Shown here piece by piece: positions 1 through 41,067 of a DNA stretch of 41,067 bases (position 1 is its first letter; each line of letters opens with the position of its first letter). The DNA is taken from positions 1 through 41,067 of the forward strand of contig JAUSBQ010000332.1 in assembly GCA_030651965.1 (NCBI GenBank), given 5' to 3'. Under the pieces are notes generated by a model. That model had not been told where the DNA came from. It saw only the letters and a list, made by a program, of their open reading frames with translations, and made no database searches. Made by a program: the position numbers and the translations under genes. The stretch is from Pseudolabrys sp. Its GTDB lineage: Bacteria > Pseudomonadota > Alphaproteobacteria > Rhizobiales > Xanthobacteraceae.

Positions 1-404
1 GCGTTCAGACGACGGAGCGCCTGATCGCGGCTGCCAATCTCGGCCCGGCTTTGACCCTCGGCCTGTTCCTGACGATCTGCTTCCTGGCCGGCTTCATTCT
101 GGACTGGATCTCCATCCTGCTGATCTTCGTTCCGGTTTTCATCCCGATCGTCAACCTGTTGGGCTTCGACCCGGTTTGGTTCTGCGTGTTGTTCCTCATC
201 ATCATCCAGACCAGCTACCTGTCGCCGCCGATGGCGCCGGCGATCTTCTATCTGCGCGGCATCGCGCCGCCGGAAATCACCATCCAGCATATGTTCCGGG
301 GGGTGATCCCGTTCATCGTGCTGCAACTGTTTACCTTGGCGATCGTGGCCATGTTCCCGCAGATGGTGCTGTGGCTACCCTCGGTTCTGCTCGGGTTCAA
401 ATGA
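1..404 (+). CDS. TRAP transporter large permease, C-terminal part (DctM family)
   Basis: This is the tail of a TRAP transporter large membrane subunit; the gene begins before the window and the reading frame starts at base 3. About 133 residues are visible. They contain strongly hydrophobic segments and the family-typical run FILDWISILLIFVPVFIPI followed by SYLSPPMAPAIFYLRG, which resembles the conserved region near the end of DctM proteins. DctM subunits form the ion-coupled channel that carries organic acids delivered by a periplasmic binding protein. The partner small permease and binding protein must lie upstream. The substrate cannot be told from this fragment. The 118-bp gap that follows contains a promoter-like element, so the next gene may be transcribed separately. 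Confidence 0.9.
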   Translation, partial: VQTTERLIAAANLGPALTLGLFLTICFLAGFILDWISILLIFVPVFIPIVNLLGFDPVWFCVLFLIIIQTSYLSPPMAPAIFYLRGIAPPEITIQHMFRGVIPFIVLQLFTLAIVAMFPQMVLWLPSVLLGFK

Positions 405-444
405 CGGCCGGGGCCGGTCGACAGGCGTGCTTCGGGCAGGGGCG

Positions 445-472
445 TTGACCGGACCTGCAAGTGTGATAGATT
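445..472 (+). promoter_or_regulatory. candidate sigma-70 promoter of the dioxygenase gene
   Basis: TTGACC (445-450) and TAGATT (467-472) are separated by 16 bp and lie about 50 bp upstream of the start codon at 523. The match is by eye and moderate. Confidence 0.35.
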
Positions 473-474
473 AG

Positions 475-484
475 TGATATATCA
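475..484. promoter_or_regulatory. candidate operator palindrome
   Basis: TGATATATCA is a perfect 10-bp palindrome placed immediately after the candidate -10 box, where a bound protein would block transcription start. Its form resembles GntR-family operators, but no GntR gene is in this window, so the binding protein is unknown. Confidence 0.35.
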
Positions 485-522
485 GGCGCGGCGATCAAGT
501 CGCGCATCCAGGGAGAGCGGCC

Positions 523-1455
523 ATGACCCCCGAGGACGTCCTGTCGATCAAGCCGAAAGTGCTCACCCAGAAGCAGCGCGAGTTCTATTTCGAGAACGGC
601 TTCATCCTCCTCGAGAAGTTCCTGCCCGACAGCTGGGTCGAGCGGCTGCGGACCGCGACCGAAGAGATGGTGGACAAGAGCCGCTCCGTCACCAAATCGG
701 ACGATGTCTGGGACGTCGACAAGGACCATACCCGGGACAATCCGCGGCTACGCCGGCTTTCCAGTATGAACGATCACCATCCCACGTTCTGGGAATATGC
801 CGCCGCCGAAAAATCGCCGCTGCCGGACGCCATTGCCGACCTGGTCGGCCCCGACGTCAAGTTCCACCAGTCCAAGCTCAATTTCAAATGGTCGCAGGGC
901 GGTGACGAGGTGAAGTGGCACCAGGACATCTCGTTCTGGCCGCATACCAATTACAGCCCGTTGACGGCCGGCACCTATGTATATGAGTGCAATGCGGAGC
1001 AGGGCCCGCTCGGCGTTTTGCCGGGCAGCCATAACGGCCCGGTGGTCAACCAGTACAACGACAAGGATCAGTGGGTTGGCTGCATGCGGCCGGAGGACGT
1101 CGCCGAGATCGACATGAGCAAGGTGGTCTATCTCGAAGGCCCGGCCGGCTCGATCACATTGCACAATTGCCGGACGCTGCACTATTCAAAGGCGAACTGG
1201 TCGCCGGCGCCGCGGCCGCTGCTGCTCAATGTCTATTCCTCGGCTGACGCGATGCCGTATACCTATAATCCGCTGCAGTCGCGCTATTACGGCGCTATCG
1301 TGCGCGGCAAGCCGGCGCGCTGGGCGCGCCACGATCCGCGCCCCTGCCTGCTGCCGCCCGACTGGTCCGGCGGCTATACCTCGATCTTCGCCGTCCAGCA
1401 GGAAGAGACCTGGAAGGCGGAGCGGCCCAAGGCCGCCGCCGGCGGTATGATGTAG
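523..1455 (+). CDS. phytanoyl-CoA dioxygenase (PhyH) family oxygenase
   Basis: This 310-residue protein is a non-haem Fe(II)/2-oxoglutarate-type oxygenase of the PhyH family. The expected iron facial triad can be read: H133-x-D135 in VKWHQDISFWPH and a distal histidine near H220 (LHYSK). R231, eleven residues later, is at the usual place for binding the 2-oxoglutarate carboxylate. The segment GPLGVLPGSHNGPV is the typical loop before the distal histidine. The start is supported by GGGAGAG seven bases upstream of the ATG. The gene lies 37 bp before a membrane-bound di-iron hydroxylase gene, so two oxygenases may act on the same lipid or organic substrate. The true substrate is not evident, and bacterial PhyH proteins have very varied substrates. 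Confidence 0.88.
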   Translation: MTPEDVLSIKPKVLTQKQREFYFENGFILLEKFLPDSWVERLRTATEEMVDKSRSVTKSDDVWDVDKDHTRDNPRLRRLSSMNDHHPTFWEYAAAEKSPLPDAIADLVGPDVKFHQSKLNFKWSQGGDEVKWHQDISFWPHTNYSPLTAGTYVYECNAEQGPLGVLPGSHNGPVVNQYNDKDQWVGCMRPEDVAEIDMSKVVYLEGPAGSITLHNCRTLHYSKANWSPAPRPLLLNVYSSADAMPYTYNPLQSRYYGAIVRGKPARWARHDPRPCLLPPDWSGGYTSIFAVQQEETWKAERPKAAAGGMM

Positions 1456-1495
1456 ACGGTCGACGTCAAGGCACTGGATTGCACGGAGAGGCATG

Positions 1496-2266
1496 ATGAT
1501 CACCCAGCGGCAAATCGACTTTCGCCAAGAGTACCGTTCCCGTATCATGGGCTGGTACGATGGCTACCTGCATGTCGTGATCATCTATGCGATGGGCGCG
1601 GCCGCCTTCTACATCTATGTCCAGCACATTGAGAATGTGACCTGGCTGGAATGGCTGACGGTGCCGGTGACGTTCCTGTTCACCAATATTTTCGAGTGGA
1701 TCGTGCATAAATTCATCATGCACCGTCCCCTGAATATCAAAGGCCTGCGCGCGGTCTATGAGCGGCACACGCTCAATCACCACCAGTTCTTCACCGATGA
1801 GGAAATGCGGTTCCGCGACCACAAGGACTGGCGGGTGACGGTGTTTCCGCCCTATGCGCTGGTCGTGTTCATCCTGATGTCTCTACCGGTCGCGGCGGTG
1901 CTCGGCGCGCTGCTGTCGCCCAATGTCGGCTGGCTGTTCATGAGCGTGACCACCGGCATGTACCTGATCTACGAATTCATGCACTTCTGCTGCCACGTCG
2001 ACGAAAACTGGTTCGTCCGCAACTGTCCCTTCGTCAACACGCTGCGGCGCCACCACACCGCGCACCACAATGCGCGGCTGATGATGGAAACCAACATGAA
2101 CCTGACGTTCCCGATCGCCGACTGGCTGTTCGGGACGTCCGACATCGACCGCGGGCTGATCGGGACGTTGTTCAATGGTTACGATACCCGCTTCCTCAGG
2201 CGGGACCTGCGCGGCAAACCCAAGCGTCCGGACGAAGCCGCCGCGGCGCCGATGGGCTCCTTCTAG
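1496..2266 (+). CDS. fatty acid hydroxylase / sterol desaturase superfamily membrane protein
   Basis: This protein of about 256 residues is an integral membrane di-iron oxygenase. Four histidine clusters that would hold the metal centre are visible: HKFIMH (about residues 71-76), HTLNHH (91-96), HFCCH (163-167) and HHTAHH (186-191). Hydrophobic segments lie near residues 25-45, 53-70, 120-142 and 145-162. Such enzymes hydroxylate or desaturate lipids at the membrane face. Two ATGs are adjacent (1493 and 1496); GGAGAG ends five bases before the second, which is therefore preferred. The gene follows the PhyH gene closely and is probably co-transcribed with it. Whether the substrate is a fatty acid, a hopanoid or something else cannot be seen. 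Confidence 0.87.
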   Translation: MITQRQIDFRQEYRSRIMGWYDGYLHVVIIYAMGAAAFYIYVQHIENVTWLEWLTVPVTFLFTNIFEWIVHKFIMHRPLNIKGLRAVYERHTLNHHQFFTDEEMRFRDHKDWRVTVFPPYALVVFILMSLPVAAVLGALLSPNVGWLFMSVTTGMYLIYEFMHFCCHVDENWFVRNCPFVNTLRRHHTAHHNARLMMETNMNLTFPIADWLFGTSDIDRGLIGTLFNGYDTRFLRRDLRGKPKRPDEAAAAPMGSF

Positions 2267-2312
2267 ACATCCGGCTGCGCAAAACGCGGCCGGTCAATTA
2301 CGGACGACTGCC

Positions 2313-2504
2313 ATGCCGAATGACGTCAAAGCGATTGTCTCCGGGCTCGCCCTGATCGTGGCGGCCGTGCTCGCTTATTGGAGCGGCTCGCCGATCGATC
2401 CTGGCTTTTCGACCTTTGTCATGATCACCGCGGTCTTCATGGTGGTGGCGATGTGGATTTTTCCCGAGGCGGGCGTCAAGAAAGCCGATTTGAAACCAAG
2501 ATGA
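2313..2504 (+). CDS. small membrane protein, 63 aa, unknown function
   Basis: A 63-residue protein with two hydrophobic spans (about residues 7-23 and 33-51) and a basic C-terminus ending KKADLKPR. The frame is open further upstream, but the ATG at 2313 is the one that leaves a clean membrane protein without overlapping the hydroxylase gene. It follows that gene by 46 bp on the same strand and may belong to the same transcript. I do not recognise a family. A small accessory or scaffolding role in the membrane would be speculation. Confidence 0.6.
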   Translation: MPNDVKAIVSGLALIVAAVLAYWSGSPIDPGFSTFVMITAVFMVVAMWIFPEAGVKKADLKPR

Positions 2505-2543
2505 CTTGATTGTCTTGAGCGCGACTGGCTTCCTGGGAATTGA

Positions 2544-2604
2544 CCGATCTGCTTAGACCGGGCCGATAAAGTCCACTCGGCCCGATCTGCTTAGATCGGG
2601 CCGA
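2544..2604. repeat. 23-bp direct repeat whose second copy forms a perfect hairpin
   Basis: Copies at 2544-2566 and 2582-2604 (beginning CCGATCTGCTTAGA) differ at one base. The second copy, with flanking bases, makes an 11-bp perfect stem, TCGGCCCGATC (2577-2587) with GATCGGGCCGA (2594-2604), around a TGCTTA loop. It sits between converging genes (ends at 2504 and 2622), so it may work as a two-way terminator, although no T tract is present. Confidence 0.6.
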
Positions 2605-2621
2605 CACCCAAAGCGGTCGAA

Positions 2622-2882
2622 TTATTTCCAGCCGGCTTCCTTATCGCACGCCGCTCTTTCGGCTGGGTGTGTCTTTTCCCACTGGGTAATCGATTGACTC
2701 TCATTGCTGCTCATCTTGTTGTTCATACAGGAGCAGTATTTCTGAATAACCGAGGCCTCGACCTTTGCCTCTTGATTGTCCTTCATGCATTGGGCGATCC
2801 ATTTGACATCATCCGCGTCGGCGCGCGCTTCACCGGCCAGACCGCAGATGGCGATCAACGAAGCAGCGATTATGGTGCGCAT
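2622..2882 (-). CDS. small secreted cysteine-containing protein, 86 aa
   Basis: An 86-residue protein with an N-terminal signal peptide (MRTIIAASLIAICGLAGEARA, cleavage near residue 21). The mature part is about 65 residues with four cysteines (AQCM, YCSCM, AACD), which suggests one or two disulfide bonds in the periplasm. The start is chosen because GAGGGGGAA lies four to five bases upstream of this ATG; an alternative ATG fifteen bases earlier has no such site. It lies between the 3' end of the regulator gene at 3069 and the hairpin at 2577-2604. I do not recognise the family with certainty; it resembles small hypothetical alphaproteobacterial exported proteins. Confidence 0.7.
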   Translation of the reverse strand: MRTIIAASLIAICGLAGEARADADDVKWIAQCMKDNQEAKVEASVIQKYCSCMNNKMSSNESQSITQWEKTHPAERAACDKEAGWK

Positions 2883-3068
2883 CAAATTCCCCCTCATTGT
2901 TCCAGCAAATAGCAACGCCGGATGCGGCGCTGCTTCTGCTGGCATACTCAGGGACCAGAAAACCGCCAAATGAAAAGCGATTGGAAATTCTGAAATTTTG
3001 TTGATGCCGTTTTGAGGCGCCCGAGGCCGCCAAAAGTGCGGCGCGGAACACGCTCGCTCCATCGGAAA

Positions 3069-4790
3069 TCAGCGGTTCGGCAGGCCGATTTCGATCAAGA
3101 CGTCTCGGATCGTCTCGCTCGCCGCCAGAAACGCCGCGCTGGCGTTTTTTGGCGGGAGCGCGATATTGCTGGCGGTCGAGCCAGGGCGTATTTTCAACGC
3201 CCACGCCAATGCGGCTTTTGCGTCGTCCGTGCGGCCCACTCGCTGGTAGGCCGCGGCCAGTAGCATAAGCGGACGGCCGGATGCCGGCGTAATGGCGATC
3301 GACCGTTCCAGCCATGGCAACGCCTCTTCGTCGCGACCCATCATCACGTAGCTCCAGCCCGCGCCGAGCAACCAGGTCCAGCGGGACACGGGCGGTGTGT
3401 CGAAGCGGTTGGCTTGCTTGAATGTCGCCAGCGCGTCTTCGAAGCGGCCCAACTGAATGTGGGCCACACCCATATGATACAACGCGATTCCATTCCATGG
3501 ATCGAATGACAAGGTCCTGGCGCAAACCACCAGGCTTTCGACGAACTCGTTGGTGGCGTTGAGGAAGCGGCAATAGGCTTCCAGCACGGGGATTGAATTG
3601 GGTTTGGTCCGCACCGCGCGTTCCAGCAGCGATTTGGCATTGTTTTCCGCCGCCTCGCTGTCGGCTGGACTGTACCAAACCATCTGAACGCCGCGCAGTT
3701 GAAGCCCCGCGAGCGCGACCTGAAGGCTGGTATTATGGGGGTCGTCGGCGAGCGCTTTCTCCAGCATCGCTTGCGCCTGGGTAAAGCGCTCCCGGGATGT
3801 CTGAATAATTGACGCAGTGGCCTGTTCTATCGCGACCTTGGCGCCGCTGTTCGGCTTACCGCCCGCGGTCGCGGCCGGCCCCGCATCGGCATTGAGAAGC
3901 GCGTTGATGCGGGTCGCCAGCAAATGACCCACGCCGGCGGCCAGGCGTGTTTTCTGCGTGTCCAGATCCAGGTCTTTATCGTCGATTGTGACGGCAGGAA
4001 TGGCCTCGACCTTGCCGGTCGCGGTCTTGATCATGCGCGCCCGCAATGTCCATGACGATTGGCCTCTTACGAGTTCGCTATTCACCACATAGTCGGGTTC
4101 CGCCGGAGGAGCGGAAGCAGGTTGTTGCGAAGCGCCTTTATGGCGCGCGTTCGGCGTAATCACATAGGCATTGTCTATTTTTGCGAGGCCATCGGTCAGG
4201 CGTTCGGTCACGCTGGCGGCCATGTCCGTTGTTTGAGCATCCTGGTTCAATTCGACGACGGGCATCATCGCAATGATTGGCGGCCGCTTCGACGGGGTGG
4301 CCAGCCAGAAATTCGGCGTTGCGATGGCGAACCCGACGATTGCAAAAAGGCCTACGGCTGCTGCGACGGCTCCGCCAAAGCGCATTCCAGGACGCGGCGG
4401 GCTGACGATGCCGGCGCCGGCTTCTGGCGTGGCGGTGCTTTCGGAGGCGGCGGGCGCGGGTTGTTTCTTAATATAACCGGGGGTTGTTTCATCCAGCACC
4501 TCGGTATCGAGCATATAGCCGCGACCGGATATGAGTTTGAGGATCTGGCGTTGATTGTCGCCGAGGGCGGTGCGCAATTCGCGGATGCATTGAAACAGGC
4601 TGTCTTCACCCACGTGAACGTTGGGCCAGACGGCATCCATCAATTCCTGCTTGCTGAGAATCCGGCCAGGGTTGGTGGCAAAAAGAACGAGTAAGTCGAA
4701 AGCTTTCGGCCGCAGTTTTATGGTGCCGGAGTCGGGGCCCCGAATCTCGGCACGCTGCTGATCAAGCTCAAAACCAGCAAAACGGAGCAC
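3069..4790 (-). CDS. membrane-anchored winged-helix transcriptional regulator with TPR domain (CadC/ToxR-like)
   Basis: This 573-residue protein begins with an OmpR/PhoB-type winged-helix DNA-binding domain (about residues 1-97). Its signature segments are LRPKAFDLLVLF, SKQELMDAVWP and LISGRGYML. A proline/alanine-rich linker leads to one membrane span at about 138-160. The part beyond the membrane has a region resembling FlgO-like or adenylate-cyclase-associated domains (about 170-290) and TPR repeats (about 320-545). This layout is that of one-component regulators which sense outside the cytoplasm and bind DNA directly from the membrane. Translation starts at a GTG with GGAGG four bases upstream. 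It stands alone on the minus strand, so its targets are unknown; candidates are the diverging DNA upstream or the small secreted protein gene downstream. Confidence 0.88.
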   Translation of the reverse strand: MLRFAGFELDQQRAEIRGPDSGTIKLRPKAFDLLVLFATNPGRILSKQELMDAVWPNVHVGEDSLFQCIRELRTALGDNQRQILKLISGRGYMLDTEVLDETTPGYIKKQPAPAASESTATPEAGAGIVSPPRPGMRFGGAVAAAVGLFAIVGFAIATPNFWLATPSKRPPIIAMMPVVELNQDAQTTDMAASVTERLTDGLAKIDNAYVITPNARHKGASQQPASAPPAEPDYVVNSELVRGQSSWTLRARMIKTATGKVEAIPAVTIDDKDLDLDTQKTRLAAGVGHLLATRINALLNADAGPAATAGGKPNSGAKVAIEQATASIIQTSRERFTQAQAMLEKALADDPHNTSLQVALAGLQLRGVQMVWYSPADSEAAENNAKSLLERAVRTKPNSIPVLEAYCRFLNATNEFVESLVVCARTLSFDPWNGIALYHMGVAHIQLGRFEDALATFKQANRFDTPPVSRWTWLLGAGWSYVMMGRDEEALPWLERSIAITPASGRPLMLLAAAYQRVGRTDDAKAALAWALKIRPGSTASNIALPPKNASAAFLAASETIRDVLIEIGLPNR

Positions 4791-4805
4791 TAATCCTCCA
4801 CGGTT

Positions 4806-4815
4806 CGGTTAACCG
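4806..4815. promoter_or_regulatory. palindrome beside the regulator's ribosome site
   Basis: CGGTTAACCG is a perfect 10-bp palindrome, preceded by another CGGTT (4801-4805), in the leader of the winged-helix regulator gene. It could be an autoregulatory site; chance cannot be excluded for so short a sequence. Confidence 0.25.
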
Positions 4816-4885
4816 CTGCGCGAATGCTGAAAATATCAGAAAAACGTCAGAATGTCACCGCTGGCCGTCCCCCGGGACAGGTGGC

Positions 4886-5113
4886 GTGCCGACCTATGTC
4901 GACGCTGCAGGGAGAAAAACAGACCGCGCAACAGTCGGTTCCAACAGCTTCGTCTTCGGCAGATCCGGCGTCGTCAATGCCGGTGCGCTGAGCGTCACGA
5001 CGCCGACGGGCGAATTCATGAACAGCGTGATCGGTGCGGGCAGAGCGCCAATAGGCCGTAATGAGTGCCAATCGCGTGCGGCGCCATCTGCGGCGCCGAG
5101 AATTTATAAGTAG
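4886..5113 (+). pseudogene. probable remnant of a filamentous-haemagglutinin-type adhesin gene
   Basis: The frame from about 4886 encodes 75 residues, including FGRSGVVNAGALSVTTPTG followed by EFMN. This resembles, from memory, the short beta-helix motif near the N-terminal secretion domain of large filamentous haemagglutinin-like adhesins (forms such as FGxxGVVNVGxLxVxTPTxxFMN). Intact proteins of that kind run to thousands of residues; here the similarity lasts about 30 residues and then stops. There is no signal peptide or good ribosome site, so a decayed fragment is the best reading. Chance similarity is possible. Confidence 0.35.
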
Positions 5114-5131
5114 CTTTGGATTTCATCTCGC

Positions 5132-5190
5132 CCACGTCCACGTCCACGTCCACGTCCACGTCCACGACCACGACACGACCACGACCATGT
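5132..5190. repeat. hexanucleotide tandem repeat (CCACGT)n
   Basis: Five perfect CCACGT units (5132-5161) are followed by degenerate CCACGA, CACGA and CCATGT units to 5190. The array is a simple-sequence tract that can change length by replication slippage. The minus strand reads it as Arg-Gly repeats, but no convincing gene carries them. Confidence 0.85.
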
Positions 5191-5318
5191 CCAGACCTTG
5201 CGCCTTGCCGCCGGCATGAAATTAAGCCAATATTTCAGACGCTTGCCTGTAAATATCTCCAATAAAGGCTTGGTGAGGAGGATATCCCCCGGCCCGAGAT
5301 CAGGATACGAGACCGACA

Positions 5319-7304
5319 ATGAAGGACGGGCAAGCGCAGGGCCGTGAGATCGACCTGATCGCGCGCGTGCGCGCCGCCGCGCGCCAGGAGCAGTTCCTCG
5401 ATGTCGTGTCGGCGGAAGAAGCGCGTGAGCGTTTCGAGAGGCATCTCGATCTGTCGCCGCTTCCGGCGGAGAAGGTGGCGCTGGCCGATGCGCTGACGCG
5501 CGTGCTCGCGCATGACATCATTGCCGCCGTCGATGCGCCGCCGTTTGACCGTTCCAATGTCGATGGCTTCGCGCTGCGCGCCGTCGATACGTTGGGCGCC
5601 ACCAACGCTTCGCCGAAAATCCTGCGGCTCAATGCGGAAGTGATCGCCTGCGGCGACGACCCGGCGCTGGAAATCGCGCCCGGCACCGCCACCACCATCG
5701 CCACCGGCGGCGTGATCCCGCGCGGTGCCGACGCGGTGATCATGGTCGAGCAGACCGAGTTGATCGGGCAAGGCGAGCCGTACATCGAAGTGCAGCGCGC
5801 CGCCACGCCCGGCCAGTTCGTTTCCTACGCCGGCTCCGACATTGCGCGCGGCGAAACCTTGCTGCGGCGCGGCGTGCGCATCGGCTCGCGCGAGATCGGC
5901 ATGCTGGCGGCCTGCGGACTGGCCTTCGCCGATGTCGTGCGCCGGCCGAAGGTTGCGGTGCTATCGACCGGCGACGAACTGGTCCCGCTCGGCCAACCGC
6001 TCAAGCCGGCCGGAATTTATGACAGCAACGGCGCGATCATCGCCGCCGCGGTCGCGGAGGCCGGCGGCGTCGCGCTGCCGATGGGCGCCATTCCCGACGA
6101 TGCCGCGGCGCTCGATAAAGCCGTGCGCGAGGCGCTGTCGCAAAGCGACATGGTCGTCCTGTCGGCCGGCACCTCGAAAGGCGCCGGCGATCTGTCGCAT
6201 GCGATTGTTTCGAGACTGGGCGCACCGGGCATTCTGGTGCACGGCGTGGCGCTCAAGCCGGGCAAGCCGCTATGCCTCGGCGTCATCGGCAAGACGCCGA
6301 TCGCGGTGCTGCCCGGCTTTCCGACCTCGGCGATCTTCACCTTTCACGCTTTCATCGCACCGGTCATTCGCGCGCTGGCGGGGCTGCCGCCGGAAGCGGC
6401 GCAGACCATCCAGGCGCGCGTCCCGGTGCGGGTCGCGTCCGAACTCGGCCGCAAGGAATTCGTACTGGTGTCGCTGATCGACACTGAGGACGGCCCGGTC
6501 GCCTTTCCGACCGGCAAGGGCTCCGGCTCGGTCACCAGTTTCTCGCAAGCCGACGGCTTTATCGAGATCGACGCGCTGGCAAGCTCGCTCGACACCAACA
6601 CCATCACACAGGTAACGCTGATCGGCAGCAGTGCCCGCGCTCCCGATCTGGTGATCATGGGCAGCCATGACGTCGCGCTCGACGTGATGGTCGGCGCGCT
6701 CGCCGACCGCGGCTTCTCCGCGCGCACGCTGGCGGTCGGCAGTCTCGGCGGCGTGGCGGCGGCGAGCCGCGGCGAATGCGACATCGCGCCGGTGCATCTG
6801 ATCGATCCTGCGAGCGACGACTACAACAAGCATTTGGTGACGCCGGCGCTGTCACTTGTGGCGGGGTGGCGGCGCATGCAGGGCGTCTTGTTCCGTACTG
6901 GTGATGCGCGCTTTGAGGGCAAGAGCGCGGCCGAGGCGATCAAGGCTGCATTGGCAGATTCCGCCGCGCTGATGGTCAACCGCAATGCCGGCGCCGGCAC
7001 CCGTGTCCTGATCGATACGTTGCTCAACGGTGCGCGGCCGCCTGGCTACGCCAATCAGCCGAAGTCGCACAACGCGGTCGCCGCCAGCATCGCGCAGGGC
7101 CGCGCAGACTGGGGCGTCGCCATCGAGCCGGTGGCGAAGCTCTACGGTCTCGGCTTCCTCCCGGTGGCGCCGGAGCATTACGATTTTCTGGTGGTGGAGA
7201 GCCGGCGCGACCGGCCGGCGGTGCGCGCCTTTCTCGCGGCGCTGCGCGACGAGGCGACACGGTCGCGCATTGCGGCGCTCGGCATGGTTCCAGCCGATGG
7301 GTAG
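5319..7304 (+). CDS. moeA: molybdopterin molybdotransferase MoeA fused to a periplasmic-binding-protein-like domain
   Basis: A 661-residue two-part protein. Residues about 20-435 are MoeA, the enzyme that inserts molybdate into adenylated molybdopterin. Visible motifs are FDRSNVDGFALRA, ATGGVIPRGADAVIMVE, VLSTGDELVPLG, VLSAGTSKGAGD and AVLPGFPTSA. Residues about 440-655 form a PBP-like substrate-binding domain, recognisable from ALMVNRNAGAGTRVLID and ADWGVAIEPVAKLYGLGF. There is no signal peptide, so both halves are cytoplasmic; the second half may bind molybdate or a molybdopterin species. This fusion architecture is known in bacteria and archaea. The stop codon overlaps the start of the WD40-cytochrome gene by 8 nt. 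It probably serves the formate dehydrogenase encoded about 10 kb downstream. Confidence 0.93.
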   Translation: MKDGQAQGREIDLIARVRAAARQEQFLDVVSAEEARERFERHLDLSPLPAEKVALADALTRVLAHDIIAAVDAPPFDRSNVDGFALRAVDTLGATNASPKILRLNAEVIACGDDPALEIAPGTATTIATGGVIPRGADAVIMVEQTELIGQGEPYIEVQRAATPGQFVSYAGSDIARGETLLRRGVRIGSREIGMLAACGLAFADVVRRPKVAVLSTGDELVPLGQPLKPAGIYDSNGAIIAAAVAEAGGVALPMGAIPDDAAALDKAVREALSQSDMVVLSAGTSKGAGDLSHAIVSRLGAPGILVHGVALKPGKPLCLGVIGKTPIAVLPGFPTSAIFTFHAFIAPVIRALAGLPPEAAQTIQARVPVRVASELGRKEFVLVSLIDTEDGPVAFPTGKGSGSVTSFSQADGFIEIDALASSLDTNTITQVTLIGSSARAPDLVIMGSHDVALDVMVGALADRGFSARTLAVGSLGGVAAASRGECDIAPVHLIDPASDDYNKHLVTPALSLVAGWRRMQGVLFRTGDARFEGKSAAEAIKAALADSAALMVNRNAGAGTRVLIDTLLNGARPPGYANQPKSHNAVAASIAQGRADWGVAIEPVAKLYGLGFLPVAPEHYDFLVVESRRDRPAVRAFLAALRDEATRSRIAALGMVPADG

Positions 7305-8589
7305 ATTGTTTTGCGCATTAGTGCTGGTGCTGCTGTTGCTGGTGCCCGGCAGCGCGCAGGCACAATTGCGCGGCCATGGCGGCCCGGTGCGGGCGCTGGC
7401 GATTTCGCCCGACGGCACGCAGGCGCTGTCCGGCAGTTTCGATACGTCGGCAATCCGCTGGTCGATCCCGCGCAACGCGGCGGAACAGGTCATGCGTTTC
7501 CACGAGAGCGCGGTCAACGCGGTCGCCTTTCTCAAGGACGGCCGCATGGTCAGCGCTGGCGCCGATACGCGCATCGCCGTCTGGTCGCCGGCCAAGTCGC
7601 AGCCCGATGCGACCCTCGACGGCCACACCGCGCCGGCCGCCAGTCTCGCGGTGTCGCCGGACGGCGCGTGGCTGGCCTCCGCGGCGTGGGATCACACGGT
7701 TCGCCTCTGGCCGCTGAACGGCGGCGCACCGCGCGTGCTCGAAGGCCACGGGCAGAACGTCAACGGCGTCGCTTTCTCGCCGGATGGCCGCGCGGTTATA
7801 AGTGCTGGTTACGATGCGACCGTGCGCATCTGGCCTGTCGCCGGCGAAGGCAGCGTCATCGTGCGGCAATTGCCGACGCCGCTGAACGCCGTCGTCGTGG
7901 CGCCGGATGGCGAAATCGCCGCCGGCGGCGCGGACGGCAAGGTCTACTTCCTGTCGCCCGGGGGCGAGATACGCGAGGCGGTGCAGGCCTCGGCGACGCC
8001 GATCATTGCGCTTGCGATCTCCGGCGATGGCGCGCTGGTCGCGGCGGCCGGCATCCGCGGCTCGGTTACGGTGCTCGAGCGCAAGACGCGCAATATCCAG
8101 AAGACTTTGGTCGGGCCCGGCCTGCCGGTCTGGTCGGTGGCGTTCTTTCCCGACAGCCGCACTTTGTTGACAGGCGGCGCCGACCGGATGCTGCGGCGCT
8201 GGAACGCCATCAGCGGCGAGCCGATCGATATTGTCCTTGTCGGCGCGCCGGACGATCCGCTGTCCTTCTATGCCGGCGATCGCGGCGCCGAGGTGTACCG
8301 TGCCTGCATCGCCTGTCACGCCTTGACGCCGGACGAGGGCAACAAGGCGGGGCCGAGCCTTGCCGGAATATTCGGCCGCAAAATCGGGACGTTGCCCGGC
8401 TATCGCTATTCCGATGCGCTGACCAGGATGGACATCGTCTGGACGCCGGAGACGGTGGCCAAGATGTTCGAAGTCGGGCCGGCCGCCTACACGCCCGGCA
8501 CCAAGATGCCGGAGCAGACCATCGGCGCGGCCGACGACCGCAAGGCGCTGGTCGATTTCCTGGAAAAGGCGACCGGCGGCAAGAAGTGA
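7297..8589 (+). CDS. WD40-repeat protein fused to a c-type cytochrome domain
   Basis: A 430-residue exported protein. A signal peptide (about residues 1-22, ending GSAQA) is followed by at least five WD40-type repeats with the typical pattern LRGHGGPVRALAISPDG, then S/D-x-R-x-W endings (SAIRW, TRIAVW, HTVRLW, ATVRIW, RMLRRW). The C-terminal ~105 residues are a class I cytochrome c: haem-binding C337-I-A-C340-H341, then GPSLAGIFGRK and the probable axial methionine M404 in GTKMPEQ. It should be periplasmic, with the propeller as a docking surface and the haem domain as electron carrier. The start overlaps the MoeA stop by 8 nt, implying coupled translation. Its partner is unproven; formate dehydrogenase is a guess from location. 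Confidence 0.9.
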   Translation: MGRLFCALVLVLLLLVPGSAQAQLRGHGGPVRALAISPDGTQALSGSFDTSAIRWSIPRNAAEQVMRFHESAVNAVAFLKDGRMVSAGADTRIAVWSPAKSQPDATLDGHTAPAASLAVSPDGAWLASAAWDHTVRLWPLNGGAPRVLEGHGQNVNGVAFSPDGRAVISAGYDATVRIWPVAGEGSVIVRQLPTPLNAVVVAPDGEIAAGGADGKVYFLSPGGEIREAVQASATPIIALAISGDGALVAAAGIRGSVTVLERKTRNIQKTLVGPGLPVWSVAFFPDSRTLLTGGADRMLRRWNAISGEPIDIVLVGAPDDPLSFYAGDRGAEVYRACIACHALTPDEGNKAGPSLAGIFGRKIGTLPGYRYSDALTRMDIVWTPETVAKMFEVGPAAYTPGTKMPEQTIGAADDRKALVDFLEKATGGKK

Positions 8590-8601
8590 AAACTTTTATT
8601 T

Positions 8602-8673
8602 GAGCATGATCTTATCCGAAAACCGGTTCCCATCCCCGATCAAGTCGAGGACATGCTTTTCGGGATCATGCTC
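8602..8673. repeat. Rhizobiales-type intergenic palindromic repeat
   Basis: A 72-bp element with perfect 10-bp ends, GAGCATGATC (8602-8611) and GATCATGCTC (8664-8673), and further internal complementarity (CCGAAAA with TTTTCGG). I recognise this sequence type as an abundant dispersed repeat of Bradyrhizobium-like genomes. It lies between converging genes, and its last base is the last base of the polyferredoxin stop codon, so it may also end transcription in both directions. Confidence 0.8.
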
Positions 8674-10700
8674 TAGCTGTCGCTCTTCTGGTCGCGTTCG
8701 CGCAGATAGTCTTCCGTCGTGCGCGGCAGCGGACGCGGCGTCGCGGCGAAGGGATCGAAATTCTCCTTCGCCATCGCGCCGACGCGGCAATCCGCGCACA
8801 TCCGGATGACGTCGAGCCGCTCCTTGGAGTTCTTGAACATCCAGTGCTGGCCTTCCAGCTTGGCGATCACGCGCTCGACGGTGCTCTTCACGCCAAACGG
8901 CTTGTCGCAACTGATGCAATGAAACGGCTCTTCCTGCTTGATGATGCGGCTCATCGCGGCCGGCGCGAGGAAATTTATTTGCGGCGTCAGGCTGATCACT
9001 TTTTCCGGGCAGGTCGCCTTGCACAGGCCGCATTGCACGCAGGCATCCTCGGCAAAGCGCAGCATCGGCCGCTCGGGATCGTCCGACAACGCGCCGGTCG
9101 GGCAGGCGGAGACGCAGGAGAGGCACAAAGTGCAGCCTTCGACCTTCACTTCAATCGTGCCGAAGGGGGCGCCTTCGGGGAGCGCCACGACATCGATTGG
9201 CGCCGGTGCCACCGCGTGCATCTCGCGCAAAGCGAGCCGCATCACTTCGCGTTTTCCCCCGACCACCGAGAAGGTGGCCGGCTTGGCCGCACCGTCCATC
9301 GGCGCGATGGCGCGCAACGTGCTGCCGAGCATATCGGGATCGTCGGTCTCGATCGTGCCGACGCGCGCGCCGGCAAATCCAACGCCGGCGAGGATCGGCT
9401 CCGCCAGGGCGATTGTCTTGGCGAGGCCGGCAACGTCGTGACGTGGCTTGGCGCGAAGCAGAAAGCGCACGGCGGACGCGCCATAGGCAAAAGCGGCGGC
9501 GATTGCTTCCAGCCCGATCTGCGTCACCTCGTTGACCTGCACCGGCAATACGTTCGCCGGCAGGCCATCGCCGTGCCGCGCGAGCGCGTCGATCAACGCG
9601 CCGCCGTGCTCGGCATCGTGGAACATCACAACCGCGCGCTTGCCGCCGGCGCCGCGATAGGCGCCGAGCAAGGCGCGCAACTGGCGCAAACTGGCATCGA
9701 CCGGCGGCAGCGCATAGGCCGCAGCACCGGTGGGGCAGGCCGCCGCGCATTGGCCGCAGCCGGCGCAAATCTGCGGATCGATGCTGACATGATTGCCGTT
9801 CGGCGTGATCGCCCCGGTCGGGCACAAATCGAGACAGCGGCGGCAGCCAACGATCTTGGACCGCGAATGCGCACAGATACTTTCGTTGAAAGTGATATAG
9901 CGCGGCTTGTCGAACGTGCCGGTCAGATCGCGGGCTTTCAGCACGGCGCGCAACACCGCCGCCGGATCGGCCGGATCGGCGCGCAGATAGCCGTCGCGCA
10001 GGTCGGACGCGGGAAACAACGGCGCGCCGCCCGACAAATCGATCAGAATGTCGCAGCGGGACACGGCGCCGTTGCGCGGTGCGCCGAAGGTCAGTTCGTG
10101 CCGCGAGGACGGATGGGGCGCGGCGTAATCGTCGATGGCCAACTCAAATTCGCCGAGATGACCTTTGGCCGAACGGATCGAGCCCTTCACGACGGGGAAG
10201 TCGGTGACCCGCGAGGGCGCGATACCGGCAGGCCGCTTGATCAGAACCGTGACGTCGAGGTGATCCTTGAGCAGGTGGGCCGCTTCGATAACGCGTTCGT
10301 CGTTGCCGTACAGCAAGGTCACGCCTTCGCTGGACAGGCTCACCCACGGATAGACCGGTGCCGGTTCCGCCGCCGCCGCGATCAGCGCGGCCATCTTCGG
10401 GCCGCTCGCCGCGGCGTCTTTCGACCAGCCGGCGTTCTCGCGGATATTGACGAAAGACAGCGCGCCGGCGTTCTCGATCTCGCTCGCAACTTCGGTAAAG
10501 AGCGGCGCTTCCTGCGTGCAGGCGACCAACATATCGGTGCCGGCCGCGGTCGCTGTGCGGAACCGGTCGAGTTCCGCACGGCAGAGCTGTTTGCCTTCGA
10601 CCACCACGGTGTCGCGACAAGCCTGGCGCACAGCCTCACCATCGAGCGGCATTGTGGCTTCGCAGGAACAGATCAGAACATGACGCGGCCGCTCGGCCAT
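8673..10700 (-). CDS. polyferredoxin, multi-[4Fe-4S] protein of the formate dehydrogenase locus
   Basis: About 675 residues, cytoplasmic. Two ferredoxin-type cluster motifs lie in the middle: a C276-x9-C-x2-C-x3-CP motif, then CAGCGQCAAACP. Two more are near the C-terminus: C523-TLCLSCVSACP and C554-VQCGLCKATCP. Two further CxxC pairs (CISC, CADC) at the end could bind zinc or iron. The N-terminal half has ICSCEATMPLDG and a region like the HdrA/MvhD-type electron-transfer proteins. The ATG at 10700 (MAERPRHV) is preferred over one 51 bases upstream because AAAAGGCGAC precedes it. The gene diverges from the accessory operon at 10844. A role in passing electrons, or in feeding iron-sulfur clusters to the dehydrogenase, is inferred from context only. 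Confidence 0.88.
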   Translation of the reverse strand: MAERPRHVLICSCEATMPLDGEAVRQACRDTVVVEGKQLCRAELDRFRTATAAGTDMLVACTQEAPLFTEVASEIENAGALSFVNIRENAGWSKDAAASGPKMAALIAAAAEPAPVYPWVSLSSEGVTLLYGNDERVIEAAHLLKDHLDVTVLIKRPAGIAPSRVTDFPVVKGSIRSAKGHLGEFELAIDDYAAPHPSSRHELTFGAPRNGAVSRCDILIDLSGGAPLFPASDLRDGYLRADPADPAAVLRAVLKARDLTGTFDKPRYITFNESICAHSRSKIVGCRRCLDLCPTGAITPNGNHVSIDPQICAGCGQCAAACPTGAAAYALPPVDASLRQLRALLGAYRGAGGKRAVVMFHDAEHGGALIDALARHGDGLPANVLPVQVNEVTQIGLEAIAAAFAYGASAVRFLLRAKPRHDVAGLAKTIALAEPILAGVGFAGARVGTIETDDPDMLGSTLRAIAPMDGAAKPATFSVVGGKREVMRLALREMHAVAPAPIDVVALPEGAPFGTIEVKVEGCTLCLSCVSACPTGALSDDPERPMLRFAEDACVQCGLCKATCPEKVISLTPQINFLAPAAMSRIIKQEEPFHCISCDKPFGVKSTVERVIAKLEGQHWMFKNSKERLDVIRMCADCRVGAMAKENFDPFAATPRPLPRTTEDYLRERDQKSDS

Positions 10701-10800
10701 CGGTTTGTCGCCTTTTTGTCGCTTGGCTACGCCTGGTGTGACGAATGCCACCCTGGAACGCTCCTGGTTCCCGCAGGACTGGCCTTGGGGGCTTGCGAGG

Positions 10801-10836
10801 CGTTATTATAGTTATTCGAATGAAAATGTAATAGCG
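10801..10836. promoter_or_regulatory. AT-rich imperfect dyad in the divergent intergenic region
   Basis: CGTTATTA (10801-10808) and TAATAGCG (10829-10836) are near-inverted repeats with one mismatch, around ATTCGAAT (10814-10821), a perfect palindrome. The stretch is much richer in A+T than its surroundings and lies between the diverging polyferredoxin and accessory-operon genes, where promoters and a shared operator are expected. Confidence 0.3.
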
Positions 10837-10843
10837 AGGACCA

Positions 10844-11605
10844 ATGCCGCTGCAGACCCGGGCCGGCGCCCGCAATCCCTCAGGGTCGGAACTGATGCTG
10901 CCGCCGCCGTTTACTGCGGTGCGGCTGCGCGAGTTGGGCGACGCTTTTGCGCATGCCATGGCGATTGCGCCGGAGCAGGGCGCCGGCACATTAGTCTATG
11001 TCGGGCGCTTCGACCTCGCGGAGTTCGCCGTGGTGGTGGAGCCGGACGAGCCGCTCGCGAAGGCGCGGCGCGTCTTTTACGCCGGCATGGTGGCGTTGGC
11101 CGACGCGCTGTCTTCCTATGCCCAGCCGGACACCGCGATCACATTTGGATGGCCGGACTCCGTTTCGGTCAATCAGGGCTTGGTGGGCGGTGCGCGGCTG
11201 GGCTGGCCGCCGGGAACCGGCGAGAACGACGTGCCGGAGTGGCTGGTGTTCGGCGCCATGATCCGCACTGTCTCGATGACCGAAGCGGAACCAGGATTGA
11301 ACCCGCTGGTCACCGCGCTGGAGGAGGAAGGCTTCACCGACGGGCTTTCCAATCATGTCGTCGAGAGTTTCGCTCGCCATTTCATGGTCGCCATCGATTC
11401 CTGGCAGGAGAGCGGGTTCGGCGCGGTCGCAAACAATTATCTGGCGCGGTTGCCGGTCGAAAAAGGGCTGCGGCGCGACATCGATGTCAACGGCGATCTG
11501 CTGCTGCGCCGTATGGGCAAGGCCGACATCGAACGCGTTGCCTTGCTGCCGCGGCTGACTGAGGCCGCATGGCGCGATCCTGTCACCAAGGGGCCGCGGG
11601 CGTGA
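10844..11605 (+). CDS. biotin/lipoate-protein-ligase-like protein (probably non-canonical)
   Basis: A 253-residue protein with the fold signature of biotin/lipoate protein ligases: GAGTLVYVGRFDLAEFAVVVEPD and GWPDSVSVNQGLVGGARLG match the positions of the ligase core strands. Key catalytic features are altered. The glycine/arginine-rich GRGRRG-type nucleotide loop is absent, and the KWPND motif is read as GWPDS, without the lysine. It may bind rather than transfer a cofactor. It is the first gene of a run in which every following start overlaps the previous stop; the next gene begins at a GTG inside the GTGA junction at 11602. A role in formate dehydrogenase assembly is inferred from location. 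A later ATG (10895, MLPPPF) is an alternative start. Confidence 0.8.
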   Translation: MPLQTRAGARNPSGSELMLPPPFTAVRLRELGDAFAHAMAIAPEQGAGTLVYVGRFDLAEFAVVVEPDEPLAKARRVFYAGMVALADALSSYAQPDTAITFGWPDSVSVNQGLVGGARLGWPPGTGENDVPEWLVFGAMIRTVSMTEAEPGLNPLVTALEEEGFTDGLSNHVVESFARHFMVAIDSWQESGFGAVANNYLARLPVEKGLRRDIDVNGDLLLRRMGKADIERVALLPRLTEAAWRDPVTKGPRA

Positions 11606-12156
11606 AGCTGCTGCGCACCATCAGGCTCGATACGTCCGACACGTTCGTTTTCGAGAAGGCGGCCGAGCCCGGCGAATGGGCGGTGTCCGGCGCTTTCGTG
11701 TTTTGGAACACCGATGCCGCAGCGTTGCAAGGCAAAGCCCGTTCGGCGTTCCGCGGCGGCTTCCTCGGCGTCGAAACGCTGGGCTGGTCGACATTGGTGC
11801 AGATCGTCGAGGCGAGCGAAGACGATCGGGCGCATGTGGTCGATTTGCTGGCGAAGAAGCTGGTCGCACATTTCGGCGCGCCTGACATGGACGCGGCGCG
11901 CGCGGCTGCTGCGGAAGAGGTCGCTTTCGCGGAATCGCTGTGCAATCAGCCGAAAGACATTCTCGTCGGGGTTCACCGCAGTTTCGAGGACGGCGCGGTG
12001 CGCGAGACATTCCGCAGCTTGCGTCCGCGCGAGGGGGCAAAGCCCAATCGTGTCTTCGCATTTCTCGAAGTCGAAGGCGCGGATGACGAGCAGCCCGCGG
12101 ATCAGGTCGACCTCATCGCCATGGTCGATAATTTGGCCGACAGAGAGCGAAAATGA
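11602..12156 (+). CDS. DUF6505 family protein
   Basis: A 184-residue soluble protein that I recognise as the DUF6505 type found beside formate dehydrogenase genes in Rhizobiales. It begins KLLRTIRLDTSDTFVFEKAAEPGEW and contains a conserved aromatic segment, WAVSGAFVFWN. No signal peptide, membrane span or catalytic motif is visible. The GTG start overlaps the ligase-like gene's stop (GTGA), and its own stop overlaps the next start (ATGA at 12153). Function is unknown; constant company with the dehydrogenase points to maturation or quality control. Confidence 0.72.
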   Translation: MKLLRTIRLDTSDTFVFEKAAEPGEWAVSGAFVFWNTDAAALQGKARSAFRGGFLGVETLGWSTLVQIVEASEDDRAHVVDLLAKKLVAHFGAPDMDAARAAAAEEVAFAESLCNQPKDILVGVHRSFEDGAVRETFRSLRPREGAKPNRVFAFLEVEGADDEQPADQVDLIAMVDNLADRERK

Positions 12157-13160
12157 AAGATTTCTGGATATCCTGCGGCCATCATCTGCTCGACCGCGAT
12201 CAAGGCGGCGGCCTTTTGCTGACCGACGACTTTCTGAAAGTCTATCTGGCGCGGCCCGAATTGATCCCGCCGCCGGAGGCCTGCGTGGTGGAGAAGACGC
12301 TCCATGGCGCGCTGTTCGCAAATCCACGTCTGGCCATATCGGCAGCGGACATTGCCGCCATTGCCGATGCCGACGCGCGGGAGAACTGGCAGGTTCTCAT
12401 TGCATTCCGCGATCTGCTGTTGCGGCACAAAACGCTGGAAGGCGCCTATGCCGAGTTGATGCGCGACGGCCCCGGAAAAACGCCGCTGCTGTTCGTCAAT
12501 CAGCTGGTTCATGTGATCCTGCGCAACGCGCTCGACGGCGTCGAGGATGCGCAGGTGGCGCGCGCGGGCGAACTGTTTTTCCGCACCCAGCGCGTCACCT
12601 TGCATGAAGGGTCGCTGCTGGCCGCCGACGACGAGATCATCGGCGGCATCAATCCCGCGCCGCAATCGCCGCTGGTGTCGATGCTGGGCATCCCGGCGGA
12701 CGCCCATATCCATGTCCTCAAGGAAGACAACGCTTCCGGCTACTGGGAGCGCAGCGACCAGTTCGATATGGCCATCGATCTGACCGCGGGGCGTTCCGGA
12801 CTTGTGGCGCTTGCCGAAGCGATGCGGCGCTGGATCGTTCACGTGCTCGGCGTGGATGTGACGATCGAGCCGCTCACCGAACTGCGCGAGGTCAATCTGG
12901 CCTGGTATGTCGGCCTCGACGCCGACGCCACCAAGATCGGCGACATGATGTGGAACGGCGAGGAGATCGATGCGGCGACGATGTCGCGCGTCGTCGGACT
13001 GTTCGCGCTGACTTTCCGCGATCCCTCGGTGGTGCTCGACAGGGTCAAGGGCGAGCCGGTCTATCTGATCCTGGCGATGTCACCGGAAAAAACCATCCGC
13101 ATGAAGCCGCAGAATCTGGCGACCGGCTTGCCGATCCGCCATCTGGAGGCGGTCGGATGA
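12153..13160 (+). CDS. DUF6352 family protein
   Basis: A 335-residue protein beginning MKDFWISCGHHLLDRDQGG, the opening typical of the DUF6352 family as I remember it. The N-terminal third carries conserved H/D/R residues (CGHHLLDRD) that could bind metal or a cofactor. The C-terminal half looks like a globular alpha/beta domain, with no signal peptide or membrane span. It overlaps both neighbours by 4 nt (ATGA at 12153 and 13157), so its amount is tied to theirs. No biochemical role is known to me; a cytoplasmic assembly factor for the molybdenum enzyme is the contextual guess. Confidence 0.72.
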   Translation: MKDFWISCGHHLLDRDQGGGLLLTDDFLKVYLARPELIPPPEACVVEKTLHGALFANPRLAISAADIAAIADADARENWQVLIAFRDLLLRHKTLEGAYAELMRDGPGKTPLLFVNQLVHVILRNALDGVEDAQVARAGELFFRTQRVTLHEGSLLAADDEIIGGINPAPQSPLVSMLGIPADAHIHVLKEDNASGYWERSDQFDMAIDLTAGRSGLVALAEAMRRWIVHVLGVDVTIEPLTELREVNLAWYVGLDADATKIGDMMWNGEEIDAATMSRVVGLFALTFRDPSVVLDRVKGEPVYLILAMSPEKTIRMKPQNLATGLPIRHLEAVG

Positions 13161-13669
13161 GCGCGCCGCATCTCAGCATCCCGGTCGGCGTTCTCGTTGA
13201 ACGCAGCAAGGGTACGACCCCATGGGCCGAATTCTACTGGCGCGCCACCGGTGTTCTGGCTGGCCAGCCGGACACGCCGGCCTGGACGATACTCAGCGAC
13301 GACGGTCAGCGCGTGACCTTCTATGCCGGAACGGCGGATGTCGTATTGCACCACACCGAGACCGGATTTTATCGCGACAATCTGAATTCCGGCGCGCCTG
13401 CGCTGTGGGTCGCGCTGCGCGCCACGGATGGCGAGCCGCCGTTCACGATCGCCGCGGTCACCGCGGATCCGGCGGAGGGCGAAAGCTTCACCGAGGCGGG
13501 AACCGATCTGGTCGAGCAGGTGCCGATGCCGCTGTCGATTCAGCAAGTGCTCGCCGCTTTCGTGGCCGAACATCATGTTGAGCGGCCGTTCTTCAAACGC
13601 AAGCGCGACCGCGCCGACCCTGAAGCCATGGCGCGGCGCGGCCGGACTTCCGGAGACGATCTCGAATGA
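13157..13669 (+). CDS. DUF3305 family protein
   Basis: A 170-residue protein matching DUF3305: it begins with LSIPVGVLVERSKGTTPWAE, then the aromatic FYWRATGVL, and later GFYRDNLNSGAPALWVALR. The C-terminus is highly basic (FFKRKRDRADPEAMARRGR). No catalytic motif is visible. DUF3305 and DUF3306 genes are usually adjacent in proteobacterial formate dehydrogenase clusters, as here, and probably work as a pair. The ATGA overlap with the next gene (13666) supports equal production of the two. Confidence 0.78.
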   Translation: MSAPHLSIPVGVLVERSKGTTPWAEFYWRATGVLAGQPDTPAWTILSDDGQRVTFYAGTADVVLHHTETGFYRDNLNSGAPALWVALRATDGEPPFTIAAVTADPAEGESFTEAGTDLVEQVPMPLSIQQVLAAFVAEHHVERPFFKRKRDRADPEAMARRGRTSGDDLE

Positions 13670-14361
13670 GCGAGCCGGAAAATTTCTTGACGCGATGGTC
13701 GCGCCGCAAGCTCGACGCCGAGGAGCAGGCCGCGCCGGCGGCCGCTGAGATCGCGCCGCAAGAGCCGGCGGAGGATGCGGAGGGCGCGGCGGGCGTGGAG
13801 AGCCGCAGCGTTCCGGATAGTACGGCAGTTCAGGCGCCCGCATTCGATCCCGCCAGCCTGCCGTCGCTCGATTCGATCGGCGCGGAAACCGACATCTCCG
13901 CCTTTCTGAAAGCGGGCGTTCCCGGCGACCTGCGGCTCGCGGCACTTCGTCGCGCATGGGTGGCCGATCCGGCGATTCGAGATTTCAAAGGCCTGGCGGA
14001 GAACGATTGGGACTTCACTATTCCCAACGAGACGATGGGTTTTGGCGAAATCGATCCCGGCCTCGACATGAAAAAAATGTTGGCTGACGTTTTCGGCGAC
14101 ACGCCGCGCGTAGAGCCGGCCGCAGCCGAATTGCCGCCCGCAACCGAGCAACCCACGCCAGCACCGCGCGAATTGAGTGCGCCGGCGAATCGTATAGCGC
14201 TGAATTCGAGCGAAGTTCCTTCGCATGATGAAAATATTGCCACCGATGAAGAGATTGTGCATCGCACTAATGATGCTGCGCCGCACGCTGACGACGATGA
14301 TGGGCAGGACATTTCGCCCAACAAACAAAAACGTCGTCAGGGCGGCGCGCTGCCACAATAA
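13666..14361 (+). CDS. DUF3306 family protein
   Basis: A 231-residue protein matching DUF3306. It starts MSEPENFLTRWSRRKLDAEEQ, followed by an Ala/Glu/Pro-rich linker. The conserved core (about residues 60-130) includes LPSLDSIGAETDISAFLKAGVP, LRLAALRRAWVADPAIRDF and ENDWDFTIP. The C-terminal third is low-complexity and ends basic (KQKRRQGGALPQ). The tail is probably disordered, so the core likely docks on a partner. It is the last of the five overlapping accessory genes; an 81-bp gap with a palindrome follows. Confidence 0.78.
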   Translation: MSEPENFLTRWSRRKLDAEEQAAPAAAEIAPQEPAEDAEGAAGVESRSVPDSTAVQAPAFDPASLPSLDSIGAETDISAFLKAGVPGDLRLAALRRAWVADPAIRDFKGLAENDWDFTIPNETMGFGEIDPGLDMKKMLADVFGDTPRVEPAAAELPPATEQPTPAPRELSAPANRIALNSSEVPSHDENIATDEEIVHRTNDAAPHADDDDGQDISPNKQKRRQGGALPQ

Positions 14362-14371
14362 TAGGCGAACT

Positions 14372-14386
14372 ATAGCCTCAGGCTAT
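14372..14386. promoter_or_regulatory. 15-bp palindrome, candidate operator of the HTH-TorD gene
   Basis: ATAGCCT-C-AGGCTAT is a perfect 7-bp inverted repeat around one central base. It touches TTGACC (14386-14391), which with TACCCT (14410-14415, 18-bp spacing) forms a candidate promoter for the gene at 14443. Since that gene's product carries an HTH domain, autoregulation is plausible. Confidence 0.45.
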
Positions 14387-14442
14387 TGACCGGCGCGCGC
14401 GTACCGCACTACCCTTACATTGTAACTATTTGAAAGAACGCG

Positions 14443-15219
14443 ATGCGCGACTCCGGTCTCGATCAAGCTATTCGCGTTGCCGGCAGCGTCAGCGAGCTCG
14501 CGCGCCAGCTCGGGATTTCGCAACCATCAGTTTCAAATTGGACCCGTGTTCCGGCGGAGCGCGTGACGTCGGTCGAGAGCCTGACCGGCATCAATCGCGT
14601 TGTGCTGCGGCCGGATCTGTTCGGCGAGGCAAGAATGACCGGCGAAGTCGATGAGATCGATGCGGCGCGCGCGCAGGAATATGCGCTGCTCGCGGCGTTG
14701 CTCATGCGCGCGCCGGACGCTGCCTTGCTCAAGCGCCTCGCGGGGCTGCGCGGCGATAGCAGCCCGCTCGGGATGGCCCACATTGCACTGGCGGAAGCGG
14801 CCAGCCGCGCGACCATCGAACAAGTCGAGCGCGAATTTTTCGATCTCTTCATTGGCGTTGGCCGCGGCGAACTGATGCCTTACGGGTCCTACTATCTCAC
14901 CGGGTTCCTGCACGAGCGCCCGCTGGCGCGGTTGCGCGACGACCTCGGCAAACTCGGCATCGAACGCGTCGAGGGCAATGTCGAGCCGGAAGATCATGCC
15001 GCAACTTTATGCGAAATCATGGCCGGGCTGATTGGCGGCCAGTTCGACGGGCGTCCCGGCAGCGATCAGGAAATATTCGAGAAGCATATGGTGTCGTGGA
15101 TGGGCCGCTTCTTCAGAGACATCGAAATGGCGGAAGCCGCGAATTTCTATCGTCCGGTCGGAACGATCGGGCGCCTGCTGATGGACATCGAGACGGAAGC
15201 TTTCGCGCTGAATGCGTAA
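14443..15219 (+). CDS. fusion of a Cro/YdaS-like HTH domain with a TorD-family chaperone
   Basis: A 258-residue protein. Residues about 5-65 are a small helix-turn-helix domain of the Cro/YdaS type (DQAIRVAGSVSELARQLGISQPSVSNWTR in two stretches, then PAERV and INRVVLRPDLF). Residues about 75-245 form an all-helical TorD/DmsD-type chaperone, shown by EREFFDLFIGVGRGELMPYGSYYLTGFL and FEKHMVSWMGRFFRDIE. TorD-family chaperones hold the Tat signal and guide molybdenum-cofactor insertion before export. Here the same chain could also bind DNA, linking folding state of the enzyme to transcription. It precedes the small Tat protein and the catalytic subunit gene on the same strand by 54 bp, and follows a 15-bp palindrome. 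Confidence 0.88.
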   Translation: MRDSGLDQAIRVAGSVSELARQLGISQPSVSNWTRVPAERVTSVESLTGINRVVLRPDLFGEARMTGEVDEIDAARAQEYALLAALLMRAPDAALLKRLAGLRGDSSPLGMAHIALAEAASRATIEQVEREFFDLFIGVGRGELMPYGSYYLTGFLHERPLARLRDDLGKLGIERVEGNVEPEDHAATLCEIMAGLIGGQFDGRPGSDQEIFEKHMVSWMGRFFRDIEMAEAANFYRPVGTIGRLLMDIETEAFALNA

Positions 15220-15273
15220 ACAAACGCACGGCGCGGCGACGATGAGATGAATAGGGACCAAGGAGGACTGGCG

Positions 15274-15483
15274 ATGAAGTCGGAACCCAAATCCAAACTA
15301 GGACGGCGTGATTTCCTGCGCGCGCTCGGCGCCGGCGCAGGTGTCGCCGTCGCAACGGCCGCGCCGCTTGCCGCTCCGGCCATGGCGGACACCGAGAACA
15401 ACGATGAAAAGCGCAAGGCGCGCTACAAAGCGGATTCTGCCAGCGTGCAGACCTACTATCGCGTCAACCGTTTTCCGAGCTGA
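15274..15483 (+). CDS. small Tat-signal protein of the formate dehydrogenase operon, 69 aa
   Basis: A 69-residue protein whose first ~38 residues are a twin-arginine signal (LGRRDFLRALGAG, then a hydrophobic stretch and APAMA). This leaves only about 30 mature residues, basic and ending SVQTYYRVNRFPS. AAGGAGG lies seven bases before the ATG at 15274, which is why the upstream ATG at 15247 is not used. It lies 13 bp before the catalytic subunit gene. Such tiny Tat proteins recur ahead of formate dehydrogenase alpha genes. A structural subunit carried through the Tat pore, or a decoy that occupies the chaperone, are both possible. Confidence 0.8.
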   Translation: MKSEPKSKLGRRDFLRALGAGAGVAVATAAPLAAPAMADTENNDEKRKARYKADSASVQTYYRVNRFPS

Positions 15484-15496
15484 GGGAGGCTAGACC

Positions 15497-18445
15497 GTGT
15501 TAACAAAAAGATCAGAACGACAGGCACGTCGCGGCAGTCTCGCAGCCGCAATCGGCAGCCAGGAAACGGGCGGGTTCGACCGCCGAACCTTCCTGCGCAG
15601 ATCGGGACTTGTGGCCGGTGGCCTCGCAGCGCTTGGCGCGTTGCCGTTGGCCAGCGTCCGCAAGGCGGAAGCGGCAGGCCCGGCGGTCGCCGGCGCCACC
15701 ATCCGCAAGAACATCTGCACGCACTGTTCGGTGGGCTGCACCTTGATCGCCGAAGTGTCGAACGGTGTCTGGATCGGGCAGGAGCCCGGCTGGGATTCGC
15801 CGATCAATCGCGGCTCGCATTGCGCCAAGGGCGCGGCGACACGCGAACTGGTGCATGGCGATCGCCGCCTGCGCTATCCGATGAAGCTGGTGAACGGTCA
15901 GTGGACGCGGATTTCCTGGGATGTCGCGATCAACGAGATCGGCTACAAGATGATGGAGATCAGGGCCAAATCTGGCGCCGATTCCGTCTATCACCTCGGT
16001 TCGGCCAAGTTCACCAACGAAGGCGCCTTCCTGTTCCGCAAGTTCGCGGCCTTCTGGGGCACGAATAGCGTCGATCATCAGGCGCGCATCTGCCATTCAA
16101 CCACGGTCGCAGGTGTTGCCAATACCTGGGGCTACGGCGCGCAGACCAATAGCTACACCGACATCCGTAACTCAAAAACGATCCTCTTCATCGGCAGCAA
16201 TGCCGCGGAAGCGCATCCGGTGTCGCTCCAGCACATCCTGGAGGGCAAGGAATCCAACCGCGCGAACATGATCGTCATGGATCCGCGCATGACGCGCACC
16301 GCGGCCCATGCCACCGAGTATGTCCGCATCCGCTCCGGTACCGACATTCCGGTGATCTGGGGCATGTTGCACCACATCTTCAAGAATGGCTGGGAAGACA
16401 AGCAGTTCATTGAACAGCGCGTTTACGGCATGGATGACATCCGCAAGGAAGTCGAGAAGTGGACGCCCGAGGAAGTCGAACGCGTGACCGGCGTGCCGGG
16501 TGCGCAACTCGAACGCGTCGCCAAGATGTTCGCGACGCAAAAGCCCTCGACCTTGATCTGGTGCATGGGCTCGACTCAGCACACGGTCGGCACCGCCAAC
16601 GTGCGCGCGTTCTGCATCGCCTTGCTGGCCACCGGCAATGTCGGCGGCCCCGGCAGGGGGGCCAACATCTTCCGCGGCCATACCAACGTGCAGGGCGCCA
16701 CCGATCTCGGCGTCGATATCGCGACGCTGCCGCTCTATTACGGCCTGGTCGAAGGTGCGTGGCGGCATTGGTCGCGCGTCTGGGAAGTCGACTACAACTA
16801 TTTTGCCGACCGCTTCGACAAGACCACCGCGGCCGATGGCAAAGTCACCAGTACGATGAACACGCCCGGCATTCCGTCGACCCGCTGGTTCGATGCCACG
16901 CTCCTCGACAAGAAGGAGATCAGGCAGAAGGACAATATCAAGGCAATGTTCGTCATGGGTCACGGCGGCAACACCGTGACGCGCGTGCCGCAGGCGCAGA
17001 AGGGCGTCGAGAAGCTCGAATTGCTGGTCGTGTGCGATCCGCATCCGACCACCTGGGCTTCGATGGCCCCCGGACGCAAGAACGGCACTTATCTGTTGCC
17101 GATCGCCACCAGCTACGAAACCAACGGCTCGCGGACGGCGTCCAACCGCGCGCTGCAGTGGGGCGAGCAGATCGTCAAGCCGATTTTCGAATCGAAGGAC
17201 GATCTTGAGGTCATGTACCTGCTGGCCAAGAAGCTCGGTTTTGCCGATCTGATGTTCAAGAACATCAAGGTCGAGAACAATCTGCCGGTACCCGAGGACA
17301 TTCTCCGCGAGATCAACCGCGGCGGTTTCTCGACCGGCTACTGCGGACAGTCGCCCGAGCGGTTGAAGTCTCATATGGCCAATCAAAAAGACTTCGACAT
17401 GCGCACGCAACGTGCCGACGCAGGGCCGAACAAAGGCGACTATTACGGCCTGCCGTGGCCGTGCTGGGGTACGCCTGAGTTCAAGCACCCCGGTACGCCG
17501 CTGCTTTACAACACCAACCTCTCGGTCAAAGAAGGCGGCGGCACTTTCCGCCCGCGCTTCGGTCTGGAGCGTGAGGAAACGCTGCCGGACGGCACCAAGC
17601 GCAAAGTCAGCCTGCTCGGCAACGGCTATTACTCCAAGGACTCCGAGATCAAGGACGGCTACCCGGAGTTCACTTTGGGTGTCCTCAAGAAGCTCGGTTG
17701 GGACAAGGACCTGACCGAAGCCGAAATGGCGGTGATCAACAAGATCAACCCAACCACGCCGGATGTTGTCTCCTGGGCGATCGATCTGTCCGGCGGCATC
17801 CAGCGTGTTGCCATCGAACACGGCTGCACCCCCTACGGTAACGGCAAGGCGCGCGCCAATGCGTTCGGCTTGCCGGATCCGATCCCGGTGCACCGCGAAC
17901 CGATCTACACGCCGCGGCCTGACCTCGTCGCCAAGTATCCGACGCTGCCGAATGCGGTGCAGTTCCGGGTGCCGAACATCGGCTTTGACGTTCAAAAGGC
18001 CGCGGTCGACAAGGGCATTGCCAAGCAGTTCCCGCTTATCCTCACCTCCGGCCGCTTGGTTGAATACGAAGGCGGCGGCGAAGAGACCCGCTCGAACAAG
18101 TGGCTGGCCGAACTCCAGCAGGACATGTTCGTCGAGATCAATCCTGCCGATGCCGCCGAACGCGGCATCAAGGACGGCGGATGGGTCTGGGTGACCGGCG
18201 CGGAGAACAACTCCAAAGCCAAGATGAAGGCGCTCGTTACCGAACGTGTTGGCAAGGGCGTGACCTGGAGTCCGTTCCACTTTGGCGGCTGGTTCGAAGG
18301 CGTCGATCAACGCGCCAACTATCCAAAGGGCACCGATCCGATCGTGTTGGGCGAGAGTGTGAACTCTCTCACGACCTACGGCTTCGATCCGGTGACCGGC
18401 ATGCATGAACCCAAGGCCACCCTCTGTCAGGTCAGAGCGGCTTAA
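15497..18445 (+). CDS. fdhA: formate dehydrogenase, catalytic alpha subunit (molybdopterin-dependent)
   Basis: A 982-residue enzyme that oxidises formate to CO2 using a bis-molybdopterin guanine dinucleotide centre. A Tat signal (DRRTFLRRSGLVAGG, about residues 28-55) sends it folded to the periplasm. C74-x2-C77-x3-C81-x27-C109 holds a [4Fe-4S] cluster. C199-H200 in ARICHSTTVAG is the metal-ligand position, so this enzyme uses cysteine rather than selenocysteine. The length matches FdnG/FdhA-type respiratory enzymes (about 980-1015). It starts at a GTG with GGGAGG eight bases upstream. The iron-sulfur and cytochrome b genes follow within 13 and 84 bp, giving a membrane-linked complex that feeds electrons to quinone. 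A tungsten cofactor cannot be excluded. Confidence 0.96.
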   Translation: MLTKRSERQARRGSLAAAIGSQETGGFDRRTFLRRSGLVAGGLAALGALPLASVRKAEAAGPAVAGATIRKNICTHCSVGCTLIAEVSNGVWIGQEPGWDSPINRGSHCAKGAATRELVHGDRRLRYPMKLVNGQWTRISWDVAINEIGYKMMEIRAKSGADSVYHLGSAKFTNEGAFLFRKFAAFWGTNSVDHQARICHSTTVAGVANTWGYGAQTNSYTDIRNSKTILFIGSNAAEAHPVSLQHILEGKESNRANMIVMDPRMTRTAAHATEYVRIRSGTDIPVIWGMLHHIFKNGWEDKQFIEQRVYGMDDIRKEVEKWTPEEVERVTGVPGAQLERVAKMFATQKPSTLIWCMGSTQHTVGTANVRAFCIALLATGNVGGPGRGANIFRGHTNVQGATDLGVDIATLPLYYGLVEGAWRHWSRVWEVDYNYFADRFDKTTAADGKVTSTMNTPGIPSTRWFDATLLDKKEIRQKDNIKAMFVMGHGGNTVTRVPQAQKGVEKLELLVVCDPHPTTWASMAPGRKNGTYLLPIATSYETNGSRTASNRALQWGEQIVKPIFESKDDLEVMYLLAKKLGFADLMFKNIKVENNLPVPEDILREINRGGFSTGYCGQSPERLKSHMANQKDFDMRTQRADAGPNKGDYYGLPWPCWGTPEFKHPGTPLLYNTNLSVKEGGGTFRPRFGLEREETLPDGTKRKVSLLGNGYYSKDSEIKDGYPEFTLGVLKKLGWDKDLTEAEMAVINKINPTTPDVVSWAIDLSGGIQRVAIEHGCTPYGNGKARANAFGLPDPIPVHREPIYTPRPDLVAKYPTLPNAVQFRVPNIGFDVQKAAVDKGIAKQFPLILTSGRLVEYEGGGEETRSNKWLAELQQDMFVEINPADAAERGIKDGGWVWVTGAENNSKAKMKALVTERVGKGVTWSPFHFGGWFEGVDQRANYPKGTDPIVLGESVNSLTTYGFDPVTGMHEPKATLCQVRAA

Positions 18446-18458
18446 AGGAGCAACGATC

Positions 18459-19055
18459 ATGGCACGTATGAAATTCCTCTGCGACGCCGACCGTTGCATC
18501 GAATGCAACGCTTGCGTCACCGCCTGCAAGAACGAACACGAGGTGCCGTGGGGCATCAACCGCCGGCGCGTCGTCACCATCAATGACGGCAAGCCGGGCG
18601 AACGGTCGGTCTCCATGGCCTGCATGCACTGCACCGACGCGCCTTGTGCGGCGGTCTGCCCGGTGGATTGTTTCTACACCACGGCCGATGCGGTGGTGTT
18701 GCACTCCAAGGACCTGTGCATCGGCTGCGGCTATTGCTTCTACGCCTGTCCGTTTGGCGCGCCGCAATATCCCAAAGTCGGCAACTTCGGTTCGCGCGGC
18801 AAGATGGACAAATGCACGTTCTGCGCCGGCGGCCCGGAAGCCGACGGCAGCAAGGCGGAGTACGAAAAGTACGGCGCCAACCGGCTGGCCGAAGGCAAGC
18901 TGCCGCTGTGCGCCGAAATGTGCTCGACCAAGTCGTTGCTCGCCGGCGACGGCGACGTGATTGCCCAGATCTATAAGGAACGCGTGTCCCGGCGTGGCTA
19001 CGGCTCCGGCGCCTGGGGCTGGCAGACGGCCTACCGCGAAGCGATCGCGACCTGA
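18459..19055 (+). CDS. fdhB: formate dehydrogenase, iron-sulfur beta subunit
   Basis: A 198-residue electron-transfer subunit with four [4Fe-4S] motifs: C13-IECNAC-VTAC23, CMHCTDAPCAAVCP, CIGCGYCFYACP, and CTFCAGG paired with the later CAEMC. It moves electrons from the catalytic subunit to the cytochrome b. Unlike Escherichia coli FdnH (about 290 residues) it has no C-terminal membrane anchor, so it resembles the shorter Wolinella-type FdhB. It has no signal peptide and would be exported together with the folded alpha subunit. AAAGGAG lies nine bases before the ATG. Confidence 0.95.
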   Translation: MARMKFLCDADRCIECNACVTACKNEHEVPWGINRRRVVTINDGKPGERSVSMACMHCTDAPCAAVCPVDCFYTTADAVVLHSKDLCIGCGYCFYACPFGAPQYPKVGNFGSRGKMDKCTFCAGGPEADGSKAEYEKYGANRLAEGKLPLCAEMCSTKSLLAGDGDVIAQIYKERVSRRGYGSGAWGWQTAYREAIAT

Positions 19056-19139
19056 ACGGCGGCGTGGAAACTCCGCGCCGCCGGTTTCGACAACAAGAAA
19101 TTGAGAAGACACCGAGAAGACAAAAGGGAGGGGATGCCA

Positions 19140-20177
19140 ATGTTCGGCATTTTGGCGAAACTCTTGATGCAGGTTCGCTTCGTCGCCGGCGCTCTCGCGC
19201 TCGCTTTGGTTATCGCCGTCGCCGCGCCCGCCTCGGCGCAACAGCCGTCTTCGGTCAATCCGACGGCCAGCGCGGTCCAGGAGCGACAGCTTCTCCAGGA
19301 GCTCAACCGGATTCAGGGCCGTGTCACCATCCCCGATAAAAAGTCCGATGTGCTGGAACAGCCGGCTGGCCGCGAGTGGCGGCAGTGGCACCAGGTGACG
19401 CTGCGCTGGATCGGCGCCATCGCCATTCTCGGTATGCTGGCGCTGCTGGTTGTGTTTTATCTGGCGCGCGGACAGGTCAAACTGCAAAGCGGGTTCTCGG
19501 GCCGCAAGATCGTGCGCTTCAACGGGGTCGAACGCTTCGTGCATTGGCTGACGGCGACGTGCTTCCTGGTGCTTGCGATCTCCGGGCTTAACGTCACCTT
19601 CGGCAAGGCGCTGCTGCTGCCTCTGATCGGGCCGTCGGCCTTCTCGATATGGTCGGAGTTGGCAAAATATTCGCACAACTTCCTGAGCTTCCCGTTCACC
19701 ATCGGCGTGATTCTGATTTTCCTGATGTGGATCGGCAGCAATATCCCGAACAGGAATGACGTCGAGTGGGTCAAGCGCGGCGGCGGCATTATCGGCAACG
19801 ACCATCCACCGGCCGAACACTTCAACGCCGGCCAGAAGATGATCTATTGGATCGTTGTGCTCGGCGGCGGCGCCTCGGCGGTCACCGGTTATCTGCTGCT
19901 GTTCCCGTTCTACGGCACCGAGATTTCGGGCATGCAGCTTGCCCAGATCGTCCATTCCGTCGTGGCGGTATTGTTCATCGCCGCCATGCTGGGGCACATC
20001 TACATCGGCACCATCGGCATGCAAGGCGCCTTTGAGGCGATGGGCGAAGGCACCGTCGACGTCAATTGGGCCAAGGAACACCACAGCCTTTGGCTGGAGC
20101 AAGAAAAGGCGCGGGCCGGTGCAACCGGTGCGACCGATGCCCAACGCAGGGCGACGGCGGCAGGCCCCGCGGAATAA
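19140..20177 (+). CDS. fdhC: formate dehydrogenase, cytochrome b gamma subunit
   Basis: A 345-residue membrane subunit that carries haem b and reduces quinone. Likely haem ligands are the histidines in GVERFVHWLT, AKYSHNFLSF and QIVHSVVAVLFIAAMLGH. An N-terminal signal-like segment (about residues 10-35, ending APASAQQ) and a periplasmic stretch of some 60 residues precede the four core spans, plus one extra span near residues 92-114 (IGAIAILGMLALLVVFYLA). The family in E. coli is about 215 residues, so this is the longer alphaproteobacterial form. The ATG at 19140 is preferred because GGGAGGGG lies six bases upstream, whereas the ATG at 19134 abuts it. The C-terminal tail is Ala-rich. A strong terminator follows 24 bp later. 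Confidence 0.94.
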   Translation: MFGILAKLLMQVRFVAGALALALVIAVAAPASAQQPSSVNPTASAVQERQLLQELNRIQGRVTIPDKKSDVLEQPAGREWRQWHQVTLRWIGAIAILGMLALLVVFYLARGQVKLQSGFSGRKIVRFNGVERFVHWLTATCFLVLAISGLNVTFGKALLLPLIGPSAFSIWSELAKYSHNFLSFPFTIGVILIFLMWIGSNIPNRNDVEWVKRGGGIIGNDHPPAEHFNAGQKMIYWIVVLGGGASAVTGYLLLFPFYGTEISGMQLAQIVHSVVAVLFIAAMLGHIYIGTIGMQGAFEAMGEGTVDVNWAKEHHSLWLEQEKARAGATGATDAQRRATAAGPAE

Positions 20178-20200
20178 CCGAATCTGCCGGAAATGATGAA

Positions 20201-20232
20201 AGCGCCCGGCTTGGAAAGCCGGGCGCTTTTTT
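20201..20232 (+). terminator. intrinsic terminator of the formate dehydrogenase operon
   Basis: A perfect 12-bp stem, AGCGCCCGGCTT (20201-20212) with AAGCCGGGCGCT (20216-20227), closes on a GGA loop and is followed by T residues to 20232. This is a textbook Rho-independent terminator just after the cytochrome b gene. Confidence 0.93.
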
Positions 20233-20338
20233 CATTTCTTTGAGCGTTTTAAGCGTTCGCCATCAACCGGGCGGCTACGCGACCCCTCGGCAGCAGGCTC
20301 CACGTCGCCGCGAGGGGTGACGACCGGCCTTGTGCCGT

Positions 20339-20470
20339 TTAGGCGCCGAGGCGCACGCCGGTGGCGCTGCTGTAAGCCTCGTCCGCAGGCACGTTGATGC
20401 CATTGAGGACAACGCCGCCGATGACCGCGATCACAACAGCCGCGACGCAGGCAATGATGAAGCTTTTCAT
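20339..20470 (-). CDS. 43-aa single-span membrane peptide
   Basis: A 43-residue gene: MKSFIIACVAAVVIAVIGG followed by VVLNGINVPADEAYSSATGVRLGA. Residues about 4-22 form one hydrophobic span, leaving a short polar C-terminal tail outside. GGGAGGG lies eight bases before the ATG. From memory it resembles a conserved small hypothetical protein of Bradyrhizobium-like bacteria that also begins MKSF and ends GVRL. It lies between the dehydrogenase terminator and a diverging secreted-protein gene. No function is known to me. Confidence 0.7.
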   Translation of the reverse strand: MKSFIIACVAAVVIAVIGGVVLNGINVPADEAYSSATGVRLGA

Positions 20471-20541
20471 GGATGAGCCCTCCCGGAGAAATCGTTGCTG
20501 GAACTATAGCAGAGTATCCCAACGATGAGGAGGAGTAAGTT

Positions 20542-20590
20542 TGCGACGCGCCGTCGCAGTGGCCTTTGCGGCGCCGACGAGGCCACTGCG
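20542..20590 (+). other. two mutually exclusive leader hairpins
   Basis: TGCGACG (20542-20548) pairs with CGTCGCA (20552-20558). CGCAGTGGCC (20555-20564) pairs with GGCCACTGCG (20581-20590). The two stems share 20555-20558, so only one can form at a time. They lie 60-110 bases before the gene at 20652, as a 5' leader switch might. Confidence 0.35.
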
Positions 20591-20651
20591 CGCAGAGTGG
20601 AACCGGAAGGCTACCCAAGGGTTGAACTGGCACCTCACAAAGGAGTGTCAC

Positions 20652-20927
20652 ATGCGCCTCGCCCTCGTTTTGCTCTGTCTGGTTGCCTCTGCCGGGTTGG
20701 CGTCAGCGCAGACTCCGGCGCCCGACAAGCCCGAATTGGATCAAAGCACCGGCCGCACCGTCACCCCGGAGACAAAGGGACAGCTACAGCCGCAAGGCTG
20801 GACGGGGCCCATCGATACAAAATCGGAGGGCGGCGCGCCTGCGTCAAGTCCGCAGGGACAAACGCCCCCAGGCATGCAGGCGGCTCCTGAAGGGTCATCC
20901 AAAACGGTCGTCGAGCCGCCGAAGTAA
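20652..20927 (+). CDS. small secreted Pro/Gln-rich protein, 91 aa
   Basis: A 91-residue protein with a clear signal peptide (MRLALVLLCLVASAGLASAQ, cleavage after ASA). The mature 72 residues are rich in Pro, Gln, Gly, Ser and Thr (TPAPDKPELDQSTGRT, PQGWTGPIDTKSEGG, PEGSSKTVVEPPK), contain no cysteine, and are probably disordered in the periplasm. AAAGGAG lies six bases before the ATG, which decides the start although the frame is open further upstream. I do not recognise a family. Confidence 0.75.
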   Translation: MRLALVLLCLVASAGLASAQTPAPDKPELDQSTGRTVTPETKGQLQPQGWTGPIDTKSEGGAPASSPQGQTPPGMQAAPEGSSKTVVEPPK

Positions 20928-20994
20928 ATCGAAATTGGCTCTATGCATTGTCGAAACTGATGATCTTCCGGGAATTCCGCAGTCGTCAGGTCTA

Positions 20995-22077
20995 CTAACG
21001 TTCACGCCGCGCAGACGCGGTTTCGGGGAAGGATACGATTGCGGCTCGTTCATCCCCCGTATCGGCACTAAGCGATTCCGATGAAGGGTCTTCCACACTC
21101 TCGATGAATCGAGCCGGGTCGCGCCGCGAGCGATCGACGCGTAAGTCGAAAATATCGAACCGGTTATAGTAACCGACTACGTCATGGAATTGCTTTGGCT
21201 CGACCGATAGTTCCGTATCAATGTCCGCATAGACGATACCTTCGCTTTCCGACAACGGCACGCCGATCACCGCGCCGGTGGGGTCGAGAACCATCGATAC
21301 GCTGCGAGGAGAGCGTTCGATAATATCGAGAATTGCTTTGTCTGCCATCGCGACCTTGTCCTTCAAGGTCTGGTCCAGGAATGCCGACGAGACAATATTG
21401 AAGACCTTGGCTTCGAAGGCGTGAGCGCCGGCGCGGATCTCAATGGCGCGACGCAGGTCGTAAGCGCCTTCCTCGGCCGGCGGGCGGGTCGGCCAGCAGG
21501 GCGGGTAGGTCGAGATATGCACCTGCTCGCCTTCTGCCATCAGCGTATATCGGGACAGCGGGTTGGTGTTCTCACCGCAAATCAACATGCCGATACGCCC
21601 GATATCGGTCCGGACCACGCGCATCCCGCGCGCGTCGCCGTTTGCCCAGATCAGTTTCTCGTAGAAAGTTGGCACCAGTTTGCGGTGCAGGTTGAGGATG
21701 GCGCCGTCGGGGCCGATCAGCACATTAGAATTCCACAGGCAGCCAACGCTTGCCTCGGTGCCTTCGGTGAACCCGAGTGATACGTGAATGCTGTGACGTC
21801 GTGCCGCTGCGCGGACGCGGCCAATCTCGGGACCATTCGTCAGCAACGCCTCGCTTGCGAGCAAGCGGAAAAAATCATGATTGACGATCGGTGCGCGCAG
21901 GGCTGCCCAAATCGGAAAGCCAGGCACGAAGCTTTCCGGAAAGGCCACCAATGACGCGCCGCTTTTGGCCGCTTCCTCAATCAAACTCAGCGCCTTGTCT
22001 ATTGTGCGCCCGGTATCGAGGAAGTAGGGCGCTACATGGCAGGCGGCAGCTTTAAACTTTGGGTAATGTATCGACAC
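20995..22077 (-). CDS. nitrilase (carbon-nitrogen hydrolase superfamily)
   Basis: A 360-residue cytoplasmic enzyme of the nitrilase branch, which turns a nitrile into the carboxylic acid and ammonia. The catalytic triad is visible: E48 in AFPESF, K133 in LHRKLVPTFYEK, and C167 in LICGENTNPLSRYTLMAEGEQVHIS. The CGENTNPL context is that of true nitrilases rather than amidases. The length matches the family (about 330-370). The start is a GTG with GAGGAG six bases upstream; the frame is open 147 bases further upstream but would overlap the regulator gene. It follows the TrmB-type regulator by 25 bp on the same strand, so the two are probably one operon. Aromatic versus aliphatic preference cannot be told by eye. 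Confidence 0.92.
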   Translation of the reverse strand: MSIHYPKFKAAACHVAPYFLDTGRTIDKALSLIEEAAKSGASLVAFPESFVPGFPIWAALRAPIVNHDFFRLLASEALLTNGPEIGRVRAAARRHSIHVSLGFTEGTEASVGCLWNSNVLIGPDGAILNLHRKLVPTFYEKLIWANGDARGMRVVRTDIGRIGMLICGENTNPLSRYTLMAEGEQVHISTYPPCWPTRPPAEEGAYDLRRAIEIRAGAHAFEAKVFNIVSSAFLDQTLKDKVAMADKAILDIIERSPRSVSMVLDPTGAVIGVPLSESEGIVYADIDTELSVEPKQFHDVVGYYNRFDIFDLRVDRSRRDPARFIESVEDPSSESLSADTGDERAAIVSFPETASARRER

Positions 22078-22102
22078 GCAATACTCCTCGGTAACGGTTC
22101 GT

Positions 22103-22900
22103 CTAAGTGTCGGAAGCTGATTTCGCCTTATTGCCTTTTGCTTTCGCATCTTTTGGCCACGGCGCCGGACAAGAGGCCCAAAACACTTCGAACAAATTCC
22201 TCTGCATCGTCGCAAATTCCTCACTCTCGATCGTCATCGCGAAATTCTCGCGTCGCGAGGAGATAATTGCGACTTTGTTGTCGTAGATATAGCTCGTCAT
22301 GGTGAAGACAAAATCAAACGAGGCAAATCGCACCTCGCGCAGGTCGGCGGTGCTTTGCGGCCAAACATTCTTGACGTCTTTCGCCGGCGAGCGAACGACC
22401 CGCAGGAACACACCAGCCTCGATACGGCGTCGTACGAAGTTGTCCATCCATGCGCGGCCGGGAACTTCATAGAGGTCGCGCATCGAGAGGATGCCGAGCA
22501 GCGACTTGTTCCGCGCCGAAAGTGTATCGTCGAGCACGAGTTTGATGCCCTCGGATCCCTGATAAAATCGTACGCGTGGCTTGCCGGTCGCGCCGTTATG
22601 CATCGACCTGAGCTCAGGTAGGAGCGCGTCGAGCTTTCGTCGCCTCGCATCGAGCAGTTCGGTGATCTGGTCCGGCGGTTCGGCCGCGATCAGTATGATC
22701 TTGTTCGCCGCGGCGCCCACTTGCGTCACCAAGCCTTGCTCGAGCAGACGAGAAAACACGTCATAGGCATTGGTGCGGCTGATGCCGGCCTTGGCTGCTA
22801 TGTCGCGCACGGAGGCTTGTCCGAGTTCCAGGGCGGCCAAATAGAACTTGGCCTCCGTCTCCTGCAGGCCGATCTGCACAAGGACTTGATCGATGCTCAT
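22103..22900 (-). CDS. TrmB-family transcriptional regulator
   Basis: A 265-residue regulator. Residues about 1-70 form a winged-helix domain of the TrmB type (IGLQETEAKFYLAALELG, VRDIAAKAGISRTNAYDVFSRL). A helix rich in charged residues follows (ITELLDARRRKLDALLPELR), then a C-terminal sensor region with VRFYQGSEGIKLVLDDTL and AIISSRRENFAMTIESEEFA. TrmB proteins are better known in archaea but occur widely in bacteria. The C-terminus is Lys/Ala-rich. It lies upstream of the nitrilase gene and diverges from the Liv transporter operon, and probably controls both. The ATG at 22900 fits the domain start; no strong ribosome site is visible. Confidence 0.82.
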   Translation of the reverse strand: MSIDQVLVQIGLQETEAKFYLAALELGQASVRDIAAKAGISRTNAYDVFSRLLEQGLVTQVGAAANKIILIAAEPPDQITELLDARRRKLDALLPELRSMHNGATGKPRVRFYQGSEGIKLVLDDTLSARNKSLLGILSMRDLYEVPGRAWMDNFVRRRIEAGVFLRVVRSPAKDVKNVWPQSTADLREVRFASFDFVFTMTSYIYDNKVAIISSRRENFAMTIESEEFATMQRNLFEVFWASCPAPWPKDAKAKGNKAKSASDT

Positions 22901-22956
22901 TGGTGGGCGGCGCCGTTCTTGTTGGGTGATCGTAGCATATAGCAACCGTCTCATTA

Positions 22957-22983
22957 TTGTCGATAGCGAACAACAGTCGACAA
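22957..22983. promoter_or_regulatory. inverted repeat, candidate operator of the TrmB-type regulator
   Basis: TTGTCGA (22957-22963) and TCGACAA (22977-22983) are perfect 7-bp inverted repeats whose centres are 20 bp apart, about two helical turns, so both halves face the same side of DNA. The site is in the 223-bp gap between the diverging regulator and Liv genes. TATATT (23026-23031) is a possible -10 box for the Liv side. Confidence 0.45.
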
Positions 22984-23043
22984 AGACTGACATAAAAATA
23001 GTCACTAATGCCAGTAAAAAAGGCATATATTGTAATGTTTGGT

Positions 23044-23127
23044 ATGTCTAGTCGAGTGGACTTGACACCAATCCAGAAGGTCACCAAGATCGTCGCCATG
23101 GCAGACAATGCGGTGGCGGGCTCGTGA
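23044..23127 (+). CDS. possible 27-aa leader peptide before the Liv operon
   Basis: A 28-codon frame (MSSRVDLTPIQKVTKIV then AMADNAVAGS) ends in TGA at 23125-23127, overlapping the GTG start of the permease gene (GTGA). The overlap suggests translational coupling. No clear ribosome site precedes its ATG; an internal ATG at 23098 would give a 9-residue peptide with the same end. Confidence 0.22.
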   Translation: MSSRVDLTPIQKVTKIVAMADNAVAGS

Positions 23128-23984
23128 ACGAATTAGTATTGGCGTTAGCCGTAAATGGTTTGGTGTGGGGGCTGATCGTCGCTTTGATCGCTCTCGGCCT
23201 TTCCATCATTTTCGGCTTGCTTGACGTCATCAACGTCGCGCACGGCGATTTCTTTATGTTGGGTACGGTCGGCGGGCTGGTGGTTGCGACCAGCACTGGA
23301 TCGTTCTGGATCGCACTCGCTATCGTTCCGTTGATTGGCCTCATATTGGGAGCCGTGATCGAGCGCCTCGTCATTCGTCCGACCTTGCGCCAGGCGTCAC
23401 TGACGATTGTCACGACCTTCGGGCTTTCGATGATCATTCAGGAGGTGGTACGGGCCACCTACGGTGCGCAGCCGCGCCGTATGGCGGCGCCGATCGACGG
23501 GACTATCCCGCTATTCGGCATCAACTATGAGATCTATCGAATCGCGGCTGCCGCGTTTGCCGCGCTGTTCCTGATCGCGTTCTTTCTGTTTCTCAATCGT
23601 ACAAAGCTCGGAACCTGGATCCGAGCGGTCCGTCATGACCCGGAGACGGCGACGTCTCTCGGCATACCGGTAACGTTGGTCACGGCGTTCACCTTTGCAC
23701 TCGGAACGGCGATGGCGCTATTGGGCGGTGTTATTGCTGCGCCGATTACGACCGTCGATTTCCGCTCTGGCGTCGATATCCTCCCGGTCTGTTTCATGGC
23801 GGTGATTATCGGCGGGCTTGGCAATCTGCAGGGGACGGTCGCGGCTGCCATCATGCTCGCCGTGCTGGAAGGGGTGGTTACGAGCTTTGTCGACCCGACG
23901 ACGGCCCGCATTGCTTCGCTTGTCATTATGAGCGTCGCGCTGCTGGTCCGGCCGCATGGCCTGTTTGCCGGAGCCACGCGATGA
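23124..23984 (+). CDS. branched-chain amino acid-type ABC transporter permease, LivH family
   Basis: A 286-residue inner-membrane permease with about eight hydrophobic spans. Diagnostic LivH motifs are LIVALIALGLSIIFGLLDVINVAHGDFFMLG and, near the cytoplasmic loop, GTWIRAVRHDPETATSLGIP, the site that contacts the ATPase. It starts at a GTG. The next permease gene overlaps its stop by 4 nt (ATGA, 23981). With the other four genes it forms a complete importer. The family name is historical: Liv-type systems often import aromatic acids, amides or urea, and the neighbouring nitrilase suggests a nitrile-related or aromatic substrate here. Confidence 0.93.
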   Translation: MNELVLALAVNGLVWGLIVALIALGLSIIFGLLDVINVAHGDFFMLGTVGGLVVATSTGSFWIALAIVPLIGLILGAVIERLVIRPTLRQASLTIVTTFGLSMIIQEVVRATYGAQPRRMAAPIDGTIPLFGINYEIYRIAAAAFAALFLIAFFLFLNRTKLGTWIRAVRHDPETATSLGIPVTLVTAFTFALGTAMALLGGVIAAPITTVDFRSGVDILPVCFMAVIIGGLGNLQGTVAAAIMLAVLEGVVTSFVDPTTARIASLVIMSVALLVRPHGLFAGATR

Positions 23985-25003
23985 CGGTCTCCCACGCACG
24001 CGTGCTGGGATTGACCGTCTTGGTACTGGCGCTCATTGCGGTGCCGTATGCGCTGCCGGCGCTCGGGGCAAACTTCTGGGTCAACATTATTGCCGAAATT
24101 CTGATCTGGTCGTTGCTCGCGGCGAGTGTGAATCTGCTTCTCGGCTATTTGGGACTGCTGTCTTTCGGTCAGTCGCTGTATTTCGGCTTCGGCATGTATG
24201 GCGTCGCGCTTTCAATCAATGCCTGGGACGTTGGTTTTTGGTCGGCGCTGGCTATCGGGATGGCGGCGGCGAGCGTCATGGCGCTGATTGCCGGTGTCCT
24301 TGCGGTCCGGCTCACCTGGCACTACTTCGCCATTATCACGGTCGTGTTCTCGCTGATCTTTTACTTCGCTGCCATGAGCATGAAATGGCTGACCGGCGGC
24401 GATGATGGCGTGTCGTTCACGCCTCCACCGGTGATGAACCTCGGCGGCTACAAGCTGCTGCTTACCGATCCGACCGCGCAGTATTATGTGATCCTCGGCA
24501 TCGTCGCCGGCTGCTTTGCCCTCATGGCGCTAATTGTAAACAGCCCGCTGGGGTTAAGCTTCAAGGCCATCCGCGAGAATGACCGTCGTGCCGCTCTGAT
24601 TGGCATCAATGTGTATCGTACGCGGCTGATCGCTTTCGTCCTCGCAGGCGCGCTCGCCGGTGTATCGGGCGCGCTATTCGCCTTTTTCGGCCGATATGCC
24701 TCGGCGTCTTACATGTTCTATCACGTGTCGGGCGAGGCGGTGGTGTGGGCCATCGTTGGAGGGGCCAGCAGTCTGCTCGGGCCTTTGTTCGGCGCGGGCG
24801 CCTTGATCATCTTCCGTGAACTCGTTTCCAACGCATGGGAACACTATCTGATCGCGGTTGGCGTCATCACCATTCTGGTCGTCATGTTTGCGCCGCGCGG
24901 AATTGCTGGCTCTTGGAACGACCTCCTTCACAAAGCGTTCATGCGCCGGTCTCAAGGGGCAGACCCCAACAAGCCCGCAGCCGTTATCGAGGAGCCTCGA
25001 TGA
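23981..25003 (+). CDS. branched-chain amino acid-type ABC transporter permease, LivM family
   Basis: A 340-residue second permease half. It shows the LivM features NLLLGYLGLLSFGQSLYFG near residue 50 and the coupling loop GLSFKAIRENDRRAALIGINVYRTRLIAF near residues 190-215. About ten hydrophobic spans are visible. It pairs with the LivH-type protein to form the channel. Its stop overlaps the ATPase gene's ATG (ATGA at 25000). Confidence 0.93.
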   Translation: MTVSHARVLGLTVLVLALIAVPYALPALGANFWVNIIAEILIWSLLAASVNLLLGYLGLLSFGQSLYFGFGMYGVALSINAWDVGFWSALAIGMAAASVMALIAGVLAVRLTWHYFAIITVVFSLIFYFAAMSMKWLTGGDDGVSFTPPPVMNLGGYKLLLTDPTAQYYVILGIVAGCFALMALIVNSPLGLSFKAIRENDRRAALIGINVYRTRLIAFVLAGALAGVSGALFAFFGRYASASYMFYHVSGEAVVWAIVGGASSLLGPLFGAGALIIFRELVSNAWEHYLIAVGVITILVVMFAPRGIAGSWNDLLHKAFMRRSQGADPNKPAAVIEEPR

Positions 25004-25758
25004 CGGCCTCGGGAACCGCACTGAGCCTCTCGGGTCTCACCAAGCGCTTCGGCGGCTTGGTCGCCGTCGACGACGTTACGATCGATCTCGAAAGTCGCAA
25101 GCTCAATGCCATCATCGGTCCGAATGGCGCCGGAAAAACCACGTTATTCAATCTGATCACCGGCGAAATCGCCGCCGACTCCGGTCGCGTCACGTTCCAA
25201 GGGCGGGACATTGTCAATCGCAAGCCGCATGAAATCGTGCGCAGCGGCATCTCGCGCACCTTGCAGATCAAGAGCGTATTCGGCGGCTTGACTGTCGGTG
25301 ACAATGTGCGAGCAGCCGTGCTGGCACACGAGCGCATTATGACACCGTTCCGTCCCGTCAGTTCATATCGCGCCGTTGCCGCGCGCTCTAACGATCTCAT
25401 CGAAGAGGTTGGCCTGTCGGACCATCGCGGCGCTCTGGCTTCCAGTCTGTCGTATGGCGACGTCGCCCTATTGGAAATGGCGTTGGCGCTTGCGGCGCAG
25501 CCCAAGCTGCTTCTGCTTGACGAGCCGGTGTGCGGCATGGGCCCGCAAGAAACCGAGCGGACCGTCGCCATGATCACGGGCATTTCGCGGCATACCGACG
25601 TCATCCTGATCGAACACGACATGGAGGTCGTATTCGACATTGCCGACTTCATCATGGTGATGGCGCAGGGGGGCATACTTGCGACCGGCACCGCAGCCGA
25701 AATCGCTTCTGATGCGAAAGTGCAGGAAGCCTATCTCGGCTCTCCTGAGGATGATTGA
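25000..25758 (+). CDS. branched-chain amino acid-type ABC transporter ATPase, LivG family
   Basis: A 252-residue ATPase with Walker A GPNGAGKTT (about residues 40-48), Walker B LLLLDEPVCGMGPQE and switch histidine in VILIEHDMEVVF. The signature motif is LSYGDVALLE, a little different from the usual LSYGxQR/LSYGDKR of LivG proteins. GAGGAG precedes the ATG by five bases. It powers the importer together with the LivF-type protein. Confidence 0.92.
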   Translation: MTASGTALSLSGLTKRFGGLVAVDDVTIDLESRKLNAIIGPNGAGKTTLFNLITGEIAADSGRVTFQGRDIVNRKPHEIVRSGISRTLQIKSVFGGLTVGDNVRAAVLAHERIMTPFRPVSSYRAVAARSNDLIEEVGLSDHRGALASSLSYGDVALLEMALALAAQPKLLLLDEPVCGMGPQETERTVAMITGISRHTDVILIEHDMEVVFDIADFIMVMAQGGILATGTAAEIASDAKVQEAYLGSPEDD

Positions 25759-25760
25759 TC

Positions 25761-26483
25761 ATGCTAAATGTCACCGGACTGACCGCGCAGATCGGAAAAA
25801 TCCCAGTCCTTCGGGGCGTCGATCTGACGGTGAACGGTGGTGACACGGTGGCGTTACTGGGCCGCAATGGTGTCGGGAAAACCTCGACGCTGCGCGCCAT
25901 CCTAGGCCTGCTTCGGCGCACCGGCGGCTCTGTCGTCTACGACGGCAGGCCGTTGAATGACGTCGCGCCGCACAAGCTCGCCAGCATGGGTATTGGCTAT
26001 GTTCCGCAAGGCCGCGGTATCTTTCCGCTGCTTACCGTCGAGGAGAACCTTCTCTTGACTGTGAAGGGCGCGCCCAATCGGAACATGCTCGAGGAAATGT
26101 TTGTCCGCTTCCCCCGCATCCAGGAAAGGCTGCGCCAGCCGGCTGGCACACCTTCCGGCGGCGAGCAGCAGATGCTTGCCATCGCGCGCTGCCTGATGCT
26201 GGAGCCGAAGCTGATCATCCTCGACGAGCCGACCGAAGGAATCATGCCAAAGCTCGTTTCGCAAATCCGGCATGAAATCGCGAACATCGCCAAACGCGGC
26301 ATCTCAGTGCTGTTGGTCGAACAGAATTTGCGCACAGCAATGCGCCTCGCCAGCCGCGTGTACCTCATGGAACGCGGGCGGATCGTCCACGAGGGAACCA
26401 GTGCCGGACTACAAACAAACCCTGAGATTGTTCATCGATACCTCGGCGTATCGCTTAAAAACGTGAAAGGAGTAATTCAATGA
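25761..26483 (+). CDS. branched-chain amino acid-type ABC transporter ATPase, LivF family
   Basis: A 240-residue ATPase with Walker A GRNGVGKTS, signature PSGGEQQMLAIARCL, Walker B LIILDEPTEGIMP and switch histidine replaced by glutamine (LLVEQN), which is normal for LivF proteins. The ATG at 25761 is taken as start; an in-frame TTG at 25755 overlaps the previous stop and is an alternative. Its stop overlaps the binding-protein gene's ATG (ATGA at 26480). Confidence 0.92.
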   Translation: MLNVTGLTAQIGKIPVLRGVDLTVNGGDTVALLGRNGVGKTSTLRAILGLLRRTGGSVVYDGRPLNDVAPHKLASMGIGYVPQGRGIFPLLTVEENLLLTVKGAPNRNMLEEMFVRFPRIQERLRQPAGTPSGGEQQMLAIARCLMLEPKLIILDEPTEGIMPKLVSQIRHEIANIAKRGISVLLVEQNLRTAMRLASRVYLMERGRIVHEGTSAGLQTNPEIVHRYLGVSLKNVKGVIQ

Positions 26484-27778
26484 CAGGACATGCAGGCAAA
26501 GGTCCACGAATGACCGGCCGGATTACACGGCGCAGTTTTCTGAATACCGCACTGGCGGGCGGTGCGGCGTACGTTACGCTCGCGCGCGATATGTCGGCCT
26601 TTGCGCAGGCCGGCCCTATTATCATCGGCCATCACTGTGAATTGACGGGCGGCTTCGCGTCGTGGGGCTATTGGCATAACAAATGCGCGCTTGCTGCGAC
26701 CAAGTTGATCAATGAAGGCGGCGGTATCGGCGGACGTAAACTGGAACTGGTAACGGAAGATACTGAATCACACCCGGCCACCGGCGTGCGCAAGCTACGT
26801 TCTCTTGTCCAACGCAATAACGCGTCTTTCGTGACCGGGTCTGTGCATTCCGGCGTCATGCTCGCGTCCATTCCGGTCGCGACCGAGCTCAAGACCGTAT
26901 ACTTTTCGACTGGAGAAGCCACCGAGGCGACCAGTGACAAAGGCACGCGCTACAGTTTCCGCACCGGCACCGATACATACGGGCTCGCCGCCGCGGGCGC
27001 GCCGTGGGCTTACGCAAATCTCGGCAAGCGCTGGACGATCATTTCGCCCGATTACGCGTGGGGCCACAGCCACTATAAGGAACACAAGGCAATCATTGAG
27101 CGGCTTGGCGGCAAGGTCAACGATCCGATCTTCGTCCCGCTCGACGCCAAGGATCTGGTTCCTTATTTGAGCAAGATTCCGCAGGATACGGAAGTGCTGT
27201 TCTCGGTGTTTTTCGGCGCCTTGTCGGTCGCCTTCTATACGCAGGCCAAGTCCATGGGCCTGGAAAAGACGATGAAGATGTACTCCGTCAGCGGCACGAT
27301 CGAAGCGATCGCGCCGGCCGATCTTAAGGGAGCGGCCGAGGGCGTTTACATCGTCGAGAACTTCCCCCGGATGGTGAAGTACAAGGATGATGCATTCCAC
27401 CGCCAGTTTATCAAACTGATCGGGACTGACGATGTCGATGGCCGCGAAACCGATTCGAATCGCGTCAATGCCAAGAGTCACTCCTGGCAGAGCTACGAAA
27501 ACTTGTTCGCGTTGAAGAAGGCGATCGAAGCCTCCGGCTGGAAGACCAAGAAAGACGATAAGGCCGTCATCGAGGCCCTCGAAGGCCTGCAAATGGAGAA
27601 TTCAATTGGGTTCCCGCAGGGATCGAAGATCCTGCGTAAGGAAGACCATAGCGGGATGATCGATTGCTATATTAGTCGCGTGGAAAACAATGAACTCCAC
27701 GTGAAAAAGAAAGTGACCAAGGAAGAACTCATGGCACAGCTGCCGCCGCGCGTCGATCTTTCGAAAGAAGCGCTGTAA
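26480..27778 (+). CDS. Tat-exported substrate-binding protein of the Liv-type ABC transporter
   Basis: A 432-residue periplasmic binding protein (Peripla_BP_6 type). The N-terminus is a twin-arginine signal (ITRRSFLNTALAGGAAYV, then SAFAQA), followed by IIIGHHCELTGGFASWGYW and INEGGGIGGRKLELVTEDTES, the classic opening of this family. Export by Tat, rather than Sec, means it folds in the cytoplasm. AAAGGAG lies seven bases before the ATG, and the gene overlaps the ATPase stop by 4 nt. It is the last gene of the importer operon and would set its specificity. A hairpin follows at 27791. Confidence 0.93.
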   Translation: MTGHAGKGPRMTGRITRRSFLNTALAGGAAYVTLARDMSAFAQAGPIIIGHHCELTGGFASWGYWHNKCALAATKLINEGGGIGGRKLELVTEDTESHPATGVRKLRSLVQRNNASFVTGSVHSGVMLASIPVATELKTVYFSTGEATEATSDKGTRYSFRTGTDTYGLAAAGAPWAYANLGKRWTIISPDYAWGHSHYKEHKAIIERLGGKVNDPIFVPLDAKDLVPYLSKIPQDTEVLFSVFFGALSVAFYTQAKSMGLEKTMKMYSVSGTIEAIAPADLKGAAEGVYIVENFPRMVKYKDDAFHRQFIKLIGTDDVDGRETDSNRVNAKSHSWQSYENLFALKKAIEASGWKTKKDDKAVIEALEGLQMENSIGFPQGSKILRKEDHSGMIDCYISRVENNELHVKKKVTKEELMAQLPPRVDLSKEAL

Positions 27779-27790
27779 CTCACTACGATA

Positions 27791-27818
27791 GTCCGCCCTT
27801 GTCAGTGCAAGGGCGGAC
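27791..27818. terminator. perfect hairpin between converging operons
   Basis: GTCCGCCCTTG (27791-27801) pairs perfectly with CAAGGGCGGAC (27808-27818) around a TCAGTG-like loop. It lies between the end of the binding-protein gene (27778) and the end of the minus-strand oxidoreductase gene (27863). There is no T tract, so it may act with Rho or protect 3' ends. Confidence 0.6.
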
Positions 27819-27862
27819 ATCGCCCGACTGCTTCCGTGTTATTCGACTTCCCTCGTGGCACT

Positions 27863-28852
27863 TTATTTGCTCACGGTAAGCGCGATTTTTCCGATGTGAC
27901 TATTGGTCTCGATGTGCCGATGCGCGGCTGCCGCGTTGTCGAGGGGATAGGTCGCTTCAACATGCGGCTTTATTGATGTGCCCAGCAGCGGCCAGACCGA
28001 TTTCTCCAGCTGACGAGCGACGTCAATCTTCATGGCGACTGGCGTTGCCCTCAGGAATCCGCCGGTGATCCGCACCCGCTGGGCCATCAACTGTCGCAAA
28101 GGCACTTGCAGTGTCTTTCCGCCACCGGCGGAGAGGTGTGCGATGCGGCCGTCCTGCGCGATCATGGCCAGGTCAGAGTCAATGTGCGCGCCGGCCGACA
28201 TGTCGAGGATGGCATCGATGCCGCGACCGCCCGCTGCACGTCTGACGCGGCTGGGCAAGTCGGGGTCGTTGTAGTCGAAAGCGGCGACACATCCGAAGCC
28301 AAGCGCCGCGTTTCGTTTCTCCGCCGTGCCGGCCGTGCCGTAAACCTTATAGCCGAGCGCCGTCAGCAATTGAGTTGCGATCGATCCGACGCCGCTGGTC
28401 GCACCATGGATGAGTGCACACTCGCCGGGTTTTAGCTGCATCAGCCCGAAAAAGTTAAACCAGGTTGTGAACAGCGCTTCCGGCAGGGTAGCCGCCGAAA
28501 TCCAATCAAGGTTTTCCGGTATCGGCAATGCGAGCTCGGACCGCGTCGCGACATACTGGGCATAAGAGCCGCCGTCGGTCAGCGCCATGACCATTTCGCC
28601 GATCCGCGTCCCTGAAACATTCCTGCCGCAGGCGACGATGCGTCCGGCGGCCTCAAGGCCCGGGACCGGATTGGGCTCATGCGCGGGGCCGGCTTTGCGC
28701 TGATTGCAATCGTGTCTGTTGACGCCCGCGGCAATGACTTCGATGAGCACATCATTGTCATCGAGCACTGGCAGTGGCCAATCGTCTTTCTTGACGAGGA
28801 CTTCCGGGCCGCCTGGCGCCGAAATCACGATGGCTTGCTGAACTTGCGACAT
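27863..28852 (-). CDS. NADPH:quinone oxidoreductase family (medium-chain dehydrogenase superfamily)
   Basis: A 329-residue oxidoreductase beginning QAIVISAPGGPEVL, typical of zeta-crystallin/quinone oxidoreductase proteins. The nucleotide-binding loop is at residues 149-156 (HGATSGVG). The zinc-binding cysteines of alcohol dehydrogenases are absent, so it is of the zinc-free kind. It probably reduces a quinone or an alpha,beta-unsaturated carbonyl. The ATG at 28852 fits the family's N-terminus and leaves 23 bp after the dioxygenase gene; a longer frame from 28906 would overlap that gene. It is probably co-transcribed with the dioxygenase. Confidence 0.88.
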   Translation of the reverse strand: MSQVQQAIVISAPGGPEVLVKKDDWPLPVLDDNDVLIEVIAAGVNRHDCNQRKAGPAHEPNPVPGLEAAGRIVACGRNVSGTRIGEMVMALTDGGSYAQYVATRSELALPIPENLDWISAATLPEALFTTWFNFFGLMQLKPGECALIHGATSGVGSIATQLLTALGYKVYGTAGTAEKRNAALGFGCVAAFDYNDPDLPSRVRRAAGGRGIDAILDMSAGAHIDSDLAMIAQDGRIAHLSAGGGKTLQVPLRQLMAQRVRITGGFLRATPVAMKIDVARQLEKSVWPLLGTSIKPHVEATYPLDNAAAAHRHIETNSHIGKIALTVSK

Positions 28853-28875
28853 GACGGGCGGGGAGGCGACAGGCG

Positions 28876-29877
28876 TCAACCCGTCTTCCGCATGGAGTCC
28901 CACCATGCACAGGCGCCCGGCGCGACCGTATAGTTTCCATCCATGACGTTGACCGGCGCGCGCAGGCCGTCTTCCGCGGCTTTAAGCTTGAGCTCGCGCG
29001 CGGCGGCGAGTTGCTCAGGCCCAAGCCAGTCGCGGTCGTGGCCCCAGAGGCTGGCGCCGTAGGTGATTTCCTCGGGCTGCCAAGTTGCTGGTTCGATCGA
29101 ACGGCCACCCCAGCCGTATTCGATGAAGAAGTCCGACGGCGTGCGGGCGTAGAACGACACCATCTGATCGTTGATGTGCCGACCGAGCGTCGTAGCGATG
29201 CGGCCTTTCTCGCCGTGAGCCAGATCGTAACCCTGGCCGACATCGTCGAGCATTGTCAGTTCCATCATCAGGTGATGGATGCCGTTGCGACCGGTTTCGA
29301 TCATCGCGAAGCTGTGATGCCGCGGGTTCACATGGAAGAAGTAGGCGCGATAGGGCACCGTGAAGAAGTCGCTGACGCGGAGCCCGAGAACCTTGGTGTA
29401 AAACTCCAGGGCGGCATCAAGATGCTCCACGTGCAAGACGGCATGTCCCATGCCAAGCGGGCCGGTGCGGAAACCTGAAATCGAGCGGCCGGGAACGAAG
29501 GGATCGACTGCGATTTCGGCGCCGTAGAAGACTTCGAGCCGATTGCCGACGGGATCTTTGAAAGCGATCGCCTCTTTGACGCGGCGCTGGCTCGCCAACT
29601 GGCCGGAAAGGCGCTCCACGGCGATACCGGCGCTTTCGACGCGGGTCGCCATGGCCTCAAGGGCCCGCGCATCTGCGACCTCCCATCCGAAGAAGCTTGA
29701 ACGATCGGCGCTATCGTTGCTGACGACGAGCCGCTGGCGGCGGTCGTCCATCCGGAAGTTCAAATACCCCTTGGTGCGGTCGATAAGCTGCAAGCCGAGA
29801 AACTTGGTGCCGTAAGCGGCCCAGTCATCGATCGCGACGGTCGGGAGGCCCACATAGCCTAGCGCCTGAATTTCCAT
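28876..29877 (-). CDS. extradiol-type ring-cleavage dioxygenase, VOC superfamily (BphC-like)
   Basis: A 333-residue two-domain vicinal-oxygen-chelate protein. The likely Fe(II) ligands are H145 (GMGHAVLHVEHLD), a histidine at 201-202 (NGIHHLMMEL) and E253 (FFIEYGWGG), close to the spacing known in 2,3-dihydroxybiphenyl dioxygenase. The first domain begins ALGYVGLPTVAIDDW, as in BphC-type enzymes. It would open a catechol-like ring next to its hydroxyls. GGAAGGAAG precedes the ATG at 29877 by about six bases, which fixes the start. The gene leads a two-gene operon with the oxidoreductase and diverges from the TRAP binding-protein gene. Confidence 0.9.
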   Translation of the reverse strand: MEIQALGYVGLPTVAIDDWAAYGTKFLGLQLIDRTKGYLNFRMDDRRQRLVVSNDSADRSSFFGWEVADARALEAMATRVESAGIAVERLSGQLASQRRVKEAIAFKDPVGNRLEVFYGAEIAVDPFVPGRSISGFRTGPLGMGHAVLHVEHLDAALEFYTKVLGLRVSDFFTVPYRAYFFHVNPRHHSFAMIETGRNGIHHLMMELTMLDDVGQGYDLAHGEKGRIATTLGRHINDQMVSFYARTPSDFFIEYGWGGRSIEPATWQPEEITYGASLWGHDRDWLGPEQLAAARELKLKAAEDGLRAPVNVMDGNYTVAPGACAWWDSMRKTG

Positions 29878-29944
29878 AGCCTGCTTCCTTCCCAATTCCG
29901 CGCTTCTCGAAAGGCCGTATGAGAAAAGCCCAACGAAAACTAGT

Positions 29945-29982
29945 CTGTTGCCATCCCAATAGGGGTGTGTGCGCTGCAACAG
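29945..29982. promoter_or_regulatory. inverted repeat in the divergent dioxygenase/TRAP region
   Basis: CTGTTGC (29945-29951) and GCAACAG (29976-29982) are perfect 7-bp inverted repeats with centres 31 bp apart, close to three helical turns. They lie in the 271-bp gap between the diverging dioxygenase and TRAP binding-protein genes, where no other gene was seen. A shared operator is possible. Confidence 0.3.
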
Positions 29983-30148
29983 CAACCGTGCTGGCGTGGA
30001 CGTTCACCCCATGGACGGCAGTTGCGCTTTCGCGTCCACAGTGCGGACAATCATTCAAAACCGATTGCCTCCGAGCTGGTGCGGCGTCATTCGACGCAGG
30101 CAGAAGAAATTCGACGGCCCAGAAGCCGCGAGCCCAGGGAGGATCACG

Positions 30149-31174
30149 ATGCTCACTCGTCTAGTTGCCGCTTCCGTTTTCGCTTCGGTTGCGATTGCCA
30201 CCACAACCGCGGCTGTGGCCGCAGACCCGGTGACGTTGCGGTTCTCGAGCTTCGAGCCACCACAGGCTTTCATAACAAGCAAGATTCTGACGCCCTGGGC
30301 GCAGCGCGTCACCGCCGAATCGCAAGGTACGCTGAAGATCGAAATGTACCCGGGCGGTACGCTTGGCCGCGATCCCGCGGCGCAGCTCAAGCTCGTTCTC
30401 GATGGTGTCGCCGATATTGCCTGGATCGTACCCGGCTACACGCCTGGCCGCTTCGATGCCGCGACGATTGTCGAACTGCCTTTTATCGTTCCGAATGCCT
30501 ATGCCGGCTCGCTGGCGCTCACCCGGATGTTCGAGAAGGGGCTGCTGAAAGGCGGCGGCTTCAATGACGTCAAATTCCTTTGCGTTTGCGCCAACAATCC
30601 AATTTTCGTGAACACGACATTTCCAGCGACTAAGCTGGAAGACCTCAAGGGCCATAACTTCCGTGCTGCCGGCCCCGTGTCGCTCAATGTGGTCAAATCA
30701 CTTGGCGGCGTCCCGATCGGCGGCATCACCGGTCCGTCGCTCGCCGAAAGCCTCTCGCGTGGTGTGATTGACGCCACGCTCAATGAATGGAATGCGCTCC
30801 AAACATTCCGCGTCCTCGATGTCACCAAGCATCAGATCATCCTGCCGCTCGGTTCGACCTCGCTTATGGTCATCATGAACAAGGCGAAATACGAGAGCTT
30901 GCCGCAGGCGGCGAAGGCCGCGCTGGACAAGAATTCGGGCGAGGTCTTTGCCAAGTTCTTTGGCCAGAAGTTCGACGAGAATAACGACGCCGTGTTCCAG
31001 GCGGCCAAGAGCGACAAGAAGCGCACGATCACACTCCTGACCGACGAGCAGCAAAAGCCGTGGAAGGCGGCTGTTCAGCCGGCGATCGAGGAGTGGAAGA
31101 AGTCGATGCCGGATGGTGAAAAGCTGCTGAAAGCCTTCAGCGACGAGATCGCCGCAATCCAGAAGACGAAATAG
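30149..31174 (+). CDS. TRAP transporter solute-binding protein, DctP family
   Basis: A 341-residue periplasmic binding protein. A Sec signal (about residues 1-25, ending AAVAA) is followed by VTLRFSSFEPP. Family marks are LKIEMYPGGTLG, DLKGHNFRAAGP (the region with the carboxylate-binding arginine) and GVIDATLNEW. AGGGAGG lies six to seven bases before the ATG. The small and large membrane subunits are not next to it; the nearest match is the DctQ/DctM pair at 36294-38135, with catabolic genes in between. The substrate is probably the aromatic or related acid handled by those enzymes. Confidence 0.92.
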   Translation: MLTRLVAASVFASVAIATTTAAVAADPVTLRFSSFEPPQAFITSKILTPWAQRVTAESQGTLKIEMYPGGTLGRDPAAQLKLVLDGVADIAWIVPGYTPGRFDAATIVELPFIVPNAYAGSLALTRMFEKGLLKGGGFNDVKFLCVCANNPIFVNTTFPATKLEDLKGHNFRAAGPVSLNVVKSLGGVPIGGITGPSLAESLSRGVIDATLNEWNALQTFRVLDVTKHQIILPLGSTSLMVIMNKAKYESLPQAAKAALDKNSGEVFAKFFGQKFDENNDAVFQAAKSDKKRTITLLTDEQQKPWKAAVQPAIEEWKKSMPDGEKLLKAFSDEIAAIQKTK

Positions 31175-31261
31175 GCGCGGTTCGGCTTCTCTTGCGTCCC
31201 GCTGCCGGATCGGACGGCCATCGAACGGTTTTGGCGGCGGGCGCCGAATTTGAGTGCAAAC

Positions 31262-31858
31262 ATGACCACGTCGGATCGTCTGGACTGCATGGATCTGATT
31301 CAGGCCTGGGCTCTCTATCGCGATCAAGGGCGTTGGGACGAATTGCTTGAGACCTTCCACCCGGACGGTTCGATCGCGGTGACATGGTTCAAAGGGCCAT
31401 TCGCCGAGTTCGTCGAGGCGTCGAAGCGCGCGGCGGTCAACGCGAAGTCGCTTTCCAAGCATCAGATCGGCTGGCCGCTTGTTTCGCTGAAAGGCGACCG
31501 GGCGATCGCAGAAACCAGCATATCGATTCTCGGCCGTCAGACGCTGTCGGGCATCCTCGTCGACAACGTCTCTTACGGCCGCTTTCTCGATCGGCTCCAA
31601 AAGCGCAACGGCCAATGGCGTATCGCCGAGCGCGTCGCCATTTACGAAAAGGATCGGCTCGATCCCGTCGTGCCGAGCGAAGCATTCGAGCGCTTCATGA
31701 CGGAAACCGATTTCTCGAACTATCCTGAAGCCTATCGCTTTCTCGCGCATCGGCTCGTTAGCGGCGGTCGAAAGCTGGCATCGTCTATTATTGTGCACGG
31801 TAGCCCAGAAGCCTATGCGGTCTCCCGGCGCTATCGTGAGTGGGTACAGTCGGCCTGA
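31262..31858 (+). CDS. SnoaL-like / NTF2-fold protein
   Basis: A 198-residue protein with the N-terminal pattern of the NTF2/SnoaL fold: CMDLIQAWALYRDQGRWDELLETFHPDGSIAV, then WRIAERVAIYEKDRLDPV. Members include isomerases, hydratases and the small subunits of ring-hydroxylating enzymes, so function cannot be set by fold. It lies between the TRAP binding protein and a flavin hydroxylase, which suggests action on the same pathway intermediate. ATG at 31262 is used; a TTG twelve bases upstream is in frame. Confidence 0.8.
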   Translation: MTTSDRLDCMDLIQAWALYRDQGRWDELLETFHPDGSIAVTWFKGPFAEFVEASKRAAVNAKSLSKHQIGWPLVSLKGDRAIAETSISILGRQTLSGILVDNVSYGRFLDRLQKRNGQWRIAERVAIYEKDRLDPVVPSEAFERFMTETDFSNYPEAYRFLAHRLVSGGRKLASSIIVHGSPEAYAVSRRYREWVQSA

Positions 31859-31898
31859 TGTTGTCCGCCGAATGAACACTCGCGAGATAGCGATGGCA

Positions 31899-31919
31899 AT
31901 CGCGGCCCGCTGCCGCGAT
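31899..31919 (+). other. intercistronic hairpin
   Basis: ATCGCGGC (31899-31906) pairs perfectly with GCCGCGAT (31912-31919) around a 5-base loop, in the 111-bp gap between the SnoaL-like and hydroxylase genes. There is no T tract; it may slow transcription or protect the upstream message. Confidence 0.45.
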
Positions 31920-31969
31920 GTCTTATGAGAATGGTACCAAATGGGCGCCGGCCTGGAGCTTGCTAGCGG

Positions 31970-33580
31970 ATGACTGAAGTCTTGCATTTCCCTGTTGTCG
32001 TGGTCGGTGCGGGACCGGTCGGTTTGACGGTCGCCAATCTCCTGGGACAGGACGGCATCAACGTTCTTGTCGTCGAACGAAACGCCGCCACGGTCGACCA
32101 TCCGCGGGCTATCGTTCTGGACGACGAGGGCGCGCGCACACTTCAGGCATTCGGCGCGGCCGACGGCTTTCTCAAGCACACAATCGAGGGCGATGGTGCA
32201 CGGTATTTAGACGATAGCGGCCAGTGTTTCGGTACTGTCGGCGCCGGCCCTCGTACCTACGGTTTTGCAAAACGGCATTTCATGTACCAGCCGGAGCTGG
32301 AGGCGGAGCTGGTTCAAAGCCTGAGCCGTTTTTCGAGCGTCGATCTGCGTTTCGGGTGGAACGTCACCGGCATCAGTCGAGACCCGTCCGGCGTGACGAT
32401 CGCATGCATGACGCCCGAAGGCGCGAGGACCATCCGTTGCGACTGGTTGCTCGCCTGCGACGGCGGCCGCAGCCCCATCCGCCAATGGGTCGGCATCGAT
32501 TTTATTGGCAGCACTTACGAGCAGGACTGGATCGTTCTCGATCTTAAGGCGGACCCGGATCAGGTCAACTACTCGCGCTTCTATTGCAGCACGAGCCGTC
32601 CGGCCGTGAGTGTCCCGGCGCCGCGCGGCGGCCGGCGCTACGAATTCATGCTGCTCGACGGCGAGACCGGCGCCGACATGCTGACCGACGAATCCATCGG
32701 GCGGCTCATCGCTCCCTATCGCGCGTACCGCAAAGAGGACGTCATCCGTCGCGCCATCTACACTTTCCATGCCCGCATTGCCTCACGCATGCGGCAGGGC
32801 CGTGTGCTTCTGTTGGGGGATGCCGCCCATCTGACGCCGCCTTTCGCCGGGCAGGGGATGAATGCCGGCTTGCGTGACGCCCATAACGTCGCGTGGAAGC
32901 TGAGCATGCTGGTCCGGGGGCTCGCCGATTCCTCGGTTCTCGATAGCTATGACGACGAGCGTCGCGGTCCGGCCTGGGCGATGATCCAGCTCGCGGTTGC
33001 GATGGGGCAGTTTGTCATGCCGAAGGGCGCTGAACAAACCGCGCTTCGCGCGATGCTGCTGAAGATGCTGGAGTCTTTCCCAGGTGCGCAGGACTACTTC
33101 CTGCAGATGAAGTTCAAGCCAGCGCCGCGTTATGACGGCGGCCTCTTCGTCGATATCGATCGCCAGCCTTATGAGGCGTCGCTGGTTGGTCAAATGTTGC
33201 CGCAGCCGGTAGTAAAGCTTTCTTCCGGCAAGGCCGTCCGCTTCGACGAAGTGCTCGGCCCCGGCTTTGCGCTCATCGCGCAATCCGAAAAGGAAGCTGC
33301 GACTTTATCGAAGCTTGCGCATCCGCTCTGGCATCAGTTGAAGCCTTCGCTCATTTATATCAGCGGTGAGGACAGGCCGGTCGCGCCCGGCGCGTCCGTT
33401 ACAGCGGTCTCAGCGATGGATGGCTTCATCCGGCCGCTTCGTACGCACCGGGACCAGATCATGCTCGTTCGACCGGACCGATACGTTGCCGGGGCTTTCT
33501 TTGCCGCCGACGAGTATGACTTCGCAGAACGGTTCCGGCAGGTCTTGCAGAGCAAGACGGCCGAGCGCATGTCGGCTTGA
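31970..33580 (+). CDS. FAD-dependent aromatic hydroxylase (MhpA/PheA-like)
   Basis: A 536-residue flavoprotein monooxygenase of group A. It has the FAD dinucleotide motif GAGPVG (residues 13-18), the DG motif CDGGRSPIR (about 163-171) and the GD motif LLGDAAHLTPPFAGQGMNAGLRD (in the 281-303 region), which together define hydroxylases using NAD(P)H and O2. The C-terminal ~170 residues are the thioredoxin-like domain seen in phenol and 3-(3-hydroxyphenyl)propionate hydroxylases. It would add a hydroxyl group to a phenolic ring, making the catechol-like substrate for the extradiol enzyme at 28876. It ends 12 bp from the converging IclR gene. Confidence 0.92.
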   Translation: MTEVLHFPVVVVGAGPVGLTVANLLGQDGINVLVVERNAATVDHPRAIVLDDEGARTLQAFGAADGFLKHTIEGDGARYLDDSGQCFGTVGAGPRTYGFAKRHFMYQPELEAELVQSLSRFSSVDLRFGWNVTGISRDPSGVTIACMTPEGARTIRCDWLLACDGGRSPIRQWVGIDFIGSTYEQDWIVLDLKADPDQVNYSRFYCSTSRPAVSVPAPRGGRRYEFMLLDGETGADMLTDESIGRLIAPYRAYRKEDVIRRAIYTFHARIASRMRQGRVLLLGDAAHLTPPFAGQGMNAGLRDAHNVAWKLSMLVRGLADSSVLDSYDDERRGPAWAMIQLAVAMGQFVMPKGAEQTALRAMLLKMLESFPGAQDYFLQMKFKPAPRYDGGLFVDIDRQPYEASLVGQMLPQPVVKLSSGKAVRFDEVLGPGFALIAQSEKEAATLSKLAHPLWHQLKPSLIYISGEDRPVAPGASVTAVSAMDGFIRPLRTHRDQIMLVRPDRYVAGAFFAADEYDFAERFRQVLQSKTAERMSA

Positions 33581-33592
33581 GCCGATTGGCGT

Positions 33593-34351
33593 CTAGGCCA
33601 GGAGCAGCGTCTGGATGCGGTTGACGGCACGCCTGATGGCATCGACATTGCGGGCGGTCGCTTCCTCGAAGCTCAAGGCCGACGCAATCCAGATCATGGT
33701 CACGCAAGCCAGCACGCGGTCTTCGATCAAAATGGGCAAGGAAATGCTTGCCGTGTGAGGATTGAACCCATCGGTCCGAAATCCGAAGCCGCACTGGCGT
33801 GTTTCGGACAAAATGCGTTCGACGAACCGCTGGTCGCGGGCGATGGCATCGCCTGGCTTATCGGACTGCCGAAGGCGCGCGAGGATCACCTCGCGCTCGT
33901 TTGCAGTGCAAAAGGCGAGATAAGCGCGCCCGCCGGACGTCTGCAAAATCGGCAGATGGGTTCCGGCCATTCCCCGGTCGATCGAAAACGGGCTCGCGGC
34001 GTGAGTTGTCTCCCGGATGATCATGGCGTCGTTCTCGAACGTCACGAGATCGACCGGCCACTGCACTTCGCGACCCAATTCATGCAGAATCGGCGCAGCG
34101 ACGCGCGTCACCCATACGTCATCGTGAAATCCGGCACTGAGCGCTTTGACCTGCGCCGTCAGTGTCCAGGAATCCTCGCTACGCGTGACGTAGCCGAGGT
34201 TTTCCATGGTCTCCAGGAGGCGATATACGGTCGGTCGCGGCAATTCGACGATGCGTGCAATCTGCTGGGCTCTGGCGCCGTGGCAGCGATTGAGAGCCTC
34301 GAGCACTTTCAGGCCCCGCTCCAGCGAGCGGACGTTGTTAAATGACCCCAT
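33593..34351 (-). CDS. IclR-family transcriptional regulator
   Basis: A 252-residue regulator. Residues about 5-65 are the winged-helix domain (VRSLERGLKVLEALNR, AQQIARIVELPRPTVYRLLETMENLGYV). Residues about 75-250 are the GAF-like effector domain (GRAYLAFCTANERE, GFGFRTDGFNPHTASISLPI). IclR proteins of this kind usually control aromatic-acid catabolism. It diverges from the hydrolase gene at 34470 and converges on the hydroxylase gene, so it probably regulates one or both operons. GGACGGA precedes the ATG. Confidence 0.93.
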   Translation of the reverse strand: MGSFNNVRSLERGLKVLEALNRCHGARAQQIARIVELPRPTVYRLLETMENLGYVTRSEDSWTLTAQVKALSAGFHDDVWVTRVAAPILHELGREVQWPVDLVTFENDAMIIRETTHAASPFSIDRGMAGTHLPILQTSGGRAYLAFCTANEREVILARLRQSDKPGDAIARDQRFVERILSETRQCGFGFRTDGFNPHTASISLPILIEDRVLACVTMIWIASALSFEEATARNVDAIRRAVNRIQTLLLA

Positions 34352-34469
34352 TCCGTCCGTCCACCTAGTGAACTGCCGGCTAGATCATTTTGCCACGGCA
34401 TCGACGATGTCAATAAGTATTCGCAACTAGCGCCAAAGCGCGCTGGATTTTGTCTGGGGAGTGAACGGA

Positions 34470-35318
34470 ATGAGGCTTGCAAGCTTCAGCCATCGCGGAC
34501 GCGCGTCTTATGGCATCGTTGTCGGCGATCACCTTGTCGATCTCGGAAAACTGATCGGCGCCCAGTACCCGGATTTGAGGGCGCTCCTGACTGCCGGGCC
34601 TGGATTGCTCGATCAGTTGCGCAGCCAGACAGCGACGATTCCGGTCGACGACGTCGTCTTCCTCCCGGTCATTCCGAATCCGGACAAGATTTTCTGCGCC
34701 GGCCTCAACTATCGCTCGCATGTGGAGGAGACCGGACGCACGGAATCGGAGAAGCCAGTCATCTTCCTGCGTCTGGCAGCGAGCCAGGTCGGGCACGGTC
34801 AGCCGATGGTGTGCCCGAAAGTGTCGAGCCAGTTCGACTATGAAGGCGAACTCGCGGTGGTTATCGGCAAGCGCGGACGCCACATATCGCGCAACAACGC
34901 GCTCGATTATATCGCGGGCTATTCGTGCTATAATGACGGTTCGTTGCGCGATTGGCAGCGGCATACGTCGCAATGGACGCCCGGGAAAAATTTCGCGGCC
35001 ACCGGCGCGTTCGGGCCCTGGCTTGTCACCGCGGACGAAATACCAGACCCGACAAGGCTTTCGCTGGCAACACGGCTCAACGGCCAGACGGTGCAGAGCG
35101 CGACGGTCGACCTGCTCATTTTCTCGATCCCCGAGATCATCGAATACGTTTCGGCCTGGAGCGAGCTCATTCCGGGCGACGTCATAGCGACCGGCACGCC
35201 CGGCGGCGTTGGTTTCAAGCGCAACCCGCCTTTGCTGATGAAAGCCGGCGATACGGTCGAAGTGGAAATATCAGGCATCGGCACCCTGCGAAATCCGATC
35301 GAAGCCGAACGCGACTGA
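34470..35318 (+). CDS. fumarylacetoacetate hydrolase family protein
   Basis: A 282-residue enzyme of the FAH family, which act as C-C hydrolases, isomerases, hydratases or decarboxylases after ring cleavage. The metal ligands E125 and E127 (YEGELAVVIG) and D156 (CYNDGSLRD) are spaced exactly as the E-x-E-x28-D pattern expects. FSIPEIIEYVS, ELIPGDVIATGTPGGVGF are further family marks. The start at 34470 has GGGGA nine bases upstream; an in-frame GTG at 34461 overlaps that site and is less likely. It is the first gene of the operon that includes the BKACE enzyme and the TRAP membrane subunits. Confidence 0.92.
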   Translation: MRLASFSHRGRASYGIVVGDHLVDLGKLIGAQYPDLRALLTAGPGLLDQLRSQTATIPVDDVVFLPVIPNPDKIFCAGLNYRSHVEETGRTESEKPVIFLRLAASQVGHGQPMVCPKVSSQFDYEGELAVVIGKRGRHISRNNALDYIAGYSCYNDGSLRDWQRHTSQWTPGKNFAATGAFGPWLVTADEIPDPTRLSLATRLNGQTVQSATVDLLIFSIPEIIEYVSAWSELIPGDVIATGTPGGVGFKRNPPLLMKAGDTVEVEISGIGTLRNPIEAERD

Positions 35319-35334
35319 CCCAATTCTGACCAAA

Positions 35335-35353
35335 CGAGCCGACCTGCGGCTCG
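35335..35353 (+). other. intercistronic hairpin
   Basis: CGAGCCG (35335-35341) pairs with CGGCTCG (35347-35353) around ACCTG, in the 59-bp gap between the hydrolase and BKACE genes. No T tract follows; it may tune the two genes' relative expression. Confidence 0.4.
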
Positions 35354-35377
35354 CATAAACCGAAAGCGCAGAGCGAA

Positions 35378-36301
35378 ATGTCCAAACCTGTCATTCTCAC
35401 CTGTGCTTTGACTGGAGGAGCCGCTTACTCCGGGAAAAACACGGCGGTGCCGGTGACGCCTGTTGAAATCGCGCAATCCGCCGTCGACGCTGCCAAAGCG
35501 GGCGCAACCATCGCGCATATTCACGTTCGCGAGCCGGGGAGCGGCGCGCCCAGCATGCGCCTCGAACTCTACAAAGAAGTGGTCGACAGGATTCAGCAGC
35601 AGAACTGCGACATCCTGATCAATTTGACGACCGGTCCAGGCGCACGTTTCGTTCCTGGCCGTGAGAATCCTCGTATCGCCGATCCGGTTTCGACCCTGGC
35701 GCCGTGGCAAGCGCGGGTCGAACACATCGTCGCGTTAAAGCCCGATATCTGTAGTCTCGATGTCGGCAGCATGAATTTCGGCGAGCATGTGTTCGTCAAC
35801 ACGCCATCCGATCTGCGGGAGATGGCGGCACGCATTCGCGAGAGCGGCGCAAAGCCGGAAATGGAAGCGTTCGAGCTCGGTCACATTCGTCTTGCCAGGC
35901 ATCTCGTCGAGCAGGGGCTTATCGACGCCCCGCCGCTGTTTCAGATTTGTCTCGGCATTCCGTGGGGGGCGCCGGCGACGTCTGAAGTCATGATGGCGAT
36001 GCGCGACCAGTTGCCCTCAGGCGCCGAGTGGGCCGCTTTCGGCATCGGCGCGACGCAGTTCCCGATGGTGGCGCAGGCCGTGTTGCTCGGCGGCCATGCG
36101 CGCGTCGGTCTTGAAGACAATCTCTATCTGCGCCGTGGCGTGCCGGCGCCGAGCAATGCCGCTCTGGTCGAGCGCGCCGTCACCATCATCGAGCAGCTCG
36201 ATCGGAGCGTTGCTACACCCAACCAGGCTCGCGCTTTATTGGGGCTTCGACAAGCGGCGGCCACGCACGCCGAGCAAAAGGCGCGGTCTGACAATGGGTG
36301 A
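35378..36301 (+). CDS. BKACE-family enzyme (beta-keto acid cleavage, Kce-like; DUF849)
   Basis: A 307-residue enzyme of the beta-keto acid cleavage family, whose founder (Kce) splits 3-keto-5-aminohexanoate with acetyl-CoA. Zinc ligands H47 and H49 are visible in AHIHVRE, with a later acidic ligand likely at E246 (GLEDNLYL). EMEAFELGH and LGIPWGAPAT are also family marks. Specificity in BKACE varies widely; here a beta-keto acid from ring or chain degradation is likely. Its stop overlaps the small permease start by 8 nt. Confidence 0.9.
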   Translation: MSKPVILTCALTGGAAYSGKNTAVPVTPVEIAQSAVDAAKAGATIAHIHVREPGSGAPSMRLELYKEVVDRIQQQNCDILINLTTGPGARFVPGRENPRIADPVSTLAPWQARVEHIVALKPDICSLDVGSMNFGEHVFVNTPSDLREMAARIRESGAKPEMEAFELGHIRLARHLVEQGLIDAPPLFQICLGIPWGAPATSEVMMAMRDQLPSGAEWAAFGIGATQFPMVAQAVLLGGHARVGLEDNLYLRRGVPAPSNAALVERAVTIIEQLDRSVATPNQARALLGLRQAAATHAEQKARSDNG

Positions 36302-36800
36302 AGAACATCCATATTGGCAGAGAATGCTCAAGGTGAGCCGGACCATAGCGCTTATCGGATTCTTCGGCCTGTTAATCCTTGCAGTGATGACGACGCTCGA
36401 CATCAGCTTGCGCTGGCTGTTCGGTGCGCCGATCCACGGGGTCAACGATGTCAGCGCGATTGTGATGGCGGTCGTGATCGCGGCCTGTGTCCCGGCCAAT
36501 CTCGCAGCGCGTCAGAATATTACCGTGGAGTTTCTCGGCAACGCGCTCGGTCCACGAGGCAAGGCGTTCCTCGACGGCTTCGGCGGGCTATTCACGCTGG
36601 CCTTTGTCGGCCTGATGGCTTGGCAGTTCATTCCCTACGCCATTGAAGTCACAAATTCCGGGCAGACGACCTGGGTGCTGAAGCTGCCGATCGCGCCCGG
36701 ATGGTGGATCGCGACGGCTCTACTGCTTGCCGGCGTTCCGGTTCAGCTCACCGTCGTTGTGTTCGATTTCTCCCGCGCATTCCGATCCGACGACGTTTGA
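36294..36800 (+). CDS. TRAP transporter small permease, DctQ family
   Basis: A 168-residue four-span membrane protein. Spans lie near residues 15-37, 50-70, 90-112 and 130-153. RWLFGAPIHGVNDVSAIVMAVVI and RQNITVEFLG are typical DctQ segments. It starts inside the BKACE gene's end (8-nt overlap) and precedes the large permease by 27 bp. It most likely serves the binding protein encoded at 30149. Confidence 0.92.
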   Translation: MGEEHPYWQRMLKVSRTIALIGFFGLLILAVMTTLDISLRWLFGAPIHGVNDVSAIVMAVVIAACVPANLAARQNITVEFLGNALGPRGKAFLDGFGGLFTLAFVGLMAWQFIPYAIEVTNSGQTTWVLKLPIAPGWWIATALLLAGVPVQLTVVVFDFSRAFRSDDV

Positions 36801-36827
36801 TCACATTCACTTTTCGTGAGAGCGCAC

Positions 36828-38135
36828 ATGCCGGATCCACTTGTATTGGCTGCCCTGGGCTTCGTGGCGATGTTCATTCTGATGGCGCTGCATGTGCCGA
36901 TCGGGATAGCGATGGGCGTAGTGGGAGCGGCCGGCTTCGCGATGCTGGTCGGCGTCAAGCCAGCCTTGTCGCTACTCGCTAGCGAGCCCGCGAGCGTGTT
37001 CACGAATCTCGATTTGGCGGTCATTCCGATGTTCCTGCTGATGGGCAGTCTGGCCGCGGCGGCAGGTCTTGCATCCGACGTGTACAAGCTCGCTTATGCA
37101 TTTATCGGCCATCACCGCGGCGGTTTGGCCCTTGCGACCATCGGCGGCTGCGGCGGCTTCGGAGCCGTTTGCGGCTCGGCGATTGCGACCACGGCGACGT
37201 TCGGCCGCGTCGCGCTACCCGAGATGATTCAACGAGGCTATTCGCCGGCGCTGGCCACCGGCGTGGTGGCGTCGGGCGGCACGCTCGGCATTATCGTGCC
37301 GCCATCTTCGATCATGGTCATCTACGCCATTCTCAGCGAGCAATTCATCGTCGATCTATTCATTGCGGCCATCATTCCCGCGATCATGGCGATCTCGTTC
37401 TACATGTTAGCAGTGATGGCCTATGTGCATATCATCAACCCAAATGCCGGTCCGCCCGGCCCGCGCGTGCCGTGGCCAGAGCGCTGGCAGGTGATCAAGG
37501 CCAACTGGGGCGTTCTGTTCTTGGCGACGGTCGTTCTGGGCGGTATTTACACCGGCATTTTTACAGTCAACGAGGCCGCGGCTGTCGGCGTCACGATCGC
37601 ACTTATGTTCGCCATAGGCCGGAAGAAGCTCACCTGGAAAAGCTTCTTGAGCGTTCTGGCCGAGGCCAGTGCCACGACGTTGATGATCTATGTCATGATC
37701 ATCGGTGCCTCGATCTTTTCCTATTTCATGTCCGTGGCGCACGCTCCCGAGCGGATGATTGAGGCCGTCGGCGCGCTCAACCTGTCGGGACCGATGGTCG
37801 TTTCTATCCTGCTGGTCATCTACCTGATCCTTGGTGCCATTTTCGATGAGGTCGCCGCGATTGTCGTGACGTTGCCGTTCGTTCTGCCGCTCATCAAGCA
37901 CTTCGGCTACGATCTCGTATGGTGGGGCATCATCAACGTAACGATTGTCGAAATCGCATTGCTGTCGCCACCGATCGGTCTGAATGTGTTCGTCGTTCAC
38001 GCGATGCGCAAGGAAATACCATTGCGAACGATCTATGCAGGCATCGTGCCTTTTCTGGCCGCCGACTTGGTACGACTCGCGCTGCTGGTGACGTTCCCGA
38101 GCCTCGTGCTCTATACGGTTCAGCTCCTGAAGTAG
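36828..38135 (+). CDS. TRAP transporter large permease, DctM family
   Basis: A 435-residue membrane protein with about a dozen hydrophobic spans. Family marks are LDLAVIPMFLLMGSLAA, GGCGGFGAVCGSAIATTATFGRVALPEM, GGTLGIIVPPSSIMVIYAI and, near the C-terminus, LLSPPIGLNVFVVHAM. The ATG at 36828 is used; a GTG twelve bases upstream is possible. It completes the TRAP system with the small permease and the distant binding protein. Confidence 0.94.
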   Translation: MPDPLVLAALGFVAMFILMALHVPIGIAMGVVGAAGFAMLVGVKPALSLLASEPASVFTNLDLAVIPMFLLMGSLAAAAGLASDVYKLAYAFIGHHRGGLALATIGGCGGFGAVCGSAIATTATFGRVALPEMIQRGYSPALATGVVASGGTLGIIVPPSSIMVIYAILSEQFIVDLFIAAIIPAIMAISFYMLAVMAYVHIINPNAGPPGPRVPWPERWQVIKANWGVLFLATVVLGGIYTGIFTVNEAAAVGVTIALMFAIGRKKLTWKSFLSVLAEASATTLMIYVMIIGASIFSYFMSVAHAPERMIEAVGALNLSGPMVVSILLVIYLILGAIFDEVAAIVVTLPFVLPLIKHFGYDLVWWGIINVTIVEIALLSPPIGLNVFVVHAMRKEIPLRTIYAGIVPFLAADLVRLALLVTFPSLVLYTVQLLK

Positions 38136-38334
38136 CTTCGCTGGCGACGATTCATTCTCTTATGAAGTAGCCCTGAGATCTATCCGTCATTCCGCCGGAA
38201 ACGCGCTCGGCCTGGTAGTCGGCTTTGGCAGCGGCGAACGACGCCGGACTTTCGCAGCACTCGGCCTCTACGGCATAGTATCAAGGAACAGATTCCGACG
38301 TTCGACCGCATCTCGTGCGCTTTTGCGCTCGCGA

Positions 38335-38365
38335 TTGACGGCACAATCCGTTCGGTCTTTAATAT
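38335..38365 (+). promoter_or_regulatory. candidate sigma-70 promoter of the IclR gene
   Basis: TTGACG (38335-38340) is followed by overlapping -10 candidates TTTAAT (38358-38363, 17-bp spacing) and TAATAT (38360-38365, 19-bp). It stands within the 265-bp gap 38136-38400, in which no gene was recognised. Confidence 0.45.
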
Positions 38366-38377
38366 GGCTGCAAATAA

Positions 38378-38394
38378 GTTTCGCAATCCGAAAC
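38378..38394. promoter_or_regulatory. candidate IclR operator
   Basis: GTTTCG (38378-38383) and CGAAAC (38389-38394) form a perfect 6-bp inverted repeat with a 5-bp gap. It is just downstream of the candidate promoter and six bases before the regulator's ATG, a position suited to self-repression. The size and form fit IclR-family operators. Confidence 0.5.
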
Positions 38395-38400
38395 ATAAGA

Positions 38401-39264
38401 ATGACGATGTCGGGAAAGAAACGTTCCAAGCCAGACGGAGCCACGCTCACGGCTGTGAAGCCCGAGGCAGATGAGGACTCGCGAAATCTGGTCAATTCGC
38501 TCGCCAAGGGCTTGCGCGTTCTTGAAGCCTTCACCGCCGAGCGTCCGGAATTGACCCTGAGCGAAGTAGGCTTGCTGGCGAAGCTCGATCCCGGCACCGC
38601 GTTTCGTATGCTGAATACCTTGGTGATGGCCGGCTATGTCAGCCGGATTGCCGACAGCAAGCGCTTCCGCCTGACGCTCAAGGTTACCGATCTTGGGCTG
38701 CACGCCATCGGCCGTGCTGACTTGCGCGAAATCGCTCGGCCGATCCTGCGTTCGCTGGTCGGCGAGGTGAACGAGGCCGCCAGTCTCGGCGTGCTCGACG
38801 GCGCCGACATTCTCTATATCGAGCGTGTGCGCGCGGGCCTTACCCGTATGGGCGTCGATATCCGCATCGGCACAACGATTCCGGCGTTCTGGAGCACCAT
38901 CGGCGAAGCCATGCTGGCCTTTCTGCCGCCGCGTGAACTGGCGCGCGTACTCGCACTCAAGCCGCGGCCTGGTGGATTTCCACACAAGCCGATGAAGCGC
39001 GACGAAATCGAAAGCAGCCTGCGCGGCGTCAGGAAATGCGGCTACGCGCTGCGCGATTCCTATTTCGGCAGCGGCTTGCGCGTGTTGGCGGTACCGGTGC
39101 TCGACGTCGACAACTATCCGCTCGCCGCGGTCAGCGTCGCCGTGCCGCAAATCCAACTCACGTCGGACGAGTTTCGTGCGCGCGCGCTGGATGCAGTGCG
39201 GCGCGCGGCCAGTGACATCGCCCGTGCGATCCAGGCGAGCGGTGCGGTTTCTGCGATTGCTTAA
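38401..39264 (+). CDS. IclR-family transcriptional regulator
   Basis: A 287-residue regulator. A charged N-terminal extension of about 35 residues (SGKKRSKPDGATL) precedes the winged-helix domain (NSLAKGLRVLEAFTAERPELTLSEVGLLAKLDPG, in two halves) and the effector domain (ADILYIERVRAGLTRMGVDIRIGTTIPAF, then YALRDSYFGSGLRVLAVPVLD). The start is one of two close ATGs (38401, 38407). It lies 29 bp before the TAXI binding-protein gene on the same strand, so it may be its local regulator and part of the same transcript. Confidence 0.92.
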   Translation: MTMSGKKRSKPDGATLTAVKPEADEDSRNLVNSLAKGLRVLEAFTAERPELTLSEVGLLAKLDPGTAFRMLNTLVMAGYVSRIADSKRFRLTLKVTDLGLHAIGRADLREIARPILRSLVGEVNEAASLGVLDGADILYIERVRAGLTRMGVDIRIGTTIPAFWSTIGEAMLAFLPPRELARVLALKPRPGGFPHKPMKRDEIESSLRGVRKCGYALRDSYFGSGLRVLAVPVLDVDNYPLAAVSVAVPQIQLTSDEFRARALDAVRRAASDIARAIQASGAVSAIA

Positions 39265-39293
39265 AACGAAGAAAACTTGAACAGGAGGAGACA

Positions 39294-40283
39294 ATGAGAA
39301 TGAATAAGTTTCTTGGAATAGCGACGCTGACGGCCGCATTGGCCGCGGCAGGCACGGCCAATGCGGTCGACACGATTCGCATCGGCGCCATGCCGGTTGG
39401 CTCGGGCTGGTATGTCGCGGCGGCGGCGATAGAGCAGGCCTTGAAGCCGGCGCTCGGCAAAACGTCGGTGGAAATCATCGCGCGCGGCGGCGGCGTTGCC
39501 AATCCGATGGTGGTGGAGCAGGGCAAGGCGGAAATCGCATTGTCGAATGTCGCCACCTCGGTCTGGGCGATGAATGGCGGGGAGCTCTACAACGGCAAGA
39601 AGGCGACGCACATTCGCGCGCTGATCGGCGGCCTGAACTCGGTCTACATGGCGATGCTGGTGCGCAACGATTTCATCAAGAGCACCGGCCTCGACACAAT
39701 GGACAAGATCTTCACCTCGGGCAAGCCGCTGCGCATCGTGATGAAGCCGCAGGGCTCGAACGTGCCGCCGACCGTCGACATGATCCTCGCGGCTTACGGC
39801 CTCGACCGCGCCAAGATCAAGGCGAATGGCGGCGAGATCATTCAGGTCAACCCGGAGCAGACGCCGAGCATCCTGCGCGAAGGCCGCGCCGACATCCTGC
39901 TCGACACCGTGCTCAAGGGTCATCCGATGATCACGGAAGTCTCGCTGACCGCCGACGTGCGCTTCGTCGATCTGTCCGAGAAGGCCCGCGCCAAGCTCGG
40001 CGAGAACGGCGTCAAGCCGGCGCAGTTCCCGGAATGGTTCAAGGGTCAGACCGGTCCGACCTGGGGCGCCGATTTCGGCACGCATCTGATCGCGCGTGAC
40101 GATCTGCCGGACGACATCGCCTACATGATCGTCAAGACCTTCATGGATAAGCGCGCCGATCTGGTGAAGGCCTATCCGGCCTTCGGCGCGTTCGATCCGA
40201 AGCAAGCGGCCAAACCGGAGAATCTCGGCATTCCGCTGCATCCCGGTGCGGCCAAATACTACAAAGAACAGGGCCTGATATAG
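39294..40283 (+). CDS. TAXI-family TRAP transporter solute-binding protein
   Basis: A 329-residue periplasmic protein of the TAXI class. A Sec signal (about residues 1-24, ending GTANA) is followed by IRIGAMPVGSGWYVAAAAIEQAL, the typical start of the family, and NPMVVEQGKAEIALSN. It would bind an organic solute for the fused permease encoded next. AGGAGGAG lies four to five bases upstream of the ATG, a very strong ribosome site that fits the high demand for binding protein. Three hairpins separate it from the permease gene. Confidence 0.92.
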   Translation: MRMNKFLGIATLTAALAAAGTANAVDTIRIGAMPVGSGWYVAAAAIEQALKPALGKTSVEIIARGGGVANPMVVEQGKAEIALSNVATSVWAMNGGELYNGKKATHIRALIGGLNSVYMAMLVRNDFIKSTGLDTMDKIFTSGKPLRIVMKPQGSNVPPTVDMILAAYGLDRAKIKANGGEIIQVNPEQTPSILREGRADILLDTVLKGHPMITEVSLTADVRFVDLSEKARAKLGENGVKPAQFPEWFKGQTGPTWGADFGTHLIARDDLPDDIAYMIVKTFMDKRADLVKAYPAFGAFDPKQAAKPENLGIPLHPGAAKYYKEQGLI

Positions 40284-40302
40284 GCGCTGTTGCACCGACT
40301 TT

Positions 40303-40321
40303 CTCCCCGGCAACCGGGGAG
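40303..40321 (+). other. hairpin 1 of 3 after the TAXI binding-protein gene
   Basis: CTCCCCGG (40303-40310) pairs perfectly with CCGGGGAG (40314-40321) around a CAA loop. There is no T tract, so it is more likely a barrier to 3' degradation than a terminator. Confidence 0.7.
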
Positions 40322-40330
40322 GACCGTTCC

Positions 40331-40373
40331 GGGGTGACGATGGAAGCGGCGAATCCGCTTCCGACGTCACCCC
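40331..40373 (+). other. hairpin 2 of 3, long imperfect stem
   Basis: GGGGTGACG (40331-40339) pairs with CGTCACCCC (40365-40373), and GGAAGCGG (40342-40349) with CCGCTTCC (40355-40362). The two 2-base strands between form one small internal loop and the apex is CGAAT. In all 17 pairs form. The sequence resembles dispersed palindromes of Rhizobiales. Confidence 0.8.
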
Positions 40374-40386
40374 ATCCCCACACCCT

Positions 40387-40399
40387 CCGCCGAAGGCGG
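40387..40399 (+). other. hairpin 3 of 3
   Basis: CCGCC (40387-40391) and GGCGG (40395-40399) pair around GAA. The stem is short, but it continues the row of structures before the permease start at 40426. Confidence 0.5.
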
Positions 40400-40425
40400 G
40401 CGCATACTGAAGGCGCGGCGCGTCC

Positions 40426-41067
40426 ATGCAGACCTCACACGAAATGAACTCTGACAACGGCCTGATGCCGAAGGGCCTGCGCCTTCTGACCGATGTGCGG
40501 CTTTGGACGGGTTTCGTTCTCGTCGCCTTTCAGTACTGGATCCTGGTGAACCCGCAGCCGCCGCTGGTGTCGCGGCCGCTGCATCTGGTGCTGGCGCTGC
40601 TGCTGGTGTTCCTGTGGCATCCGCTGGCCCTGGCGCTGCTGCCGAAATGGGCTAATCGCGCCATCGATGTCGTGATGATCGGCGGCTCGGCGGCCTTTAT
40701 GGTCTACTACTGGTTGTCGCTGCCGCGCATCGAGAACCGCATCGAGAATGTCGATGCGGTCTTCACGCAGGACATCATCTTCGGAATCCTTTTCGTGCTG
40801 CTCCTGCTGGAGGGCGTGCGCCGCACCACCGGCTGGATTTTGGTCTGGGTCATTCTGGCTTTCCTGGCCTATGGCGCATTTGCGTTCGTTTTGCCGATCG
40901 GCGGTTTCAGCGGCTTCAGCCTGACCGAGTTCGTCGAGATCCTGATGCTGACGACGAGCGGCATTTTCGGCGTCACGACCGAAACATCCGTCACTTTCGT
41001 GTTCTATTTCATCGCCTTTGGCGTGGTGTTCGCGGCGATCGGCGGCGGCCGGCTGTTTATCGATCTG
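40426..41067 (+). CDS. TRAP transporter fused permease of the TAXI type, N-terminal part
   Basis: The first 214 residues of a fused small-plus-large TRAP permease; the gene continues beyond the window and the frame is open to the last base. Hydrophobic spans are visible near residues 26-42, 53-72, 80-98, 120-138, 142-163 and 180-208. RLWTGFVLVAFQYWIL and GVRRTTGWILVWVILAFLAYG are typical of the N-terminal domain, and GVTTETSVTFVFYFIAFGVVF of the junction with the DctM-like part. Complete members are about 650-850 residues. No strong ribosome site precedes the ATG at 40426; ATG at 40444 is an alternative. It is the partner of the TAXI binding protein. Confidence 0.9.
   Translation, partial: MQTSHEMNSDNGLMPKGLRLLTDVRLWTGFVLVAFQYWILVNPQPPLVSRPLHLVLALLLVFLWHPLALALLPKWANRAIDVVMIGGSAAFMVYYWLSLPRIENRIENVDAVFTQDIIFGILFVLLLLEGVRRTTGWILVWVILAFLAYGAFAFVLPIGGFSGFSLTEFVEILMLTTSGIFGVTTETSVTFVFYFIAFGVVFAAIGGGRLFIDL

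What the first reader, a model, noticed from the sequence alone, without database searches (positions are those of the whole stretch)
14372..15219. A chaperone that may also be a repressor: HTH-TorD fusion behind a 15-bp palindrome
The protein joins a Cro/YdaS-type DNA-binding domain to a TorD-type Tat chaperone. The palindrome ATAGCCT-C-AGGCTAT lies in its own leader and touches a TTGACC -35 box. TorD proteins bind the unfolded enzyme's signal. If binding the client changes DNA binding, the cell would have a direct feedback from unassembled formate dehydrogenase to transcription of its operon. The fusion and the palindrome are seen; the feedback model is inference.
Basis: partly seen in the sequence, partly recalled or inferred. 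Interest (0 to 1): 0.72.

Follow-up and report, generated by a model that had tools for sequence, protein, structure and literature searches.

The report
A DNA-binding formate dehydrogenase chaperone
In many relatives of this bacterium the helper protein predicted to mature formate dehydrogenase carries a virus-type DNA-binding head, and genome comparison indicates that the head recognises a palindrome in front of its own operon, which could let enzyme assembly report back to the genes.

Summary
Window 14443-15219 encodes a Cro/YdaS-type HTH joined to a TorD/NarJ chaperone domain. Comparative evidence makes the palindrome at 14372-14386 its operator. Of 113 distinct fusion loci with usable leaders, 97 carry ATAG-N7-CTAT, 11 the symmetric variant ATAA-N7-TTAT, 2 a mixed form and 3 none. 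None of 41 TorD loci without the HTH has the exact dyad. Recognition-helix residue 29 covaries with half-site base 4: all 12 Ala29 proteins face an A (one in one half only), while Ser/Thr29 proteins face G with two doubtful cases. All five inferred Ser-to-Ala changes fall on branches where the half-site changed. A serious rival, the LysR regulator FdsR, shares the core motif in this genus. But the dyad persists in 26 of 26 fusion genomes without an FdsR ortholog, and 0 of 13 HTH-less loci in genomes with FdsR have it. DNA binding by the chaperone is well supported though unmeasured. Repression versus activation is open, and sensing of unassembled enzyme remains inference. The same HTH is also fused to MobB. 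Ten library searches found no description.

The parts
14372..14386 (.). Operator dyad ATAGCCT-C-AGGCTAT (class ATAG-N7-CTAT)
   Evidence: exact class in 97 of 113 fusion loci (L024, which has both forms, counted here as exact) and 0 of 41 HTH-less loci
14386..14391 (+). -35 box TTGACC, shares one base with the dyad
   Evidence: Sequence; TTGNC + TAnnnT promoter called in 40 of 110 dyad loci, 28 of them at this same offset
14410..14415 (+). -10 box TACCCT, 18-bp spacer
   Evidence: Sequence; conserved in close relatives. Not listed by the generic promoter scan
14443..15219 (+). HTH-TorD fusion protein, 258 aa
14443..14628 (+). Cro/YdaS-type HTH domain, residues 1-62
   Evidence: Pfam PF15943 and PF14549; 3bd1 Cro by sequence and by fold
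14521..14541 (+). Recognition helix region QPSVSNW (residues 27-33); Ser29 codon 14527-14529, Asn32 codon 14536-14538
   Evidence: Ser29-base 4 and Asn32-base 5 are the two top residue-base pairs of 620 scanned
14647..15216 (+). TorD/NarJ-type chaperone domain (residues 69-258), with EPEDH at 181-185
   Evidence: PF02613; these positions invariant or nearly so in A2; fold match to DmsD and YcdY. That EPxDH is a TorD hallmark is recalled
13666..14361 (+). DUF3306 gene directly upstream
   Evidence: PF11748; upstream within 500 nt in 79 of 81 fusion loci with enough flank
13157..13669 (+). DUF3305 gene
   Evidence: PF11749; start codon chosen by eye
15274..15483 (+). Small Tat-signal protein of the formate dehydrogenase region
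   Evidence: TIGR02811 at 44.1 bits, just under its cut-off of 48.45; found downstream in 67 of 80 fusion loci; start codon chosen by eye
15497..18445 (+). FdhA, formate dehydrogenase catalytic subunit with Tat-like motif RRTFLR
   Evidence: relative within 1.5 kb downstream in 68 of 69 fusion loci. Named from context (FDH3 beta and gamma subunits follow); FdhA itself was not scanned against Pfam or NCBIfam
18459..19055 (+). FdhB, FDH3 beta subunit
   Evidence: NF038355 E 2.4e-102; start codon chosen by eye
19101..20177 (+). FdhC, cytochrome b subunit
   Evidence: TIGR01583 E 2.3e-50
20190..20238 (+). Terminator-like hairpin after fdhC
   Evidence: 15 pairs, T-rich tail

Best explanation
The protein is a bifunctional Tat/molybdoenzyme chaperone and operon-specific transcription regulator. 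Its C-terminal TorD domain handles the twin-arginine precursor(s) of the downstream formate dehydrogenase (inferred from family and operon). Its N-terminal Cro-like HTH, as a dimer (inferred), reads the dyad ATAG-N7-CTAT at the upstream edge of the -35 box of its own promoter and so controls HTH-TorD, the small Tat protein and fdhABC (supported by conservation and residue-base covariation). The likeliest use of the fusion is BirA-like titration: the share of chaperone busy with unassembled FdhA changes how much is free to bind DNA, so transcription follows assembly demand. That last step, and whether bound protein represses or activates, are inference. My confidence is about 0.93 that the HTH binds the dyad and controls the operon, about 0.6 that the effect is repression, and about 0.45 that client occupancy modulates it. 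The overall figure below is for DNA-bound autoregulation by the fusion, with client coupling as its likely purpose.
For: (a) The dyad goes with the HTH: exact ATAG-N7-CTAT within 200 nt in 73 of 84 distinct fusion loci of the first set, against 4 hits in 772,504 bp elsewhere in those loci; the other spacings from 0 to 20 occur in 0-5 loci; shuffles mean 0.07 loci, maximum 1. Pooled set, within 250 nt: 97 exact, 11 A/A, 2 mixed, 3 none of 113 (L024 has both an A/A and an exact match and is counted as exact). (b) Absent without the HTH: 0 of 41 exact, 3 of 41 (L107, L240, L256) under the loosest pattern. (c) Specificity covariation: residue 29 with base 4 ranks first and residue 32 with base 5 second of 620 pairs. 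In 29 representatives under 70% identity, 24 Ser/Thr go with G/G (L024 entered as G/G) and 5 Ala with A/A, without exception; 0 of 300 permutations reached the observed value. 5 of 5 Ser-to-Ala changes coincide with half-site changes; none of 20,000 random placements reached 5. (d) L088, about 90% identical to the window protein, has Ala29 and a half-changed dyad ATAACCTCCGGCTAT. (e) Position at a recurring sigma70-like promoter, called in 40 of 110 loci. (f) The YdaS family includes a demonstrated Cro analogue that footprints and represses its own promoter (PMC8630535, abstract and passages). (g) Operon constancy: FdhA relative downstream 68/69, DUF3306 upstream 79/81.
Against: No binding was measured. 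Three fusion loci have intact-looking HTHs but no dyad (L033, L102; L081 with ATAGCTCGCGACTGT, one core base off). L045 has Ser29 with one A half-site. L024 carries an exact G/G dyad and a better-paired A/A match. A strict independent-pairs test on well-supported branches has only 2 pairs and cannot reach significance, and the random-placement null ignores mutation bias. HTH-MobB proteins share the recognition helix, yet none of eight such loci (about 12 kb each) has an ATAR-N7-YTAT dyad. Many relatives do without the HTH (41 loci examined), so chaperoning does not need it. Nothing here tests client coupling.
Confidence: 0.85

Rival explanations
1. The dyad is the box of FdsR, the formate-responsive LysR-type regulator of the soluble NAD-dependent formate dehydrogenase (T-N11-A geometry); FdsR controls both formate dehydrogenases and the HTH of the chaperone is irrelevant to the dyad.
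For: ATAG-N7-CTAT lies within 200 nt upstream of fdsR in 29 of 30 own-genus genomes examined, including G015 (100% complete, no HTH match at 1e-5). FdsR of Cupriavidus is formate-inducible (PMC7057948, passages).
Against: Of 33 fusion genomes of the order sample, 26 lack an FdsR ortholog (none at 60% identity or more; 18 have no match at 1e-40, 8 only LysR relatives at 39-50%), and all 26 keep the dyad (20 ATAG, 6 ATAA). None of 13 HTH-less TorD loci in genomes that have FdsR carries the exact dyad; one, L240, has a loose match at its ORF start. Of 35 FdsR loci at 63-71% identity, 34 have upstream DNA and none has this core (at least one genome is counted twice). The fds sites differ in flanks and centre (TTGATAG-aaaa-CTATCAA type). 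FdsR does not explain the covariation with the HTH. The window's own genome (90% complete) has no FdsR match at 1e-60.
Confidence: 0.05
2. The HTH binds the dyad as an activator (like lambda CI at OR2 for PRM), raising operon expression when chaperone is free or client-bound, rather than as a repressor.
For: The -35 box starts on the last base of the dyad in 28 of 40 called promoters, and 7-10 bp after the dyad in 11 others, i.e. a shift of about one turn of the helix, as expected when RNA polymerase is contacted.
Against: The characterised YdaS relative represses its own promoter (PMC8630535, passages). A promoter was called in only 40 of 110 loci, at least one call (L006) is wrong and belongs to the first class, and the Bradyrhizobium/Afipia group yields almost no clear promoter.
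Confidence: 0.38
3. The HTH is a DNA-binding autoregulator of chaperone level only; client binding has no effect on it (simple Cro-type homeostasis).
For: Same comparative evidence; no data on client effects; low-confidence linker at residues 63-67 in the model.
Against: Fusions of Cro-type HTHs to Mo-enzyme maturation factors in several forms (TorD with two HTH subtypes, MobB) suggest a benefit from physical coupling. This is circumstantial, and I made no tree of the HTH subtypes.
Confidence: 0.4
4. The palindrome is a chance or RNA-level feature (for instance a leader hairpin) and the HTH is a relic.
For: Some fusions lack the dyad (3 of 113).
Against: Exact spacing conserved across families, symmetric two-sided changes that follow the recognition helix, and position upstream of the called promoter's -10, so probably not transcribed.
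Confidence: 0.02

Closest known systems
TorD/DmsD/NarJ redox-enzyme maturation chaperones (REMPs), TorD-fdh subgroup
   Same: C-terminal domain, operon with DUF3305, DUF3306, small Tat protein and fdh genes (PMC4464133 describes TorD/DmsD-fdh operons with DUF3305/3306; passages seen)
   Different: That survey's main text has no hit for helix-turn-helix, HTH, DNA-binding, fusion or fused. Here the chaperone carries a DNA-binding head and an operator.
Phage Cro / YdaS family (Xfaso1 Cro 3bd1, P22 Cro, CP-933P YdaS)
   Same: HTH fold and sequence (profile E 1.6e-13 to 3bd1), promoter-overlapping dyad, recognition-helix residues that follow half-site bases
   Different: Fused to a chaperone in an fdh operon, usually one operator in place of a phage switch region
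BirA-type bifunctional maturation enzyme and repressor (recalled)
   Same: Post-translational maturation factor with an N-terminal HTH that could report the load of unmodified client to transcription
   Different: Unrelated domains; client effect not shown here
FdsR LysR-type regulator
   Same: Its promoter region in the own genus carries the same ATAG-N7-CTAT core
   Different: Different protein family, different flanks; not needed for the HTH-TorD dyad

Membership tests
TorD/NarJ chaperone family | Nitrate_red_del/TorD domain above curated cut-off | tested here: met
   PF02613 93.6 bits, cut-off 22.2; not the TorD or DmsD equivalogs (40 and 34.9 bits, cut-offs 132 and 162)
TorD/NarJ chaperone family | All-helical DmsD/TorD fold | tested here: met
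   Foldseek best 3efp, 9m26, 3cw0 (E 1.6e-4 to 4.8e-4); the stretch 139-156 of the model is low confidence
TorD/NarJ chaperone family | Binds the Tat signal of its molybdoenzyme | not testable with these tools
   A relative of the Tat-bearing FdhA follows in 68 of 69 fusion loci; binding inferred
Cro/YdaS HTH family | YdaS/Cro HTH domain and fold | tested here: met
   PF15943 56.6 bits, cut-off 30; 3bd1
Cro/YdaS HTH family | Recognises a dyad operator through the recognition helix | tested here: met
   By comparative covariation only; no binding measured
YdaS as a toxin (Pfam family name) | Toxin or toxin-antitoxin partner | not testable with these tools
   Toxicity was not tested. The gene sits in an fdh operon; PMC8630535 argues that YdaS is a Cro analogue and not part of a toxin-antitoxin pair (abstract and passages)
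LysR (FdsR) regulon member | Dyad presence follows FdsR presence | tested here: not met
   26 of 26 fusion loci in genomes without an FdsR ortholog keep an ATAR-N7-YTAT dyad; 0 of 13 HTH-less loci in genomes with FdsR have the exact one
BirA-like client-titrated regulator | Client occupancy changes DNA binding | not testable with these tools
   No call bears on it

The most novel reading that the evidence does not exclude
Cro-type DNA-binding heads have been fused repeatedly to molybdo/tungsto-enzyme maturation factors (TorD with at least two HTH subtypes, and the cofactor GTPase MobB) to make maturation-sensing transcription factors. Free or client-loaded chaperone directly sets fdh operon transcription, and in some species also tungstate uptake (tup), closing a loop from unassembled enzyme to genes.
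Probability: 0.4. Interest if true: 0.88.

Novelty: new variant of a known kind. Interest (0 to 1): 0.76.

Why it matters
How cells match synthesis of complex Mo/W enzymes to cofactor supply and Tat export is an open question. A chaperone that is itself the operon's DNA-binding regulator makes a direct test possible with one protein, one 15-bp site and one signal peptide. The Ser29/Ala29 to G/A rule gives a built-in specificity control. Plasmid records label the fusion only 'molecular chaperone TorD family protein', so the regulator is easily overlooked; about 40 of 397 genomes sampled in the order have it.

Tried and rejected
Rejected: FdsR as owner of the fdh dyad. It looked strong at first, because the own genus has the same core in the fds promoter, and was then excluded for the fdh dyad by presence/absence in both directions.

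Rejected: a large regulon. ATAGCYNNNRGCTAT in 10 genomes and ATAGCNNNNNGCTAT in 7 and 8 genomes give counts of the same order as the reversed-pattern controls (contexts read by eye). The only site present in all eight genomes is the HTH-TorD leader. A weak second target is the region upstream of tupBCA (tungstate transporter): 4 of 28 own-genus loci with at least 300 nt upstream have the exact dyad within 600 nt (G032, G489, G002, G024). G033, whose HTH-TorD has Ala29, has ATAACCTTTGGCTAT there, the same half-changed form as in its fdh leader. By eye, G030 has a dyad in what looks like the same region as G002, at a contig end (not counted). I treat this as suggestive only.

No operator was found for HTH-MobB: no ATAR-N7-YTAT dyad in the eight 12-kb loci; in eight 19.5-kb regions only G032 has ATAG-N7-CTAT, before tup. 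G011 has one about 80 bp upstream of a second fdsG-like gene.

Not conclusive: independent-pairs sign test (2 pairs). Residue 32 with base 5 is strong in raw counts (Asn32 faces C in 68 of 84 half-sites, Ala32 G in 59 of 72, Gly32 G in 14 of 14) but weak in the tree-based pair test.

Dropped before counts: 22 loci with proteins identical to another, and L094 (33 nt upstream only). Of the fusions I fetched 33 of about 40, and of the HTH-less ones 27 of about 90. The named-genome scan kept the best 80 of 104 relatives. L292 and L293 lie on contigs of the same length as L068 and L025 and appear to repeat them; L294 (a fusion outside the order) has one exact and one mixed dyad and was not added to the counts.

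Literature: ten searches listed no paper on an HTH-TorD or HTH-MobB fusion; the library lacks most subscription journals. The Cro recognition-helix/half-site correlation paper (Hall, Lefevre and Cordes 2005) was seen only as a citation in PMC4997575.

Full report
What is there. The ORF at 14443-15219 encodes 258 residues with a Cro/YdaS-type helix-turn-helix at residues 6-62 and a TorD/NarJ chaperone domain at 106-224. AlphaFold2 with 33 sequences gives mean pLDDT 84.1, with 63-67 and 139-156 under 50. Foldseek matches the head to Xfaso1 Cro (3bd1, rmsd 1.2, 46% identity, E 0.03) and the body to DmsD and YcdY (E 1.6e-4 to 6e-4), with NarJ weaker (E 0.01 or more). By sequence the head matches 3bd1 at E 5e-8 and, as a profile, at 1.6e-13. 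The gene sits between DUF3305/DUF3306 and a small Tat protein plus fdhABC. This order is stable: DUF3306 upstream in 79 of 81 and an FdhA relative downstream in 68 of 69 fusion loci with enough flank. A strong terminator-like hairpin follows fdhC. The perfect dyad 14372-14386 lies between DUF3306 and the fusion gene and shares one base with TTGACC.

Is the dyad more than chance? One scan of named genomes kept the best 80 of 104 relatives and further searches gave more. In the first 84 distinct fusion loci, 73 have exact ATAG-N7-CTAT within 200 nt of the start codon. The same loci contain 4 further hits in 772,504 bp. Every other spacing from 0 to 20 occurs in 0-5 loci, and shuffled leaders give a mean of 0.07 loci. 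A search of 397 genomes of the order found a match at 1e-8 in 134; about 40 are fusions, in seven family codes. I fetched 33 fusions and 27 HTH-less loci. All 33 fusions have ATAR-N7-YTAT, 27 with ATAG/CTAT and 6 with ATAA/TTAT, and no HTH-less locus has the exact dyad within 250 nt. Pooled and deduplicated, 113 fusions with usable leaders give 97 exact, 11 A/A, 2 mixed and 3 none (L024, which has both forms, counted as exact). Of 41 HTH-less loci 0 have the exact form and 3 (L107, L240, L256) fit the loosest pattern.

Who binds it? Searching own-genus genomes for similar dyads showed the same core between fdsR (LysR-type) and fdsG (fdsG named by eye). ATAG-N7-CTAT is also a legitimate LysR T-N11-A box (recalled). 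In 29 of 30 own-genus genomes the fdsR upstream region has it, including genomes with no HTH-TorD. This was the most serious rival. Three results separate the two. First, of the 33 fusion genomes, 26 lack an FdsR ortholog (18 have no match at 1e-40, 8 only LysR relatives at 39-50% identity) and all 26 keep the dyad. Second, 13 HTH-less TorD loci lie in genomes with an FdsR ortholog and none has the exact dyad; L240 has a loose match at its ORF start. Third, of 35 FdsR loci at 63-71% identity, 34 have upstream DNA and none has the core there (at least one genome counted twice). The fds sites of the own genus therefore look like a separate, FdsR-type element with other flanks; G015, which is complete and has no HTH match at 1e-5, still has one.

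Residue-base covariation. Setting the HTHs beside their dyads showed that all 11 A/A dyads belong to proteins with QPA(V/I)S in the recognition helix, whereas G/G dyads go with a Ser or Thr at that place. Scanning 62 residues by 10 base positions with weighting, residue 29 with base 4 is first (normalised MI 0.442) and residue 32 with base 5 second (0.175). Both positions are on the helix that contacts bases in Cro-type proteins (recalled). On a tree of the chaperone domain alone (quick maximum-likelihood search), Ser29 to Ala is inferred five times and each time the half-site changes on the same branch; the sixth half-site change is L045. In 20,000 length-weighted random placements the maximum was 4 coincidences, once. 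Among 29 representatives below 70% identity there is no exception, L024 being entered as G/G. The neatest case is L088, about 90% identical to the window protein, which has Ala29 and the half-changed dyad ATAACCTCCGGCTAT. The caveats: only two of these changes rest on strongly supported branches, so the strict pair test is not significant, and the null model ignores mutation bias.

Mechanism. A sigma70-like TTGNC-N16-19-TAnnnT promoter can be called after the dyad in 40 of 110 loci. In 28 the -35 box starts on the last base of the dyad; in 11 it starts 7-10 bp after it (one of these, L006, is a miscall and also fits the first class); in one, 15 bp. With a start about 7 bp after the -10, the window dyad would be centred near -43. 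That is compatible with a repressor blocking the -35 region and with a lambda CI/OR2-like activator, and the one-turn shift mildly favours contact with polymerase. The nearest tested relative, YdaS of CP-933P, footprints both promoters of its region and represses its own (PMC8630535, abstract and passages), which favours repression. I therefore commit to DNA-bound autoregulation by the chaperone (about 0.93), lean to repression (about 0.6), and regard client titration, in the manner of BirA (recalled), as the likeliest reason for the fusion (about 0.45). The dyad and its conservation are shown. The HTH reading it is strongly supported. Dimer binding, sign and client effect are inferred.

Wider family. 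Seven own-genus genomes with only an HTH match carry the same HTH on MobB, the MGD-cofactor GTPase, and G033 has both fusions (Pfam was run on two of the eight). A different YdaS subtype is fused to TorD in G598, G659, G736 and G861 (Pfam run on two of the four), and the last three share another dyad-like element, ACAAA-N4-TTTGT, upstream (read by eye), so HTH-TorD fusions probably arose more than once; no tree of the HTH was made. HTH-MobB has no dyad before its own gene. In the own genus the tupBCA upstream region has an exact dyad in 4 of 28 loci, and G033 has the matching half-changed form, which would tie tungstate uptake to the same regulator in some species.

What is known. PMC4464133 (passages only) describes TorD and DmsD genes in fdh operons with DUF3305 and DUF3306, without a DNA-binding domain in the terms I searched. 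PMC10609526 (passages) has no hit for helix-turn-helix or DNA-binding. PMC7057948 (passages) reports the formate-inducible FdsR system. Ten searches of the held library listed no report of the fusion. Plasmid records annotate the three fusions found there simply as TorD family chaperones. I rate it a new variant of a known kind: a Cro-type autoregulator built into a molybdoenzyme chaperone.

Noticed in passing
L137 1501-1515; L142-L171 upstream of fdsR: ATAG-N7-CTAT also lies upstream of fdsR in 29 of 30 own-genus genomes, with TTGATAG...CTATCAA-type flanks: probable FdsR box sharing the HTH-TorD core.
   Followed up: yes
L112-L119, e.g. L113 5467-6360 (-): The same HTH fused to MobB (MGD cofactor GTPase); in L113 beside tup, fdhD, mobA and moeA genes (neighbours named by eye).
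   Followed up: partly
L295, L297, L298, L299: A different YdaS subtype fused to TorD; L297-L299 share an ACAAA-N4-TTTGT element upstream. Probably independent fusions.
   Followed up: partly
L296 (minus strand, 588-aa frame): YdaS-type HTH fused to an NAD(P)H-hydrate epimerase/dehydratase (YjeF_N + Carb_kinase).
   Followed up: partly
Leaders of many Bradyrhizobium and Afipia loci among L031-L066, e.g. L054: A second dyad (TGGAATAATTCCA, CTAGAACAGTTCTAG) downstream of the operator resembles an Irr iron-control element (recalled); the fdh operon may also respond to iron.
   Followed up: no
L346, L347, L350, L371, L345 upstream of tupB: Dyads of this class before the tungstate transporter in some genomes, half-changed in G033 as in its fdh leader.
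   Followed up: partly
L132 1501-1515 (G008): ATAGCCTTTGGCTAT about 150 bp upstream of a hydrogenase small-subunit-like gene (named by eye) in a genome whose HTH-TorD leader (L102) lacks the dyad.
   Followed up: no
window 5319-7304: A MoeA-like protein with a C-terminal extension resembling a substrate-binding domain (by eye); homologs lie beside HTH-MobB in some other genomes.
   Followed up: no
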